Below, piece by piece: positions 1-64,000 of a stretch of 64,000 bases of DNA; position 1 is the first letter of the stretch; each line of letters begins with the position of its first letter. The position numbers were made by a program, and so were the translations under genes. The stretch comes from Cytophagaceae bacterium. Its GTDB lineage: Bacteria > Bacteroidota > Bacteroidia > Cytophagales > Spirosomataceae. Below the pieces are notes generated by a model. The model ran no database searches, was not told the origin of the DNA, and saw nothing but the letters and a program-made list of their open reading frames with translations. The stretch spans positions 1 through 64,000 of the forward strand of contig JAIXWL010000005.1 of assembly GCA_027491315.1 (NCBI GenBank), given 5' to 3'.

Positions 1-36
1 AGCTTGGCAGAGGTTCTACCCCAGGCCTTAAAGTAA
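1..36 (+). CDS. possible 3' end of an upstream gene (partial)
   Basis: Reading from base 1 in frame 1 gives 11 codons (SLAEVLPQALK) and a TAA at 34-36. The stretch is less AT-rich than the DNA that follows, and the stop sits immediately before the conserved leader block at 37, as expected if a preceding gene ends here. It is too short to assign to a family. It could also be chance reading. Confidence 0.25.
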   Translation, partial: SLAEVLPQALK

Positions 37-156
37 ATTATCAACTTCTTGATTAAAGTAGGACTTCTTTCCCTACTATTCTCTTTTATTTTTCCAGCAG
101 CTTTACTCCATGTTTGCAAGCCTTGGTGTCACCCGAAAAACCAATAAAGAGTAGGG
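37..156 (+). promoter_or_regulatory. conserved 120-bp promoter/leader block, copy 1
   Basis: This block aligns without gaps to 3973-4092. By hand count the outer parts match at 36 of 39 positions (37-75) and 42 of 45 positions (112-156), while the middle 36 bp are poorly conserved. CATGTTTG at 109-116 resembles the Bacteroidota -7 box TAnnTTTG with one mismatch, which would put transcription start near 123 and the second conserved part in the 5' UTR. The left arm (tccctac, 70-76) can also pair with the right arm (gtaggga, 151-157), so a structured leader RNA is an alternative. The first codon of the small secreted gene follows 25 nt after the block. Confidence 0.6.
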
Positions 157-180
157 ATTGAAAAATTTATATCCATTCAA

Positions 181-429
181 ATGAACTTGACAAAAAATTA
201 CACAAAACTTTCAAAAGTATTGGCTGCTACAATTCTTATTGGGCTTACAGGCATATCAGCCAAATCCAATGGTACTAGTTTACATTTTACCAAATGTTGT
301 ACTGCCACCATAAAGCTTGAAAATAGGGAGAGTACAATATCTGTTACAAAATGTAGAACTACACTTATTGATGCTTGTGATGCTGCTTACAGAGAAGCAC
401 GAAAAGCCGCAATAGCTCTGGGGGAATAA
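181..429 (+). CDS. small secreted cysteine-containing protein (82 aa)
   Basis: An 82-residue protein with a clear Sec-type signal: basic start, hydrophobic run at about residues 12-24, and a likely cut after the ISA at about 27. The mature part of roughly 55 residues has four cysteines in a loosely repeated pattern (FTKCCTATIK, then VTKCRTTLID, then DAC) and an Ala/Arg-rich C-terminal helix. I recognise no named family. It resembles in layout the small exported proteins (NVEALA or DUF6520 type) that Bacteroidota encode beside propeller and MauE-like genes, but I see no NVEALA motif. It is first in a run with a GLPGLI protein and an outer-membrane barrel protein, separated from them by a hairpin at 445-483. 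The start ATG lies 25 nt downstream of the conserved leader block. Confidence 0.65.
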   Translation: MNLTKNYTKLSKVLAATILIGLTGISAKSNGTSLHFTKCCTATIKLENRESTISVTKCRTTLIDACDAAYREARKAAIALGE

Positions 430-444
430 TTTACGAAAACGATG

Positions 445-483
445 ATTATCAGGGTAATCCTTTCTGATGATTATCCTGATAAT
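445..483 (+). other. intercistronic hairpin after the small secreted gene
   Basis: A perfect 9-bp stem (attatcagg at 445-453 with cctgataat at 475-483) encloses a 21-nt loop. It lies between the stop of the 82-aa gene and the GLPGLI start. There is no immediate T-run, so it is more likely an mRNA stabiliser or weak attenuator than a full terminator. The sequence gatgattatc occurs twice (441-450, 466-475), allowing an alternative pairing. Its position parallels the stronger hairpin at 4535-4567 in the second module. Confidence 0.5.
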
Positions 484-513
484 GTTAATGAACAAATAAT
501 ATTTTAATTCTAA

Positions 514-1278
514 ATGAAAATGAGAACATTAGTCATAACTCTATTTTTCACCATTCTAATTGGAATAAAATGTCTAGCACAAAATTCAGAAATAAATATA
601 GTTTATCAACTATTCAAAAACGGTGATATTATCCATTTCGATGTAAAAATATTGGATGATTTTTCAACTTATAAAGTTCAAGAAACAAAAGAAAATACCC
701 CAAATGATTTTGTAATGAAAGTCACGACTCCAGGAAGTTACATTTTTGAAAAAATTAAAAAAGAAAATAAACTCTATTATTCTGAGCCAATCATGACAAA
801 ACGCTTTTATGTAGTTGATTCATTACATCCGATGAAATGGAAAATAAATAAGGAAATAAAATCAATTCTTGGCTATCCTTGTCAAAAGGCTCAAACACAT
901 TTCAGAGGTAGAGACTACATTGCCTATTTTACAAAAAAAATACCCGTAAATAATGGTCCATATAAGTTTGGGGGATTACCTGGATTAATTCTTGAAGTAT
1001 ATTCAACAGATGGAGAAATTAAATTTTTGACGAAAAGCATCAATTTTTCGAAAAACACAATTACCCATGTTCCCTCATATACAAAGTATTATGGTAAATA
1101 CATTTCTCACCAAGATTTTGTTTCAACATATATAACTACTTGGAAAAACATTATTGCCAAGCTCAAATCAAGGGCTGAAGAGCATGTTCCTGGAGATGAA
1201 GACTACATCAAAAGCCATGAAATTGAAATCAAATATCCCGCATTACAGTTGGGAAGGGGAATGAATTTAAACGAATAG
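514..1278 (+). CDS. GLPGLI family protein
   Basis: A 254-residue exported protein. Residues 1-22 form a signal peptide ending CLAQ. The family's namesake motif GGLPGLILEVYSTDGEI is present at about residue 154. GLPGLI proteins are Bacteroidota-specific, of unknown function, thought to be periplasmic or outer-membrane associated, and are often coded beside TonB-type receptors or CarboxypepD_reg barrel proteins, as here. The gene follows the small secreted cysteine protein by 84 nt and precedes the barrel gene by 31 nt, so the three are probably co-transcribed. The AT-rich base composition matches the rest of 1-8306 and differs from the rpoB region. Confidence 0.88.
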   Translation: MKMRTLVITLFFTILIGIKCLAQNSEINIVYQLFKNGDIIHFDVKILDDFSTYKVQETKENTPNDFVMKVTTPGSYIFEKIKKENKLYYSEPIMTKRFYVVDSLHPMKWKINKEIKSILGYPCQKAQTHFRGRDYIAYFTKKIPVNNGPYKFGGLPGLILEVYSTDGEIKFLTKSINFSKNTITHVPSYTKYYGKYISHQDFVSTYITTWKNIIAKLKSRAEEHVPGDEDYIKSHEIEIKYPALQLGRGMNLNE

Positions 1279-1309
1279 GTCATTATAATCGGATAATCAA
1301 AAGCCTAAA

Positions 1310-3895
1310 ATGACCCAAATGAAATATTACTCAAATTCCCTTTTTAATATATCCGTGTTAGTTCTTTTGGGTTTAACTTTTACTAGTCCTGCTCAAAATC
1401 CAAAAATTTCTGCCAAAATTTTGGATGCAAGGAATGGCAAAAAGATACCTCAGGGCATAGCTATCATTGAAGATTCGCTTGAAAACCATATCAATTTCGC
1501 CCAAATTGAGTCCGGATTTCTATCTATTGAAATCCCCAGAAATACGACTATTTGGTTAACAGTTAATTCTTTAGGCTATCAGGGCTACCGCCATCAATTT
1601 CATGCTCAAGAGGCTATCAATAACACCCTACAAATATTCCTTCAATCTGATACTACTTATTTACTAGAGGAAGTTTACGTAAAAGCAAAACCTATTTATC
1701 AAAATCAAGACACATTAACATACAAGGTTCAAGCACTCAAACTTCCCGGTGATCAAAAAATTGAAGATTTACTTAAGAGGTTGCCTGGAATTACGGTGGA
1801 TGAATATTCAGGCAAAATAAAATACAAAAACAAAAGAATACAGACGGTGCTATTAGATGGGGAAAACTTATTAGATCAAAATTATAGCCTAGCCACTAAA
1901 AACATTGCCATTGATGATATTGATGAAGTTCAAGCCATTGAACATTTTACCGAGAATTCAATCATTAATAGCTTGGGGAGCTCTGAGGAGGTCGCCATAA
2001 ATTTAAAATTTAAGAAAAAATTTACCTTTTCAAATTCCAGTAGTATGGATGCAGGAATCATGGAAAGCTCAGTCAATGCACTTCAAATTAAGAATAACAC
2101 ATTGATTAGTACCCCCAAAATCAAAAGTATCTTCAATGGCTCATTTAACAATATCGGAAATAATAACACTAGCATAGAATTTTCTAATATTAATTCTAAT
2201 AACCCCGCCTACTCTTTTCTACCTGAAAAATTAATTCCCTTTAGTTCATCCTTTTTAAATTCGGATTTACAAAAAACGAATCGAAATAATCAACTTCAAT
2301 TAGACTTCAATTCAATCTTTAAACTTCATAATAAGTTTAAAATTAAGGTAAGCAGCGCTAGGTTAAAAGATAAATATTCCATTATCCAAGAAAACGTTAG
2401 TTCGATTAACTTACCAAATCAATCCTTTAGCATATCTGATAATCGCCATGAAAAAACCTTATCGGATTATTGGTTAAATTCTATTTATTCCAAATATCAA
2501 GCTTCTACAAGTTTAATTATTGAGTGGAAATACCAATATACCGATGCATCACTTCTGAATTCAACGGAACAAGTAATTAATTCAGCTATAGACTTTAACT
2601 CAAATCAAAATTTTCAACAGAGGGACCAATTAGCTGATGTTATTATCACTTCCAAAATAGGCCAAAATTCTGCTCTCATATATACCTTTCAAAGCCTCAT
2701 TAATACCAATGATTATGATTTGAATTACTTATATAAGTTATCAAACCCAGTAGATAAATTTCAACTTATCAATCATCGGAACCATTTGACAAAAAACACA
2801 ATTCAGTTGATACACGTTTTTATTCCTAAAATTTTAATTGCTGAAACTAAATTAGATGTTAATCAACTTAAGCAGACTATACTCAATTTCAGACAATCCA
2901 ATTATTTCGAAAAATCCATTAATCTGTCTCAAACCTTAAAAGGTAAGCTTTCCAATCTGGAATATAATTTCTCCGTCAATCATGAAGAAAATAGAATAGA
3001 AAATAATGAGCACGTAAATAATTCCTCAAGGTTTAACTACTCATTTAAAACAAGTTTTCCGTTTTTAGGTCAATTTATAGAATATAGAAACTCAAAATCA
3101 AATAAATCAAGCTACCGTAATTACATTTTAACCGATAGTGTTTTTTTAAATAGTCGATTTATTCGGCTTGATTCAAATCTAACCAATATCCCAATTTTAC
3201 ATACTCAGTCCATTAGCTTAGGGAATAACATTCAACATAATCTATACTATAATTTCAGTTATAGTCATTCCAAGCTGAACGGAGATTATTACCAGTCACA
3301 AGAAATTTCTGATTTGAATATTATACAAAAAAACATTTGGCTAAATCTTGCAAATGAAATGACCAATACTAAGCTTGAAGTAAACTTTTTTGTCCAACCT
3401 CTTACCATTAATTTGAAAAGTATAGTTGAGGTCTCCGCCTATCGATTTCCTAATATCATTAACAATTCCCAACCAAGAATCAATGAATCTTCAACTTTTC
3501 ATCTTGGAATGGGGTTCTCCACTGGTTTTTTAAAAGGTTTTTCCATCCAAAATATTTTTCATTCCTATTATAATGTAATTGAGAACAATAGCTCTTTGTT
3601 TGAAAATTTTACTTACCGAAACCAATTCCAATTATTCTTTCGATTAAAAAAACTAGCCTATCGATTTGATTGGCAATCTTTGCAATACAGCACTAATGCA
3701 GATCCATTGCATTTTTTGGATTTTTCAATTCTCTACCGTCCAGAAAAATTACCTTGGTCAATCACGCTTAGAGGAAATAACTTATTGAACTATACTCAAA
3801 AAACATTCGTCACCTTGTCGGACTACGCCACTTCTTCATATAGTAATCCACTATTGGGCAGGTCGATTCTACTCTCGATAGCATACAGCCTATAA
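1310..3895 (+). CDS. outer-membrane beta-barrel protein with CarboxypepD_reg-like N-terminal domain
   Basis: An 861-residue protein with a signal peptide (cut near ...TFTSPAQ, about residue 29), a carboxypeptidase-regulatory-like Ig fold at about 32-110 (ending LEEVYVKAK), and a plug-like segment at about 120-235 (KIEDLLKRLPGITVDEYSG, LLDGENLL). The remainder is a long Asn/Ser-rich barrel region of alternating polar and aromatic residues ending in SIAYSL. This is the layout of the TonB-receptor-like, often siderophore-independent barrel proteins that accompany GLPGLI genes. No TonB box was identified with confidence. Starts at 1310 or 1319 are both possible. It is the last gene of module A; the next conserved leader block begins 77 bp after its stop. 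Confidence 0.8.
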   Translation: MTQMKYYSNSLFNISVLVLLGLTFTSPAQNPKISAKILDARNGKKIPQGIAIIEDSLENHINFAQIESGFLSIEIPRNTTIWLTVNSLGYQGYRHQFHAQEAINNTLQIFLQSDTTYLLEEVYVKAKPIYQNQDTLTYKVQALKLPGDQKIEDLLKRLPGITVDEYSGKIKYKNKRIQTVLLDGENLLDQNYSLATKNIAIDDIDEVQAIEHFTENSIINSLGSSEEVAINLKFKKKFTFSNSSSMDAGIMESSVNALQIKNNTLISTPKIKSIFNGSFNNIGNNNTSIEFSNINSNNPAYSFLPEKLIPFSSSFLNSDLQKTNRNNQLQLDFNSIFKLHNKFKIKVSSARLKDKYSIIQENVSSINLPNQSFSISDNRHEKTLSDYWLNSIYSKYQASTSLIIEWKYQYTDASLLNSTEQVINSAIDFNSNQNFQQRDQLADVIITSKIGQNSALIYTFQSLINTNDYDLNYLYKLSNPVDKFQLINHRNHLTKNTIQLIHVFIPKILIAETKLDVNQLKQTILNFRQSNYFEKSINLSQTLKGKLSNLEYNFSVNHEENRIENNEHVNNSSRFNYSFKTSFPFLGQFIEYRNSKSNKSSYRNYILTDSVFLNSRFIRLDSNLTNIPILHTQSISLGNNIQHNLYYNFSYSHSKLNGDYYQSQEISDLNIIQKNIWLNLANEMTNTKLEVNFFVQPLTINLKSIVEVSAYRFPNIINNSQPRINESSTFHLGMGFSTGFLKGFSIQNIFHSYYNVIENNSSLFENFTYRNQFQLFFRLKKLAYRFDWQSLQYSTNADPLHFLDFSILYRPEKLPWSITLRGNNLLNYTQKTFVTLSDYATSSYSNPLLGRSILLSIAYSL

Positions 3896-3972
3896 ACTAG
3901 AAAAAAAATAAAGCAGGCTTAAGACATAAAGCTTATTTCAAAGTCAAATCAAGCCTAATTCAATAGATCATA

Positions 3973-4092
3973 ATTATCAACTTCTTGGATAAAATAGGAC
4001 TTCTTTCCCTATAAAATACTTTTTGAGGTCCATTAGCTTTACATCAAGTTTGCAAGTCTTGGTGTCACCCGAAAAACCAGAAAAGAGTAGGG
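3973..4092 (+). promoter_or_regulatory. conserved 120-bp promoter/leader block, copy 2
   Basis: Ungapped counterpart of 37-156. Here the promoter reading is stronger: TTG at 4023-4025, a 19-nt spacer, and CAAGTTTG at 4045-4052 match the Bacteroidota -33/-7 arrangement with one mismatch in the -7 box. Predicted transcription start is near 4059. The long-range pairing seen in copy 1 is kept through a wobble change (ccctat at 4008-4013 against gtaggg at 4087-4092). The first peptide ATG is 23 nt beyond the block. The left conserved part (3973-4011) would lie upstream of the start, in operator position, if the promoter reading is right. Confidence 0.62.
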
Positions 4093-4114
4093 GAAAAATT
4101 ATTTTTTTAAAAAA

Positions 4115-4297
4115 ATGGAAATACATGAAAAAAAAATCGTTGCCATTCTTTCCCTAATGACCCTAACATTAGGTATGTCAATAACACTAAAAGGCCACGA
4201 AGAGACCGTTGCAACATGCAAAAAGGCAAATCAAACTTGTATGATAACGATTAGCCATGGAGAAGAAACTAAATACCCTGGATTATTAACAATTTAA
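4115..4297 (+). CDS. small secreted peptide with CKKANQxCM motif (60 aa)
   Basis: A 60-residue protein: lysine-containing start, hydrophobic stretch at about 8-24, then a mature segment containing ATCKKANQTCMITIS. The two cysteines have six residues between them and the same motif recurs in the next gene (4337-4528), showing that the two are paralogues. The pattern suggests an exported peptide with one disulfide. I recognise no named family. The 23-nt distance from the conserved leader block and the shared downstream genes place it as the first cistron of module B. Confidence 0.65.
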   Translation: MEIHEKKIVAILSLMTLTLGMSITLKGHEETVATCKKANQTCMITISHGEETKYPGLLTI

Positions 4298-4336
4298 ATT
4301 CTTCAAAAAATACCTAATCTTTTAAATCTTATAACA

Positions 4337-4528
4337 ATGAACAATTCTAAATTTCTAAAACTATCACTTCCAATTCTGAGTGTAATTATTCTAGGATGCA
4401 TATTTACAAATGATGTTCGAGGTAAAGAAACACCTAATGCTAGTTGCAAAAAAGCAAATCAAGTTTGCATGGATTTACCATTTCCATATCCTGACCCTAA
4501 TGGGATACTTGTTATTGTACTAGATTAA
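4337..4528 (+). CDS. small secreted peptide with CKKANQxCM motif, paralogue (63 aa)
   Basis: A 63-residue protein with a hydrophobic signal at about 8-24 and a mature part carrying ASCKKANQVCMDLPFPYPDP. It contains the same motif as the preceding gene, while the tail is different and proline-rich. A cysteine within the hydrophobic segment (ILGCIF) could be a lipoprotein site, but the preceding residues fit a lipobox only loosely. It ends 7 nt before a strong intrinsic-terminator-like hairpin, so the two peptide genes form a transcription unit that would be expressed more than the genes behind the hairpin. Confidence 0.65.
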   Translation: MNNSKFLKLSLPILSVIILGCIFTNDVRGKETPNASCKKANQVCMDLPFPYPDPNGILVIVLD

Positions 4529-4534
4529 ATAAAT

Positions 4535-4569
4535 AAGAATGCTAGTCTCAAATGAACTAGCATTCTTTT
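4535..4569 (+). terminator. intrinsic terminator or attenuator between peptide genes and helper genes
   Basis: A perfect 12-bp stem (aagaatgctagt at 4535-4546 with actagcattctt at 4556-4567), a 9-nt loop, and trailing Ts. It stands between the second peptide gene and the propeller-like gene, which has no evident promoter of its own in the 15 nt before its ATG. Partial read-through would give many peptide transcripts and few helper transcripts, the usual arrangement for operons of small exported products. Confidence 0.8.
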
Positions 4570-4584
4570 CCAAAATAAATCCCA

Positions 4585-5598
4585 ATGAAGTTTAAACGAA
4601 TTTTAGCCGCTATTGTATCTGTCATTGTAATTATATTAGGTTATAGTTTACATCATTATTTAAAAACTAAAAAAACAGACTTCCTGTCCAATGGAGGCTT
4701 CAATAGAAACTATTTGCCAATTCAATCTGAATTGAAATTAGTTGCACCATCATTAGAAACATTATACCGATTTAGCCATTCAAGCAATACTAACTTCGCT
4801 ATTGGATATTGCGACAAATCATTAGTTAAAATCACTTTTGAAAATGGTCTTTTAAAATTCACTCCAATTAACAATCTTCCTATATTCTCCAATTGTGAAT
4901 ACTTTGGCGATGACATAAACGAGAATATATACGTTCAAAATGTAAATAATGTAATTACTACAAGTGTAAAACTATTCCATGGGTTTGATAAACGGATAAT
5001 AAGTAAAAAAGAGCAACTTGAAAAAGGCATTGAACCGGTAATTTTCAGAAACAATGAAATAATATGTGCGAGATTTCCAAAAGGGAAATGGCAATTCCGA
5101 TTTCAAAATATCAGAAATCCAGTCGAAAATAATTTGAACTTTTTTAAGCTAATTGATCAAGGATCAATTAAACATTTCCCCTCTAACAACACATTTATTT
5201 ACGTTTCTTTATTCACAAATGAAATAATTGAATTTGATTCAACATTCAATCTAATTCGCCAAGCAAAAACAATTGATACTATTAAATTAAAACCCAAAGC
5301 TAAGGAGATCAACAATAGCTTGATATTTTCATCTCCTCCAAGAGTCACAAATTATGATTTCTTCATTTCGAAAAAACAGTTATTTGTTCGATCTATAGTC
5401 AAGTCAAACCAAGAATCAGATTTTAAGAAAAAAATAGTTTTTGATATTTATGATATCAATAAAAGATTCAAGTATATCGGCTCTTTTTTCCTTAAGCACG
5501 AGAATGAAGATTATCCAACAGACATGCATCTACTAAATAATAACAATTTACTACTTCTATATGAAAACAGAATCGAAGTATTTAACATCACGATATAG
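4585..5598 (+). CDS. membrane-anchored protein, probably a 6-bladed beta-propeller type
   Basis: A 337-residue protein with one N-terminal membrane anchor (about 5-24, AAIVSVIVIILGYSLHHYL) and a long extracytoplasmic region rich in short beta-strand-like repeats (FAIGYCDKSLVKITF; FIYVSLFTNEIIEFD; NNLLLLYENRIEVFNITI). The strand periodicity and length fit the 6-bladed propeller proteins (BF3164 / DUF5128-like) that sit beside small exported proteins and MauE genes in Bacteroidota. The assignment rests on layout rather than a diagnostic motif. It overlaps the next gene by 38 nt, indicating translational coupling. Confidence 0.6.
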   Translation: MKFKRILAAIVSVIVIILGYSLHHYLKTKKTDFLSNGGFNRNYLPIQSELKLVAPSLETLYRFSHSSNTNFAIGYCDKSLVKITFENGLLKFTPINNLPIFSNCEYFGDDINENIYVQNVNNVITTSVKLFHGFDKRIISKKEQLEKGIEPVIFRNNEIICARFPKGKWQFRFQNIRNPVENNLNFFKLIDQGSIKHFPSNNTFIYVSLFTNEIIEFDSTFNLIRQAKTIDTIKLKPKAKEINNSLIFSSPPRVTNYDFFISKKQLFVRSIVKSNQESDFKKKIVFDIYDINKRFKYIGSFFLKHENEDYPTDMHLLNNNNLLLLYENRIEVFNITI

Positions 5599-6001
5599 CT
5601 CTATATTCCAGACAATTACCATTTTTTTTGATTTTTCAATTTACTTCTATTCAGGAGTAGATAAACTTGTTCATTTTGATCAGTTTATTATAAATTTTGG
5701 AAGGTCTCCTTTTGCACCAACCAAGTTCTTATCTGAAACTGGAGCCATTGTTGTCATAATTGAAATAGGATTATCAATGTTGCTGTTTATAAAAAGAGCT
5801 CGAAAAATAACTTTATTTTTTTTAGCCGGCTTATCGTTGATATTCACCATCTACATCTTACTTATGATAACTTACTCTCCTTCCCTTCCCTGCTCATGTG
5901 GAGGAATTGTGAGTTTTCTAAATTGGAACGAACACCTAGTACTAACAATATACCTAACCGCTAGTTCATTTTATGCAGCAATTATCCACGAAAACAATTA
6001 A
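5561..6001 (+). CDS. MauE/DoxX-like redox-associated membrane protein
   Basis: A 146-residue integral membrane protein with about four hydrophobic segments (approx. 15-32, 60-75, 80-103, 122-140). The first is followed by YSGVDKLVHFDQF and the third loop carries SLPCSCGGIVSFLNWNEHL, the Cys-x-Cys-Gly-Gly site typical of MauE/DoxX-family proteins. MauE is needed for cysteine-rich MauA maturation in methylamine utilisers, and homologues are thought to move electrons to or from periplasmic thiols. Its coupling with two cysteine-peptide genes suggests it handles their disulfides; that link is inference. It overlaps the preceding gene by 38 nt and the next by 29 nt. Confidence 0.8.
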   Translation: MKTESKYLTSRYSSIFQTITIFFDFSIYFYSGVDKLVHFDQFIINFGRSPFAPTKFLSETGAIVVIIEIGLSMLLFIKRARKITLFFLAGLSLIFTIYILLMITYSPSLPCSCGGIVSFLNWNEHLVLTIYLTASSFYAAIIHENN

Positions 6002-8306
6002 ATGTATTTTTCTAACTCTTTGCTTTCTCCAATTAACTTGTCAAGAAATTTTCGGACAAATTTCAATTCAAAAAAAGCACCAAGAATTGGAGTTCCGAAT
6101 ACTTGACTCACTTAATATGCATCCGATTCCATTTATGCAGTTTTTGATTAAGGAATTTAACCCCACAGGAGATTCTTTACGAAAAACTGGCATAACAAAT
6201 GAAGCCGGTTTTGCCCAAATATCAATTACAAATTCCTCAAAAATCTATTTTGAAAGCATTTTATATTCAAAACACAGTGTTTTAACTAATGACTTAAAGA
6301 CTGGATTTGTAAATAATATCTTACTAATTCCACTTAAAAATGAACTTAAAGAAATTGTGGTTAACGATCGACCACTCTATAGTGTAAATAAAATAGAACT
6401 TCGTGTTAAGAAAATCCACAAATCGCAAGCCCCTGTAATACAGAATTTTCTTAAAACAATAAATGGAATAAGCCTACAATCAAGCGATGATAAATATCTT
6501 GGTAAAATCATTGTCTTTTACTTAGATGGAATAAAAATCGAATCAAAAATAATTAAGGAATCTGCGATAGAATCTTTTGAAAAACTTGAAATAATTAGTG
6601 CTTCAGATGGAGAATATTGGATGAAACCTTCTGAAGTAATCTTTAATTTCATATCGAAAAAACCTAAAACCCCTACTTTAGGTATACAAACAAATACTGA
6701 ATTAGCAATTCTTTTTCCTTATTCAAGTCAAAATCTAGGCATTTACTATTTGGGGAAAAGATCTAGTTTTAGAGTTTCTTCACTCCTTTATTCCTATGGT
6801 CAAAATGTTCAGAATAACTTAAATCAAGAAATTAACCAAATTAAATCACATTCTAAACAACTGCTTGAGACTACAACTAATCCAAATTTCAATTCATTCA
6901 TTTTCAACTATAACCTTGATAGCTTGACTACCATTTCATTCCACTTTGGATATCAAAATATTCACAATTCCCAAAATAGCAATTTCACTTTCAGCCCTTT
7001 GATTACAGAAAGCTTAGACCAATTACAATCCGAAAGCAATAGACTGTATAATAAATCAAAAATTAGTAATTTGATATTGTTAAAACGTCAAAATCATAAA
7101 TTATTTATCAGATATGATTACGGCAATTCTAATATCAAAAATCAATATCTTGATCCTAATGAATTAAATCAGGCCACCTATGAAAAATCAAATTCAACCT
7201 ATATCAATTATGCAAATAGATTACAATTATCTAAACTCACTAAACTAAATACGACACTTTCTTGGGAAAATAAGAATTCTAATATCCAGTATAATTTCCA
7301 AAATGACAATTCGGTAGCATCATATTTTAATTCAAATTTTATTGGCCTAAGATCCATATTCGCCACTTCACTTAAAAATATTTCAATATTAATAGGAGGG
7401 CGATTAGATTTGATTAACCAAGAATTTGAGTCAAATTCGGCTAAATACCGTCACAAAAATAAGGTGAGATTTTTGCCAACTTTATCACTTCAATATGAAT
7501 CTGAAAAGATTGGAAACTTTAATTTCAGTATAAACTCTGACTATATTTTGCCAGATATCAGCCAACTGGCTAGCTTTTCTAGAAGAATAGATCCATTTAA
7601 AAGTATATTGGGCAATAATATGTTAGATACTGAGAATAATATTGATCTAAGTCTAACACATATGATCAATATAAATCAACTTGAACTGTCTACCGAATTA
7701 GGATATCAAGAATCTGATAACCAATTAGGCTATTCTCCTTACAGAATTGAAAAAAATCAACTCATTTATAGTTATACCAATCTAGGAAAATCTAAAAATA
7801 TGTCTTTCCAAATAAGTTCAAGTCTAGCATTAAGCAAATCCATAACTTGTCAGGTAAATTTGGCACAAAAAATTGCTCAATTCTATTTGAATCCAATTTG
7901 GGATTATTCAAATTTTAATTCTAATTGGTTACCTATTTTTTCTATTTCAAATTCGTGGGACTATCAAATATCAAGTAGATTTAGTGCTTCGCTAAATATG
8001 TATTTTGATAATTATTCATATGAATTCTTTGAAACCAAACAATATTTTTTACCTAATGCAGGTTTGACATTTAATGGTTCAATGGGGAGAGATTGGAATT
8101 TTTCAATGGTTTGGAATACCATATTTGCGAATGCAAATTTAGAAAAAACACATACTTCTCAACAGAATTACATATCAAACTCAAGCATAATGACGAATTA
8201 TCGTTATGTTTCTATTTCCATCCAAAAATCATTTGGAAAAAAACAGAACAATGTACCAGAAAGTAGTACAGCTGATGAAGTTAAACGAAAATTCAAGACC
8301 ATTTAA
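5973..8306 (+). CDS. outer-membrane beta-barrel protein with CarboxypepD_reg-like domain
   Basis: A 777-residue protein with a signal peptide (cut near EIFGQ, about residue 29), an N-terminal Ig-like regulatory domain (about 36-125, ending ELKEIVVNDRPLY), a plug-like stretch (about 140-225, VIQNFLKTINGISLQSS ... FYLDGIKIE), and a long barrel region of alternating polar and aromatic residues. It is laid out like the 861-aa protein of module A but is clearly divergent. It begins inside the MauE-like gene (29-nt overlap) and ends 69 nt before a strong bidirectional terminator, closing module B. Confidence 0.78.
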   Translation: MQQLSTKTIKCIFLTLCFLQLTCQEIFGQISIQKKHQELEFRILDSLNMHPIPFMQFLIKEFNPTGDSLRKTGITNEAGFAQISITNSSKIYFESILYSKHSVLTNDLKTGFVNNILLIPLKNELKEIVVNDRPLYSVNKIELRVKKIHKSQAPVIQNFLKTINGISLQSSDDKYLGKIIVFYLDGIKIESKIIKESAIESFEKLEIISASDGEYWMKPSEVIFNFISKKPKTPTLGIQTNTELAILFPYSSQNLGIYYLGKRSSFRVSSLLYSYGQNVQNNLNQEINQIKSHSKQLLETTTNPNFNSFIFNYNLDSLTTISFHFGYQNIHNSQNSNFTFSPLITESLDQLQSESNRLYNKSKISNLILLKRQNHKLFIRYDYGNSNIKNQYLDPNELNQATYEKSNSTYINYANRLQLSKLTKLNTTLSWENKNSNIQYNFQNDNSVASYFNSNFIGLRSIFATSLKNISILIGGRLDLINQEFESNSAKYRHKNKVRFLPTLSLQYESEKIGNFNFSINSDYILPDISQLASFSRRIDPFKSILGNNMLDTENNIDLSLTHMININQLELSTELGYQESDNQLGYSPYRIEKNQLIYSYTNLGKSKNMSFQISSSLALSKSITCQVNLAQKIAQFYLNPIWDYSNFNSNWLPIFSISNSWDYQISSRFSASLNMYFDNYSYEFFETKQYFLPNAGLTFNGSMGRDWNFSMVWNTIFANANLEKTHTSQQNYISNSSIMTNYRYVSISIQKSFGKKQNNVPESSTADEVKRKFKTI

Positions 8307-8374
8307 AAACTGAATTTACAATTCACTCATCTATCCATGTAAATCATCAACTAATTGATATTGAATCCTAAACA

Positions 8375-8418
8375 AAAAATCGAAGCCAAATAGATTTACC
8401 AATTTGACTTCGATTTTT
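8375..8418. terminator. bidirectional terminator between module B and pruA
   Basis: An 11-bp perfect stem (aaaaatcgaag at 8375-8385 with cttcgattttt at 8408-8418) with an inner caaat/atttg extension and T-runs on both strands. It separates the convergent barrel gene (plus) and pruA (minus) and marks the right edge of the AT-rich accessory region. Confidence 0.85.
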
Positions 8419-8436
8419 ATTTTGAACTAAAAACAC

Positions 8437-10062
8437 CTACCCCAAAAACGGATATCGAAAATCCGTCGGGGAAGAAAACACTTCTTTCACTGTTCTTGGA
8501 GAAACCCAACGCAATAAGTTCAAATAAGAACCTGCTTTATCATTTGTTCCAGAGGCTCTAGCCCCACCAAACGGCTGCTGACCAACTACCGCTCCCGTAC
8601 ATTTATCATTCAAATATAAATTTCCTGCTGCATGCTCCAAGACTTTAGCTGCCTCTGACAAAGCATAGGCATCTTGCGAGAATATTGCACCTGTTAATGC
8701 ATAAGCCGAAGTTTGATCAACCAACTCTAAGGTATCTTTCCATTTTTCATCTGGATAAACATAAATCGTCAATACTGGCCCGAAAATCTCCTCTTCCATG
8801 GTGCGATAACGTGGATTACTCGTCAATAGGACGGTCGGCTCCACAAAATACCCCCGACTAGCATCAAAGCCTCCTCCTGCAATCAATTCTACTTCCGATG
8901 ATTTTTTAGCTTCAATGATATAGGATGTAATCTTATCAAATGCTTTTTGATCAATGACTGCATTCACAAAATTGCCAAAATCCTCTGTCCCTCCTACTTT
9001 AATCTGGGCTAGTTCAGATTGCAACTCGCTTTTCACGGCTGACCATAAGGATGCTGGCACATAAGCTCTAGAAGCAGCTGAGCATTTTTGACCTTGATAT
9101 TCAAATGCTCCACGAATCAATCCTGTCACTAAGGCCTTTACATCTGCTGAAGGATGAGCCACTACAAAATCTTTGCCTCCTGTTTCTCCCACAATCCTAG
9201 GATATGATTTATATTTAGCGATATTATTTCCTATATTCTGCCAAATGGTCTGAAACACTTTAGTAGAACCTGTAAAGTGGATACCCGCAAATTCCCAGTG
9301 GGAAAATACAACCTCCCCTGCTTCGGGTCCATCGGCAAAAACTAAATTAATAACACCCGCCGGCAATCCTGCTTCTTCTAATATTTGCATCAATAAGGCT
9401 GCAGAATAAATTTGCTGAGGGGCTGGTTTCCAAACTACTGTATTCCCCATCATGGCTGGAGCTGCTGGTAAATTACCCGCAATAGCCGTAAAATTGAAGG
9501 GCGTCAAGGCATATACAAAACCCTCTAAAGGTCTATATTCTAATCGGTTCCAAACTCCTGGTGAAGAAATCGGTTGATCTGCATAAATTTGAGCTGCATA
9601 ATGGGCATTAAAGCGTAGAAAATCTACCCATTCACAAGCAGCATCTATTTCTGCCTGGTAAGCATTTTTTGATTGACCCAACATGGTTCTGGCATTCAAT
9701 TCCATGCGGTATTTGTTGGCCGACAAATCAGCGGCCTTTAAAAAGATGGAAACGCGCTCTTGCCAAGTCAATGCTGCCCATGCTTTTTTAGCAGATAAAG
9801 CTGATTCAATGGCATCTGAAATTTCCTTTTTTCCTCCTTCGTAAAAATATCCTAAAATATGCTGGTGATCATGTGGACAAGTCATGGCTACTTTCTTAGC
9901 TCCTTGAACCGACTTCCCATGAATACGCATCGGAACCTCAACTTGCGTATTACGCAGATTTTGAAGCGTATCTTGTAATCTTTGACGCTCAGCACTACCT
10001 ACTGCGTAGGCGTATATGGGCTCATTTGTAGGCTGGGGGACTCTAAAAAAACCAGTTGACAT
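8437..10062 (-). CDS. pruA: L-glutamate gamma-semialdehyde (1-pyrroline-5-carboxylate) dehydrogenase
   Basis: Oxidises glutamate semialdehyde/P5C to glutamate with NAD+, the second step of proline breakdown, in the cytoplasm. The 541-residue protein starts STGFFRVPQPTNEP as in stand-alone bacterial P5CDH. It carries the ALDH signatures FVYALTPFNFTAIAGN, the general-base region VGETGGKDFVV, and the catalytic cysteine in YQGQKCSAASRAY. The open frame extends upstream to 10161, but that part overlaps the neighbouring gene and contains the promoter, so the ATG at 10062 is preferred. A -33/-7 promoter lies at 10093-10122. No proline dehydrogenase gene is adjacent, so the two proline steps are coded separately here. 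Confidence 0.96.
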   Translation of the reverse strand: MSTGFFRVPQPTNEPIYAYAVGSAERQRLQDTLQNLRNTQVEVPMRIHGKSVQGAKKVAMTCPHDHQHILGYFYEGGKKEISDAIESALSAKKAWAALTWQERVSIFLKAADLSANKYRMELNARTMLGQSKNAYQAEIDAACEWVDFLRFNAHYAAQIYADQPISSPGVWNRLEYRPLEGFVYALTPFNFTAIAGNLPAAPAMMGNTVVWKPAPQQIYSAALLMQILEEAGLPAGVINLVFADGPEAGEVVFSHWEFAGIHFTGSTKVFQTIWQNIGNNIAKYKSYPRIVGETGGKDFVVAHPSADVKALVTGLIRGAFEYQGQKCSAASRAYVPASLWSAVKSELQSELAQIKVGGTEDFGNFVNAVIDQKAFDKITSYIIEAKKSSEVELIAGGGFDASRGYFVEPTVLLTSNPRYRTMEEEIFGPVLTIYVYPDEKWKDTLELVDQTSAYALTGAIFSQDAYALSEAAKVLEHAAGNLYLNDKCTGAVVGQQPFGGARASGTNDKAGSYLNLLRWVSPRTVKEVFSSPTDFRYPFLG

Positions 10063-10092
10063 ATCTTTATATAGTGAAGTGTAAATTTCAAA

Positions 10093-10122
10093 CAAAAGTA
10101 CAGCATATTTTTCAAGGTTCAA
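10093..10122 (-). promoter_or_regulatory. pruA promoter
   Basis: On the minus strand TTG (10122-10120), a 19-nt spacer, and TACTTTTG (10100-10093) match the Bacteroidota consensus TTG-N19-TAnnTTTG. The start would be near 10086, giving a leader of about 24 nt. The box lies partly inside the 3' end of the preceding gene. Confidence 0.75.
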
Positions 10123-10843
10123 ATGAAAGATAAGGACTAAGCTTTTGCCATACGACTTCATCTAGTTGTTGAACCTTTTTCAAATCTGCCCAATTTTGAA
10201 AAGGTCCATGTTGCTTGCGGTAGTTCAAAACCAAATTCGCTTGCCGGTACGGTAAATAAGGATGTCTAAATTCCTTCCATTCCGCCCTATTAATCAGCAA
10301 ATATCGATAAACACCTTTCCCTAGTTGAAAGTGCTTTTGATGCTCATTGACCCAGCTACTATCCAAGCCATAAATTTCCTTCAATTGGGAAACTTGATAA
10401 AATCCCCCCAATTTTTCCCGGTAAGCAATGATTCTTTTGGCAAAGGCCGGACCTATCCCTGGCAAGGCAATCCATGCTAAAGAATCCGCTTCGTTGATAT
10501 CGATTTGCCAATTTTGTTTTTTTTCTTTTTTGAATTCATGAGGGTAATCCATATTTGAAAAGCTAGAAAATTTATTTATTGGAAAAGTGGAGAATTGCTT
10601 CTTTTTAGAATAGGATACTTGATTTGCTTTTTCCATTTCAATCAAGGTTTTTGTCCAATAGGTCGGTTGAAAGGTTGCCATGACTTGTTGCCGACTAGCA
10701 TATTCAATCCAGCGAGCGGTCAAATCCGCCAGGACTAAACAAATGAATAGACATAGCGTTCCTAGCATTTCGGACCTAGTCATGCCTAATATGAAGCGTA
10801 GGTAGTAATGAACTTTATTTTTCCACATGAAACTGATCATCAT
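10112..10843 (-). CDS. ComEA-like helix-hairpin-helix protein
   Basis: A 243-residue protein with one N-terminal membrane segment (about 26-43, MLGTLCLFICLVLADLT), a charged linker, and paired helix-hairpin-helix units. The first has DINEADSLAWIALPGIGPAFAKRIIAYR-type residues at about 115-140, and the second has LVLNYRKQHGPFQNWADLKKV near 205-225. HhH units of this type bind DNA without sequence specificity; ComEA binds incoming DNA in competence. The membrane anchor places the HhH part outside the inner membrane if topology follows ComEA. The start is uncertain: consecutive ATGs at 10843/10840 and another at 10828. Confidence 0.8.
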   Translation of the reverse strand: MMISFMWKNKVHYYLRFILGMTRSEMLGTLCLFICLVLADLTARWIEYASRQQVMATFQPTYWTKTLIEMEKANQVSYSKKKQFSTFPINKFSSFSNMDYPHEFKKEKKQNWQIDINEADSLAWIALPGIGPAFAKRIIAYREKLGGFYQVSQLKEIYGLDSSWVNEHQKHFQLGKGVYRYLLINRAEWKEFRHPYLPYRQANLVLNYRKQHGPFQNWADLKKVQQLDEVVWQKLSPYLSFEP

Positions 10844-10888
10844 TTTGGCAAGAATAGTATTTTTTTGTGGAGGCTTCTAGCTAAGCTA

Positions 10889-11070
10889 TTGTTTATTAGA
10901 AAATTATCAGTAATTTTGCAGGCTATTTTAGGATTAAAGCCCTCTGGGCAAATCCGAAGAGTGGTTCCGAAACAACTTTTCTTTTCGTAGGGAAATGGTC
11001 AAGGGACACCACTTCTTTTCATCTACGAGGCGTTCAGCTTGATTAATCTCTTCCAAATGGAGGAGAATTT
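10889..11070 (+). promoter_or_regulatory. rpoB promoter and leader
   Basis: TTG at 10889-10891, a 19-nt spacer and TAATTTTG at 10911-10918 make a consensus promoter; transcription would begin near 10925, leaving a leader of about 145 nt. The leader can form a closing stem cgtag (10986-10990) with ctacg (11023-11027). A Shine-Dalgarno-like ggaggag lies at 11059-11065. No ribosomal protein genes (rplJ/rplL) precede rpoB in this window, so the operon has its own promoter here. Confidence 0.72.
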
Positions 11071-14000
11071 GTGCCCCTAGGGCCATTATTCACATTAATT
11101 AAAACGTATAAAGCCTTGAGTAACATCACTGCCACCGGAAGACACAGCTTTGCGAAAACGCAGAGTGTGATCAATTATCCAGATTTTCTGGATATCCAAA
11201 TCCAATCCTTCCAAGATTTCTTCCAGCTTGAAACTGCAGCTGAAAATCGCACGGACGAGGGTTTATTTAAAGTATTTGCTGAAAATTTTCCAATCGCGGA
11301 TTCGCGTGAAAATTTCGTTCTTTCCTTTGTTGATTACTCAGTAGATCCACCGAAATATTCGGTAGATGAGTGTATTGACCGTGGATTAACGTATTCAGTG
11401 CCTTTAAAAGCCAAGTTGCGATTGATCTGTAATGACACAGACAACGAAGATTTCCAAACCATCGAACAAGAGGTTTTCTTGGGAAATATTCCTTACATGA
11501 CAGAACGTGGGTCCTTTGTGATCAACGGAGCTGAGCGTGTTATTGTATCGCAATTACACCGTTCACCAGGGGTATTCTTCGCGCAATCGAAGCATACGAA
11601 TGGAACGAAGTTGTATTCGGCTCGTATTATTCCATTCAAGGGTTCTTGGATTGAATTTGCTACGGACGTAAACAACGTCATGTATGCTTACATTGACCGT
11701 AAGAAAAAGTTTCCAGTAACAGTATTGCTTCGTGCCATTGGTTACGGAAATGACAAAGACATCTTAGATTTATTTGGTTTAGCTGAAGAAATCAAAGTTG
11801 ATAAAAAAATCATCAAAGGTATCGTCGGTCGTCGTTTGGCTGCAAGGGTTCTAAAAACTTGGCAAGAAGACTTCGTAGATGAGGATACAGGTGAAGTAGT
11901 TTCAATTGACCGTAATGAAATCTTGATCGAGCGTGATACGGTTATTACGGAGAATGAAGTAGAAACGATTTTAGAATCAGGTTCTTCTACCGTTATTCTA
12001 CATAAAGATGATGTGAACGTTTCAGACTACAACATCATTTATAACACCTTACAAAAAGATACTTCCAACTCTGAAAAAGAGGCTGTGGAGGTTATTTATA
12101 AGCAATTACGTAACACGGATGCTCCGGATGAGCAAACTGCTCGTGACATCATCCAAAACTTATTCTTCTCTGACAAACGTTATGATTTAGGAGAGGTTGG
12201 TCGTTACCGTATCAATAAAAAGTTAGGCCATGACATCCCAATGGATGTGAAGGTATTAACGAAGGAAGATATTATTTCTATCGTGAAGTATTTGATCGGA
12301 TTGATCAACTCTCGTGCGGTAGTCGATGATATTGACCACTTATCAAACCGTCGTGTTCGTACCGTAGGTGAGCAATTATATGCTCAGTTCGGAGTGGGTC
12401 TTGCTCGTATGGCTCGTACCATCAAGGAGCGAATGAACGTACGTGATAACGAAGATTTCAAGCCTGTTGATTTGATCAACGCTCGTACTTTGTCTTCGGT
12501 TATCAATTCATTCTTTGGAACCAATCAGCTTTCTCAGTTCATGGATCAAACAAATCCATTGGCCGAGATTACGCACAAAAGACGTATGTCTGCCCTAGGA
12601 CCAGGCGGTCTTTCTCGTGAAAGAGCTGGTTTTGAGGTTCGTGACGTTCACTACACGCACTACGGTCGTTTGTGTACCATTGAAACTCCCGAGGGACCTA
12701 ACATTGGTTTGATTTCCTCACTTTGCGTTCACGCTAAAGTGAATTCCATGGGCTTTATTGAAACTCCTTACCGTGTCATTGATGGCGGAAAAGTGGATGT
12801 AAGTAGCCATGTTCAGTATTTGACTGCTGAGGAGGAAGATGGCAAGAACATTGTTCAAGCTAATGCTCCTATTGACATTAAGTCAGGTAAATTCTTATCT
12901 GATCGTGTTAAGGCTCGTTTTGAGGGTGACTTCCCATTGGTTAATCCATCCGAAGCACAATTCATGGACGTAGCTCCTAACCAGATTGTTTCGGTAGCTG
13001 CTTCTATGATTCCATTCTTGGAGCATGATGATGCTAACCGTGCCTTGATGGGATCTAACATGCAACGTCAAGCGGTACCTTTATTAAGACCAGAAGCTCC
13101 GATTGTAGGAACTGGTTTAGAGCACCGTGTGGCCATTGACTCAAGAACTTTAGTAGTAGCTGAAGGAGATGGTGTTATTGAATATGTAGATGCATTGAAG
13201 ATTGTAGTAAATTATGATCAAACGGAAGATGAAAAAGTCATCAGTTTTGATGGTTCTTCTAAAACCTACAAATTGATCAAGTTCCGTAGAACGAACCAAG
13301 ATACCACGATCAACTTGAAGCCAATTGTATTCAAAGGAGAGCGCGTTACGAAAGGACAAGCACTTTGTGAAGGATATGCGACTCAAGGAGGAGAATTAGC
13401 TTTAGGACGTAACATGAAAGTGGCATTTATGCCATGGCAAGGTTACAACTTTGAGGATGCGATTGTAATCTCAGAGAAAGTAGTTCGTGATGATATCTTT
13501 ACTTCGATTCATATTGAAGAGTTTGAATTAGAGGTACGTGATACAAAACGTGGTGAAGAAGAATTAACTTCTGAAATCCCGAACGTATCGGAAGAGACTG
13601 TTCGTAACTTGGATGAAAACGGCGTTGTTCGTGTAGGATCTGAGGTTAAAGAAGGTGATATTTTAATTGGTAAGATTACTCCTAAAGGAGAATCTGACCC
13701 AACTCCAGAGGAAAAATTATTACGTGCCATCTTTGGTGACAAAGCAGGTGATGTGAAAGATGCTTCTAAGAAAGCACCTCCATCATTAAAAGGTGTGGTA
13801 ATCGACACGAAGTTATTCTCTCGTCCTAAGAAGGATAAAGAAGAGCGTGAGAAGTCGAAAGCGGAGTTGAAAAAAGTGATGAAGCAGTACGGCAAAGATT
13901 TATTAGACATTCGTCGTATCATGATTGACAAGACAGTAGCCTTGTTAAATGGTAAAACATCTAATGGAATCAAGCACAAATTCGGAACAGTGATTGTTGA

Positions 14001-14991
14001 GAAGGGTGTTAAATTCAGTGCTAAAAACATTGAAGAATTATTATTCCCTGACAAGAACTTGTATCGCGATGAGAGCACTTATGCAGTACCAGAGGAGGCT
14101 AATTTACTTTCTGATTTGATCGTAGAAGAAGCTACTGCTGATGCAGAATTAAATGCGCGCTTCTTACAATTGATCAAGAACTATAACATTCGTCGTAATG
14201 AAATCGCTGGTCGATTCAAGCGTGAGCGTTTCGTGTTAGAAGTAGGTGATGAATTACCTGCAGGTATCGTGAAATTGGCGAAAGTATATGTAGCTAAGAA
14301 ACGTAAGTTGAAAGTAGGAGATAAAATGGCGGGTCGTCACGGTAATAAGGGTGTTGTAGCTCGTATTGTACGTGAAGAAGACATGCCATTCTTGGAAGAT
14401 GGAACGCCAGTAGATATCGTATTGAATCCACTTGGAGTACCTTCTCGTATGAACTTAGGTCAGATTTACGAAACGGTATTAGGTTGGGCTGGACAAAAAT
14501 TAGGTAAGCGCTATGCGACACCAATCTTTGACGGTGGAACTGAGGCTGAAGTAGCTGCTGAGTTGACTCTAGCTGGTTTACCAGATTGGGGCCGTACGTA
14601 TTTATACAATGGTTTGACGGGTGATAAATTTGATCAACCAGTAACAGTAGGTATCATTTACATGCTGAAATTGGGCCACTTAGTGGATGATAAGATGCAC
14701 GCTCGTTCGATTGGACCATACTCATTGATTACGCAACAACCATTGGGTGGTAAAGCTCAATTTGGAGGTCAGCGTTTCGGTGAGATGGAGGTATGGGCGC
14801 TTGAGGCCTTCGGAGCAGCGAATATCTTGCAAGAGATTTTGACTGTTAAATCCGATGACGTTATCGGCCGTGCTAAAGCATACGAAGCCATCGTAAAAGG
14901 TGAAAATATGCCAAAACCAAATATTCCAGAGTCATTCAATGTATTGATTCATGAATTACGTGGTTTAGCATTAGAAATCACCCTAGAGTAA
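11071..14991 (+). CDS. rpoB: DNA-directed RNA polymerase subunit beta
   Basis: The 1306-residue beta subunit, of normal length for Bacteroidota. Diagnostic regions include the rifampicin-pocket segment [18 protein letters not shown] at about 488-505 followed by SALGPGG, with the usual Asp, His and Ser kept (sensitive-type sequence), and [15 protein letters not shown] near 1084. The GTG at 11071 follows a purine-rich GGAGGAG at a good distance; the next possible start (TTG at 11116) would remove 15 poorly conserved residues ([14 protein letters not shown]). I favour GTG because of the ribosome-binding site, but the homologous region only begins at [10 protein letters not shown]. Followed by rpoC after 61 nt with a short hairpin between. 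Confidence 0.98.
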
Positions 14992-14999
14992 ACATACAT

Positions 15000-15017
15000 A
15001 GGGCTGACAACAGCCCT
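15000..15017 (+). other. rpoB-rpoC intercistronic hairpin
   Basis: A stem agggctg/cagccct with an acaa loop follows the rpoB stop. There is no T-run, so it is more likely a processing or stability element than a terminator. Confidence 0.5.
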
Positions 15018-15052
15018 TAACTAACATCATTTTCCAAAAAAATTAAACGAAA

Positions 15053-18000
15053 ATGTCATTTAAAAAGACTAGAAAGCTGAATAGCGACTTCCAAAAGGTG
15101 ACCATTTCATTGGCCTCCCCTGAGTCGATCTTAGAAGGTTCAAATGGTGAAGTAACCCAACCGGAAACCATCAACTATAGAACGTACAAGCCTGAAATGG
15201 GTGGATTGTTCTGTGAGAGAATCTTTGGACCTACCAAAGATTGGGAATGTCACTGTGGAAAATATAAGCGTATTCGTTACAAGGGCATCATTTGCGACCG
15301 CTGTGGTGTTGAGGTAACTGAGAAAAAAGTACGTCGTGAGCGTATGGGCCACATCGAATTGGTGGTTCCAGTAGCGCATATTTGGTACTTCCGTAGCTTA
15401 CCCAACAAAATTGGTTACATGCTTGGATTATCAACTAAGAAATTAGATCAAGTAATCTATTATGAAAGATACGTGGTTGTTCAAGCCGGTATGTATGCTG
15501 AAGAAGGAAAGATAGGTTCTCAATACCTTGATTTCTTAACTGAAGACGAATACTTGGATATCTTGGATAAGTTACCTCGTGAGAATCAACATTTGCCGGA
15601 TGAAGATCCGCAGAAATTCATCGCGAAGATGGGTGCTGATGCCTTGAACATGTTGTTATCACGCATCAACTTAGACGAATTATCGGCAGACTTACGTCAC
15701 TCGGCAGATACGGAATCTTCACAACAACGTAAGGCGGAAGCTTTAAAGCGTTTGAAGGTTGTTGAAGCATTCCGTGAATCAGTTGGCCGTATTGATAACC
15801 GTCCAGAATGGATGATCATCAAAATGGTGCCAGTAATTCCACCAGAATTACGTCCATTAGTGCCATTGGATGGAGGTCGTTTCGCGACTTCAGATTTGAA
15901 CGATTTATACCGTCGTGTAATCATCCGTAATAACCGTTTGAAGCGTTTGATCGAGATCAAAGCTCCAGAAGTTATTTTACGTAATGAGAAGCGTATGTTA
16001 CAAGAGGCTGTTGACTCCTTGTTTGACAACTCTCGTAAAGTAAATGCGGTTCGTTCAGAAGGTAACCGTGCTTTGAAATCCCTTTCAGATATGTTGAAAG
16101 GAAAGCAAGGTCGTTTCCGTCAAAACTTATTAGGAAAGCGTGTTGACTACTCAGGTCGTTCGGTAATTGTGGTTGGACCAGAATTAAAAATGCATGAGTG
16201 TGGTCTTCCAAAAGACATGGCAGCTGAGTTATTCAAGCCATTTGTTATCCGTAAGTTGATCGAACGTGGTATTGTTAAGACGGTTAAATCTGCGAAGAAA
16301 ATCGTTGATCGCAAAGATCCAGTGGTTTGGGATATTTTGGAAAATGTCATGAAGGGTCACCCGGTATTATTAAACCGTGCTCCTACTTTGCACCGTTTGG
16401 GTATCCAAGCGTTCCAACCTAAATTAATTGAAGGAAAAGCGATTCAATTACACCCATTGACCTGTACGGCATTTAACGCCGACTTTGACGGTGACCAGAT
16501 GGCGGTTCACGTTCCACTAGGACATGAAGCGATTTTGGAAGCCTCTTTGTTGATGTTAGCCTCTCATAACATCCTTAACCCTGCGAATGGAGCACCTATT
16601 ACGGTACCTTCACAAGACATGGTTCTTGGATTATATTATGTAACGAAGGGAAGAAAATCGACCGAAACGCATAAAGTAGATGGTGAAGGCCGTCGTTTCT
16701 ATGGTTTTGAAGAAGTGGTGATTGCTTTGAACGAAAAGAAATTATCTAAACATGCGAACATCGTGGTAAAAGCGAATGTACGTAAGGAAGATGGTTCTTT
16801 AGTAAGTGAAATGGTTGAGACAGTAGCGGGTCGCGTATTGTTCAACCTTTGCGTACCAGAGCAAGTAGGTTACATTAATGAATTGTTGACTAAGAAGAAA
16901 TTGCAGCAAATCATTTCTCAAGTTCACAAGATTTGTGGAATGGCTCGTACTGCGCAGTTCTTGGATGATATCAAAGATTTAGGATTCCAACAAGCCTTCC
17001 ACGGCGGATTGTCGATGGGTATTGGTGACGTTCAAATTCCAGAGGAGAAAGCACATTTAGTGAAGAAAGCTCAGGAAGATGTACAAGCAGTTTGGGATAA
17101 CTACTTAATGGGTTTAATCACGGATAACGAGCGTTACAATGCTGTTATTGATATCTGGACAAAAGTGAACTCGAAAATTACCGAGACATTGATGAAGCAA
17201 ATGGAAGAGGATAACCAAGGATTCAATGCGATCTATATGATGATGCACTCTGGAGCCCGTGGTTCTCGTGAGCAAATCCGTCAATTGGGTGGTATGCGTG
17301 GTTTGATGGCTAAGCCACAGAAGAACTTACAAGGTTCGGTAGGTGAAATCATCGAAAACCCAATCCTTTCTAACTTTAAAGAAGGTCTAGACGTATTAGA
17401 GTACTTCATTTCAACTCACGGTGCGCGTAAAGGTTTGGCAGATACTGCCTTGAAAACAGCCGATGCGGGTTATTTGACTCGTCGTTTACATGACGTAGCA
17501 CAAGATGTGATTGTGAATGAAGAAGATTGCGGTACCTTACGTGGTATTCAGGTATTCCCATTGAAAGATAATGAGGAGATCATTGAGCCATTATCAGAGC
17601 GTATCTTGGGTCGTGTGTCAGTACATGATGTATATGATCCTATCAGCAATGAATTGATTGTAGCTTCTGGTGATGAAATCACGGAAATTTCAGCTAACAA
17701 AATAGATGAAACAGCGATTGAATCCGTTGAGATTCGTTCGGTATTAACTTGTGAAACTAGAAATGGGGTCTGTGCGAAATGTTACGGACGTAACTTAGCT
17801 ACAGGCCACATGGTGGGTCAAGGTGAAGCTGTTGGTGTGATTGCGTCTCAGTCGATCGGTGAGCCAGGTACACAGTTAACATTACGTACATTCCACGTGG
17901 GTGGTACTGCTCAAAACGTTTCCTTAGATGCTAGCGTAAAAGCTAAGTTTGACGGGGTAATTAATTTTGAAGAGGTTCGTACAGTTAGTTCAACTGATTC

Positions 18001-19381
18001 AGAAGGAAATCCAGTAGAAATCGTTATGGGTCGTTCAGGTGAGGTTCAGATTATCAACCCGGCTAACAAGCAGTTGTTGATTTCAAGCAATATCCCTTAC
18101 GGTTCTGTGATTCGCGTGAAAGATGGTCAAACCATCAAGAAAGGTGAAGAGATTTGTGCTTGGGATCCATATAATGCGGTCATCCTATCTGAAGCTGAAG
18201 GTAAAGTGGTGTTTGAATCGATTGAGGAGAACAATACGTACAAAGAAGAAGCTGATGAGCAAACAGGCTTACGTGAGAAGGTAATTATCGAATCGAAAGA
18301 TAAGACGAAGAACCCATCCGTATTGGTTGTGGCTAAAGGCAAAGAAGACTTGGTATATAACGTTCCAGTAGGTGCTCGTTTGGCGATTGATGAAGGAGAC
18401 AAAATCAAAGCTGGACAGATCATCGCGAAGATTCCACGTGCAGCTGGTAAAACTCGTGACATTACGGGAGGTCTTCCACGTGTTACTGAGTTATTTGAGG
18501 CGCGTAACCCATCTAACCCGGCGGTAGTTTCGGAGATTGACGGTGTTATTTCATATGGTATCATCAAGCGTGGTAACCGTGAAATTATTGTTACTCCAAA
18601 AGAAGGAACAGAGCGTAAGTACTTGGTGCCATTGACTAAGTTTATCTTGGTACAAAACAATGACTTCGTACGTGCTGGAACGCCATTATCTGACGGAGCT
18701 ATAACGCCATCGGATATCTTATCAATCAAAGGACCAACAGCGGTACAAGAATACTTAGTAAATGAAATCCAAGATGTATACCGCTTACAAGGGGTAAAAA
18801 TCAACGATAAGCATATTGAGTGTATCGTTCGTCAAATGATGCAGAAAGTTGAAATTCTTGATCCAGGTGATACTCAATTCTTACAGGGCCAAAACGTAGA
18901 TCGTTTTGCATTCCGTGAGGAGAATGACCAGATTATGGACAAGAAAGTCATTACAGATGCAGGTGATTCAGATAAGTACAAACCAGGTATGATTATCTCT
19001 GCTCGTGCTTTACGCGATGAAAACTCTTCATTGAAGCGTAGAGACATGAAAGTGATGAAAGTACGTGATGCTCACGCGGCAGTATCTTCAGCTAATTTGC
19101 AAGGTATTACGCAAGCATCCTTGGGAACTGAATCATTCATCTCGGCGGCTTCCTTCCAGGAAACTACGAAGGTATTGTCTGAGGCATCGATTCGTGCGAA
19201 ACAAGATACATTGGATGGCTTGAAGGAGAACGTGATTGTTGGACACTTGATTCCTGCGGGAACGGGAGTTCGCAGATACAAGGACTTCATTGTTACTCCA
19301 GTAGATGAGTTAAAACAATTAGAAGCGAAAGTAGCAGCCAACGAAGCGGAAGTTGCCACTAAGGTTTCAGTTGAAAACTAG
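15053..19381 (+). CDS. rpoC: DNA-directed RNA polymerase subunit beta'
   Basis: The 1442-residue beta' subunit. The N-terminal zinc ribbon is at about 66-88 ([13 protein letters not shown], then CDRCG). The catalytic loop [12 protein letters not shown] with three magnesium-binding aspartates is at about 474-485, and the second zinc site ([17 protein letters not shown]) is near 900. FGVG/bridge-helix and trigger-loop regions follow ([20 protein letters not shown]). Length and order are standard for the phylum; no split or inserted intein is present. Co-transcribed with rpoB and closed by the terminator at 19400-19432. Confidence 0.98.
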
Positions 19382-19399
19382 TCTAATTTAGAATTAATC

Positions 19400-19432
19400 A
19401 AAAGCCCCTTCAGGAAACTGAGGGGGCTTTTA
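19400..19432 (+). terminator. rpoBC operon terminator
   Basis: aaaagcccc and gggggctttt pair with an extended ttcag/ctga inner stem and a T-rich tail, 19 nt after the rpoC stop. Confidence 0.9.
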
Positions 19433-19463
19433 TTATGATAATGAAATTTTAGTGGGAGAAAAT

Positions 19464-20099
19464 TTAATTTTCTATAGTAAAATATAAAAAATACCACCAC
19501 AAAAACCCAAATGGCCTTGAAAACCAAAGAAATATCCCATAGCATATAATCACTACCGTAGCCCAGCGGGACTTTTGAAAAATCAGCGGGTAGCGATCAT
19601 TTTCTACCACCATGATGATAATTAAATGGAGAATAAAATCGCCAAGGCTACTAAGACATAGCGCGTATCTACCCAAAAATAAGTGAAGGGTATCCAATCC
19701 AAAGTCTTGATAAAATCTACTAAGGTGCCCATGCAAGACACCAACACGATAAAGAAATTCATGTACCAAGAGGTCCAACGAAAGCGAAGTAAATTTTCCA
19801 TAAGTTTTCCTTTTAAAGTAAACTCAGCACTATTCCCGCCAAGTGTAATGAATTCTTTTCCATCGCTTCTGTTCATTTCCTTTAACCTTATTGGATTTTT
19901 TACCAATAATTAAATATCCAGACTGGTGTATGATTGGATTAATAAAATCAAGTCTTTCCTCCCTTTTATTGATTTTAAAATTCATCAAGGGGCTTGGGAG
20001 CAGCAACTTTCTTGAATGAGCTGTACTATCCGAAAAATAAAAAAACAGGACTAGCGTAATGATGATTATATCCAAAACCCAAAAAGTATTCTTTCCCAT
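19464..20099 (-). pseudogene. frameshifted membrane-protein gene or gene remnants
   Basis: Three overlapping minus-strand frames read as one protein broken by frameshifts. The first, 20099 to about 19890, begins MGKNTFWVLDIIIITLVLFFYF (one membrane segment) and runs to IIGKKSNKV. The second, about 19900 to 19622, has KEFITLGGNSAEF, then KLMENLLRFRW and two membrane segments, ending VALAILFSI. The third, to 19464, continues from about 19640 with LHLIIIMVVENDRYP and a final membrane segment ending YFTIEN. A one-base shift near 19622-19640 joins the second and third parts so that hydrophobic segments continue. I do not recognise the family. A sequencing error or programmed shift cannot be excluded. 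Confidence 0.5.
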
Positions 20100-20230
20100 T
20101 ATCTGTTGCTTGTAAACACGTAAATCTTACCTTCCATCAACTCTTTTTTTATCTCTTTGTATTTGAGGGCAATCAAGAGTGCCATGCACGTAAATGCGAC
20201 GATAAGTAATTTTCCAATGAAATTTTTCAT
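20099..20230 (-). CDS. small membrane peptide (43 aa)
   Basis: A 43-codon frame: MKNFIGKLLIVAFTCMALLI, then a charged amphipathic segment (ALKYKEIKKELMEGK) and IYVFTSNR. It has one N-terminal hydrophobic helix that could be a membrane anchor or signal. Its stop codon overlaps the ATG of the disrupted membrane gene downstream (TAATG), the spacing of a translationally coupled pair. Function unknown. Confidence 0.45.
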   Translation of the reverse strand: MKNFIGKLLIVAFTCMALLIALKYKEIKKELMEGKIYVFTSNR

Positions 20231-20515
20231 GTGATTAAAGGTTAGGCTGTAAATCAAAAAACTGCTTAAAAAAATTCTGCATTAAATAGTTGAACAAATT
20301 TGTCTATTTGCTGATGAAAGTTTCTTGCGAAAAAGCAAGAAATGAGATTTACATGAACGAATATCAATTATATGATATAAATAGGAAGGCACTTGCTTAG
20401 CTTTTTAAACTTAAATTACATTGGCATATATCAATCAAATTATACTAGGTAAAAGATGCTTTTACGCACATTATTCCTAATAATTCTTTAAATTTAAGCT
20501 TCCTATTTTAATGCT
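20231..20515. other. intergenic region with an 8-bp hairpin
   Basis: This gap between the divergent 43-aa gene and the DUF3467 gene holds a perfect palindrome tttcttgc/gcaagaaa at 20321-20342 with a 6-nt loop. It has no T-run on either side long enough to call it a terminator; it could be an operator or an RNA hairpin. No convincing consensus promoter was seen for the plus-strand gene. The rest is AT-rich and featureless. Confidence 0.4.
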
Positions 20516-20839
20516 ATGAAAAATCCCAATCCAGAAGAAAATCAGTTGAACATTGAATTACCAGAAGAAATTGCTGAAGGAGCTTATGTTAACCTGGCGC
20601 TGATAGCTCATTCTCCCTCAGAATTTGTCATGGACTTTATTCGTATTTTGCCTGGAATTCCGAAAGGAAAGGTGAAGTCCCGGATCGTCATGACCCCTGA
20701 TCATGCTCAACGTTTATTGATAGCTCTTCAGGAAAATATTCAACGCTATGAAGAGGCTTTTGGTCCCATTGCTAAGGATTTAGATAACCCTGGTTTTCAA
20801 TTTCCGATGAACTATAATGGCCCCATAGGCGAAGCGTAA
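20516..20839 (+). CDS. DUF3467 family protein
   Basis: A 107-residue soluble acidic protein matching the DUF3467 pattern: NLALIAHSPSEFVMDFIRI, then PGIPKGKVKSRIVMTPDHAQ, then LLIALQENIQRYEEAFG. The family is small, widespread in bacteria and of unknown biochemical role. In Bacteroidota it is often a stand-alone gene. It lies between the rpoBC region and the hexuronate operon; the 108-bp gap to uxaB makes co-transcription possible but unproven. Confidence 0.9.
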   Translation: MKNPNPEENQLNIELPEEIAEGAYVNLALIAHSPSEFVMDFIRILPGIPKGKVKSRIVMTPDHAQRLLIALQENIQRYEEAFGPIAKDLDNPGFQFPMNYNGPIGEA

Positions 20840-20947
20840 ACGTTTGCGGAATCATTCCTTTAAAATAGAGCTTAAATTTTCTACATCTATTGGGTAAATA
20901 CCCCTACTTTTCTGCTTTAGAAAGGTATATTAACCTTTTTTATATTA

Positions 20948-22408
20948 ATGGCCATGCCCATTCTCAACCAACAATTAGTCAGTCAAGGAGCATTTAGTAC
21001 ACAGCTTCCCCTGCAATATCCCTCTCCGGAAGTATTTAGCTATCCAGAGAAAATTCTTCAATTTGGAACAGGTGTTCTGTTGCGTGGTTTATGCGATTAC
21101 TTCGTTGATAAAGCCAATCGAAATGGCGTTTTTAAAGGGCGTGTTGTTTTGGTAAAATCAACCTCAAAAGGAGGAGCGGATGCTTTCGAAGCACAAGATG
21201 GATTGTTTACACATTGTATCAAAGGAATTGATGAAGGGAAAGAAGTGGAAGAATATTTGATTAATTCTTCTATTTCCCGAACATTGACCGCCTCTAAAGA
21301 ATGGGATGCCATTGTGGCCTGCGCTAGCAGTCCTGATATGCAAATTATCATTTCCAATACCACGGAAGTTGGTATACAATATGTTGCCGGTGATGCTATC
21401 TCAGGTGGCTGTCCTAGCTCTTTCCCTGCTAAATTATTAGCCTTCCTTTATGCTCGTTGGCAGCATTTTGGAGGCAGTAAAGAATCAGGCATGGTGATTA
21501 TTCCCACTGAATTAATCATCAACAATGGTGACGTATTAAAAGATATTGTCATAAAACTAGCCAAGGACCATCAGCTTCCTGAAGAATTCATGCAATGGAT
21601 TCAAAGTGCCAACCATTTTTGTAATTCATTAGTCGATCGTATTGTGCCTGGAGCTCCTGATGCAGCTACAAGCGCAGCTATCTGTGAACAATTAGGCTAT
21701 CAAGATTCCTTAGTTATTATCTCTGAGGTGTATCGTTTATGGGCTATTCAAGGTGGAGCAGAAGTTAAAAAAATCTTAGGTTTTGCTTCGGCAGATGCAG
21801 GAGTGGTAATTGCTGAGGACATAGAAATTTACCGCGAATTAAAACTTCGCCTGTTGAACGGTACCCATACCCTCATGTGTGGAATGTCTTACCTCTTGGG
21901 ATTCCGTTTGGTGAAAGATGTGATGAGCAATTCCTATTTGAGCAAATTGGTTATGAACCTAATGCTGACCGAATTGGCGCACTCCATTCCTTACAAAATG
22001 GATTTTAAAATAGCCGATCGCTTTGGGCGTTCTGTTTTGGACCGTTTTAAGAATCCGTTCATTAACCATAAGTTGATTGATATTACGGTTCAGTATACCA
22101 CCAAAATGAGAATGCGTAATATTCCATTATTGGTCAATTATTACCAAATATTTGGCAAAGCACCTGAACTTTTTGCCATGGGTTTTGCTGCCTATTTACA
22201 GTTCATGCATGCAGTAAAAGTAGAGGATGGTAAATATTTTGGAGAATGTAATGGGGAGTTTTATCCGATCCAATGCGACTATGCCGCTTATTTTTTCGAG
22301 GCATGGAAGGACTTAAATCTAACAACATTATTGGCAGATGAGAAAATCTGGGGGCATAATTTAAGTGCTTTGCCAGGCTTTGAAGATGCGGTGAAGAAAT
22401 ATTTATAA
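20948..22408 (+). CDS. uxaB: tagaturonate reductase (altronate oxidoreductase)
   Basis: Reduces D-tagaturonate to D-altronate with NADH in the galacturonate branch of hexuronate breakdown. The 486-residue protein has an N-terminal Rossmann region (LQFGTGVLLRGLCDYFVD) and the long-chain polyol dehydrogenase active-site signature KLRLLNGTH (Lys, Asn, His spaced 5 and 3), as in mannitol dehydrogenase relatives. Choice among UxaB, UxuB and MtlD rests on the neighbours uxaC, kdgK, eda and exuT. A weak AT-rich hairpin (aaaggt/accttt, 20921-20938) sits just before the ATG. Confidence 0.92.
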   Translation: MAMPILNQQLVSQGAFSTQLPLQYPSPEVFSYPEKILQFGTGVLLRGLCDYFVDKANRNGVFKGRVVLVKSTSKGGADAFEAQDGLFTHCIKGIDEGKEVEEYLINSSISRTLTASKEWDAIVACASSPDMQIIISNTTEVGIQYVAGDAISGGCPSSFPAKLLAFLYARWQHFGGSKESGMVIIPTELIINNGDVLKDIVIKLAKDHQLPEEFMQWIQSANHFCNSLVDRIVPGAPDAATSAAICEQLGYQDSLVIISEVYRLWAIQGGAEVKKILGFASADAGVVIAEDIEIYRELKLRLLNGTHTLMCGMSYLLGFRLVKDVMSNSYLSKLVMNLMLTELAHSIPYKMDFKIADRFGRSVLDRFKNPFINHKLIDITVQYTTKMRMRNIPLLVNYYQIFGKAPELFAMGFAAYLQFMHAVKVEDGKYFGECNGEFYPIQCDYAAYFFEAWKDLNLTTLLADEKIWGHNLSALPGFEDAVKKYL

Positions 22409-22411
22409 GGA

Positions 22412-22618
22412 AGAATGTAGAATGTAGAATGTAGAATGAAGAATGTAGAATGAAGAATGTAGAATGTAGAATGTAGAATGTAGAATGTAGAATGAAGGAT
22501 TAAGGTATCTGGGATTGGGGAATTCGGTTGTGTTACTAGAAAAATGCTTCTACGAAAGTAAAGTTCCACCCAAAAAATTCTACATTCTACATTCTTCATT
22601 CTTCATTCCTCATTCTAC
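22412..22618. repeat. heptamer tandem repeat with an inverted partner
   Basis: Twelve consecutive heptamers of agaatg(t/a) fill 22412-22495. About 80 bp later, 22577-22618 holds about six heptamers of the reverse complement (attctac/attcttc). The two arms can pair into a hairpin of about 40 bp. It fills the gap between uxaB and uxaC, where it may end or reduce transcription or stabilise upstream mRNA. An apparent minus-strand reading frame across it is only the repeat in translation. Confidence 0.9.
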
Positions 22619-22632
22619 CATAATTAATTAGT

Positions 22633-24036
22633 ATGAAAGCTTTTTTAAACGAAGATTTTTTATTGCAGTCGAGCACGGCGCAAACATTATACCATCAATA
22701 TGCGGCACAAATGCCCATCATTGATTACCATAACCATTTGGTTCCGCAGCAAATAGCAGAAGACAAGCAATTTGATAATATCACGCAAATCTGGCTATAT
22801 GGTGACCATTATAAATGGAGAGCCATGCGGGCACATGGGGTAAATGAACGCTACATCACAGGAGACGCAAGTGATGAAGAAAAATTCATGAAATGGGCTG
22901 AAACAGTTCCCTATACCATGCGTAACCCTCTATATCATTGGACTCACTTGGAACTACAACGCTATTTTGGTGTGACGGAAGTCTTGAATGCTGAATCGGG
23001 AAAGCGTATTTATGATCATTGTTCTGCCCTGTTACGCAGTAAAGAATATTCGGTTCGCAATCTCTTGAGAAAAATGAATGTGAAGGCACTTTGTACGACT
23101 GATGATCCCATTGATAATTTAGCCTATCATCAAGCCATTGCGGCGAGTGGTTTCGAAATTAAAGTATTACCTACTTTCCGCCCAGATAAAGCCATGGCAG
23201 TGGATGATGAATTAAGTTTCATTGAATACATCAATGCCCTAAGTGAGGTCACCGGCAAAGCAATTAATCACCTACAAGATTTCAAAGATGCAATTCAAGA
23301 ACGCCACGATTTCTTCCATTCAGTAGGCTGCCGTTTGAGTGATCATGGCCTAGAACATATCTATGCAGAAGACTATACAGAAGAAGAAATAGAATTGATA
23401 TTTTCCCGCCTACATTCGGGTAAAACCATCAATAAAAAAGAGAAATGGCAGTTTAAGTCAGCCATGCTGGTGTTTTTTGCACATTTAGATCATGCCAAAG
23501 GATGGACACAGCAGTTTCATTTGGGTGCCTTACGAAATAATAATAACCGACTTTTAAGTAGTTTAGGGCCTGATACAGGTTTTGATTCCATCGGGGATTT
23601 TGAACAAGCAAAATCTTTGTCGAAATTTTTAAATACACTGGATACCACCAATCAACTGGCCAAAACTATTTTATACAACTTGAATCCAAGAGATAATGAA
23701 TTGTTTGCGACCATGACGGGGAATTTCCAAGATGGAACGATTGTCGGGAAGATCCAATTCGGTTCAGGTTGGTGGTTTTTAGATCAAAAAGACGGCATGG
23801 AAAAGCAAATCAATGCTTTGTCGAATATGGGATTGTTAAGTCATTTTGTAGGTATGCTTACGGATTCCCGTAGTTTCCTTTCATTCCCAAGACATGAGTA
23901 TTTTAGAAGAATACTTTGTAATTTGATAGGTCAAGATGTAGAAAATGGCGAATTGCCAGCAGATATGGATTGGTTAGGCAAATTGGTGAAAGACATTTCT
24001 TATACCAATGCCTCCCAGTTTTTTAATTTTGAATAA
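22633..24036 (+). CDS. uxaC: glucuronate/galacturonate isomerase
   Basis: Converts D-glucuronate to fructuronate and D-galacturonate to tagaturonate. The 467-residue protein has the usual UxaC length and the amidohydrolase-fold N-terminal metal motif (IIDYHNHLVPQQIAED, His-x-His). Other family segments include ALCTTDDPIDNL at about 157, LPTFRPDK, and FLSFPRHEYFRR near the C-terminus. It begins 14 nt after the inverted heptamer repeat and is tightly followed (3 nt) by kdgK. Confidence 0.97.
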   Translation: MKAFLNEDFLLQSSTAQTLYHQYAAQMPIIDYHNHLVPQQIAEDKQFDNITQIWLYGDHYKWRAMRAHGVNERYITGDASDEEKFMKWAETVPYTMRNPLYHWTHLELQRYFGVTEVLNAESGKRIYDHCSALLRSKEYSVRNLLRKMNVKALCTTDDPIDNLAYHQAIAASGFEIKVLPTFRPDKAMAVDDELSFIEYINALSEVTGKAINHLQDFKDAIQERHDFFHSVGCRLSDHGLEHIYAEDYTEEEIELIFSRLHSGKTINKKEKWQFKSAMLVFFAHLDHAKGWTQQFHLGALRNNNNRLLSSLGPDTGFDSIGDFEQAKSLSKFLNTLDTTNQLAKTILYNLNPRDNELFATMTGNFQDGTIVGKIQFGSGWWFLDQKDGMEKQINALSNMGLLSHFVGMLTDSRSFLSFPRHEYFRRILCNLIGQDVENGELPADMDWLGKLVKDISYTNASQFFNFE

Positions 24037-24039
24037 AGC

Positions 24040-25050
24040 ATGAAAAAAGTAGTTACGTTTGGAGAAATCATGGGGCGACTAAGTCCTCCAGGATACGGGA
24101 GAATAGTACAGGCGCAATCGCTGAACTTAACCTTTGGCGGTGGAGAGGCAAATGTTTCTGCGGCTTTGGCGCATTTGGGAATACCCGCTGCCCATGTGAC
24201 CAGATTTCCAGATCACGAAATGGGCCACGCTGCCACTTCCTATTTCAGAAAAGTGGGGGTTGATATGCAGTATGTTCAATATGGTGGTAATCGTTTGGGA
24301 TTGTATTTCACGGAATTTGGAGCAGCGATGCGCCCAAGTAAAGTGGTTTATGACCGAGCAGATTCCTCCTTCGCTCACCTTGATCCTAAAGAATTTAATT
24401 GGAAAGAAATACTAAAAGAAGCCCAATGGTTCCATTGGACGGGCATTAGTCCTGCCATATCTGAATCAGCTGCACAGGCGTGTCGGGAGGCTATCAAGAC
24501 GGCAAATGATTTAGGTATTACGGTTTCTGCTGACGTCAATTACCGTAAAAACTTATGGCAATATGGCAAAACGGTACAAGAGGTTATGCCCGATTTAATT
24601 GCAGGATGTGATATCATTGTTTGTGGGAAAGGGGATGCCGAAGACATTTTGAACATTGTTCCAGATGGCAGTACCAAAAGTGGCTGGGAGTCCATTTGTA
24701 AGCAAATCATGGCCAAGTTTCCTCGAATTAAAAAGATTATCAATACAAAAAGAGGTCAAATTTCTGCCTCTCAAAATACCTTGTCGGCCGCTTCATACAA
24801 CGGGAAACAAGTATTAAAATCAGAAACAGTAGAAATTAGTCAAATTGTAGATAGAATTGGCGGGGGAGATGCTTTTATGGCTGGGTACATTTATGGGAAT
24901 TTAATCCTAAAAGATGAAGCTAAGTCATTGTCCTTTGCCGTAGCTGCTTCCGCATTAAAACACACCATTGAGGGGGATATTAATTTAGCCAACCTAGATG
25001 AAATAGAAACCGTCATGAAGGGAGACCTGACAGGACGACTAAAACGATAA
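24040..25050 (+). CDS. kdgK: 2-keto-3-deoxygluconate kinase (PfkB family)
   Basis: Phosphorylates KDG to KDPG. The 336-residue ribokinase-fold protein has the N-terminal GGGEANVSAALAHLG region at about 29-43, and the C-terminal PfkB signature as DRIGGGDAFMAGYIYG near 271-286 with the catalytic Asp (GGGD replaces the more common GAGD, normal for this subgroup). Substrate assignment comes from its place between uxaC and eda, 3 nt and 2 nt apart. Confidence 0.92.
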   Translation: MKKVVTFGEIMGRLSPPGYGRIVQAQSLNLTFGGGEANVSAALAHLGIPAAHVTRFPDHEMGHAATSYFRKVGVDMQYVQYGGNRLGLYFTEFGAAMRPSKVVYDRADSSFAHLDPKEFNWKEILKEAQWFHWTGISPAISESAAQACREAIKTANDLGITVSADVNYRKNLWQYGKTVQEVMPDLIAGCDIIVCGKGDAEDILNIVPDGSTKSGWESICKQIMAKFPRIKKIINTKRGQISASQNTLSAASYNGKQVLKSETVEISQIVDRIGGGDAFMAGYIYGNLILKDEAKSLSFAVAASALKHTIEGDINLANLDEIETVMKGDLTGRLKR

Positions 25051-25052
25051 CC

Positions 25053-25715
25053 ATGGCAAGAAATTCTTCCGAAGTTGTATACCAACGCATTCAAGAGACA
25101 CCCATTGTCCCATTATTTTTTAATGCTGATTTATCCATCGCAACTAGCGTATTAAAGGCTTGTTATGATGGAGGAATCCGTGTTTTTGAATTTACCAATC
25201 GTGGTAAAGAGGCTCCTTATATTTTTGCGAAAGCCATGGAATATGTGGAAAAGGAATGCCCTGATTTAGTCTTGGGAATTGGAACAATTTACGATGCCAA
25301 GCAGGCGAATGAATTCATTCAAATGGGAGCTGATTTTATGTTACAGCCTTTCACGACAGAAGCGGTAGGTGAGGTTTGTGGTAAACATGATATTCCATGG
25401 ATGCCTGGAGCTATGACCCTAACTGAAATTCGTCAAGCTGAAATATGGGGAGCCAAAATTGTTAAAATATTCCCAGGTAATGTGGTGGGTCCAGCTTTTG
25501 TGAAGGCGTTGAAAGGCCCTATGCCTAATACCCAAATCATGGTAACTGGTGGAGTAGAGCCAAATAAAGAGAGCTTGAGCACGTGGTTTAATGCAGGTGC
25601 TGCTGCGGTAGGTATGGGATCTCAATTATTCCCGGCAGATTTGATTGCTAAAAAAGATTATCAAGCTATAGAACAAATGATTGCCCAATTAATATCAACT
25701 TACCGGGAACTGTAA
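25053..25715 (+). CDS. eda: KDPG / 4-hydroxy-2-oxoglutarate aldolase
   Basis: Splits KDPG into pyruvate and glyceraldehyde 3-phosphate, the last step of the pathway. The 220-residue TIM barrel has the substrate loop FEFTNRGKEA near 45, the Schiff-base lysine in GAKIVKIFPGN near 135, and VTGGVEPN near 165. Co-transcribed with kdgK (2-nt gap) and the transporter that follows after 21 nt. Confidence 0.95.
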   Translation: MARNSSEVVYQRIQETPIVPLFFNADLSIATSVLKACYDGGIRVFEFTNRGKEAPYIFAKAMEYVEKECPDLVLGIGTIYDAKQANEFIQMGADFMLQPFTTEAVGEVCGKHDIPWMPGAMTLTEIRQAEIWGAKIVKIFPGNVVGPAFVKALKGPMPNTQIMVTGGVEPNKESLSTWFNAGAAAVGMGSQLFPADLIAKKDYQAIEQMIAQLISTYREL

Positions 25716-25736
25716 CCCAAACAAAACCTCATACTT

Positions 25737-27014
25737 ATGGAAATAGGAAAATACCGTTGGAAAATTTGCGCATTGCTTTTCTTTGCCACGACCATCAACT
25801 ACCTCGATAGGCAGGTGATTGGTTTATTAAAGCCGGTTCTGGAAGATCAATTTAATTGGTCAGAGACCGATTATTCCAACATTGTCATTACATTCCAAGC
25901 GGCTTATGCTATCAGCTTACTCGGTTTTGGTGGTATTATTGACCGTATCGGAACAAAATTAGGCTATTCGATTTCCATTGTAGTTTGGAGTATAGCGGCC
26001 ATGTTACATGCTTTGGCAACTGGGACCATGAGCTTTGCCTTCATGAGAGGATTATTAGGTTTGGGAGAAGCAGGTAACTTTCCTGCCGCAATCAAAACCG
26101 TAGCGGAATGGTTTCCTAAAAATGAAAGAGCTTTGGCCACGGGAATATTTAATTCGGGTGCCAACATCGGTGCAGTAGCAGCCCCCATTTTAGTGCCTTG
26201 GATTTTAGGCGTTTATGGTTGGGAGATGGCATTTATCGCGACGGGGGCAATTGGATTTATCTGGTTGATTTTCTGGTGGTTATACTATGAAGTTCCGTCC
26301 AAGCACAAGGAATTATCAAAAGCAGAATTTGATTATATCCACGCGGATAAAGAAGAAAAAGACGAGAATCAAGAACCAGTTAAATGGGCAAGGTTATTTG
26401 GCTTCCGCCAAACTTGGGCATTTTTCTTTGGGAAAATGTTAACAGATCCAATCTGGTGGTTTTTCCTTTTCTGGTTACCTTCTTATTTCTCCGAGCGTTT
26501 CCAATTAGACTTAAAAAAACCAAGTTTGGAATTGATCATCGTTTATACAGCTACCACGGTAGGTAGTATTGGGGGTGGTTGGTTATCAGGAAAATTAATT
26601 AACCTAGGCTGGCCTTCATTTCGTGCAAGAAAAATCACCATGCTTGGTTTTGCCTTAGCCGTAGTACCTATTATGTTAGCCCGCTATTGCGATAATATTT
26701 GGCAGGCCGTGGCCTTAATATCCTTGGCTGCAGCTTCTCATCAGGCTTGGAGTGCCAATATTTATTCGATCGCCACAGACATGTTCCCAAAGAAAGCTGT
26801 TAGTTCAGTGATTGGAATAGGTGGAATGGCTGGATCCGTGGGGGGTATTTTCTTCCCAATGATTGTCGGATCCTTATTAGATAAATATAAGTTATTAGGT
26901 AATATCAATGATGGTTATAATATCATCTTCTTACTTTGTGGAAGCGCCTATGTATTGGCTTGGTTAATCATTTATTCATTGGCCCCTAAATTGGAAACGG
27001 CTAATATAGACTAA
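25737..27014 (+). CDS. MFS hexuronate transporter, ExuT-like
   Basis: A 425-residue, 12-segment MFS permease of the anion:cation symporter type, with TTINYLDRQVIGLLKPV at the end of the first helix, the loop 2-3 motif GGIIDRIGTKLG, and GLGEAGNFPAAIK in helix 4, all typical of ExuT/GudP relatives. Its position after eda indicates import of galacturonate or glucuronate. It is the last gene of the operon; a strong terminator follows. Confidence 0.9.
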   Translation: MEIGKYRWKICALLFFATTINYLDRQVIGLLKPVLEDQFNWSETDYSNIVITFQAAYAISLLGFGGIIDRIGTKLGYSISIVVWSIAAMLHALATGTMSFAFMRGLLGLGEAGNFPAAIKTVAEWFPKNERALATGIFNSGANIGAVAAPILVPWILGVYGWEMAFIATGAIGFIWLIFWWLYYEVPSKHKELSKAEFDYIHADKEEKDENQEPVKWARLFGFRQTWAFFFGKMLTDPIWWFFLFWLPSYFSERFQLDLKKPSLELIIVYTATTVGSIGGGWLSGKLINLGWPSFRARKITMLGFALAVVPIMLARYCDNIWQAVALISLAAASHQAWSANIYSIATDMFPKKAVSSVIGIGGMAGSVGGIFFPMIVGSLLDKYKLLGNINDGYNIIFLLCGSAYVLAWLIIYSLAPKLETANID

Positions 27015-27032
27015 TCCAAAACAAATTTCATC

Positions 27033-27064
27033 AAGCGTGCTGAGCTTATCGGCACGCTTTTTTT
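27033..27064 (+). terminator. hexuronate operon terminator
   Basis: aagcgtgc (27033-27040) pairs with gcacgctt (27052-27059) followed by a T-run that reaches the coaBC stop on the other strand. Confidence 0.9.
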
Positions 27065-28253
27065 ATGTCCATTTTTGGAATAAATCCACTAAGTCATGAG
27101 CCAGTTCATCCTTGTGTTTTAAGCCAAAGGAATGGGTCTCTCCTAAGGCTGTATAAACAGTAACTTGATTCGTATTTATGCCAAATCCTGCACCAGGCAC
27201 CTTTAAGGAATTTAATACGATGGCATCTATTTTTTTACGATGAAGTTTTTCTAGGGCGTTTGCCTCCTCATTTTCTGTTTCCAGAGCAAAACCTATCAAA
27301 TGCTGATCGGGCCGTTTTTGAGATCCCAAAGTTGCCAAAATATCATGGGTCTTTTCTAAATTTATCGTTAAGGTATTTTCCTTTTTCTTGATTTTCTCCT
27401 CAGCCCTGTTTGCTGGTCGATAGTCTGCTACCGCAGCCGCCATGACAGTCCAATCAGAAGAAGGAAATTCTCGTAAGCAAGCCTGTTCCATTTCCTTGGC
27501 AGAAGTAACAGGAATCCATTGAATACCTGAAAAGGTTGGTTTCAAAGCCATTGGACCCGCAATGACGGTCACCTCCGCGCCTTGTAAATAAAAAGCCTCC
27601 GCCAAGGCAATACCCATTTTCCCAGAAGAGTGGTTGGATATATACCGAACAGGATCAATGGCCTCTTGGGTAGGCCCTGCACTTATCAATACCTTTTTCC
27701 CTTGCCATCCCCTACCCCTACCTATATTTTCAATTAAAGCAGCTACTATCTCTTCCGGTTCAGCCATTCGACCTTCTCCATGTAAACCACTGGCTAAAAA
27801 ACCTGTATTTACAGATAGAATTTGATTCCCAAAGGATTGTAGCTTCGCCAGATTTTGCTGGGTGGAAGGATGTTTATACATGTCCTCATCCATGGCAGGC
27901 GCAATGAAGATAGGACAACGGGCAGATAAATAAGTAGCCAAAACAATGTTGTCACAAAGGCCATTCGCCATTTTACCTATGGTATGACATGTGGCAGGGG
28001 CAATAACATAAGCATCTGCCCAAAGGCCTAATTCCACATGATTATTCCAAACATTATTTTCATGAAAATCAATCCAAACGGGATGATTGGAAAAGGTAGA
28101 TAAGACCAAAGGTGAAACAAAATCTTTAGCAGATTGCGACATTACTACACGTACCTCAGCCCCATTTTTTTTCAAAAGACGAACTAACAGTATGGCTTTA
28201 TAGGCAGCAATACTGGCACTAATTCCTACAATGATTTTTTTACCCTGTAACAT
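27063..28253 (-). CDS. coaBC: bifunctional phosphopantothenoylcysteine decarboxylase / phosphopantothenate-cysteine ligase
   Basis: Adds cysteine to 4'-phosphopantothenate and decarboxylates the product to 4'-phosphopantetheine, two central CoA steps. The ATG at 28253 gives 396 residues beginning LQGKKIIVGISASIAAYK, the flavoprotein start of CoaC; the upstream ATG at 28292 adds 13 unsupported residues. The N-terminal half has IAPATCHTIGKMANG and APAMDEDMYKHPSTQ (FMN/His site). The C-terminal half has KKVLISAGPTQEAIDPVRYI (CoaB start) and LIGFALETEN. Divergent from panC with a 69-bp gap. Confidence 0.96.
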   Translation of the reverse strand: MLQGKKIIVGISASIAAYKAILLVRLLKKNGAEVRVVMSQSAKDFVSPLVLSTFSNHPVWIDFHENNVWNNHVELGLWADAYVIAPATCHTIGKMANGLCDNIVLATYLSARCPIFIAPAMDEDMYKHPSTQQNLAKLQSFGNQILSVNTGFLASGLHGEGRMAEPEEIVAALIENIGRGRGWQGKKVLISAGPTQEAIDPVRYISNHSSGKMGIALAEAFYLQGAEVTVIAGPMALKPTFSGIQWIPVTSAKEMEQACLREFPSSDWTVMAAAVADYRPANRAEEKIKKKENTLTINLEKTHDILATLGSQKRPDQHLIGFALETENEEANALEKLHRKKIDAIVLNSLKVPGAGFGINTNQVTVYTALGETHSFGLKHKDELAHDLVDLFQKWT

Positions 28254-28322
28254 AGCATTGGAAAAGGTCGGCAAGTAACGAAATTTGCTCAAAATAAGGT
28301 AATTTTAAGCCCAAATTTGACC

Positions 28323-29201
28323 ATGAAGATATTTGAAACAAAACTAACCCTGCAAGATTTCATCGATGAATGTCGGTCGAAAAACGCTAGCATTGGATTC
28401 GTTCCTACCATGGGAGCATTGCATGAGGGGCATATGTCACTTATCAAAAAATCCAAAGAAAGTGGAGCTATTACGGTGTGCAGTATTTTTGTAAATCCAA
28501 CCCAATTCAATGACCCAAAGGATTTTGAAAAATATCCCAAAACGATTCAAGAAGACTTAGAAAATCTTGAAAAAGCGGGTTGTGAGCTTGTTTTTCTCCC
28601 TAGCGTAGCCGAGATGTATCCACAAGGAATGAATCAATTGCCCCAATATCCATTAGGTCGATTGGAGGAATTGTGGGAAGGAGCTCATCGTCCAGGACAT
28701 TTTCAAGGAGTTTGTGTGATTGTTCATCGCCTGTTAGAAGCGGTTCGTCCGGATATTCTGTTTATGGGAAGTAAGGATTTTCAACAAGTAGCAGTCATCC
28801 AACACTTAATAGCAAACTATTCATTTGAACCGCCAATAAAATTGATCTCCTGCGAAACCATTCGTGAGGCCAGTGGATTAGCCATAAGTAGTAGAAATGT
28901 CCGACTTAGTGAGGAACAAAAAAAACAAGCACTAGCTATTTATCAAGGCTTTGATATTATTCGAACCGCTTTGGCAAAGCAAGCGCAAGTAAGTATCGCT
29001 ACCTTGGAGAAAAACTTTGAGCAACAACTACTTGATGCAGGATTTGACTCGGTAGATTATATTGCTTTTGCTGACCCTAACACATTAGAACCAATTACTG
29101 ATCTCTCTCTAACCTTTGTTGTTTTAGTAGCTGCCTTTATCGGGGGTGTTCGCCTAATCGACAATCAACTATTTACTCATGAGCTATTTAAAAGAGTTTA
29201 A
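28323..29201 (+). CDS. panC: pantothenate synthetase
   Basis: Joins pantoate and beta-alanine using ATP. Starting at ATG 28323 gives 292 residues (a TTG two codons upstream also opens the frame). The cytidylyltransferase-like HIGH motif appears as [12 protein letters not shown] with His34 and His37, followed by [16 protein letters not shown] and, further on, ISSRNVRLS (KMSKS-like). Overlaps panB by 23 nt, so the two are translationally coupled. Confidence 0.97.
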
Positions 29202-29994
29202 AAAAATCACCACACAAAGTCTTCAAATCATGAAAAAGCAAGGAGAGAAAATCTCCATGCTGACCTGTTATGATTTTTCTATGGCCAAACTTTTGGATCA
29301 ATCAGGGGTGGATGTTTTACTGGTGGGCGACAGTGCCAGCAATGTGATGGCTGGGCATGAAACAACTTTACCCATTACCTTGGAACAAATGATTTATCAT
29401 GCTCAATGTGTAGTTAGAGGTACAGATAGGGCATTGGTGTTGGTGGATTTACCCTTTGGTTCCTATCAATCCAATAGTGAAATTGCATTGTCCTCAGCTA
29501 TTCGAATCATGAAAGAAACGGGAGCACATGCCATAAAGTTAGAAGGGGGTCAAGAAGTGATTGAAAGCATCAAAAAAATTGTGAAGGCCGGAATACCTGT
29601 CATGGGGCACCTTGGTTTAACGCCACAAAGTATCTATCAATTTGGTTCTTATGGGGTTAGGGCCAAGGAAGAAGATGAAGCAAATTTATTAATAGAAGAA
29701 GCCAAAATGCTAGAAGAAGCAGGTTGTTTTGGCCTTGTATTAGAAAAAATACCAGCTGCATTAGCGAGGCAAGTGAGTGAAAGTTTACATATCCCCACCA
29801 TAGGCATAGGGGCTGGAAAACATTGCGATGGGCAAGTTTTGGTTATGCATGATATGTTGGGAATCAACACCGAGTTTAAACCCAGGTTTTTGCGCCGTTA
29901 TTTAAATTTGGGAGAATTAATCCCCCAAGCTGTGAAAAACTATGTCGCGGATGTAAAAAACCAAGATTTCCCGAATGAGGCAGAGTCCTATTAA
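29179..29994 (+). CDS. panB: 3-methyl-2-oxobutanoate hydroxymethyltransferase
   Basis: Makes ketopantoate from 2-oxoisovalerate and methylene-tetrahydrofolate. The 271-residue TIM barrel has the family segments [32 protein letters not shown] (metal-binding Asp), [15 protein letters not shown], and [20 protein letters not shown]. It overlaps panC at its start. At its end TTAA (29991-29994) holds both its stop and that of the convergent panD. Confidence 0.97.
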
Positions 29995-30341
29995 GCTAAA
30001 CGATTTTGGGCGTTAGGAAACACAACGGTTGGCTGAAAGGTTTTTGCGGCTTCAAAGTCCATCAAGGCATATGAAATAATGATGACTATATCCCCCACTA
30101 CCGCTTTTCTGGCTGCAGGACCATTGAGGCAAATGATACCGGAGCCTCGTTCCCCTTTTATCAAATAGGTTTCAATTCGTTCACCATTATTGACATTGAC
30201 TACTTGAATTTTTTCATGTTCCAGCATGTTTGCAGCATCCATTAGGTCCGCATCCATGGTTAAACTTCCTACATAGTCAATATTGGCTTCTGTAACAGTG
30301 GCACGATGCACCTTTGATTTTAATATTTGTATTTGATACAC
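29991..30341 (-). CDS. panD: aspartate 1-decarboxylase
   Basis: Makes beta-alanine from aspartate for panC. The 116-residue precursor has the self-processing Gly25-Ser26 site in YVGSLTMD (yielding the pyruvoyl cofactor at Ser26), [12 protein letters not shown] at the start, and [21 protein letters not shown] later. Normal length for the bacterial pyruvoyl enzyme. Minus strand, convergent with panB and divergent from coaX. A -7 box TAAATTTG lies at 30371-30364. Confidence 0.97.
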
Positions 30342-30363
30342 CTTGTTGGTTTTTGAGAGTGTG

Positions 30364-30394
30364 CAAATTTACGAAAAAGAAATATTTAACTTTG
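30364..30394. promoter_or_regulatory. divergent -7 boxes for panD (minus) and coaX (plus)
   Basis: TAAATTTG on the minus strand (30371-30364) faces panD and TAACTTTG on the plus strand (30387-30394) faces coaX. Both match TAnnTTTG; no clear -33 TTG is present for either. Leaders would be short (about 15 nt before panD and 10 nt before coaX). Confidence 0.55.
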
Positions 30395-30410
30395 TTAACT
30401 AATCAAATGA

Positions 30411-31160
30411 ATGATGGTACTTTGCTTGGATTTCGGTAATTCTTCTTTAAAATATGCGTGGTTTGAGGCTGAGAAAATAAGGCACACGGGAACCATAGCA
30501 GTAGCCAATAAGGAATCAATATCAAATATTTGCCAAGGCCACAAAATCGAGTCCATCATACTAAGTAGCGTCATAGATCTTCCTGCTGACCTAGTAAATT
30601 TCTTAAAGAGGATCGCTCCATTTCACCAGCTTAATGCTTCTTCTTCAAGTTTGGTTAATTATTCTAAATATGATAAGTCGACCTTGGGGGTGGACCGTAT
30701 AGCATTGGCAGAAGGGGCCCACATGCTTTACCCAGATCAGGCACATATGACAATTTGTTTGGGAACCTGCATCACTTATAATTGGGTCCTTGATGGATTT
30801 TTTACATCAGGGGCAATAAGTCCTGGGCTGATGATGAGGGCAAAATCCATGCATGATTATACGGCTCATTTACCTATGATTAGCCCTCAAATGGACTTCC
30901 CCCTATTGGCTGACTCGACCTACGGGAATTTATTGGCTGGTACGATGTTTGGGATGTTATTAGAAATTCAAGGTTATATTACAGAAATAAGAAAAATCAA
31001 ACCTTCCACTAAAATTCTCCTTTGTGGCGGCGATGCCCCTTACTTTATTGAACGACTTAAAGGATTAGGTGTTCAATATGAGGCTAACCTAATTTGGAAA
31101 GGTTTAGCGGGATTGGGGAAATTAAATTTAGGGCTTTCCAGCAACGCTGTCAAGGTTTAA
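30411..31160 (+). CDS. coaX: type III pantothenate kinase
   Basis: Phosphorylates pantothenate, the first step from vitamin B5 to CoA. The 249-residue ASKHA-fold protein has LCLDFGNSSLKYAW (Asp7, phosphate 1 loop), STLGVDRIALAEGA, LGTCITYNWV and GAISPGLMMRAKSMHDYTA. The last residues NAVKV and the stop are coded by the left arm of a 33-nt palindrome that recurs elsewhere in the window, so the C-terminus appears to have been rewritten by insertion of that repeat. Two adjacent ATGs (30411, 30414) are possible starts. Confidence 0.95.
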   Translation: MMVLCLDFGNSSLKYAWFEAEKIRHTGTIAVANKESISNICQGHKIESIILSSVIDLPADLVNFLKRIAPFHQLNASSSSLVNYSKYDKSTLGVDRIALAEGAHMLYPDQAHMTICLGTCITYNWVLDGFFTSGAISPGLMMRAKSMHDYTAHLPMISPQMDFPLLADSTYGNLLAGTMFGMLLEIQGYITEIRKIKPSTKILLCGGDAPYFIERLKGLGVQYEANLIWKGLAGLGKLNLGLSSNAVKV

Positions 31161-31175
31161 AACCTTGACAGCGTT
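31143..31175. repeat. 33-nt palindromic repeat, copy 1
   Basis: Left arm aacgctgtcaaggttt, one central base, and the exact reverse complement as right arm. Identical to 31321-31353 and nearly identical to 44656-44688. It overlaps the final codons and stop of coaX. Confidence 0.95.
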
Positions 31176-31320
31176 AGGCAAATCTACTATTTTTCAATTC
31201 ATATTCACTCCAGTTTACTGATAAAAGCAACTTTTAATCAGGTAGGTTATTTTATTAAAAAATTACCAATAAACAGATTGGATTAGATGTTTAAAAAAGC
31301 AAAATTGGCTTGAGGGAACC

Positions 31321-31353
31321 AACGCTGTCAAGGTTTAAAACCTTGACAGCGTT
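31321..31353. repeat. 33-nt palindromic repeat, copy 2
   Basis: Identical to copy 1. The 145 bp between the two copies (31176-31320) contain no coding frame I can support. The remaining gap to 31448 holds a -7 box TAGTTTTG at 31421-31428 placed 20 nt before the ATG of the phosphoesterase gene. Confidence 0.95.
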
Positions 31354-31420
31354 AAGAATTTTAAGCTAACATTTAACCAAAGCTTAACTCCCTCCTAACA
31401 TAAGCCTCTGCCAATCCACG

Positions 31421-31428
31421 TAGTTTTG
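31421..31428 (+). promoter_or_regulatory. -7 box before the LpxH-like gene
   Basis: TAGTTTTG matches TAnnTTTG. No TTG is found at the -33 spacing. The start would lie near 31435, giving a leader of about 14 nt. Confidence 0.5.
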
Positions 31429-31448
31429 ATACAGAAAAACTACGCAAT

Positions 31449-32249
31449 ATGAGCGTTTCCTACCAACCCACTTACAAGACCATCGTTATTTCCGATTTAC
31501 ATTTAGGAAGTAAGGGTGCCAAGGCCAAAGAGATCAATGAATTCTTAAAAGCCTATTCCTGCCACCAACTCATTCTTAATGGGGATATCATAGATGGCTG
31601 GCAATTAAAAAAAGGAGGCGAATGGAAGAAAAAACATACCGGGTTCTTCCGGGCCGTATTGAAAATGATGGATAGGTGGGATACGGAAGTAATATATCTT
31701 AGAGGCAATCATGATGATTTTTTAGACCAAATAATTCCCTTAAAAATCGGAAAACAGTTTTCCATTCGCCGAGACTATACCCTAAAATCCTTTGGGAAAA
31801 AATACTTTATCACACATGGCGACATATTTGATAGTATCACTAGCCAAATGAAGTGGCTTGCCTATTTAGGAGACATTGGATATACTTTTTTATTATGGGT
31901 AAATAAATGGTACAATTACCACCGTCAAAGACAAGGCAAGCCCTATTATTCCTTGTCACAGACCATCAAACAAAAGGTTAAAGCAGCCGTCAATTTCATC
32001 TCCGATTTTGAGGAAAAACTCGTCGAACTAGCCATTGCCCAAGAGGCAGATGGTATTATCTGTGGGCATATTCATAAAGCAGAAATCAAACAAATCAAGG
32101 GTATTTCCTATATGAATTCCGGGGATTGGGTTGAATCATTAAGCGCCTTGGTAGAGACACATCAAGGAGAATGGCTTCTACTTCAGTATCCTGATTTTGA
32201 TTTAAAATCAGAATTAAAAGAAATCTTACATGATCAAATGACCCTCTAA
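31449..32249 (+). CDS. LpxH-like metallophosphoesterase (UDP-2,3-diacylglucosamine diphosphatase family)
   Basis: A 266-residue calcineurin-like phosphoesterase with the full metal-site set: ISDLHLGS, LNGDIIDGW, LRGNHDDF, ITHGDIFD and ICGHIHKAE. This set and the length fit the LpxH-related family found in Bacteroidota, which removes UMP from lipid A precursors or acts on related nucleotides at the membrane. Whether it is the lipid A enzyme itself cannot be decided here. It is separated by 1 nt from a glycosyltransferase gene, so the two probably act in the same envelope or glycolipid pathway. Confidence 0.85.
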   Translation: MSVSYQPTYKTIVISDLHLGSKGAKAKEINEFLKAYSCHQLILNGDIIDGWQLKKGGEWKKKHTGFFRAVLKMMDRWDTEVIYLRGNHDDFLDQIIPLKIGKQFSIRRDYTLKSFGKKYFITHGDIFDSITSQMKWLAYLGDIGYTFLLWVNKWYNYHRQRQGKPYYSLSQTIKQKVKAAVNFISDFEEKLVELAIAQEADGIICGHIHKAEIKQIKGISYMNSGDWVESLSALVETHQGEWLLLQYPDFDLKSELKEILHDQMTL

Positions 32250-32250
32250 T

Positions 32251-33438
32251 ATGGGAAAGTTTATATTTACGGTTCAAGGGGAAGGAAGAGGTCATCTGAC
32301 CCAAGCCATTTCACTAAGTCAAATCGCTCAAGAGGCGGGTCATGAAATCATTGCTTACGCGGTGGGATCTACTAACATGCGTACTATCCCCCGTTTTTTT
32401 ACGGATTTTATTGGGGACAAACCCCTTTTGCAATATGAAAGCCCTTCGCTTTGTTATGGAAATGGGAAAGCGGTTCAAGTGGGAAAAACAGCCCTACAAG
32501 CATTTCTTAAATTTAGAACTTATTGGAAAAGTGCCAGTGAATTAGCCGCATTTATCGAGCAATACCAACCAGATGGCATTGTCAACTTTTACGAATCCAT
32601 TACTGGATTATATCAATGGAGAAATAGGTCTAAAAATCCCTGTATGTCCATTGGGCATCAATATTTATTATTAAATCGCCATTTTGAGAGTATCCCTGAA
32701 AAAAAATTAGACCAATTTTTCCTGAATTTAAATACTCAAATTACAGCGATTGGTTCCAAGAAAAAACTAGGTCTTTCCTTTCTTCCTTTAGAAAATGACC
32801 CCCAAAGAAATATCGAAGTTATACCCCCACTGCTAAGGAAAGAAGTAAAAGATTTGCAGGCAAAACAAGGGGGAAATTGGTTAGCATATCTGACACACTA
32901 TCGATTAGCCGAAGATATCATGTCTTGGTCTATACAAAATCCAGCTATTAGGTTAGATTGTTTTTGGGATCATCCAAAACACAAAGAAGTTTATCAATTT
33001 TCGGAAAATTTAACCTTTCATCCCATCAATGCGGAAAAGTATCTAGAAAAAATGTCCGAATGCGCTGGTCTAATTTCTACTGCGGGCTTTGAATCGATTG
33101 CTGAGGCTATGTATTTAGCCAAACCAACCATGATGGTCCCTGTTCCCAACCATATCGAACAGATGATCAATGCCTTTGACGCATCTAATGCAGGAGCTGG
33201 AATAGCGACTAAAACATTCGACTTAAATCAATTCAAAAATTATCAACAAAAGCATCAAACCGATTACACCAACTATCAAAATTGGATTCAAGAATCTCCC
33301 CGATTAATGGACTTTCATTTGAGAGAACTTATTCAATCTAGACCAGTTCAAAAAAATGATTGGAAGTCTATTTTTTCGAAGCGAATCAATTGGACTTTGC
33401 CTAAAAATAATGGTGGGCTTTCCTTTCCTAGGGCCTAA
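32251..33438 (+). CDS. glycosyltransferase, MurG/GT28-like fold
   Basis: A 395-residue GT-B type protein. The N-terminus FTVQGEGRGHLTQAISLSQ has the GxGHxxxA pattern of MurG/MGT-type enzymes. The C-terminal half has the nucleotide-sugar signature ISTAGFESIAEAMYLAKP and PVPNHIEQMINA. Acceptor and donor are unknown. It is co-transcribed with the LpxH-like gene, suggesting a role in lipid or envelope glycan synthesis. Confidence 0.82.
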   Translation: MGKFIFTVQGEGRGHLTQAISLSQIAQEAGHEIIAYAVGSTNMRTIPRFFTDFIGDKPLLQYESPSLCYGNGKAVQVGKTALQAFLKFRTYWKSASELAAFIEQYQPDGIVNFYESITGLYQWRNRSKNPCMSIGHQYLLLNRHFESIPEKKLDQFFLNLNTQITAIGSKKKLGLSFLPLENDPQRNIEVIPPLLRKEVKDLQAKQGGNWLAYLTHYRLAEDIMSWSIQNPAIRLDCFWDHPKHKEVYQFSENLTFHPINAEKYLEKMSECAGLISTAGFESIAEAMYLAKPTMMVPVPNHIEQMINAFDASNAGAGIATKTFDLNQFKNYQQKHQTDYTNYQNWIQESPRLMDFHLRELIQSRPVQKNDWKSIFSKRINWTLPKNNGGLSFPRA

Positions 33439-33536
33439 AATCAGGCAACTCTTCTGCTTAAAAATAGAATTTCTAGGCTAAAGCTTAGTTATTGGTATTC
33501 GATTTTAGGAACTTTACCCTATTGTCTACATCCCAT

Positions 33537-33914
33537 ATGATTAAACCTTGGATTTACCTATTAATCGCTTCCATTTTTGAAACAGGATGGACTTTTTCAT
33601 TAAAGTACATGAGCTTTGGAAGGCTGAAAGATGCTTTTCAACAGTATCCCCTGTGGTCTAAAGGCTTTGGAGTTGAGTTCTTCCCTTTACTTGGTTATAT
33701 ATTTTTTGGGGTAGCCAACATTTATTGCTTGTCGGTGGCGTTTAAAGATATTCCAACTGCAACTGCCTTAGCCGTTTGGACGGCATGTTCCCTGATTTTA
33801 GTCAAGCTGTTTGATGTGTTTTATTTTAAAACTCCTACCAACCTCACGGAGGTATTTTTCATGAGTTTAATTGTAATAGGCATCATTGGCTTAAAAAAAT
33901 TTGCGGCTAGTTGA
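33537..33914 (+). CDS. small multidrug resistance (SMR) family transporter
   Basis: The ATG at 33537 gives 125 residues with four membrane segments. The first has the SMR signature SIFETGWTFSLKYM with the membrane-embedded Glu15. The third contains IPTATALAVWTACSLILVK, like the Gdx/SugE and EmrE families. It is about 15 residues longer than typical members because of an extra loop between segments 1 and 2 (RLKDAFQQYPLWSKGFGVEF region). The frame opens upstream at a TTG (33492), but homology begins at the ATG. Substrate unknown. Confidence 0.85.
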   Translation: MIKPWIYLLIASIFETGWTFSLKYMSFGRLKDAFQQYPLWSKGFGVEFFPLLGYIFFGVANIYCLSVAFKDIPTATALAVWTACSLILVKLFDVFYFKTPTNLTEVFFMSLIVIGIIGLKKFAAS

Positions 33915-33929
33915 TCTATAATTTCAACA

Positions 33930-33956
33930 AAAAAGCTGAGCAGAGCCCAGCTTTTT
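33930..33956. terminator. bidirectional terminator
   Basis: aaaaagctg (33930-33938) pairs with cagcttttt (33948-33956), with T-runs on both strands, between the convergent SMR and susD-like genes. Confidence 0.85.
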
Positions 33957-33987
33957 GTAAATCTAATATTACTCATTTACCTATAAA

Positions 33988-35586
33988 CTATTTTATCAGC
34001 CATATTTGGTCATTGATATCATCTGTACCATTAAATTGACTTTGAATGGCTGCTTTATAATTAGTTGCATTGGTCGTTCTCTCCGTAGTAGGATAAATCC
34101 ATCTTACCGCAATTCGACTCGAATTTCCGTTTCCTACACCTACATCAAACTTAGGGTAACCCGTTCTTCTCCAATTGAAATAGGCTTCCATTCCAGAGTT
34201 CATAAAGAAAGCCAGGTATTTCTGGGTTATAATCTGCTGAATCGCTTTAGATGCATCGTACTTAACATTGGCTTGAGCATAATAATCAGCAAAGCTAAAG
34301 TCTACATTATAATTTACTTGGTCAGCAGCAGCCATTGAACCTGTCTTCGAGTAAGTCATGGTATTTACTCCATCTTTAATGCCATAGAATGACTGAGAAG
34401 CTTGAATTCCTTTTTTATACCAATCTTCGGCTGAGCCACTAGCCCATCCTCTGGCAATTCCTTCCGCCATGTTGAAACACAATTCCGGATAACCAACTAT
34501 GAATGTGTTTTCTGCTGTATAATTCTTGTAATAACGATTTCTATTTTGGAAAGAGTACTTACCTGGAGCATAACCTGCACCATTGTTGATTCCCGCTTTG
34601 TCTGACATATCCGCCAAATCTTCAGCAGAACTTGCGCCCACAAATGCAGAATAATCTGATGGAAGTTTACCTGATTTTAATTCAAATCCTGCCGGTTCAC
34701 AAGTAACCATAACACGTGGGTCCTTTAAACTTGAAAGCAAGTTTACATAAGCCGCTGCCATATTTTGACGAGTAGCGTCAAAACCAAAGTTGTCCGGATT
34801 AGATGGATACTTATTGAAGTTATTCCATTTAAACTCCAAATTATCTGCCATGGAGCTCATCATTGGATACTTTGTGGGATTGCTGATCATCTCAGCAAAC
34901 CTGGCTTTAACTCCCAATTCAGAATCTGTTTCTTTCTTTGAAAGTGTCAATAATACCCGTAAACGATAGGCATTTACGGCTTTTTGCCATTTTTTCAAAT
35001 CTCCATTATAGTAGATATCTCCTGATACCGTTTCTCCTTTTGCAATAAGACTAGTCAAGTCAATATTGGCATCATCCAACCATTTCAAAATTTGTATATA
35101 AATCGCCTTTTGCGTATCGTATTTGGGTGAAATACCTTCTATACCTTTCAAAGCTTCTGTTAAAGGCAAATCTCCAACACGTTTTGACATTTGGTCATAA
35201 AAATAGGCTCTGAAGAATTTTCCCAAAGCTGAGTACCCATTTACATCGGCCAATCCTGCACGCTTTGCCTCTTCTTCCATTTTCAACACGTTTTTAAGTG
35301 TTGTAAACTGGTTAGGCATTTGTCCAAACGTATATTCATTAGTAGCATAATAATTATAGTTAGAGCAATAAAACTGATTCCAACGCATCTCAGCACTAAA
35401 TGGGCGGCCATTGTCATTGAACATACTGTAAGCAACTCCTTGTAAAACTAAAGAAGCAGGTACATGCACGGGGCGGTTGGAATCAATTTCCAACTGATCA
35501 AAAGGTTTTTCACAACTACTCAAAGTGACCATTAATAAGCCAAATAGAGCTATGATATATTTATTCATTTTCATATTCTTTATCAT
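33988..35586 (-). CDS. SusD/RagB-like outer-membrane lipoprotein
   Basis: A 532-residue SusD-like surface lipoprotein: signal peptide with lipobox TLSSC (Cys25), then the SusD-like_2 pattern of an N-terminal PFDQLEIDSNRP region, TPR-like helices, and a C-terminal NSGMEAYFNWRRTGYP. SusD proteins bind the ligand at the cell surface and cap the partner SusC transporter. It lies 21 nt after the susC-like gene in the same operon. Its neighbours on the other side of susC handle phosphonates, so its ligand may be an organophosphorus compound rather than a glycan (inference). Starts at 35586, 35574 and 35568 are all possible. Confidence 0.92.
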   Translation of the reverse strand: MIKNMKMNKYIIALFGLLMVTLSSCEKPFDQLEIDSNRPVHVPASLVLQGVAYSMFNDNGRPFSAEMRWNQFYCSNYNYYATNEYTFGQMPNQFTTLKNVLKMEEEAKRAGLADVNGYSALGKFFRAYFYDQMSKRVGDLPLTEALKGIEGISPKYDTQKAIYIQILKWLDDANIDLTSLIAKGETVSGDIYYNGDLKKWQKAVNAYRLRVLLTLSKKETDSELGVKARFAEMISNPTKYPMMSSMADNLEFKWNNFNKYPSNPDNFGFDATRQNMAAAYVNLLSSLKDPRVMVTCEPAGFELKSGKLPSDYSAFVGASSAEDLADMSDKAGINNGAGYAPGKYSFQNRNRYYKNYTAENTFIVGYPELCFNMAEGIARGWASGSAEDWYKKGIQASQSFYGIKDGVNTMTYSKTGSMAAADQVNYNVDFSFADYYAQANVKYDASKAIQQIITQKYLAFFMNSGMEAYFNWRRTGYPKFDVGVGNGNSSRIAVRWIYPTTERTTNATNYKAAIQSQFNGTDDINDQIWLIK

Positions 35587-35607
35587 TTAAATCGACAAAT
35601 CGATGGA

Positions 35608-38600
35608 TTAAAAAGTAATGTTAAAATTCACACCGTAACGACGAACCGAAGGAGTTTGAGGTCCCGATTCATTCCCAAAAACATATTGGTTTAAGTCAAT
35701 ATCTGTTTTCTCCGCGAAATAAAATAAGTTACGACCCACCAAAGAAACGTTGGCTTGGTGAACAAATTTACCGAACCACGCAGCAGGTAAATTGAAAGTT
35801 ACATTCACTTCACGCAACATGCTAAATGTTCTACTCATCAGGTTTCCTTCGTCCGAATTGTAGTACCTAGATACGTAATCTTGAACAAATTGCTTTGTGG
35901 TATTAGGAGTGAATTGTAATGCTGAATAGTTGGTAATTTTACCATCAACATCATATGCGATAGCTACACCATTACTCACTTGAACTCCTTCTCCTACAAA
36001 TGCCTTCACACCTACAAAATCCTGTGGACGAGCTTCAGCAAATATTCCAGTAGTAGTTCCAATATGGCGACCTCCACGATAGGTTTGCTTCTGTGTATAA
36101 TTTGAAATGACACCACCCACGCGACCATCAAATTGAAAACTCAAACTCACATTTTTATATGTGAACTTATTATTGATACCATAAACAAAATCTGAGTTGG
36201 TATTTCCTAAATATTGAGCCACAGGATTGTAGATTGGTCGACCTGAAGCATCATTAACGATTTTACCGTCTTGAGTACGAACAAAAGCACGGCCGTACAT
36301 TTTATCCAAACGGTCACCTACTTTTAGGAAGGTATTTAAATTATTAACGCCTGGATAAATCTCCTTCAACTTCTCTACATAGGAACCGTAATTAGCCACT
36401 ATATCCCATTTAAATCCGCTTTCTGTTTTAATGGGTGTTCCCGTAAGTGAAATATCAAATCCATTTTTCTCTGTTTTAATTCCATTGACTAAAGCAGCGC
36501 TATATCCAGAGGTAGTTGAAATTGGCAGTGAAAAAATAGATGGCCCATCCAATGAATTCCAATAAGTAACATCCAATCCTAGACGGTTTTTGATAACTCG
36601 TAAATCCAAACCAATTTCTTTTTGGGTTGTTGAACTTGGATTAAGGTTCGGGTTATTTAACGTATTGGTATATGATGCTGCTGTTTGATTATTATACAAA
36701 GGGAAGGTAGAATACACCGCTGAATTAGTATAAGCAGGGCCATCATAAGGTGCTTGATATTGTTCTCCATAACCAATTGGGTTACCACCACCGATAGATG
36801 GTGTTGTTCCAATGGTAGAGGCTGTTAATCCATCTTTTACATTAGCATAAGAAGCTCTAAATTTCAAGAAAGAAATAACTTCTGGAAGTTTGATGTAATC
36901 GGATAATACCGTAGCCGCAGAAACTGATGGATAGAAAAATGCATTATTTCCTGAAGGTAGAGTAGACAATTTATCCAAACGACCCGTTGTGGAAACTGTA
37001 ATGAAGTTCTTATATGAAAAATCTGCTGAATAATATGCAGATAAAACACGCATTTCAGACCCAAAGTTAAACACCCTTACTGGATTTGATGAGTTAGCAA
37101 AGTTGTACAAACCTGGCACGTTCAAATAATCGGTGGTTCCGTACATCGACTTATACTGAAATGTTCTCATACTTCCACCCGCGGTGATTTTTGTATTTAA
37201 TCCTCGAGTGATATCCTTATCAAAAGACACCAATAATTCGGTATTGTTCTCAAATAAAGAACGGCGATCTTCACGATAATCTCCGCGGCGCTCATCTCGT
37301 CCATAGGAACCCGCAGAATAAGGGAATTTCTCTGTTCTTAACATATCCCAAGTGGTCACTTGAGTACGGCCTAATACTTCTAATCCATCGGCTAATTGAT
37401 ATCGTAATGCCGCTTGACCAACTATATCATTTTTGTAATGGCCACGAAGCCACTCATATGACATAAAATAAGGGTTATTGTAACGTTGATACTCCGCATA
37501 AATTTGTTGAATACCTTCCTTACCTTTTTGCCAATAATTACGCATATCATCTACATTCCAATCAGCTCCAGCCCAGTAAACCATATTGTAAATGATGGAG
37601 TTAGGACCATAGTTAACATCGGGAATGTTGGGTGTATACTGGCGGTTATATTGTAAATTTGACTCAAATTTCAATTTATCAGAAAACTTATAATCTGCCA
37701 CAATATTGAAATTGGTGATATTCATTTTAGTATTTGGAACAATACCTTTTTGATAAATATGTGACGTTGAAAAACGTAAATTATACTTCTCGCCTGTGGC
37801 AGAAACAGATACGTTATTGGTAGACAAAATACCAGTTTCCAAAAAGCGTTTCAAATTATCTTTTCCACGATTTACCCATGGAGTACCTGCACGCACCCCG
37901 GTAATCGGATCTACTGGAGAATCATACTGAGGAATTAATTGTCCATTGAATTTTGGTCCCCAACCTCCATCATAATCGCCATCATTTAAGCCCCCTCCTT
38001 TACCGTCTCCAAAAGCATAACGACCGTGGTCACCCGGGCCATATTCATCTTGTACCACTGGAATTGCATAAAATCCGTTCTCCATCATGGTGGAAGAATT
38101 TGCCTCTACAGAAAACCCTCGCTTATCTTTTGAACCACGCTTGGTGGTAATTAAAATAGCACCATTTTTTCCACGGAAACCATATAATGCTGATGCCGAA
38201 GCACCCTTCAACACAGAATAGGTTTCAATATCATCCGGTGAAATATTCCAAGTATCAGAGTTAATAGGTACACCATCCACTACATATAAGACAGTCGAAT
38301 TTCCACGTAATGAAATTGTAGGTTTTCTCAATAGTTCTGGCTGAGCACCAACCGTTAAACCTGCCACCTTACCTACTAGGGCATTAATAGCATTAGGCTC
38401 ACGCGCTTTCACCACAGAAGCGCCATCCAATGACTGAATGGAAACACCAATTTTTCTAATTTCCTTTTTAATACCTAAGGCAGTTACTACTACTTCTTGA
38501 AGCTGCTTATCATCGGCCAATAAAGTAATCAAGAGTTCAGATTGAGATCCTACTGCTAATTCTTGTTTTTGAAAACCAATCATTGAAACTTGTAACACAG

Positions 38601-38844
38601 CATTGGGATTAACTGTCAATGTAAATCGTCCATCGGCATTGGTGTTTGTTCCCAAATTTGTTCCTTTGATTTGTACGGATACTCCAGGTATCCCGGAATT
38701 ATCCTCTTTGGAGATAACTCGTCCGTTGATACTTCTAGATTGGCCAAATGCCATCATAGCCGTCAATTGAAAAAAGACTAACATAAGCCACATCGACTTA
38801 TATACGATCTTTTCTCGAGACAATTTTTGTAAAATGTTCTTCAT
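35608..38844 (-). CDS. SusC/RagA family TonB-linked outer-membrane transporter
   Basis: The ATG at 38844 gives 1078 residues with a signal peptide ending MMAFGQ. A CarboxypepD_reg-like domain (INGRVISKEDNSGIPGVSVQ) is followed by the linker LQEVVVTALGIKKE and the plug with ALVGKVAGLTV, LRGNSTVLYVVDGVPI and the SusC signature ALYGFRGKNGAILITTKRG. The remainder is the 22-strand barrel ending VRRYGVNFNITF. The longer frame to 38922 adds 26 residues without signal-like character. A structured leader of about 220 nt precedes it. Pairs with the SusD gene downstream. Confidence 0.95.
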   Translation of the reverse strand: MKNILQKLSREKIVYKSMWLMLVFFQLTAMMAFGQSRSINGRVISKEDNSGIPGVSVQIKGTNLGTNTNADGRFTLTVNPNAVLQVSMIGFQKQELAVGSQSELLITLLADDKQLQEVVVTALGIKKEIRKIGVSIQSLDGASVVKAREPNAINALVGKVAGLTVGAQPELLRKPTISLRGNSTVLYVVDGVPINSDTWNISPDDIETYSVLKGASASALYGFRGKNGAILITTKRGSKDKRGFSVEANSSTMMENGFYAIPVVQDEYGPGDHGRYAFGDGKGGGLNDGDYDGGWGPKFNGQLIPQYDSPVDPITGVRAGTPWVNRGKDNLKRFLETGILSTNNVSVSATGEKYNLRFSTSHIYQKGIVPNTKMNITNFNIVADYKFSDKLKFESNLQYNRQYTPNIPDVNYGPNSIIYNMVYWAGADWNVDDMRNYWQKGKEGIQQIYAEYQRYNNPYFMSYEWLRGHYKNDIVGQAALRYQLADGLEVLGRTQVTTWDMLRTEKFPYSAGSYGRDERRGDYREDRRSLFENNTELLVSFDKDITRGLNTKITAGGSMRTFQYKSMYGTTDYLNVPGLYNFANSSNPVRVFNFGSEMRVLSAYYSADFSYKNFITVSTTGRLDKLSTLPSGNNAFFYPSVSAATVLSDYIKLPEVISFLKFRASYANVKDGLTASTIGTTPSIGGGNPIGYGEQYQAPYDGPAYTNSAVYSTFPLYNNQTAASYTNTLNNPNLNPSSTTQKEIGLDLRVIKNRLGLDVTYWNSLDGPSIFSLPISTTSGYSAALVNGIKTEKNGFDISLTGTPIKTESGFKWDIVANYGSYVEKLKEIYPGVNNLNTFLKVGDRLDKMYGRAFVRTQDGKIVNDASGRPIYNPVAQYLGNTNSDFVYGINNKFTYKNVSLSFQFDGRVGGVISNYTQKQTYRGGRHIGTTTGIFAEARPQDFVGVKAFVGEGVQVSNGVAIAYDVDGKITNYSALQFTPNTTKQFVQDYVSRYYNSDEGNLMSRTFSMLREVNVTFNLPAAWFGKFVHQANVSLVGRNLFYFAEKTDIDLNQYVFGNESGPQTPSVRRYGVNFNITF

Positions 38845-39299
38845 AAAGATTTTTGTTTTTAAAGAATGTAAAATTGTAATAAAGAGCATTGAAGCATAAA
38901 AACTGATATTCTCCTTGATCATTCATCTTTCAAAAAATGCTCAAATTGTAGCCTCTGGGCTACCATTAGGCTTATTGAAAAGATTTTCATTATTAGTAGA
39001 CTTTTCTACCTAATGGAATAATGGTCGGAGCTGATTCAAGTATTCTGTTATCCAACCTCTAAATTTCCCACAAAAGTATTTCGAGCACGTAAGCTTAAGG
39101 TATGCCTTGGAATAAGAAATTGTTAAGAAAAAAGGTGGTTTGTTACCAAATCGTTCCGTAAAAATTACGGTATCATTAAGACAAATCTGAATACTAAACA
39201 AACTTGAAATAATACTAATTTTTTCTTTACAATTATTTCACACTGGGCTAATCTGTGGCTAATTTAAAATCAGGAAATTCGTGTTTAACCTACCCTTAG
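38845..39299 (-). promoter_or_regulatory. susC-like operon leader with nested hairpins, and divergent upstream region
   Basis: On the minus strand TACTTTTG (39078-39071) is a -7 box that would start a leader of about 220 nt. Within it lie three inverted repeats: cctaatgg/ccattagg (39009-39016 with 38963-38970), a nested gtaga/tctac (38996-39000 with 39005-39009), and gtagcc/ggctac (38948-38953 with 38958-38963). The rest, toward the divergent hydrolase gene at 39300, is AT-rich. No clear plus-strand promoter was found. Confidence 0.5.
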
Positions 39300-40046
39300 A
39301 TGTCCGCAAAAAATATTCAGTTAGTTGTATTAGATATGGCAGGAACTACTATCTTGGATGAACATGAAGTAGAAAAATGTTTCAAGCTAGCTGCTCAAAA
39401 AAATGGATTGAATTCCAATGATGACCGTATTTTAGCACTTCAAGGCTATGCAAAACTCCATGTATTTAAAACCCTTTGGGCAGAACAATTGGGAGAAAAA
39501 GATCCAAGCATAAGTCAAAGGGCCAATGCATCATATCAGGATTTTACTGAAATTTTAGAGAATCATTACCTGAATCATGAAATAAAACCTACAGAGGGCT
39601 GCCTTGAACTATTCCACTATTTACATCAAGAAGGCATCTATATTGCCCTTACCACAGGATTCTATCGTAAAGTAGCCAATATCATTTTAGATAAAATTGG
39701 TTGGGGAAAAAGTCTCAATCAGAACTTTATGAATATCCATAACAAGCGAGGAATACACCTTTCTGTATGCCCTGACGAGGTGAATGGTGAAGGTAGACCA
39801 TCCCCAAGAATGATTGAACTAGCTATGTCCCGTTTTGGCATATCAAACAAAAGTCAGGTAATCAATGTAGGTGATACCCCTGTTGATTTGGCATTTGGAA
39901 AAAATGCTGGTGTTCGGCTAGCCCTTGGGGTATGTAATGGTACGCATACAAGAAATCAATTAGAGGTTTATCCACATGATGGCCTCCTCAACAATTTAAC
40001 TGAATTAATTCCCATCATCGAAAAAATAAATCATGAAAAAATATGA
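39300..40046 (+). CDS. phosphonatase-like HAD hydrolase (TIGR03351 type)
   Basis: A 248-residue HAD-superfamily enzyme with the phosphonatase variant of motif I, LDMAGTTI (nucleophile Asp12, Ala14 in place of Asp), and the cap-domain lysine in LQGYAKLHVF (Lys52), which aligns with the Schiff-base lysine of PhnX. The usual motif III lysine is replaced by arginine (GEGRPSPRMI), and motif IV is INVGDTPVDL. These features define the PhnX-like clade, which lacks PhnW partners and is linked to FAD amine oxidases. The expected reaction is C-P cleavage of phosphonoacetaldehyde or a hydroxylated analogue to an aldehyde and phosphate. It overlaps the FAD gene by 14 nt. Confidence 0.9.
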   Translation: MSAKNIQLVVLDMAGTTILDEHEVEKCFKLAAQKNGLNSNDDRILALQGYAKLHVFKTLWAEQLGEKDPSISQRANASYQDFTEILENHYLNHEIKPTEGCLELFHYLHQEGIYIALTTGFYRKVANIILDKIGWGKSLNQNFMNIHNKRGIHLSVCPDEVNGEGRPSPRMIELAMSRFGISNKSQVINVGDTPVDLAFGKNAGVRLALGVCNGTHTRNQLEVYPHDGLLNNLTELIPIIEKINHEKI

Positions 40047-41178
40047 TTTAATCATTGTAGGCGCAGGAATCATTGGGACCTTTTGTGCCTACCATGCATT
40101 AAAAAGAGGGAAAACCGTCCTTCTATTAGAAAAAGATTCTTTACCTTTTGAAGCAAGTTTTCGTAATTTTGGTCAGGCTGTACCTTCTGGACAATCTCTT
40201 CCAAATTGGTTTGAATATGGCCGTAAATCATTAAAGATTTACAAAGACCTACAAGAAAACATCGATATCTCTTTGGTTAAAAATGGATCTTGGTATTATG
40301 CGTCTGATGACCAAGAGATGACCTTATTAGAGGAAATTCATCAGCTTTTTACGGAAAGAAACTATACCAGTAAGCTGTATACCGCCCAAGAATGTTTGGA
40401 TATCAATTCCTCTCTCAAAAAAGATTATGTTAAAGGAGGGCTTTATTTCCCAGATGAAGCTTCTCTCAACCCATTGATCATGGTACACCGAGTTAGGGAA
40501 TTTCTTATACATTACATGGGACTACATTACCAGCCACTATGTTCGGTGATTGGAATTGAAAAAAAACGAGGAATTGCCAAGATTCATAGCTCGCACGGAC
40601 AGGCCTTTTGGTCTGATAAAGTCATATTAGCTAGTGGCCGAGATACCCAATTTTTATTTCCTGATTTATTTGCTCAAGCAGATTTAAAAATCAGCAAGCT
40701 TCAAATGTTGAGGTTAAACACTCAAAAAAGGGCTTTTAAAGCAAATATTTTAACAGGATTAACCATTCGCCGATACGAAAGCTTTCACGCTTGTCCATCT
40801 TTTCACAAGCTAGAGACTAGTGCTGAACAAAAATTATTGCAGGAACAGGGTATTCACATTTTATTTAAACAAGCCGAAGACGGTTCCATTATTCTAGGCG
40901 ATTCACATGCCTATGTACCTGCCCACCAACAAGCCAATTTTGGCTTTGAAATTTCTACTGAGATCAATGAAATGATGCTTAGAGAGGCCAAGAGAATAAT
41001 GCATTTAGAAAGTTGGGATGTAGCATCTACCTGGGCTGGATATTACTTACAAGCCAACAAATCAGATATCTTTACAAAAAACTTGGATGATGTCATTCAT
41101 GTCATTAATGGAATTGGTGGTAAAGGAATGACGACAAGTCCAGGGTTTACTGCGGAATACATTCAAAAAATCTATTAA
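40033..41178 (+). CDS. FAD-dependent oxidoreductase, TIGR03364 type, phosphonate-linked
   Basis: A 381-residue DAO-fold flavoprotein: dinucleotide motif LIIVGAGIIGTFCAYHAL, then EASFRNFGQAVPSGQS typical of this clade, and the C-terminal FAD segment VINGIGGKGMTTSPGF. The clade is consistently coded beside phosphonatase-like hydrolases and is proposed to oxidise aminoalkylphosphonates (AEP, N-methyl-AEP or hydroxy-AEP) to the matching aldehyde. The 14-nt overlap with the hydrolase gene supports consecutive steps: oxidative deamination, then C-P cleavage. Confidence 0.9.
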   Translation: MKKYDLIIVGAGIIGTFCAYHALKRGKTVLLLEKDSLPFEASFRNFGQAVPSGQSLPNWFEYGRKSLKIYKDLQENIDISLVKNGSWYYASDDQEMTLLEEIHQLFTERNYTSKLYTAQECLDINSSLKKDYVKGGLYFPDEASLNPLIMVHRVREFLIHYMGLHYQPLCSVIGIEKKRGIAKIHSSHGQAFWSDKVILASGRDTQFLFPDLFAQADLKISKLQMLRLNTQKRAFKANILTGLTIRRYESFHACPSFHKLETSAEQKLLQEQGIHILFKQAEDGSIILGDSHAYVPAHQQANFGFEISTEINEMMLREAKRIMHLESWDVASTWAGYYLQANKSDIFTKNLDDVIHVINGIGGKGMTTSPGFTAEYIQKIY

Positions 41179-41184
41179 TATTTT

Positions 41185-42264
41185 ATGAAAAAAATCGTTT
41201 CCCTAGGTATTATAGCCCTCTCATTTGCTTTTACCGCATTAGGACAAAATACCTCAAAAATTTTCCCTAAAAACATTATTTTTTTAATTGGAGATGGAAT
41301 GGGCGTTAGTCAAATTTATGCTGGCCTAACCGCTAATAAAGGTCATCTGGCATTAGAAAGAATTCGACACATTGGATTTCATAAAAACCAAGCTACTGAT
41401 AATTATGTGACGGATTCAGCAGCTGGAGCAACGGCCTTTTCAACGGGAAAAAAAACCTATAATGGCGCTATTGGTATGGATGCCACTAAAACTCCTCAGG
41501 CAACGCTTTTGGAATTGGCAGAGAAGAAAGGGCTCGCCACCGGTTTGGTCAGTACGGCAGATATTACTGATGCTACCCCAGCCGCCTTCATCGCTCATCA
41601 AATCAAGCGCAGCATGCATGATGAAATTGCCAAAGATTTTCTAAAAACCGATGTGGAAATAGTTGTAGGAGGTGGTAGAAAAAGCTTTGACCAAAGAAAA
41701 GATGGGCAAAATTTACTGGATTCACTCAAAGCTAAAAAATACCAAATCGTGGAAACAATAGCTGAAATGAATCAGATTAAACAAGGGAAGTTTTACTACC
41801 TCTATGCACCTGGAGATCCTATTAAATTCAGTGAAGGTAGAGGTGAGGTCTTATTGGATGCGACTAAAAAATCCTTGGAATTGCTTTCTAGGAACAAAAA
41901 AGGATTTTTTGTGATGATTGAAGGTGGGCAAATTGATTGGGGTGGCCATGCCAATGATGCTAATTATGCTATAACTGAAATGGTTGACTTCAACAAGAGT
42001 ATTGCGGCAGCCTTAGATTTTGCGGAAAAAGATAAAGAAACCTTGGTAGTCATAACCGCTGATCATGAGACTGGGGGCATGGCATTATTAGGTGGGGACA
42101 TGACTACTGGCGAGGTAAAAGCCTCTTTTATCACGAAAGGACATACCGGACAAATGGTGCCAGTATTTGCTTTTGGTCCAGGTTCAGAGGTTTTTCAAGG
42201 TATTTACCAAAATACAGCCATTTTTGACAAAATGAAAGCCGCTTTACGCCTATCTCAAAAATAG
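41185..42264 (+). CDS. alkaline phosphatase, PhoA-type
   Basis: A 359-residue exported phosphomonoesterase (signal peptide ending TALGQ, about residue 21). Motifs match PhoA: LIGDGMG (metal Asp37), VTDSAAGATA (catalytic Ser78), GGQIDWGGHAND, ADHETGG and GHTGQMV. Shorter than E. coli PhoA, as usual for Bacteroidota enzymes. Lies 6 nt after the FAD oxidoreductase gene in the same direction, so periplasmic phosphoester hydrolysis is co-expressed with phosphonate breakdown. Its 3' end overlaps the opposing acetyltransferase gene by 10 nt. Confidence 0.95.
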   Translation: MKKIVSLGIIALSFAFTALGQNTSKIFPKNIIFLIGDGMGVSQIYAGLTANKGHLALERIRHIGFHKNQATDNYVTDSAAGATAFSTGKKTYNGAIGMDATKTPQATLLELAEKKGLATGLVSTADITDATPAAFIAHQIKRSMHDEIAKDFLKTDVEIVVGGGRKSFDQRKDGQNLLDSLKAKKYQIVETIAEMNQIKQGKFYYLYAPGDPIKFSEGRGEVLLDATKKSLELLSRNKKGFFVMIEGGQIDWGGHANDANYAITEMVDFNKSIAAALDFAEKDKETLVVITADHETGGMALLGGDMTTGEVKASFITKGHTGQMVPVFAFGPGSEVFQGIYQNTAIFDKMKAALRLSQK

Positions 42265-42695
42265 ATCGTAAACTTTTCATGTGAATTTTTAAAGCCCATT
42301 GCTTCATAAAAAGCGTGGGCTTCTTTTCTTCGTTTATTCGAGGTCACTTCAATCGATTTCACGTCCTTGTCTTTCAGCTCAGATTGAAGCGCCTCAATTA
42401 ACAAGCTCCCCAATCCTCTACCTTGATAACTGGAAGTGATAATCAATTCTTGAATTTCATAGACCATTCCCTCATGATGCAATAGGTTTTGTCCTATGGC
42501 ACTTAAAAATCCAATAACCTGATTTCCCTCGTTCACGGCAACCCATACCAAAGTATGTTCATGACCAAGATATTCAGTCCAGATTTGTCTAAAAATACTG
42601 GGGTCTGAATCCCTGTTTTCAAGCTCATTAAGCAACTTTAATAAGGCCTTTTCATCATCGAAAATAGCTCTGCGAATGGTGCATTTTGGGTTCAT
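42255..42695 (-). CDS. GNAT acetyltransferase, PhnO-like
   Basis: A 146-residue GNAT. The core LHHEGMVYEIQELIITSSYQ, then GRGLGSLL (acetyl-CoA loop), VTSNKRRKEAHAFYEAMGF and SHEKFTIYF follow the aminoalkylphosphonate N-acetyltransferase PhnO closely (compare LHHANWIGEIQELVV, STNIKRRDAHRFY and SHFRFTK remembered from the enterobacterial enzyme). PhnO acetylates aminoalkylphosphonates using acetyl-CoA. It is the only minus-strand gene in this part of the phosphonate set and overlaps the alkaline phosphatase end to end, so it is expressed separately. A generic GNAT role remains possible. Confidence 0.78.
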   Translation of the reverse strand: MNPKCTIRRAIFDDEKALLKLLNELENRDSDPSIFRQIWTEYLGHEHTLVWVAVNEGNQVIGFLSAIGQNLLHHEGMVYEIQELIITSSYQGRGLGSLLIEALQSELKDKDVKSIEVTSNKRRKEAHAFYEAMGFKNSHEKFTIYF

Positions 42696-42800
42696 TTTAT
42701 GGATTTGTTACGCTAATGTGAAATCTGTTTTAAATCACTTATTGGGTGTTTTTTGCGCTTTTCAATAGGCTTAAATTACATAAAATACTTGAAAAAGCAG

Positions 42801-43346
42801 ATGAAAGAGATTACTCAAAAAATACAAGTCATGTTTTCAGAATTAGGCGATTCTCAATATGGTGGAGAAGCTGTTAGCCAATTAGAACATGCCTTACAAA
42901 GTGCCCAATTAGCGACAGATGCAAAGGCTTCCCAAGAACTGATTGTGGCTAGTCTATTACATGATGTAGGCCATCTCCTACATGCATTGCCTGATGATGC
43001 TCCAGAAAAGGGCATTGATGACATGCATGAAAACCTTGCCAAAGAATTTCTAGATCGATATTTCACCGCTATGGTGACAGAACCTATTCATTTACATGTA
43101 GATGCAAAACGGTATTTATGTCGAAGAGAAGATGGATATCAAGCTCTTCTAAGTGAGCCTTCACTACTTAGCCTACATCTTCAAGGTGGACCAATGAATG
43201 AAGAAGAATGTTTGGTATTTGAGCAACATCCACATTACCAAGCTGCTATTCAATTGAGAAAATACGATGATGCTGCCAAGGTACCTAATCTCCAAGTACT
43301 TCCTATCGAGCATTACCTCAATATGATCGAAGCTATTGCCTTATGA
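42801..43346 (+). CDS. PhnZ-like HD-domain oxygenase, phosphonate-associated
   Basis: The ATG at 42801 gives 181 residues; a TTG at 42753 would add 16. The sequence keeps the features of PhnZ, a mixed-valence di-iron oxygenase that cleaves 2-amino-1-hydroxyethylphosphonate to glycine and phosphate. These are Tyr20 and Glu23 (YGGEAVSQLEHALQSA), His30, His54-Asp55 and His58 (LLHDVGHLLH), His76 (MHENLA), His99/Lys103 (HVDAKRYL) and Asp156, with spacing matching PhnZ as I remember it. It overlaps the DUF5690 transporter by 4 nt. No PhnY-type dioxygenase gene, normally the source of the substrate, is in this window. Confidence 0.88.
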   Translation: MKEITQKIQVMFSELGDSQYGGEAVSQLEHALQSAQLATDAKASQELIVASLLHDVGHLLHALPDDAPEKGIDDMHENLAKEFLDRYFTAMVTEPIHLHVDAKRYLCRREDGYQALLSEPSLLSLHLQGGPMNEEECLVFEQHPHYQAAIQLRKYDDAAKVPNLQVLPIEHYLNMIEAIAL

Positions 43347-44617
43347 TCATTCAATCTCCATCCAGGCAAGAAAAATCTTCAAACTTGCCCCAATGGTTTA
43401 CACATCCACTATGGTCTATAGTAGCCGCATTTGGATGTTACTTTTGTGTATATGGATTTAGAAAACCATTCACTGCTGGACTTTATGAAGATCAGTTTTG
43501 GTTAGGCATACCATGGAAATCAGTATTAATTTCCTCTCAAATTGCGGGGTATATGCTATCAAAATGTGGTGGCATATTTTTAGTTTCTTCTATTTCATGG
43601 TCAAAAAGAATAAAAGCCATTTTATGGAGTGTATTGATTGCAGAGTTGGCGCTATTGGGTTTTGGACTAGCTCCCAAACCCTGGAGTATACTATTTTTGG
43701 TGATTAATGGCCTTCCTTTAGGCATGATTTTTGGCTACATCCAGGGATTTTTAGAAGGAAAAAAAAATACAGAATTATTCATCGCAAGCCTAGGTGCCAG
43801 TTTTATTTTGGCAGATGGCGTTTCAAAAACAGTTGGCAAAATAATACTCAACGCAGGGATATCAGAAAATTGGATGCCATTTTCGGCAGGTCTATTATTT
43901 AGCTTGCCATTTTTATTTTTTGTCTGGATGCTTCAACAAATCCCTAAGCCTAGCCAAGAGGATATTGCTGATCGATCTGAAAGAGCACCTATGACTCAGA
44001 AGGATAGAAATCAATTAGTCAAATCATTAGGTCCAGGAATATTGGGAATAAGCCTATTATATTTATTTGTATCACTATTGAGAGGCATTCGTTCAGACTT
44101 CGCCCCTGAAATTTGGAAATATTTAGGTTATGAAGGAATTCCTTCTCTTTTCACCCAAACAGAAATATGGGTTACTGTAGGTATTTTACTGATTAATGGT
44201 AGTTTGGTATTGGTCAAAAACAATTTTTATGCCTTTTATATCAGCTTAGGAATCATATTTTTGGGTTTCATTTTACTTATCTTAAGTGCTTGTGTAAGTA
44301 CAACATTCATTTCTAGTTTTTGGTTAGTTGTATTAACAGGATTTGGCATTTATTTACCCTATTTAACCATTACTACCTCTGTTTTTGAACGTATGCTAGC
44401 CATTAGCAAATACAAAGCCAATATTGGCTTTCTTATGTATATTGTAGACTCTACAGGCTACGTGGGTTATAATCTACTGTTAATATGCAGCGGTTTCATA
44501 TTTCCTCAATGGAATTTAGTACATCTATTCTTTGATGGGATTATTTTTTTCGGCTATGCTGGAATAGTAATAACGATATTGAGTGCTTTCTACTTTATCA
44601 AGAAATTGATACAATAG
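43343..44617 (+). CDS. DUF5690 family MFS-like transporter
   Basis: A 424-residue polytopic membrane protein with about 12 hydrophobic segments. CVYGFRKPFTAGLYED in the first helix and ISSQIAGYMLSKCGGI in the second are characteristic of the DUF5690 group, Bacteroidota proteins related to the organophosphate:phosphate antiporter/MFS fold. It starts inside the PhnZ-like gene (ATGA overlap), so it likely imports a phosphonate or organophosphate across the inner membrane. No ABC phosphonate importer (PhnCDE) is present in the window. Confidence 0.82.
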   Translation: MIIQSPSRQEKSSNLPQWFTHPLWSIVAAFGCYFCVYGFRKPFTAGLYEDQFWLGIPWKSVLISSQIAGYMLSKCGGIFLVSSISWSKRIKAILWSVLIAELALLGFGLAPKPWSILFLVINGLPLGMIFGYIQGFLEGKKNTELFIASLGASFILADGVSKTVGKIILNAGISENWMPFSAGLLFSLPFLFFVWMLQQIPKPSQEDIADRSERAPMTQKDRNQLVKSLGPGILGISLLYLFVSLLRGIRSDFAPEIWKYLGYEGIPSLFTQTEIWVTVGILLINGSLVLVKNNFYAFYISLGIIFLGFILLILSACVSTTFISSFWLVVLTGFGIYLPYLTITTSVFERMLAISKYKANIGFLMYIVDSTGYVGYNLLLICSGFIFPQWNLVHLFFDGIIFFGYAGIVITILSAFYFIKKLIQ

Positions 44618-44655
44618 TCAAAATAATAAATCGTTCTGTCTGCGCCCAGCTACGC

Positions 44656-44688
44656 AACGCTGTCAAGGTTCCAAACCTTGCCAGCGTT
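44656..44688. repeat. 33-nt palindromic repeat, copy 3 (diverged)
   Basis: Same element as at 31143 and 31321, with cc in the middle and one further change in the right arm (cttgccagcg). It is flanked by ctgcgc (44640-44645) and gcgcag (44695-44700), which extend the inverted symmetry outward. It lies between the end of the DUF5690 gene and a terminator. Confidence 0.9.
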
Positions 44689-44738
44689 AAGAAAGCGCAG
44701 GCAGTTTTCTATAATTCCCTATTACTCCAATAAACAAG

Positions 44739-44768
44739 AAATGCCGAAAGGAATCCTTTCGGCATTTT
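44739..44768. terminator. bidirectional terminator
   Basis: A 13-bp perfect stem (aaatgccgaaagg with cctttcggcattt) and a 3-nt loop between the convergent transporter and lipoprotein genes. Confidence 0.88.
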
Positions 44769-44791
44769 CTGAATTACACCAATATAAAATC

Positions 44792-46123
44792 TTAGTAATC
44801 TGTATTTTGTGGATCCCAATTTGTCCAACCCTCAGTCCAATCCGTAGTTCCAAAGGCTCCAATATTAGTATTTGCCTCAAAACCAGCAGGTAAGCTAACT
44901 CCCGCTCCCAATAATTTAGAAGTGGATGTCAAGGCTAAACTTGGCTTTCCTTGTAGACGATTATAGCCCGCTGTTAAACCTAAGGTTTCTGCTGCTACAC
45001 CAAACTGGTTTTTGCGTGATGCATCTTTCAACAAAGTTTCATCACCAGTTACGATAGGCTTCAACATGCCTGTTACTACTAATCCTGAAAGAACATTCTT
45101 ACCAGTTACAAAATTATTTTGAGACGCAGTACCCTCTAACTCTAAACCACCTTTAGCTACCCATCCACCTACAAACAAACTATTAATAACTGAAATAGCT
45201 GAATTTCTTCTAATTCGCATAGCTGAACGATATTTTTTATCAACCGTTCCATCAGCAATAAACGCACTCACATTGGCAAACTTGGCACTTGTCTGAGGCG
45301 TAGCATCTGATCCTGCCGCATCATTATCTGATTCAAATGCATTACTATCTGAGCACGAACATTGATCCGCTACTTGTGGGTCACGAATGGATAAAGCATA
45401 TTGAACATTACCACTATATCCCCAATCCGTATCAAAATCATCATCTAAATTTCTATAGGACACCAAGTGCTTTGCGTTTACATTACCGCCAAACCACTCA
45501 AATGCATCATCTCCATTGTAAGAAACCTGTACATAATCAATCTCCGTTCCTGATCCCACTCCACCTAAAGTCAATCCATTGATTTCCTTATCTGTTTCAA
45601 AGGCAATTCCAGCAAATTCAATACGTACATATTTTAAAACACCTGAATTATCCGTATCAACTGTTCCTCCAAATGTAGACACGTTTTCTCCCTCAATCGT
45701 TGCTGGCGTTTTATTCACACGTGCATTGCCTAACATAATTAAACCACCCCAATCACCATAATTTCTAGAACCTTTTGCCTGTGCCGAAGTAAATACGATA
45801 GGCTTAGCTGCCGTTCCTCTAGCAATTAATTTAGCTCCTGGTTTAATAATTAAGGTACCTTTAGTGATTTTATCCCCCAAGATAATGGTACCTGGCTCTA
45901 CCGTTAAAATCGCACCAGATTCTACATATACGAATCCTTTTAACAAATATTTTTCAGACTCTTTCCAAGTAGTATTAGCTGTGATTTTTCCTGTAACCTC
46001 CACTACCTTGCGGTTTGTAGGGGCAGGGACTGTAATTTCTACCTCTGAATCGTTTTTTGTACAAGCCGACAATCCTATGGCAGCTGTAAGCAAACAAGCG
46101 AAAATGACACGTAATTTTTGCAT
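44792..46123 (-). CDS. surface lipoprotein, right-handed beta-helix type
   Basis: A 443-residue lipoprotein: signal peptide with lipobox IGLSAC (Cys21), then YLLKGFVYVESGAILTVEPG, TLIIKPGAKLIARGTAAKP and later repeated short strands with Gly/Asn turns (VSYNGDDAFEWFGG, SYRNLDDDFDTDWG), as in Bacteroidota beta-helix lipoproteins. Asp-rich loops suggest calcium binding. It follows the TonB receptor gene by 59 nt in the same operon, an arrangement like SusC/SusD but with a different lipoprotein fold. Substrate not determined; location beside phosphonate genes suggests organophosphorus uptake. Confidence 0.78.
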   Translation of the reverse strand: MQKLRVIFACLLTAAIGLSACTKNDSEVEITVPAPTNRKVVEVTGKITANTTWKESEKYLLKGFVYVESGAILTVEPGTIILGDKITKGTLIIKPGAKLIARGTAAKPIVFTSAQAKGSRNYGDWGGLIMLGNARVNKTPATIEGENVSTFGGTVDTDNSGVLKYVRIEFAGIAFETDKEINGLTLGGVGSGTEIDYVQVSYNGDDAFEWFGGNVNAKHLVSYRNLDDDFDTDWGYSGNVQYALSIRDPQVADQCSCSDSNAFESDNDAAGSDATPQTSAKFANVSAFIADGTVDKKYRSAMRIRRNSAISVINSLFVGGWVAKGGLELEGTASQNNFVTGKNVLSGLVVTGMLKPIVTGDETLLKDASRKNQFGVAAETLGLTAGYNRLQGKPSLALTSTSKLLGAGVSLPAGFEANTNIGAFGTTDWTEGWTNWDPQNTDY

Positions 46124-46182
46124 GAATTTGATTTTTATATGTTTTTAATTGTTCCTGTTTGTTATTTTTCTTTGTGCACTCA

Positions 46183-48999
46183 CTAAAACTTCATGGTAAT
46201 TCCCATGGTAAAATAGCTTCCACGGCGATACTCCTGGTAGACACCATCTTTTTCAGAAATTTCACCATCACGGTTGGTATCCTGCACTAAAGAAAACTTT
46301 TGGTTTAATAAATCTTGAATCGCTAGTTTAAAATCAATCTTTTGTGTCAATGCCTTGGTAATATTGATATCAACCACATTTCTAGGCATTTCATAAATAT
46401 CCGCCGACAATTGACTATCACCAATGACGAAGATTCGCTTACCAATCACATTGTATAATATATTGGCCTGCCATCCTTTATCCGCATTCTCATAAAATAT
46501 ACCTGCATTAATTAAATAAGGCGACTGGCCCTGAAGATTACGGTTCAACATGTTGTCAGACTGTCCCGCACGAACATTACTATTGATCAATGCTGCGTTG
46601 AATAATGCTACCCAATTCGGTGCTAATTGCTTTCTAATTTCTAATTCCACTCCAGTACTAGTAGCCTCTGTCGCATTATCTACTGTAAAGGCCACTGTAC
46701 TACCATTGTAGAATACCTTTGACTCAATAGGATTCAAGAACTTTTTGTAAAATACCGCTACTGAAATCAGTTCTGATTTAGACGGATATAGTTCATATCT
46801 TACATCAAAATTATTGATAGTCGCATTTAATAATTTTGTCTTATCAGCTCTTGGGATAAATCCAGTACGAGTAACATCGTACACGAAGTCATAGTAAGTA
46901 AATGGCGCTAACTCGCGAAATTCCGGGCGGTTTACCGTAGAGCTATAAGCAAAACGTAATAAGTTTTTTGTAGTAAAGTTATAGGCCACGTTCAACGATG
47001 GAAGTGGACTAAATACCGGATTTGTTACTTTAATTGGCACCCCTGAACCTCTTTCTTTACTTTGCAATTCTTGGTTATTATACTCTCCTCTTAAACCGAT
47101 AGTTGCATTTAATTTATCCCCAATCGGTAAATACAATTGAGCATAAGCAGCTCCAAAAGTATTTTGCGCAGTATATTTATCTTCAAAGTTAGTTCCTACT
47201 CCATAGTAGATGGAGTTCCCTCCTAAATTACTTGGGTTAAAGAAGCTAGCAGGATCTTGTTTCAATAATGAATTATCTGAGGACAAACGATTGGGATTAG
47301 TAATACCATACCAACGGTTTGAAAATGCTCTCTCTTTGTATTCGGTATAAATACCCGCACGGAAAGTCGTTCTTAATTTTTCGTCTTCATTTTCCTTCAG
47401 AATACGTTCAAAATCTACCCTTGTGGTGTAAATAAACTCCTCTACCTGAGAGAATGAACGAGCTGATTGCTGTAAAGTAGGGCTGTCTGATTGCTGTAAA
47501 TCAAAGGTAAATGGACCGGTAGAATTTCTCTCTCTACTTCTCGTATATCTTCTATAATCAGGCTCTGTTCTGTAGGTATAGCCCAAACCAGTAATCCATT
47601 TCAATTTACTAGTTGCCGACAATTCATGTGTTCCACTCAACTGTCCAGAATAGATGGATCGTTGCTCGTAGCGGAATGAGGCATTATTCAAATCAACGTT
47701 CTCATTATAGCCATTACGGAAAACTGTTTCTTTAATCCCTATTTGGTTGAATAAATTGCGGAACTCTAACTTATTGTTCGGATTTAAAATCAAGGCCCAA
47801 TTGGACATCATACCAATTCGAACATTTTGCGACAAAGATTGATCCTGGTAATATTTCTCTGTATCTCCCAAGAAAGTAAATCTTCTCTGCTGCATCTGGA
47901 AGGCCTGATTGGTATTGGAATAATTCACATACGAAAAGTTCGTCAGCTCCTTATCTCCCATAAACCAGCGGTGAGCAAAATTTAAATTTCCCCTAAAATC
48001 AGGTAATACGTTTTTATCTTCTACTTGATAAAAGGCAGGTAAATTTCTAAAGTGCGAAATAACGGCTTCCGTATTTCCCGCTGTAGCAATACTATTTCTG
48101 GATGGGAATCCCGCTGGCAACTGACGTCCGCCATCATCATATCCTAACCAATCTGTTTTACCTCCTACATAAGACATGGCCTTTTGTGCTGTTGTTCCTG
48201 AGCGATAACTCGTAGAAAAGCTAGCCGAAAATGAATTACCATCTGGAACCGTTTTGGTATAAATCTTGATGGCTCCTCCACCTAAATCACCCGGCAAATC
48301 AGAAGATGCTGATTTAAAAATCAACATACGATCGATGATTGAACTAGGAATTAAATCAAATGAAAAAGCCTTCGAATCTACCTCCGTGGATGGAGTAATG
48401 ATATCATTTACCAGTACCGTGTTATAACGTTCATTTAAACCTCTAACCACCACAAATCTTTCATCAAATATTGAAACACCAGGAATTCTACGTACCACTG
48501 CAGAGGCATCCCTGTCTTGTGTTTTTTGAATCTGCTGTCCTGAAATACCCACCGCAATTTGCTGCAATTGTCTCGTTTCAGTTAATACTGCTACTTCCGA
48601 TGTAGTAATTTTTTGAGCCTTAACCACGACGTTGGCTAGGGTTTTGTTGTCCTCTTGTAAGGAAACCGTAATGATGGTCTCTTTTCCTGACTCAACACGA
48701 ACATTAGGAATTTGTTGAGATTGGTATCCCACCGAACTAACCACCAATTTATAAATTCCCGCAGGAACTGATGTTAATTCAAAATTTCCTTCAATACCCG
48801 TACTAGCTCCTATGGTCAACCCTTCTAGACGAATGGTTGCTCCAATAACCGGCTCCTTAGAAACAGGGTCTGAAATAGTCCCTTTAATCTTTCCTACTTG
48901 GCCGAAAGTATGGCCAAAAGACGCCAATGATACTAAAACGATTAATAAGCTTCTAAACAATTGGTGTGGATTCATTTGATTTAATTGGTGTGTATTCAT
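46183..48999 (-). CDS. TonB-dependent receptor with CarboxypepD_reg-like domain
   Basis: Up to 938 residues: signal peptide ending HTFGQ, a carboxypeptidase-regulatory-like domain (KGTISDPVSKEPVIGATIRL), a plug (ISGQQIQKTQDRDASAVVRR, FVVVRGLNERYNTVLVND, SDLPGDLGGGAIKI), and a 22-strand barrel ending YFTMGITMKF. The FVVVRGLNERY plug form belongs to the receptors that pair with beta-helix lipoproteins. Two starts are equally placed because a 24-bp segment including the ATG is duplicated in tandem: 48999 (MNTHQLNQ) or 48975 (MNPHQLF). Confidence 0.93.
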   Translation of the reverse strand: MNTHQLNQMNPHQLFRSLLIVLVSLASFGHTFGQVGKIKGTISDPVSKEPVIGATIRLEGLTIGASTGIEGNFELTSVPAGIYKLVVSSVGYQSQQIPNVRVESGKETIITVSLQEDNKTLANVVVKAQKITTSEVAVLTETRQLQQIAVGISGQQIQKTQDRDASAVVRRIPGVSIFDERFVVVRGLNERYNTVLVNDIITPSTEVDSKAFSFDLIPSSIIDRMLIFKSASSDLPGDLGGGAIKIYTKTVPDGNSFSASFSTSYRSGTTAQKAMSYVGGKTDWLGYDDGGRQLPAGFPSRNSIATAGNTEAVISHFRNLPAFYQVEDKNVLPDFRGNLNFAHRWFMGDKELTNFSYVNYSNTNQAFQMQQRRFTFLGDTEKYYQDQSLSQNVRIGMMSNWALILNPNNKLEFRNLFNQIGIKETVFRNGYNENVDLNNASFRYEQRSIYSGQLSGTHELSATSKLKWITGLGYTYRTEPDYRRYTRSRERNSTGPFTFDLQQSDSPTLQQSARSFSQVEEFIYTTRVDFERILKENEDEKLRTTFRAGIYTEYKERAFSNRWYGITNPNRLSSDNSLLKQDPASFFNPSNLGGNSIYYGVGTNFEDKYTAQNTFGAAYAQLYLPIGDKLNATIGLRGEYNNQELQSKERGSGVPIKVTNPVFSPLPSLNVAYNFTTKNLLRFAYSSTVNRPEFRELAPFTYYDFVYDVTRTGFIPRADKTKLLNATINNFDVRYELYPSKSELISVAVFYKKFLNPIESKVFYNGSTVAFTVDNATEATSTGVELEIRKQLAPNWVALFNAALINSNVRAGQSDNMLNRNLQGQSPYLINAGIFYENADKGWQANILYNVIGKRIFVIGDSQLSADIYEMPRNVVDINITKALTQKIDFKLAIQDLLNQKFSLVQDTNRDGEISEKDGVYQEYRRGSYFTMGITMKF

Positions 49000-49006
49000 T
49001 TGACTT
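48959..49006. repeat. 24-bp tandem duplication over the receptor start codon
   Basis: 48959-48982 and 48983-49006 are direct repeats differing at two bases. Each carries an in-frame ATG on the minus strand, so the gene has two near-identical translation starts. Confidence 0.9.
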
Positions 49007-49022
49007 TATATTGATTACGGCC

Positions 49023-49236
49023 CAAAATTACCTGCATTCAATAGGCTCATGGTTAACACGGTATTATCTATATGTTTCCTTATTGTTAAATAATTCCAAA
49101 AAATTTAACGATTTCGTAACATTGAAAATAAAATTGAACTATTCAAAGAAATATAATTTTTTTAAGAGGAATTTTCTAAAAAAAGTGAAATTTTTTGCCC
49201 TATTAATTTGGAGTTAACATGAAAAGTCTAGTTTTG
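49023..49236. promoter_or_regulatory. divergent promoters of the TonB receptor and the small secreted gene
   Basis: On the minus strand TAATTTTG (49030-49023) is a -7 box for the receptor, starting near 49015. On the plus strand TTTG (49207-49210), an 18-nt spacer and TAGTTTTG (49229-49236) form a good promoter for the gene at 49302, with a leader of about 60 nt. The AT-rich 49037-49200 stretch between them holds no supported gene. Confidence 0.65.
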
Positions 49237-49301
49237 ACCCAACAAACGGAAATACTCCGCCTAAGAATTTATTAATCAAGCATTTAACATTAATCAACAT
49301 T

Positions 49302-49655
49302 ATGAAAAATTTCATCACCAAAAACGCCTTAGCCGCTTTCGTCGTAGCCGCTATTCTGTCTGTTTCGTCTGCCAATGCCGCAGAATTTGCACTTCCTGTC
49401 AGTATTGACCAAGTAGGTAAATTAAAATTCCTAGTTAGTTCAGAAAATAATTCGCCCTTGTTCGTTGTCATCTATGATGAGGACAATAACCAAATAAGCC
49501 GAGAATCACTTAGTGCCAAGAAATTATTTAATTTCTCCAACCTAAATGACGGCCTATATAAAATGGTTATTCTTGATTCACGTAAAAACATCATCAAATC
49601 CAAGACCTTCAATATTTTAACTGAAACCCGAAGAGATTTGATTGCCATCCAGTAA
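49302..49655 (+). CDS. small secreted protein, beta-sandwich-like
   Basis: A 117-residue protein with a signal peptide (cut after SANAA, about residue 27). The mature part alternates strands and turns (GKLKFLVSSENNSPLFVVIYD, FNFSNLNDGLYKMVILDS, KTFNIL), as in the small exported Ig-like or DUF3244-type proteins common in Bacteroidota. No catalytic motif or cysteine is visible. It has its own promoter and terminator, so it is a monocistronic unit. Function unknown. Confidence 0.75.
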   Translation: MKNFITKNALAAFVVAAILSVSSANAAEFALPVSIDQVGKLKFLVSSENNSPLFVVIYDEDNNQISRESLSAKKLFNFSNLNDGLYKMVILDSRKNIIKSKTFNILTETRRDLIAIQ

Positions 49656-49674
49656 GCAAAATCATCCCAAACCG

Positions 49675-49700
49675 AAAAAGGCGCTGCGGCGCCTTTTTTT
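49675..49700 (+). terminator. intrinsic terminator
   Basis: aaaaaggcgc (49675-49684) pairs with gcgccttttt (49689-49698), tgcg loop, seven Ts; 20 nt after the stop of the small secreted gene. Confidence 0.93.
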
Positions 49701-49806
49701 GTTTTCATCCAAAATACCCTCTCAAAAAATAAGTTATAATACCAAGGCCCTGCTCAAAAATTCGTAAATTTAATTTCTGTTTTTTCCCATCAATTAAATT
49801 TCCCTT

Positions 49807-52083
49807 ATGGATTATTTGGCTGGCTTGAATGAGCCCCAACGACAAGCTGTTTTACACACGGAGGGCCCATTAATGATAATCGCTGGAGCTGGCTCTGGTA
49901 AAACCCGCGTATTAACCTACCGCACGGCTCACCTGATTCAACAAGGGGTAGATCCATTCCAAATATTACTCCTAACCTTTACGAATAAGGCCGCTGGCGA
50001 AATGCGCCATCGTATTGAAACTGTGATTGGTAAAGATGCCAAAAATATTTGGATGGGAACTTTTCACTCCGTATTTGCCAAAATCTTACGTTTTGAAGGG
50101 GAGAAATTGGGCTATACCTCCAATTTCTCCATTTACGATACCGATGATTCCAAATCCTTATTGCGTACTATCATCAAAGAACAAAATCTAGACGATAAGG
50201 TATATAAAGTCAATTTAGTTTTGAATCGTATTTCTGGGGCTAAAAACAGATTAATTAGCCCTGAGCAATACTTAAATAGTACCATCCTGAGTGAGGAGGA
50301 TCGCATGGCTAGAATCCCCAAAATGGGCGAAATTTATCGAACCTATTGCATTCGTTGCTTTCAAGCCAATGCCATGGATTTTGATGATTTATTATATCAA
50401 ACCAATATTCTTTTTAGGGATCATTTAGATGTATTAAATAAATACCAGCATAAATTCAAACATGTGATGGTAGATGAGTTTCAAGATACCAACGTTTCTC
50501 AGTACCTATTAACGAAGAAACTAGCTGCCGTACACCGTAATATTTGCGTGGTGGGTGATGATGCTCAAAGTATATATGCATTTCGTGGAGCCGATATCCA
50601 AAATATCTTGAATTTTGAAAGGGACTATTCAGACCTGACTACCATTAAATTGGAGGAGAATTACCGATCAACCAAAAACATTGTGGCTGTCGCAAATTCC
50701 ATTATTTCTCGGAATAAAAACCAGCTTGAAAAGAATGTTTTTACTTCCAATGAGATTGGGGATCAAATAGAAATTATCCGAGCCGGAAGCGATAATGAAG
50801 AGGGTCGAATGATTGCCTCCACCATTTTTGAAACTAAACAAAAAGAAGGTTTACATTGGTCTGATTTTGCCATTTTATACCGTACAAACGCTCAATCACG
50901 TTCTTTTGAGGAATCCCTGCGTCGCCTAAATATCAAATACCGGATTGTAGGAGGTCTTTCTTTTTACCAAAGAAAGGAAATCAAGGATGTGCTTGGATAC
51001 CTACGTTTTGTTGTCAATCAACAAGATGAAGAGGCTTTCAAACGCATTATCAATCTTCCTAAAAGAGGGATTGGAGATACCACCATAGCCAAAATTGCTG
51101 TGACTGCCGCAGAAAACAGTTGCTCCATTTGGGACGTCATTTCAAATATCCAAACTTTCCAAGGTGCTAGAGGTACGGCCGCCATTGAAAACTTCGCGGA
51201 TTTGATTAAATCATTTAAAATAATGGCAGAAGTAGAGCATAAAGATGCCTATGAAATAGCCAATCACGTGGCCAAGGCATCTGGACTCCTTCGTGAACTT
51301 TATGAAGATAAAACCGTAGAAGGCCTAGCTCGATATCAAAACTTACAAGAATTACTCAATGCCATCAAACAGTTTGTCGATGACCCTGAAAATGAGGATA
51401 AATCATTGGCTACTTTTCTTCAATCTGTGTCATTATTAACGAATGCCGACACGCAAGAAGACCCCAATGACCGCGATAAGGTGACTTTGATGACAGTACA
51501 CTCTGCCAAAGGCCTAGAATTTAAACACGTTTTTTTGGTGGGTTTAGAAGAGGATCTGTTCCCCAGCCAAATGATGTTACAAAGTCAAGCTGATTTGGAA
51601 GAGGAACGTCGACTTTTCTATGTAGCCGTTACCCGAGCAGAAAAGAAATTGATGATTTCCTTTGCAGAATCGCGGTATCAATTTGGTCGACTAAAATCCT
51701 GTGAGCCGAGTAGATTCCTAGATGAGATAGATAGTTCCTATTTGAAAATGGCTAAAACGCCAGGCAAAAAGGAAGTTCAGGCTTTCAGACCGGTTCAAAA
51801 AACAGGATTTGTTTCTAGTTCAACTAGCCCATCCGCCGCCCAATTGATTCAAAAGCCTAAGCAAAACTCCAATTACCAGCACGTGGCTTCTAGTAATTTC
51901 GTGCCCACTGACCCTTTAAAATTAGAGGCGGGCCAACAAGTAGAGCATCAAAAATTTGGCTTTGGGCTAATCAAAAAAATCGAAATAAATGGCGCCGAAA
52001 GAAAGGCGATTATTGATTTTGAAAAAGGGGTAGGAGAAAAGACCTTACTGTTAAGTTTCGCTAAATTAATGGTGAAAGCCTAA
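49807..52083 (+). CDS. UvrD/PcrA-type ATP-dependent DNA helicase
   Basis: A 758-residue superfamily 1A helicase. Motifs in order: NEPQRQAV (Q motif), AGAGSGKTRVL (Walker A, about 26-36), LTFTNKAAGEM (Ia), VDEFQDT (II), GDDAQSIYAFRGA (III), LEENYRS (IV), TVHSAKGLEF (V) and FYVAVTRAEKKL (VI). The C-terminal VEHQKFGFGLIKKI resembles the PcrA/UvrD Tudor-like RNA polymerase-contacting domain. Acts 3'-5' in nucleotide excision repair, mismatch repair or clearing of stalled polymerase. Its stop lies 1 nt from the convergent lipoprotein gene end. Confidence 0.96.
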   Translation: MDYLAGLNEPQRQAVLHTEGPLMIIAGAGSGKTRVLTYRTAHLIQQGVDPFQILLLTFTNKAAGEMRHRIETVIGKDAKNIWMGTFHSVFAKILRFEGEKLGYTSNFSIYDTDDSKSLLRTIIKEQNLDDKVYKVNLVLNRISGAKNRLISPEQYLNSTILSEEDRMARIPKMGEIYRTYCIRCFQANAMDFDDLLYQTNILFRDHLDVLNKYQHKFKHVMVDEFQDTNVSQYLLTKKLAAVHRNICVVGDDAQSIYAFRGADIQNILNFERDYSDLTTIKLEENYRSTKNIVAVANSIISRNKNQLEKNVFTSNEIGDQIEIIRAGSDNEEGRMIASTIFETKQKEGLHWSDFAILYRTNAQSRSFEESLRRLNIKYRIVGGLSFYQRKEIKDVLGYLRFVVNQQDEEAFKRIINLPKRGIGDTTIAKIAVTAAENSCSIWDVISNIQTFQGARGTAAIENFADLIKSFKIMAEVEHKDAYEIANHVAKASGLLRELYEDKTVEGLARYQNLQELLNAIKQFVDDPENEDKSLATFLQSVSLLTNADTQEDPNDRDKVTLMTVHSAKGLEFKHVFLVGLEEDLFPSQMMLQSQADLEEERRLFYVAVTRAEKKLMISFAESRYQFGRLKSCEPSRFLDEIDSSYLKMAKTPGKKEVQAFRPVQKTGFVSSSTSPSAAQLIQKPKQNSNYQHVASSNFVPTDPLKLEAGQQVEHQKFGFGLIKKIEINGAERKAIIDFEKGVGEKTLLLSFAKLMVKA

Positions 52084-52084
52084 C

Positions 52085-53026
52085 TTATTTCTTGGGGGTG
52101 AAATACACATGTACAGGTCCTGGAGAGCTAGCAACCTCAGAAATGGTGTAAAAACCATCGGCTTGATGGGAAAAAGCCAGGGCTTCCCCTTGAGGTTCTA
52201 ATTTGCTTGGAACAATTTTTGGTGGACGCTTTAAGGCTTCGCCTAAACTTTCATGCTTTCCCTTTTTCCAATAGTAAACCTCCAAATAATTACGGATAAT
52301 TACCTCCTGATTATTGCTAGCCACATCTCCAGCGGTGATATTATACAATTGTTTCAAGATAGCAAGTTCTGAACTTGGTTCCGAAAAGTTCAACTTTCTA
52401 ACAAAATCTGCCTCCACAATCCCAGAACTTTTAAAACTATTGGCACGGATACGAAACAAGCTTTTACGATCCTCCTGCTTACTAATTAAATACATATCTC
52501 CATTCAACTGATCCACTAAAAGGCACTCCATATCCTTAGATCCATCAGGTAATTTAAATTCCAATTTCTCCACTTTCTTAATGATTCTTGTCACCATATT
52601 GGAGCCTCGAATATCAAATTCCTTGAAACGATAAATAAAATAAGAATCGTACTCCTGCTTATTGTCGCCCGTATCGGCTACATAGATGTATGATTCACGC
52701 GGATTTTTATACCAATAAGCCAAATCTTCCCAATCACGGTTATGGGCTCCTTGCAGTAGAAATTCAACCTTACCCGTACCGTATCTGTCAATTAAGAAAA
52801 TCCGATTTAAATCTTGGGAATCATTGACTACCCAGAATAATTCTGGATTCAGGCGACTAGCAACCATACCAGATGCCTCATCAATTTCGATATTCTCTAA
52901 TACCCCCTCATCGACAGTCGCTGAAAAATTGGTCTTAGCCATTTGCGCATCAATGATATAGAGCGACTGGCATGCCCAAACGATTAAGGCAAGAACCACT
53001 AAACGAATCCAGTTAATTAATTTCAC
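52085..53026 (-). CDS. propeller-like exported protein, paralogue 2
   Basis: A 313-residue probable lipoprotein (lipobox-like ALIVWAC near residue 19). Family segments: IDEASGMVASRLNPELFWVV, NDSQDLNRIFLID, GAHNRDWEDLAYW, YIYVADTGDN, and LPDGSKDMECLLVD. The same blocks in the same order occur in the gene upstream, so these are tandem duplicates. The blocks recur in a widespread uncharacterised bacterial family with a propeller-like fold. It starts within the 3' end of its paralogue (4-nt overlap). Confidence 0.75.
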   Translation of the reverse strand: MKLINWIRLVVLALIVWACQSLYIIDAQMAKTNFSATVDEGVLENIEIDEASGMVASRLNPELFWVVNDSQDLNRIFLIDRYGTGKVEFLLQGAHNRDWEDLAYWYKNPRESYIYVADTGDNKQEYDSYFIYRFKEFDIRGSNMVTRIIKKVEKLEFKLPDGSKDMECLLVDQLNGDMYLISKQEDRKSLFRIRANSFKSSGIVEADFVRKLNFSEPSSELAILKQLYNITAGDVASNNQEVIIRNYLEVYYWKKGKHESLGEALKRPPKIVPSKLEPQGEALAFSHQADGFYTISEVASSPGPVHVYFTPKK

Positions 53027-53979
53027 TTTCGTTTATAAAAATAAAGACGAACAGGTGAACTTCCTTTTTCTGAAATGGTATAATACCCTCCTCCATCTGC
53101 AGCAAAAGCTATTCCTTCTCCTTGATATTCCGTAGGGTTTCCTACATAAGGAACAGTTTTATGAGCTCTAGCTAAAGCTTCTGGGATCGTTTCATTGGCT
53201 TTTCTTTTCCAATAATAGCATTCAATGTAATTTTTAATTAAAATCTCCGAGTTATCGGGAGAAACATCACCTGCGGTAATGTAATAGGCTGTTACGATTT
53301 TATCTATGGTGGAAAAGGGTACCGAAACGCCCAGTTCCTGAACAAATTCTGCCTTGACATTCGCTTGATTGGTAAAACTACCCGCCGGAATTTTATAGAG
53401 TCTTTTTCTATTTTCTCTTTTTGATATGATAAAAACATCCTTGGATTTTTGATCTACCAACAAACATTCCATATCTCGAGAGCCATCGGGCAAGGTGAAC
53501 GTCAATTTCTGAACGCCCGTTATGCTGGCATTATTGATGGAGGAAACATTTGGTTCATTAAACCAATAAATTGCATAGGAAGCTTGATTGGCATTATTAT
53601 CTCCAAAATCGGCTATATAGACCACCGCACTACCATTACTATCAGAGATCAAAGCAATATCCTCCCAATCCCTATTTTCAGCTCCTTGAATCACAAATTG
53701 TTTCATCCCCTTTCCAAAGGTATCAATCAAAAACAAGCGATTACTGTCTCCAGAATCATTATGTGCCCATAAAAAACCTTCATTTTTCTTACTAGCCACC
53801 AAGCCTGATGCCTCATCTAATTCCGGATTTTCAATGATTCCTCGATCTACACCTTCCTCATAACTAGACTCAGTCAAGCCAGGTTCTGGCGTGGGTGCTG
53901 GACCAGGACATGCCGTCAGCAAAAAGCTTAATGGAATTAAAAAAAGAAATCGTTTATAATTACTAGGCAGTTTTTTCAT
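53023..53979 (-). CDS. propeller-like lipoprotein, paralogue 1
   Basis: The ATG at 53979 gives 318 residues: KKLPSNYKRFLFLIPLSFLL leads to the lipobox LLTAC, followed by a Pro-rich linker. Family blocks are LDEASGLVASKKNEGFLWAH, NDSGDSNRLFLID, GAENRDWEDIALI, VVYIADFGDN and LPDGSRDMECLLVDQ. The start lies inside the 3' end of gldE (17-nt overlap), so expression is coupled to gldE. In Flavobacterium the gene after gldE is gldD; this protein is not GldD. The frame also opens nine codons earlier at 54006. Confidence 0.78.
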   Translation of the reverse strand: MKKLPSNYKRFLFLIPLSFLLTACPGPAPTPEPGLTESSYEEGVDRGIIENPELDEASGLVASKKNEGFLWAHNDSGDSNRLFLIDTFGKGMKQFVIQGAENRDWEDIALISDSNGSAVVYIADFGDNNANQASYAIYWFNEPNVSSINNASITGVQKLTFTLPDGSRDMECLLVDQKSKDVFIISKRENRKRLYKIPAGSFTNQANVKAEFVQELGVSVPFSTIDKIVTAYYITAGDVSPDNSEILIKNYIECYYWKRKANETIPEALARAHKTVPYVGNPTEYQGEGIAFAADGGGYYTISEKGSSPVRLYFYKRK

Positions 53980-55321
53980 CAGATTCTGTGGGCATAGGCG
54001 TGGCATTCAAGCTAACCTTAATTTTTTTAATTCGGCGGGTATCTACCGACTGTATTTTGAACACAAATGGGTCGCAAACAATCTCCTCTCCAGCATGTGG
54101 AATACGTGAAAATAATTCAATACAAAGACCCGCTAATGTTTCGCTTTCCCCTTTTACCTTTTCAAAAATGGAAACATCAACATCAAAAACACGGCAAAAA
54201 TCGTTCAAAGAAATTTTAGCCTCAAACAAATAGGTATGCTCATCTAGTTTTTTGTAGTCTAATTCTTCTTCATCAAATTCGTCGTTGATATCCCCGACAA
54301 TTTCTTCAATGATATCTTCCATGGTCACTAAGCCCTCTGTCTCACCATATTCATTGACCACAATAGCCATGTGAACCCGTTTTTCTTGAAAATCATACAG
54401 TAAATCATCAATTTTCTTATTCTCTGGGACAAAGAATGGTTGATGCAATAAGGACAACCAATCAAAATTTTCATCGTTATCTATATGTTCCAAGAGGTCT
54501 TTTATGTATAAAATACCTTCTATTTTGTCAATTGTCTCGGCATATACAGGTACACGGGAGTATCCATTTTTATTGATTTTATCCATTAATTCATGGAAGT
54601 CCATTTCCGTATCAAATGCCACGATATCTCTCCTGGCTTTCATGACCCCTTTGACAGAGGTATTTCCAAAATTCAAAATCCCACGTAAAATATCCTTTTC
54701 CCTTTCAGAGGTATTTTCATCCGTGGTAATCTCCAAAGCCTGGTTTAATTCATGGGTAGTTAAATAATAGGATTTCTTTTCAATCCTACTTTCAATCAAA
54801 TTAGAAATCCCCAATAAAACACGAGAAAGTGGCTTAAATACCAAGGTAAAGAAGTCAATCAATGGAGCTGTATACCTTGCAAAAATCAAGTTATTCTGTT
54901 GGGCCCAAACTTTTGGAATCAATTCTCCGAAAAAAGCAATGATGAAGGTGACGCCAAACAAGAGGAATAAGGTAACCAGCAAAGAGTTAACGGACTCCTC
55001 CCCGATCAATAATTGGGTTAGGTAATTTGCTAGTGTAATGAAAATAATATTGACAAAATTGATGGCAATGAGAAGCGTGGCCAGTAAAAGTTGAGGTTGA
55101 TCCAATAATTTACTTAATGTTTTCTCCCTTTTAATGACACTTTCTTTTAGCGATATTCTTTGCTCTGCATTGAGCGAAAAAAAGGCAACTTCTGAGCCGG
55201 AAAGCAAAGCAGAAAGTAATATTAGAGCAAATAAAATAAGGCTAATAAAAATGATGGAGGGCGCGCTGATGTTGGGTTCAAAAGCAATCAATAAGACATT
55301 CGAAAAGGGATCGGCCTCCAT
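53963..55321 (-). CDS. gldE: GldE, CNNM/CorC-type membrane protein
   Basis: A 452-residue protein with an N-terminal DUF21/CNNM membrane domain (segments at about 17-42, 77-105, 115-140; GSEVAFFSLNAEQR), a CBS pair (DIVAFDTEMDFHELMDKI; GYSRVPVYAETIDKIEGILY; MAIVVNEYGETEGLVTMED), and a C-terminal CorC/HlyC domain. Such proteins are linked to divalent cation transport. The GldE name rests on the mutY-ssb-gldE order and on the length, shared with gliding bacteria where gldE supports GldD and the type IX secretion machinery. Generic hemolysin-family naming is the alternative. Confidence 0.88.
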   Translation of the reverse strand: MEADPFSNVLLIAFEPNISAPSIIFISLILFALILLSALLSGSEVAFFSLNAEQRISLKESVIKREKTLSKLLDQPQLLLATLLIAINFVNIIFITLANYLTQLLIGEESVNSLLVTLFLLFGVTFIIAFFGELIPKVWAQQNNLIFARYTAPLIDFFTLVFKPLSRVLLGISNLIESRIEKKSYYLTTHELNQALEITTDENTSEREKDILRGILNFGNTSVKGVMKARRDIVAFDTEMDFHELMDKINKNGYSRVPVYAETIDKIEGILYIKDLLEHIDNDENFDWLSLLHQPFFVPENKKIDDLLYDFQEKRVHMAIVVNEYGETEGLVTMEDIIEEIVGDINDEFDEEELDYKKLDEHTYLFEAKISLNDFCRVFDVDVSIFEKVKGESETLAGLCIELFSRIPHAGEEIVCDPFVFKIQSVDTRRIKKIKVSLNATPMPTESDEKTA

Positions 55322-55397
55322 AGGGTAAAATCAAAATTTATACAAATTTATAAAAAAGGGAATAGCTTTTTTAACTATTCCCTTCTAACCCAGAATA

Positions 55398-55862
55398 TTA
55401 AAATGGAAGATCATCATCTCCAGAGTCTGCTACTTGTGGAAAACTTGGTGAAGGTGATGCCGATTTCTCTGCCGTTGGCAATGCCTCAGGACGGGGTCTT
55501 GCTTCTGGAGATTCATTGGCTGGTCGATCATTTCTTCCTCCAATCAAATTGATGGATGTGGCCCGAATTCGATACCCACGTACCGTAGCACCATTTTTAT
55601 CTTGCCATTCTTCTGACCTGATTTTACCTTCAATGTACACTTGATTACCTTTTCGCAAATATTGCTCTGCAATATTGGCCAAATTATCCCAAAGTTCTAC
55701 GCGATGCCATTCCGTTTGCTCTACGCGTTGTCCGTCTTTTCCTGGATAGGATTCTGAAGTAGCAATATTGATATTGGCTACTTTAATCCCGCTTGGTAAG
55801 GCTCTTACTTCTGGGTCTCCCCCCAAATTGCCTAATAAAATCACTTTGTTTACTCCTGCCAT
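55398..55862 (-). CDS. ssb: single-stranded DNA-binding protein
   Basis: A 154-residue OB-fold protein: [21 protein letters not shown] start, [35 protein letters not shown] and the conserved acidic partner-binding tail DSGDDDLPF. The linker is Pro/Ser-rich. Second in the mutY-ssb-gldE cluster. Confidence 0.97.
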
Positions 55863-55911
55863 AATGTGTTTGTTTTATTTGATTATCGGCAAACCCTTTG
55901 CCAAAACAAAA

Positions 55912-57009
55912 TTATCGTGGCATTGAATCATTAAAAATCTGCATCTGCAAATTATCAGTTATCAGATTCAAAAGCAAGACCGATTTTCCCAGCTTTTCGA
56001 AGTCCACAGGTCGCATCCATTGAAATCCCTCCTGAACCTTAATATCAAGATTATCAGGAACTTGGATATGCCAAGCCCGGCAATGAATCTTTTGGTGACT
56101 AAGCAAGTGTATTTTAGGTGATTTCAAGCTCTGAACAGAACTCCCTTGCAGGAATAGACTAAGGTTTTCATCTATTTCCAATAGGTTTTCTAAGTCTTCC
56201 TCCTGTTGAGATTCGACCAAATAAAACTCCCACAAACCAGACCAAATATCCTTTTCTTTTCTTTCTCTAACTAAAATTTTGTTTCCCTGCTCAATAATAA
56301 AATAGTTAAAGTAGCGATTCCGTTGCTTAACTTTCTTTTGTTTGACAGGAAAATCTTGAACACGTTTTTCTTGAAATGCAAAACAGGTCACACTCAGTGG
56401 GCAGCTAGCACATAAGGGGGCCGGACTGCATTGCAAGGAACCAAAATCCATGATGGCCTGATTGAATTCTGCGGCTTGATCGGGTGGAATTAATTCTTGG
56501 GCCACTTCGGTAAATTCTTTCCTAGCTGAACTGTGTAAAATATCCGTTTCAATCCCAAAATACCGAGCCAAAATTCGAAAAACATTTCCATCCACCACTG
56601 GCTTGGCTTCCCCAAAAGCAAAAGAAGCAATGGCGGCAGCTGTATATGGCCCAACACCCGGCAATTGAATTAAAGAATCATAGGTAGTGGGGAAATTCCC
56701 TTGATATTTTGAAACTACTAATTTGGCCGTTTTATGTAAATTTCTGGCTCTGGAATAATACCCTAAACCTTGCCAATGTCGAAACAGAACTGACTCATCT
56801 GAATCAGCCAAGGATTTTACCGTAGGGAAAACCTCCAGCAATTTTAAATAATATGGCAGCCCTTGGGCTACTCGAGTTTGCTGTAAGACTATTTCTGATA
56901 ACCATATAGCATAAGGATCTTGGGTTTGTCGCCAAGGTAATTCACGAGCATGTTGTCGATACCAGCTTAAAAGGCCTTCAGTAAAAGGGTGATGATTTTT
57001 AGATTGCAT
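55912..57009 (-). CDS. mutY: A/G-specific adenine DNA glycosylase
   Basis: Removes adenine mispaired with 8-oxoguanine. The ATG at 57009 gives 365 residues; the frame opens at a TTG (57021), but that codon lies in a TATCTTTG promoter box (57026-57019). Catalytic region LPWRQTQDPYAIWLSEIVLQ (Glu in SEIVLQQT), helix-hairpin-helix LPGVGPYTAAAIASFAFG and catalytic Asp in VVDGNVFR are intact. The iron-sulfur ligands read CSPAPLCASCPLSVTC, a Cys-x5-Cys-x2-Cys-x5-Cys pattern, one residue shorter than the usual first spacing of six. A NUDIX-like 8-oxoG-sensing C-terminal domain follows. Confidence 0.95.
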   Translation of the reverse strand: MQSKNHHPFTEGLLSWYRQHARELPWRQTQDPYAIWLSEIVLQQTRVAQGLPYYLKLLEVFPTVKSLADSDESVLFRHWQGLGYYSRARNLHKTAKLVVSKYQGNFPTTYDSLIQLPGVGPYTAAAIASFAFGEAKPVVDGNVFRILARYFGIETDILHSSARKEFTEVAQELIPPDQAAEFNQAIMDFGSLQCSPAPLCASCPLSVTCFAFQEKRVQDFPVKQKKVKQRNRYFNYFIIEQGNKILVRERKEKDIWSGLWEFYLVESQQEEDLENLLEIDENLSLFLQGSSVQSLKSPKIHLLSHQKIHCRAWHIQVPDNLDIKVQEGFQWMRPVDFEKLGKSVLLLNLITDNLQMQIFNDSMPR

Positions 57010-57018
57010 GGGATGAAT

Positions 57019-57122
57019 CAAAGATACGAAGAAAGAAGGGAGCTATTTGACAAGCAATTGCTAAAAAAATCAATTAAATCATTGAGAAGCATTTCTATTC
57101 TTCGAGAAAAACATTACTTTTG
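57019..57122. promoter_or_regulatory. divergent -7 boxes of mutY and the HU-type gene
   Basis: TATCTTTG on the minus strand (57026-57019) would start mutY transcription about 3 nt before its ATG, so the mRNA may be almost leaderless. TACTTTTG on the plus strand (57115-57122) serves the HU-type gene, with a leader near 57 nt. Neither has a perfectly spaced TTG. Confidence 0.6.
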
Positions 57123-57185
57123 TGTCCCTTTTAAAGAAAGGGAAAGCGATTAGAACAAAATAGATCATTTAAAGCATTAATTACC

Positions 57186-57479
57186 GTGACCAAGGCAGAT
57201 GTAATTGCTGAGATTTCCAGCAAAACAGGGATTGACAAAAAAGATGTTTCTGAAACGTTAGAAAAGTTTTTCGAAGTTGTAAAAGATAATTTGTCCAAAC
57301 AAGAGAACATTTATGTTCGTGGTTTTGGAAGTTTTATTAACAAAAAGAGAGCTAAAAAAATTGCTAGAAATATTTCAAAAAACACGGCAATTACGATTGA
57401 CGAGCACTATGTGCCAAGCTTTAAGCCTGCCAAAGTGTTCATTGAACAAGTTAAAACGAGCACTGACCCTGCTAAATAA
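57186..57479 (+). CDS. HU/IHF family DNA-binding protein
   Basis: A 97-residue nucleoid protein. The GTG start is supported by the family N-terminus TKADVIAEISSKTGIDKKDV. The beta-arm region FGSFINKKRAKKIARNI is followed by VPSFKPAKVF. HU proteins bend DNA as dimers. The divergent mutY-HU arrangement, followed by the TPR gene and rng, is kept in related genomes as far as I recall. Confidence 0.95.
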   Translation: MTKADVIAEISSKTGIDKKDVSETLEKFFEVVKDNLSKQENIYVRGFGSFINKKRAKKIARNISKNTAITIDEHYVPSFKPAKVFIEQVKTSTDPAK

Positions 57480-57504
57480 GGTATAATACCTCAGGTCTAG
57501 AAAG

Positions 57505-58371
57505 ATGAAGAAATCCTATGTGATCATTCTTGTTATTGGCCTTGGGTTAACAGCCCTCATATTTCAATTACCCAAAGGAAATGTGAGTAATACCACGAGT
57601 AACGCTCCTGCTGGAGGTGCCAATCGCGATGCGAAAGGCGATGATCGCCAGGATGAGCATAAAGAAGAAAGCGCGACAAAATCAGAAGAAATGCATGCCG
57701 CACCGTTGACAAAAGCTCAACAAGCAGCCGTTTCAAAATTAAAAGCTGAATTGAGTCAAGCTAAAACAGAGGTTTCTCAATCCGGTGTGTTAGATAAATT
57801 AATCAACACATTTGTGGGAGCTAATCATTACGATAGTGCTGCATATTATGCAGGGCAATTCGCAGAGCAGCACCCCGGTATGAATAATCTCTTACGTGCA
57901 GGCCAATTGTATTTTGAGGCCCAAACTTATGCGCTGAACCCAAGTAAAGGTAAAGCCATGGGAGAAAAAGCACGTGTATATTTTGAACAAGTATTATCGA
58001 AAGATCCGTCTAACCTATTGGTGAAAACGAATTTAGCGATGACTTACGTGGATACGCCCACTCCCATGAAAGGTATTACCTTACTGAGGGAAGTGATTGA
58101 ACAAGAGCCGACATTCGTGCCTGCTTTATTCAACTTAGGAATTTTATCCATTAAATCGAATCAATATGGCAAAGGCCAGGAACGATTCACACAGATATTG
58201 AAGCTGGAACCAAACAATTACAAAGCTGCCTTAAACCTCGGCTTTTGCTTGGCCCAGTTAGATAAATTAGATGAGGCAAAGAAAGTGCTTCGGATGGTGC
58301 TTGACAAGAGCAAAGATCCAGAAGAAACCAAAGCTGCCCAAGAGTTGCTCGCAGAAATGCAAAAACATTGA
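57505..58371 (+). CDS. TPR-repeat exported or anchored protein
   Basis: A 288-residue protein with one N-terminal membrane anchor (about 4-22, SYVIILVIGLGLTALIFQL), a charged low-complexity linker (about 25-70), and tetratricopeptide-like helices from about 90 to the end. The clearest units are FVPALFNLGILSIKSNQYGK and YKAALNLGFCLAQLDKLDEA. TPRs bind protein partners; the partner is unknown. Lies between the HU gene and the small ribosomal gene, followed by rng, and may be co-transcribed with them. Confidence 0.85.
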   Translation: MKKSYVIILVIGLGLTALIFQLPKGNVSNTTSNAPAGGANRDAKGDDRQDEHKEESATKSEEMHAAPLTKAQQAAVSKLKAELSQAKTEVSQSGVLDKLINTFVGANHYDSAAYYAGQFAEQHPGMNNLLRAGQLYFEAQTYALNPSKGKAMGEKARVYFEQVLSKDPSNLLVKTNLAMTYVDTPTPMKGITLLREVIEQEPTFVPALFNLGILSIKSNQYGKGQERFTQILKLEPNNYKAALNLGFCLAQLDKLDEAKKVLRMVLDKSKDPEETKAAQELLAEMQKH

Positions 58372-58421
58372 GGTTGAAAATCAACTTCTTACATTATTAA
58401 AAAATTTAAACGCTAACAGGT

Positions 58422-58511
58422 ATGCCTTGCGGAAAGAAAAGAAAACGTCACAAGATTTCAACACACAAAAGAAAGAAACGTCTTCGTAAGAATCGTCATA
58501 AGAAGAAATAG
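58422..58511 (+). CDS. bS22/mS38-like (AURKAIP1/COX24-type) small ribosomal subunit protein
   Basis: A 29-codon gene, MPCGKKRKRHKISTHKRK then KRLRKNRHKKK, extremely basic. The GKKRKRHKxxTHKRKKR pattern matches the short AURKAIP1/COX24-domain proteins annotated in Bacteroidota, relatives of mitochondrial mS38 and mycobacterial bS22 that lie on 16S rRNA. It is preceded by an A-rich tract, no strong Shine-Dalgarno. It ends 40 nt before a strong terminator. Genes of this size are often missed by automatic annotation. Confidence 0.85.
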   Translation: MPCGKKRKRHKISTHKRKKRLRKNRHKKK

Positions 58512-58551
58512 TTAGTATAATTACCTCCTTTTGGTAGCGTAATTAGGTAAC

Positions 58552-58586
58552 CCAAAAACAGACCATCACAAATGGCCTGTTTTTGG
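58552..58586 (+). terminator. intrinsic terminator
   Basis: ccaaaaacag (58552-58561) pairs with ctgtttttgg (58577-58586), with an inner ccat/atgg stem. It closes the HU-TPR-small ribosomal gene run before rng. Confidence 0.85.
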
Positions 58587-58651
58587 TGTTTGTTATATAT
58601 ATTAGCATTGGGATAAGTCTGTCCCGTCTAACATTCTTCTCGTAATATATT

Positions 58652-60208
58652 GTGAGTAATGAATTAATCATCAATTCTACCCCCAAAGGGGATAGAATTG
58701 CCCTTTTGCAAGACAAAAGGATTGTAGAATATCATATCGAACAGTCGGAACCTCAATTCTCTGTGGGTGATATCTATCTCGGTACTGTCAAAAAATTAGT
58801 CTCTGGTCTAAACGCTGCCTTCATTGATATTGGTTATGAAAAGGATGCATTCCTTCACTACCATGATCTAGGCCCTAACTTGAACTCGCTCCAGAAATTC
58901 TCACGAGATGTGATGAATAAAAAGGGTAAGAACATTAAGTTAGAGAACTTCAAAATAGAAGAAGAAATTGATAAGCTAGGTAAAATCGACAAGGTTTTAA
59001 CCCGCAATCAACTCATCTTAGTGCAAGTAGTTAAAGAACCTATTTCTACTAAAGGCCCTCGTTTATCCTGTGACATTTCCATAGCAGGCAGATTCTTGGT
59101 ATTGGTTCCTTTTTCTAATGGGGTCAATATTTCTAAGAAAATTACGTCCAAAGCCGAAAGAAGTCGATTGATGAAATTGATGTCATCCATCAAGCCAAAA
59201 AACTTTGGGGTCATTGTTAGAACAGTAGCGGAAGGTAAAGCAGTAGAAGAAATGGAGCGCGACCTTCGCGATTCCATATCCAAATGGGAAGATGGTATCG
59301 CTAAGTTGATAGATGCCAAGCCTAGAGATCGGGTTATCGGTGAAATGAGCCGAGCTACATCGATGTTGAGGGATTTATTGAACAATGACTTCGATAATGT
59401 CATTGTCGATAACCAAGATTTATACAATGAGGCTAAAGGTTATGTGCACCAGGTAGCTCCGGAAAAAGAAAAAATTGTCAAATTACATACGGGTAAAACC
59501 AAGTTATTTGAACAGGTGGGCATCGAAAAGCAGTTAAAAATGCTATTCGGAAGATCCGTTTCTTTACCCGCGGGTGGTTACCTGATTATTGAGCATACAG
59601 AAGCATTGCACGTCATTGACGTAAACTCTGGAAATAAATCCAATTCCGAAGATGATCAAGAAGCTACGGCATTAAGTGTAAACCGAGAAGCCGCTAAGGA
59701 AATTGCTCGTCAATTACGCCTTCGTGATATGGGTGGTATCATCGTGATCGATTTCATCGACATGAAAAAAGCAGATAACCGTAAGTTGATTCAGGACATC
59801 ATGCGTGATGAAATGAGAACGGACCGCTCCAAGTATACCATCTTGCCGCTGACCAAATTCGGTTTAATGCAAATCACCCGTCAGCGTGTTCGACCTGAAA
59901 TGAACGTGGCTACGCATGAAACATGCCCAAGTTGTGGAGGTACAGGTACCATCACGGCTAGTATTGCTGTTTCAGAGATTATCGCCCAGCATGTAGAACA
60001 TTTGGTTACCAAACAAAATGAGAAAAAGCTCACTTTATTGGTTCATCCATTCTTAAGTGCTTACTTTACTAAGGGATTCCCTTCCATACGAATGAAGTGG
60101 TTTATGACGTTTAAGTCTTGGATTCACATCACAGAAGATTCCTCCCTAGGTATTACTGACTTTAAGTTTTTGAACCATAATGGAGATGAGATCGAGATAT
60201 CGTCTTAG
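58652..60208 (+). CDS. rng: ribonuclease G (RNase E/G family)
   Basis: A 518-residue endoribonuclease. The GTG start gives SNELIINSTPKGDRIALLQD. The S1 RNA-binding domain is at about 35-125 (VGDIYLGTVKKLVSGLNAAF, IDIGYEKDAFLHYHDL). The catalytic aspartates are in HVIDVNSGNKSN and IIVIDFIDMKKADNR, and the zinc-link in HETCPSCGGTGTI. Length is RNase G-like, with no long disordered degradosome scaffold. Handles 16S rRNA 5' maturation and mRNA turnover. The downstream TPR gene starts inside it (29-nt overlap). Confidence 0.96.
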   Translation: MSNELIINSTPKGDRIALLQDKRIVEYHIEQSEPQFSVGDIYLGTVKKLVSGLNAAFIDIGYEKDAFLHYHDLGPNLNSLQKFSRDVMNKKGKNIKLENFKIEEEIDKLGKIDKVLTRNQLILVQVVKEPISTKGPRLSCDISIAGRFLVLVPFSNGVNISKKITSKAERSRLMKLMSSIKPKNFGVIVRTVAEGKAVEEMERDLRDSISKWEDGIAKLIDAKPRDRVIGEMSRATSMLRDLLNNDFDNVIVDNQDLYNEAKGYVHQVAPEKEKIVKLHTGKTKLFEQVGIEKQLKMLFGRSVSLPAGGYLIIEHTEALHVIDVNSGNKSNSEDDQEATALSVNREAAKEIARQLRLRDMGGIIVIDFIDMKKADNRKLIQDIMRDEMRTDRSKYTILPLTKFGLMQITRQRVRPEMNVATHETCPSCGGTGTITASIAVSEIIAQHVEHLVTKQNEKKLTLLVHPFLSAYFTKGFPSIRMKWFMTFKSWIHITEDSSLGITDFKFLNHNGDEIEISS

Positions 60209-61412
60209 ATCATACATATTACTTCTAAGTTTTCTTTCACTGTCTTTCCTAAGCTTAGGTCAATGGTGGAAGAAAACCGAAGAAGCAGAAAAAGAGCGTT
60301 CCAAAGGGATGCTTTTGTTCACATCAGAAGTACAGATTGAGGCCACCAATGCCATCAATCAAATGTACAACTTCAAATTCCCGGAAGCCGAGCGGGAATT
60401 TAACTACCTCAAAGTCAAACATCCAGATCATCCACTACCCGACTTCCTTTTGGGCCTTGTTCAATGGTGGAAAATGGTTCCCAATACGCAGAACGAAGTC
60501 TATGACGACCGATTGTTGGAATACATGGATCGGAGTATTTCGAAAGCAGAGAAAATTTGGGATGAAACAGAAAATCCAGAAGCCGCCTTTTTTATGGCAG
60601 CCGCTTATGGTTTTAAAGGGCGTTTACATGCTGAGCGTAAACATTGGGCAAGGGCTACTTTAGCCGCTAAAAATGCGCTTAAATACCTAGAAAACTCCCG
60701 CGAATTTGCCGATTTTAGTCCTGAACTGATGTTTGGAGATGGTTTATACAATTACTATTACCACTTCATTAAACAAAATTTCAAACTATTGCGACCGGTA
60801 TTATGGCTTTTCCCAAAAGCTAATAAACAACAAGGAATAGAACAATTGGAAAAGGTTAGCTACCAAGCTTTCTACACGCGTACGGAAGCACGGTATTTCC
60901 TATTGCAAATCTATGCCATGGAAAATATGTCGGACAAGAGCTACGAACTGGCCAAATATACCCACCAAAATTATCCTGATAATCCATTTTTTGAACGTTA
61001 CCATGCCCGATCTGCTTTTATGTTAGGCAAATTGGATGAAGCCATGGAAATTTCTAAGAGTATTCTCCAAAAAATAGATAACCATCAGGTGGGTTATGAA
61101 GGAGTATCCGGCCGATATGCCAGTTATATTTTGGGCTATTATCAATTATATATTTTTAAAAACCCCTCTGAGGCTAAAATATATTTCCAAAAATGCATGG
61201 ATTTCTCCATTCAAACTGGTTCCTTAGAGTCAGGATATTATTGGGCCTCTGTTTTAGGATTAGCGCGAATTGCCTTTCAAGCAAGCGATTTCGATAAGGC
61301 CGTTGACCTTTGTAAAGAGGTGATGGACAAAGCAGATAAAAAAACGAGCCAATATACCGAAGCTAAAAAACTACTTTCTGAGGCAAAAAAAGCTAGAAGA
61401 AAAAAGAAATAA
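60180..61412 (+). CDS. TPR-repeat exported protein
   Basis: A 410-residue protein with a signal peptide (residues about 8-27, LRSYILLLSFLSLSFLSLGQ). Helical tetratricopeptide-like repeats follow, for example NQMYNFKFPEAEREFNYLKV at about 60, and toward the C-terminus ARIAFQASDFDKAVDLCKEV. Lysine-rich C-terminus (KKARRKKK). Overlaps rng by 29 nt in another frame, so it is translationally coupled. Partner unknown. Starts at 60180 or 60186. Confidence 0.82.
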   Translation: MEMRSRYRLRSYILLLSFLSLSFLSLGQWWKKTEEAEKERSKGMLLFTSEVQIEATNAINQMYNFKFPEAEREFNYLKVKHPDHPLPDFLLGLVQWWKMVPNTQNEVYDDRLLEYMDRSISKAEKIWDETENPEAAFFMAAAYGFKGRLHAERKHWARATLAAKNALKYLENSREFADFSPELMFGDGLYNYYYHFIKQNFKLLRPVLWLFPKANKQQGIEQLEKVSYQAFYTRTEARYFLLQIYAMENMSDKSYELAKYTHQNYPDNPFFERYHARSAFMLGKLDEAMEISKSILQKIDNHQVGYEGVSGRYASYILGYYQLYIFKNPSEAKIYFQKCMDFSIQTGSLESGYYWASVLGLARIAFQASDFDKAVDLCKEVMDKADKKTSQYTEAKKLLSEAKKARRKKK

Positions 61413-61434
61413 AGAATTTAACAATTACTTAATA

Positions 61435-61462
61435 TTGGCATCGTAGGTATCATGTACTTTTG
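61435..61462 (+). promoter_or_regulatory. pit promoter
   Basis: TTG (61435-61437), a 17-nt spacer and TACTTTTG (61455-61462). Transcription would begin near 61468, giving a leader of about 33 nt. Confidence 0.65.
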
Positions 61463-61500
61463 CATCCATATTTGCACCAATATACCTTAAATAACATCCT

Positions 61501-62958
61501 ATGTTTGGGTTAGATCCTACCTTATTTTTCTTACTTTTTTTCTGTCTGTTTGCTGCTTGTGCATTTGAATTCGTGAATGGTTTTCACGATACTGCCAATG
61601 CCGTAGCAACTGTCATCTATACCCATTCATTAAAACCAACTCAAGCTGTTGTTTGGTCTGGATTCATGAATTTTGTTGGCCTTTTAACAGGTGGAGTAGG
61701 TGTAACCATGAGTATCATCGGCTTACTTCCGACCGAGTTGCTCATTGACACCAATGTCTACCATTCCATGGCCATGGCACTCTCCTTATTATTTTCCGCT
61801 ATTTTGTGGAATCTTGGTACTTGGTATTTTGGTATTCCGGCATCCAGTTCACATACCTTAATCGGTTCCATTATTGGTATTGGCGTGGGACACGCCATTT
61901 TACCAGAAAATCAAACAAATGTCAGTGCGGTAAACTGGGATAAAGCTCAGGAAATTGGGCAAGCCTTATTGCTTTCGCCGCTATTTGGTTTTGCATTGGC
62001 TATTGTATTGATGTATATCTTAAAAAAAACCATTAAGAATAAAGAAATATTTAAGGAGCCTAAAAAGAATTCCCCTCCTCCCCTTTGGATTCGTGCTATA
62101 CTGATTACTACCTGTACTTTAGTTTCTTTTTTCCATGGACGTAACGATGGTCAAAAGGGAATCGGCCTAGTAATGGTTATCCTAATCGCCTTTTTACCAG
62201 GCTATTTTGCCATCAATTCTACCTTGGATTTACAGCGATTACAAAAAGATTTGAATCAAGTTGAAATCATTTCAGCCAAAATCGATACCACTACCTTATC
62301 CATCAAAGAGCAGGAAAGTTACCGCACCGTAATGGTCTCTTCTAAAGCATTGCACGAACTACTTTTAACAAAAAACATTCAAACTAGTAATTTAAGTACC
62401 AAGCAGAAATTTGAAATTAGAAAAGCCGCATTGAACATCAATAAGCATGCCAAAAAGCTGATTGAAAGTGAGGCTGTCGCATTATCGGAAGCTGATAAAA
62501 AAGCATTCAAAAAAGCTACCGCAGGAGATAAGGCTGCATTTTTTGCATTTGGTGCTACTTCAGGTACAGGGATTGCCGCAGTAACAGACTTTGCTCCAAA
62601 CTGGGTGATGTGGATGGTGGCTTTATCCCTAGGACTAGGAACCATGGTAGGCTGGAAGCGCATCGTAGTAACCATTGGAGAAAAAATCGGTAAACACCAT
62701 TTAACCTATGCTCAGGGTGCTTCTGCCGAATTAATTGCCTCGGTAACCATCGGACTAGCCACTGCCTACAAATGGCCAGTTAGTACTACGCATGTATTGA
62801 GTTCGGGTATTGCAGGAACCATGGTAGCCTCGAAAGGAATCAAAAATTTACAAGGCGGAACCGTCAAAAATATTGTGATGGCTTGGGTATTAACCCTACC
62901 AGTTACCATCATATTGGCCGCAGGTTTATTTGTCTTTTTCCGCTGGATAACGGGCTAA
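61501..62958 (+). CDS. inorganic phosphate transporter, PiT family
   Basis: A 485-residue low-affinity phosphate permease of about 10-12 membrane segments. PiT signatures are EFVNGFHDTANAVATVIYT at about 23-41, SSSHTLIGSIIGIG in the second repeat unit, HGRNDGQKGIGLVMV in the middle, and WPVSTTHVLSSGIAGTMVA near the end. A soluble linker at about 240-335 separates the two halves. It moves metal-phosphate with protons; it could take up the phosphate released by the enzymes at 39300-43346. Monocistronic with its own terminator. Confidence 0.95.
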   Translation: MFGLDPTLFFLLFFCLFAACAFEFVNGFHDTANAVATVIYTHSLKPTQAVVWSGFMNFVGLLTGGVGVTMSIIGLLPTELLIDTNVYHSMAMALSLLFSAILWNLGTWYFGIPASSSHTLIGSIIGIGVGHAILPENQTNVSAVNWDKAQEIGQALLLSPLFGFALAIVLMYILKKTIKNKEIFKEPKKNSPPPLWIRAILITTCTLVSFFHGRNDGQKGIGLVMVILIAFLPGYFAINSTLDLQRLQKDLNQVEIISAKIDTTTLSIKEQESYRTVMVSSKALHELLLTKNIQTSNLSTKQKFEIRKAALNINKHAKKLIESEAVALSEADKKAFKKATAGDKAAFFAFGATSGTGIAAVTDFAPNWVMWMVALSLGLGTMVGWKRIVVTIGEKIGKHHLTYAQGASAELIASVTIGLATAYKWPVSTTHVLSSGIAGTMVASKGIKNLQGGTVKNIVMAWVLTLPVTIILAAGLFVFFRWITG

Positions 62959-62970
62959 ACATACTCCATG

Positions 62971-63002
62971 AAAGGGAAGCAAATATGGCTTCCCTTTTTT
63001 TT
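62971..63002 (+). terminator. pit terminator
   Basis: aaagggaagc (62971-62980) pairs with gcttcccttt (62988-62997) and a long T-run follows. Confidence 0.92.
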
Positions 63003-63103
63003 ATCTAATTCTTGGGAATAGATTTTATAGAAATCCATCTCCCGATCCCAGTGAATCTCCACATATCAAATCTGGAAACATTCTTTTAAACAAGGCATTT
63101 GCG

Positions 63104-63111
63104 TATCTTTG
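63104..63111 (+). promoter_or_regulatory. -7 box of rsmG
   Basis: TATCTTTG matches TAnnTTTG. The start would lie about 8 nt before the rsmG ATG, so the mRNA leader is very short. Confidence 0.55.
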
Positions 63112-63125
63112 CACTTTGAAAAAAA

Positions 63126-63752
63126 ATGAAATCAGATATCATCAAAAATTACTTTCCAGAATTGAATCCAAAACAATTGGAACAATTGGAAATGCTGTAT
63201 CCATTGTACCAAGAATGGAATGAAAAAATCAATGTAATTTCTAGGAAGGATATCGATAATCTGATGCTACATCATGTGCTTCATTCTTTAGGAATAGCCA
63301 AAATTATTAACTTTAGACCTGGTACGGAGATTCTAGATGTAGGTACAGGGGGAGGATTCCCTGGTATCCCATTGGCCATATTATTTCCGCAGTGTACTTT
63401 TACTTTGGTAGATAGTATAGGTAAAAAAATCAAAGTAGTAGAAGGTGTAGCTAGTGCTTTAGGGCTAGAAAATGTAACTGCCTTACATACCCGGGCCGAA
63501 GATTTAGATCAAGACTTTGAGTTCGTTGTTAGTAGAGCTGTGACACGCATTACACCCTTTTATTATTGGGTCAAAAATAAGATTAGTCCAAACCACTTTC
63601 ACACCCAAAGAAACGGTATTCTTTGCCTAAAAGGCGGAGATTTAACGGAAGAATTAGCCGAGTTTGGGAAAAAGCATAAAATATTTGAGTTGGGAGAAAT
63701 CTTCCAAGAAGAATTTTTTGAAACTAAAAAAGTGGTTTACGTTCCTATGTAA
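63126..63752 (+). CDS. rsmG: 16S rRNA (guanine527-N7)-methyltransferase
   Basis: A 208-residue SAM-dependent methyltransferase: YQEWNEKINVISRKDIDNL near 30, then the SAM-binding GTEILDVGTGGGFPGIPLAI and FTLVDSIGKKIKVVE, and FEFVVSRAVTRI. Methylates N7 of G527 in 16S rRNA, and loss gives low-level streptomycin resistance in many bacteria. Length is normal. Confidence 0.96.
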   Translation: MKSDIIKNYFPELNPKQLEQLEMLYPLYQEWNEKINVISRKDIDNLMLHHVLHSLGIAKIINFRPGTEILDVGTGGGFPGIPLAILFPQCTFTLVDSIGKKIKVVEGVASALGLENVTALHTRAEDLDQDFEFVVSRAVTRITPFYYWVKNKISPNHFHTQRNGILCLKGGDLTEELAEFGKKHKIFELGEIFQEEFFETKKVVYVPM

Positions 63753-63792
63753 ACAAGGTTTATTCCATATATTGAATTTTTAATCTGTTTGA

Positions 63793-64000
63793 ATGCCCCA
63801 TATTTCAGTTGCTCTTTGTACCTATAACGGCGAAAAATACCTACCATATCAACTGGAGAGTATAGCTTCACAAACTCAAGCCATTGATGAACTTGTGGTC
63901 TTTGACGATGGCTCCAGCGACAAAAGCATTGAAATTTTAGAAGCTTTCAAACAAAAAGTCCCTTTTGACGTCCACATACATCAGAATGAAAAGAATGTGG
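63793..64000 (+). CDS. family 2 glycosyltransferase (partial, cut by window end)
   Basis: The first 69 codons of a GT2 enzyme: PHISVALCTYNGEKYLPYQL, then ESIASQTQAIDELVVFDDGS and SDKSIEILEAF. The N-terminal CTYNG and the nucleotide-binding FDDGSSDKS are characteristic. The gene runs off the right edge. Follows rsmG by 40 nt. Donor and acceptor unknown. Confidence 0.9.
   Translation, partial: MPHISVALCTYNGEKYLPYQLESIASQTQAIDELVVFDDGSSDKSIEILEAFKQKVPFDVHIHQNEKNV

Follow-up and report, generated by a model that had tools for sequence, protein, structure and literature searches.

Two tandem modules for small cysteine peptides in an Aquirufa genome, probably exchangeable cassettes behind copies of one regulatory head

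Why should two consecutive gene sets, each built around tiny cysteine-containing proteins, open with copies of the same stretch of DNA? The question arises at the start of a contig (C12:1) from a freshwater bacterium of the genus Aquirufa, in the first 8,306 positions of the 64,000-nucleotide stretch that we analysed and refer to as the window. Each copy of the leader is followed by one or two small exported-looking cysteine peptides, a hairpin, helper genes and a barrel protein, with module A after the first copy and module B, in tandem, after the second; all features described below lie on the forward (+) strand. We argue that both modules are probably cassettes for secreted peptides that can be exchanged behind copies of one resident head, and that their most likely role is antagonistic (bacteriocin-like).

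The two copies of the head (36..156 and 3972..4092) form a 121-nt direct repeat with 82% identity (blastn E 2.7e-28), bearing out the claim of the first-pass annotation that the two sets open with a common block of about 120 bp. The start of another contig of the genome, C8, carries a third copy, 93% identical to copy 1; the first 119 nt of C8 are identical to those of C12. Only 35 nt separate copy 1 from the contig end, and because the window begins at this edge the sequence further 5' is not visible. Both copies contain operator-like inverted half-sites, read from the sequence (TAGGA...TCCCTA at 58..76 in copy 1; 3995..4011 in copy 2), and a candidate -7 box recognised by comparison with relatives (CAGCTTTA at 98..105; TAGCTTTA at 4034..4041). 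The block ends in a DUF805b RNA hairpin (RF02914) ~23 nt 5' of the start codon, presumably in the 5'-UTR of module A (123..157; 35.5 bits) and of module B (4059..4093; 35.8 bits); copy 2 passes the gathering score of 35.6, and copy 1 falls just under it by 0.1 bit. Repeats, promoter-like box and DUF805b are common to both copies, a layout that supports the earlier proposal that the leader would co-regulate both sets. Scans for sigma-70-type promoters (34 sites, shuffled mean 45) and terminators (2 terminator-like, shuffled expectation 3.6) gave counts at or below expectation and were therefore not used as evidence.

In module A, an 82-aa exported-looking peptide with four cysteines and a hydrophobic N-terminus (181..429), which matches no family but has relatives, is separated by a 15-bp hairpin (445..483; -18.0 kcal/mol, z -4.0) from the gene for a 254-aa GLPGLI family protein (514..1278; TIGR01200 147.5 bits, above the cut-off of 50). 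In relatives this hairpin has a similar position and an unrelated sequence. The set closes with an 861-aa SusC/TonB-receptor-like outer-membrane protein (1310..3895), so described from profile and alignment comparison: its profile matched a SusC homologue at 4.1e-9 and carboxypeptidase M at 0.0036, and it had no Pfam match at E<=1, OMP_b-brl_3 included.

Module B encodes twin exported-looking peptides of 60 aa (4115..4297; CKKANQTC) and 63 aa (4337..4528; CKKANQVC), both with homologues in loci L066 and L074, where the position of the hairpin after the peptide cistrons (4535..4567; -16.0 kcal/mol, z -7.5) is also kept. There follow a 337-aa protein (4585..5598), a MauE family membrane protein (5561..6001; PF07291 4.7e-19, 69.4 bits, gathering 27) and a 777-aa outer-membrane barrel protein (5973..8306; PF14905 6.8e-18, 65.3 bits, gathering 27). 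For the 337-aa helper, a candidate propeller, profile searches returned no Pfam or NCBIfam match and YjiK as best PDB match at E 0.21; a beta-propeller fold is at most a possibility. Among five loci with relatives of this protein, three have a DUF6520 peptide above the cut-off and one (L213) has one just under it, and a scan of L210 showed MauE and the relative as one fused protein, while in L209, L211 and L213 the two are adjacent or fused by eye, in agreement with the MauE/DUF6520 company that the first-pass annotation had noted. Module B shares with these Bacteroidota DUF6520/MauE loci MauE and the 337-aa-type protein; it differs in that its peptides do not match DUF6520, in its additional OMP_b-brl_3 barrel and in its head with DUF805b. 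A wide spread of its barrel was not borne out: among the matches listed, 2 of 291 genomes of the order reached E<=1e-20, both of them Aquirufa and neither being that of L074.

Other parts of the earlier description also stood: tiny signal-peptide proteins with paired cysteines are present in both sets, with N-termini judged exported by hydrophobicity, and so are the hairpins. Across the wider collection, 14 of 20 peptide-helper gaps held a hairpin at z<=-3, compared with 6 of 25 control gaps, the weak hairpin of L146 being counted among the misses. The CarboxypepD_reg domain described for the barrel of each set was matched directly in neither window protein (for the 777-aa protein, at E<=1), and for module A it appears through relatives, 8 of the 13 members of the 861-aa protein's alignment (A4) matching PF13620. 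None of the three window peptides matched a Pfam or NCBIfam family at E<=1, nor did the scanned A-type peptides of 82, 61 and 121 aa or either B peptide match one; membership of NVEALA or DUF6520 was considered and given up for want of a profile match. Positions 1-8306 contain no exporter gene of the double-glycine bacteriocin kind, and the peptides' N-termini are hydrophobic by eye. No immunity gene was recognised in module A or B.

Do the genes of module A belong together? Relatives of the 861-aa protein occur in 17 loci, four on Aquirufa contigs already read and 13 others. By eye, in 11 of these 13 a small Cys-pair peptide of exported appearance directly precedes the GLPGLI gene(s) and the barrel, the exceptions being L154 and L155; the GLPGLI genes of 10 of the 11 loci were scanned and all 10 pass TIGR01200, and the eleventh, L141, repeats an Aquirufa module. 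A mechanical peptide filter passed 12 of 15 GLPGLI-barrel loci and 18 of 363 control genes, 8 of those 18 being cassette or A-type peptides themselves. The expected co-occurrence of peptide, GLPGLI and barrel genes is thus found both by eye and by filter, and judged from gene content the trio is a recurring, unnamed Bacteroidota gene set. L144, L145 and L153 fail the filter, yet inspection by eye shows a Cys peptide in each. The MAFFT alignment of A-type peptides is poor beyond the first Cys, and it is position and Cys plan, not sequence, that speak for their homology. At the gathering threshold, DUF805b was found in 0 of 12 non-Aquirufa A-type loci, indicating that the set works without this head. 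Module A shares helper and barrel with known pairs of GLPGLI (TIGR01200) and a CarboxypepD_reg/SusC-like barrel and adds a hypervariable Cys-pair peptide gene in front, an arrangement of which our literature search found no description.

In relatives, the head is more extensive. We compared 28 cassette sites with 25 other Aquirufa DUF805b sites, sorting them by eye on core type and cargo once their neighbourhoods had been viewed; the counts are not independent, because the sites share descent. A separate LuxR-type HTH gene, standing alone and encoding a GerE-domain protein of ~69 aa, lies within 600 nt upstream at 12 of 28 cassette sites (four of the 28 have <300 nt of upstream sequence) and at none of the 25 others. 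A direct repeat with a lag of exactly 11 nt, accompanied in relatives' heads by an inverted half-site seen by eye, is present at 15/28 versus 0/25 sites (shuffled mean 1.1), the next commonest lags at cassette sites being 19 (7 sites) and 22 (5 sites). The box [TG]AnnTTT[ACG] lies 25-29 nt 5' of DUF805b in 21 of 28 cassette sites; CAGCTTTA of copy 1 is one base off and was hence missed by the pattern. Searches for two types of HTH gene (E<=1e-8 and E<=1e-3) found none in the window's own genome, which is weak evidence of absence because the assembly breaks at the head, and there is none before copy 2, where the modules are in tandem.

DUF805b reaches beyond the cassettes. It is entered in Rfam (RF02914) as a cis-regulatory candidate of unknown function, and our elements agree with that entry in sequence, hairpin and position before the start codon, while being here a single layer of a head that also has repeats and in many cases an HTH gene. 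The distance to the ATG is 19-34 nt in 24 of 28 cassette sites and 17-29 nt in all 25 others. As expected of family members, the stem is kept by compensatory change: paired cells numbered 155/195 at sites of the order outside Aquirufa (maximum 127 in 500 shuffles) and 102/140 at Aquirufa sites (shuffle maximum 97), with the cassette class alone uninformative (36/45; shuffle mean 34.5, maximum 38), in a test that leans towards pairing through its mostly model-chosen sites. Occurrence of the leader before unrelated genes, named by the first-pass annotation as contrary to its reading, applies to one part of it: matches to most of the 121 nt were seen only before variable cargo, whereas the hairpin alone also precedes unrelated, ordinary conserved genes, often for exported proteins, at 25 of 53 Aquirufa sites as sorted by us. 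Outside Aquirufa, 18 of 48 high-scoring sites lie 5' of double-glycine-type peptides, compared with 5 of 106 control ORFs. The motif was reportedly first described in NAR in 2017; a search of the accessible literature for DUF805b gave no match.

Behind this head type, relatives carry many different exported peptides. One such cargo (L082) consists of two double-glycine peptides, scoring 26.7 and 13.9 against the class IIb bacteriocin model TIGR03949 (cut-off 21.5), behind an HTH gene and a DUF805b-type leader of 28.1 bits (below the gathering score); beside them are HlyD and a Peptidase_C39 ABC exporter (PF03412 2.4e-34; TIGR01193 510.9, under its cut-off of 523.85). In L081 the exporter is reduced to a fragment. 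SpoIIM adjoins glycine-rich peptides in L065 (2.4e-17), L072 (1.2e-7) and L081 (3.8e-14), the last two with an M48 protease, and an A-type module (L121) has by eye the operator type TACTAC...CTAGGTAGG of the bacteriocin sites. Heads of one genome before different cargo can be nearly identical (98% for contigs C12 and C8 of G000, 88% in G016, 95-100% in G004); among 14 of the 28 heads, chosen by the authors, ten within-genome pairs with different cargo had a median identity of 82.5 and eleven between-genome pairs with the same cargo one of 63, and the same comparison included genomes whose heads differ (50-77% in G020, 73-75% for the window copies). Moreover, at two chromosomal sites, P5CDH-rpoB and rluA, G016 has cargoes A and C in the opposite arrangement to G000. 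Comparison of genomes thus shows the parts and geometry of the head, the difference of cargoes and, at the level of sequence, movement of cargo independently of the head. Because the head precedes many peptides, a bacteriocin among them, the two modules are probably exchangeable cassettes rather than two isolated operons. Carriage on a plasmid or a phage was also considered and dropped: the 82-aa peptide, the sole plasmid query, had no match in plasmids, and the 861-aa protein, the sole phage query, none in phages.

How might such a cassette work? The head would comprise a LuxR/GerE HTH gene, operator repeats, a promoter and the DUF805b hairpin in the 5'-UTR; the HTH gene, present in relatives, would here lie beyond the contig edge or be absent. 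The HTH protein may bind the repeats and switch the cassettes, and DUF805b may tune translation of the first gene or mRNA stability. The hairpin after the peptide cistrons could leave peptide in excess of helpers, and the peptide would therefore be the product. The peptides would cross the inner membrane by Sec and form disulfides, assisted in module B by MauE, and the SusC-like barrel and GLPGLI might move them across the outer membrane or protect the producer. Mature peptides would then act against competitors.

The same barrels could serve uptake. TonB-type receptors usually import, barrel A relatives have CarboxypepD_reg and a SusC-like N-terminus, and in two of them Plug is matched weakly, below threshold (E 0.025 and 0.079), so the cysteine peptides might be secreted metallophore- or hemophore-like carriers re-imported through the barrel, GLPGLI and MauE acting as partners in the periplasm; given that the peptides vary strongly beyond the Cys pair and share their head type with a class IIb bacteriocin cassette, we regard scavenging as unlikely. 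That DUF805b also precedes conserved, often exported proteins, and that the peptide-GLPGLI-barrel set is found without it elsewhere, would suit ordinary envelope operons, in which the leader is a strong duplicated promoter with its 5'-UTR, while the peptides assist the barrel structurally or in its assembly. Cargo turnover, site swapping and a bacteriocin cargo are unexpected for house-keeping, and this reading seems to us quite improbable. Lowest of all we place signalling, with the peptides as pheromones sensed via the barrel and answered by the HTH protein: the layout of HTH gene, repeats and peptide looks autoregulatory, and other phyla do have bacteriocin loci regulated by peptides, yet a ~69-aa protein with GerE is too short to accommodate a receiver or sensor domain as well, and the peptides look unrelated behind near-identical heads of one genome.

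The reading as exchangeable, bacteriocin-like cassettes recalls pneumococcal blp-type islands, in which one regulatory head controls strain-variable bacteriocin cargo; phylum, RNA element and exporters differ, and no peptide pheromone or histidine kinase was noticed beside the heads read. The bacteroidetocins, class IIa-like bacteriocins of Bacteroidetes (PMC6671954), come from the same phylum and are likewise small Cys peptides, encoded in a short operon together with a thiol-redox partner and a membrane protein; their leaders, however, are of the double-glycine type and 15-16 aa long, and their ABC exporter contains a double-glycine peptidase, unlike the Sec-type leaders and barrel of the window.

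More tentatively, and with less than even confidence, we propose that Bacteroidota carry widespread, unnamed Sec-exported disulfide-hairpin bacteriocins, released or self-tolerated via dedicated GLPGLI proteins and SusC/TonB-receptor-like barrels in place of ABC exporters for peptides, and that DUF805b is the 5'-UTR control of an order-wide bacteriocin and secreted-peptide regulon whose cargo is swapped beneath resident LuxR-type heads. The comparison gives DUF805b, which we take to be an orphan RNA family, a testable biological setting, and GLPGLI-barrel pairs, of unknown function, a candidate substrate. It also indicates that Bacteroidota hold a pool of small Cys peptides that have so far escaped annotation; if these are antagonistic, a modular arms locus of freshwater bacteria comes to light. 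The core pattern of the head, allowing up to 2 mismatches, occurs at 24 sites in 14 of 222 genomes of the family; Aquirufa accounts for 22 of these sites, in 12 of 38 genomes, and the reversed pattern, used as control, matched once. One match (G041) lies inside a gene and was set aside as chance; another (G145) stands 5' of a 531-aa gene.

The genome that holds the window belongs to Aquirufa (order Cytophagales) and is a 2.92 Mb assembly of 17 contigs; the window starts contig C12 and covers 64 kb of it. The 121-nt leader at 36-156, ahead of module A, is repeated at 3972-4092, ahead of module B, with 82% identity, and the start of another contig of this genome, C8, carries a third copy (93%). 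Because C8 (L021 1-119) and C12 (window 1-119) begin with the same 119 nt, exactly identical, the assembly is broken at the leader repeat, and the true upstream neighbour of copy 1 is missing from contig C12. The gene content that the first-pass annotation gave for both modules agrees with ours, apart from corrections to individual protein or family assignments.

The last 35 nt of the leader are a DUF805b RNA (RF02914), scoring 35.5 bits in copy 1 and 35.8 bits in copy 2 against a gathering score of 35.6. We assembled 53 DUF805b-type sites in Aquirufa, 48 by family search at E<=1e-4 (occupying 23 of 38 genomes) and five from weaker or pattern matches, and sorted them by eye on core type and cargo, classing 28 as "cassette" sites and 25 as "other". 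DUF805b behaves as a 5'-UTR element, since it ends at a short, regular distance before an ATG: 19-34 nt at 24 of the 28 cassette sites (the exceptions being 0, 116 and 119 nt and one site without an ORF) and 17-29 nt at all 25 others. The Bacteroidota -7 promoter consensus is TAnnTTTG, and a box of the form [TG]AnnTTT[ACG] lies 25-29 nt 5' of DUF805b at 21 of 28 cassette sites; at the box position copy 2 has TAGCTTTA and copy 1 has CAGCTTTA, which the pattern misses. Upstream of the box, 15 of 28 cassette sites show a direct repeat at a lag of exactly 11 nt (shuffled mean 1.1; runner-up lags 19, at seven sites, and 22, at five); none of the 25 others does. By eye, many of these repeats end in an inverted half-site. 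The half-site sequence varies between heads (TAGGA, GGTAC and TACTAC types); the window's copies retain TAGGA...TCCCTA only.

In relatives, a stand-alone GerE/LuxR helix-turn-helix (HTH) protein, mostly of 63-79 aa, is encoded before the head, and a query blended from near-identical relatives matched PF00196 at 5.2e-15. By profile, 12 of the 28 cassette sites have this gene within 600 nt upstream, compared with none of the 25 other Aquirufa sites and 1 of 27 DUF805b sites elsewhere in the order; four cassette sites and one other site have <300 nt of upstream sequence. The contrast between cassette and other sites gives a Fisher p of about 1e-4, uncorrected for relatedness of sites. Two HTH queries searched against the window's genome found no match. 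At two further sites, L126 (G000:C15:31425) and L120 (G002:C44:70621), DUF805b precedes an outer-membrane-like protein and a small gene, XRE-like HTH by eye, ends immediately upstream.

The genes behind these heads are diverse. Cargo A (82-aa Cys peptide, GLPGLI protein and barrel) stands in the window and in A. rosea, and in diverged form in L061, L067 and L121, with GLPGLI-type identity confirmed for the L061 and L121 proteins. Cargo B (two C-x6-C peptides, a 337-aa protein, MauE and a barrel) occurs in the window, L066 and L074, and cargo C comprises an about 99-aa Cys protein and an about 219-aa protein. Other heads precede glycine-rich peptides with SpoIIM (L065, L072 and L081, the last two also with an M48 protease), an ABC transporter ATPase with an 84-aa Cys peptide (L068), or, by eye, lipoprotein-like proteins with a Cys-rich tail next to a small membrane protein (L071, L073 and L078); cargo is degenerate or indistinct at G004:C11, G001:C2:308591 and G020:C19:18239.

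Two double-glycine peptides are a further cargo, in L081/L082, and it is mainly because these sit behind such a head that we interpret the head as a putative bacteriocin-type control head. The L082 pair scored 26.7 and 13.9 against TIGR03949 (class IIb bacteriocins; cut-off 21.5), and the DUF805b before the pair scored 28.1 bits, below the gathering score. The L082 island encodes a Peptidase_C39 ABC exporter and HlyD, and L081 an exporter fragment only; no immunity gene was recognised in modules A and B. Among small Cys bacteriocins of this phylum, the closest described examples that we found are the bacteroidetocins, but these rely on double-glycine leaders and ABC exporters (PMC6671954). For export through a TonB-dependent transporter, Oar of Myxococcus is a precedent (PMC6434023). 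Peptide activity, direction of transport, regulator binding and transcription from the head are putative. Peptides at L082 3250-3429 and in L127 (G001:C1:451171) share the tail GVLDG(I/V)K.NT...LFG..IF, one with a double-glycine and the other with a Sec-like leader, an apparent leader swap; each lies downstream of DUF805b and is followed by a protein of 318-353 aa that looks similar in the two.

DUF805b was found at E<=1e-6 in 120 of 241 genomes of the order, four of them Aquirufa. We sampled high-scoring sites only beyond the genus (53 pattern-found elements, 48 loci), so that proportions are not estimates for all sites. An ATG ORF began within 60 nt of 48 of the 53 elements; by rule, 18 of these ORFs were double-glycine-type (one match, L194, looks false, and two further peptides were missed), 15 had a signal-like N-terminus and 15 had neither, compared with 5 double-glycine-type among 106 control ORFs from the same loci (p about 6e-7). 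The stem shows covariation, with pairing in 155 of 195 cells and in at most 127 after shuffling. Some peptides after DUF805b resemble lanthipeptide precursors by eye, including some of the double-glycine-type peptides directly 3' of the element at ten loci in other genera (L160, L162, L164, L172, L173, L175, L180, L184, L187 and L191). In L204 a protein resembling, by eye, a DUF805 membrane protein follows the element, in line with the family name.

Comparison of heads indicates that cargo moves under a resident head. We compared 14 of the 28 heads, picked for several heads per genome or recurring cargo, over the 95 nt 5' of DUF805b. Identity was 98% between the C12 head (cargo A) and the C8 head (cargo C), 88% between the pair in A. 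rosea (C and A), and 95-100% among three heads of G004. Within genomes the median was 82.5 (n=10; this includes the G020 pairs, at 50-77%, and those with copy 2 of the window, at 73-75%), as against 63 between genomes for the same cargo (n=11) and 62 for different cargo (n=70). The 60 nt 3' of DUF805b showed the opposite trend, 57 within genomes and 68 for the same cargo. In the window's genome the P5CDH-rpoB site holds cargo A (+B) and the rluA-rpsG site holds C; A. rosea has the reverse, C at the former site and A at the latter.

Of 20 gaps that separate the final peptide cistron from the first of the helper genes, 14 folded at z<=-3, versus 6 of 25 other gaps (mononucleotide shuffles; two too-short gaps and one mismeasured gap counted as misses), with p 0.0024, or 0.0062 after removal of two near-identical rows. 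The position of these hairpins is conserved and their sequence is not. Such hairpins fit a peptide made in excess of its helpers; 3'-end protection would give the same pattern.

Using an alignment of A-type barrels as scan query, we obtained 17 loci, four of them Aquirufa contigs already examined and 13 from Flavobacterium, Maribacter, Spirosomataceae and other Bacteroidota, mostly MAGs. A small exported-looking Cys-pair peptide, GLPGLI and barrel stood together at 11 of these 13, the arrangement being absent from L154 and L155, and all ten GLPGLI genes tested passed TIGR01200 (102.7-180.7 bits). A mechanical peptide filter was passed at 12 of 15 GLPGLI loci, versus 5 of 700 shuffles and 18 of 363 control genes; among those 18, eight are themselves cassette or A-type peptides. 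By eye the peptides follow a plan of Cys, short strands, Cys and helix, and align poorly beyond the common Cys plan. DUF805b was found in 0 of 12 A-type sets outside Aquirufa. L141, one of the 13 and from a MAG labelled Flavobacterium sp., repeats an Aquirufa module: the one in A. antheringensis is almost the same, possibly owing to a binning or labelling error.

Module B is a variant of a DUF6520-MauE arrangement with a barrel added, judging from loci that hold relatives of its 337-aa protein. Such relatives were found in 8 of 345 genomes of the class at E<=1e-4, the window's genome included, and outside Aquirufa the matches are partial. At the five loci that we examined, leaving out three more, a DUF6520 peptide scored above cut-off in L209, L210 and L211 and just below it in L213; in L210 the 337-aa relative is fused to MauE, and L215 encodes three small C-x7-C peptides with no family match.
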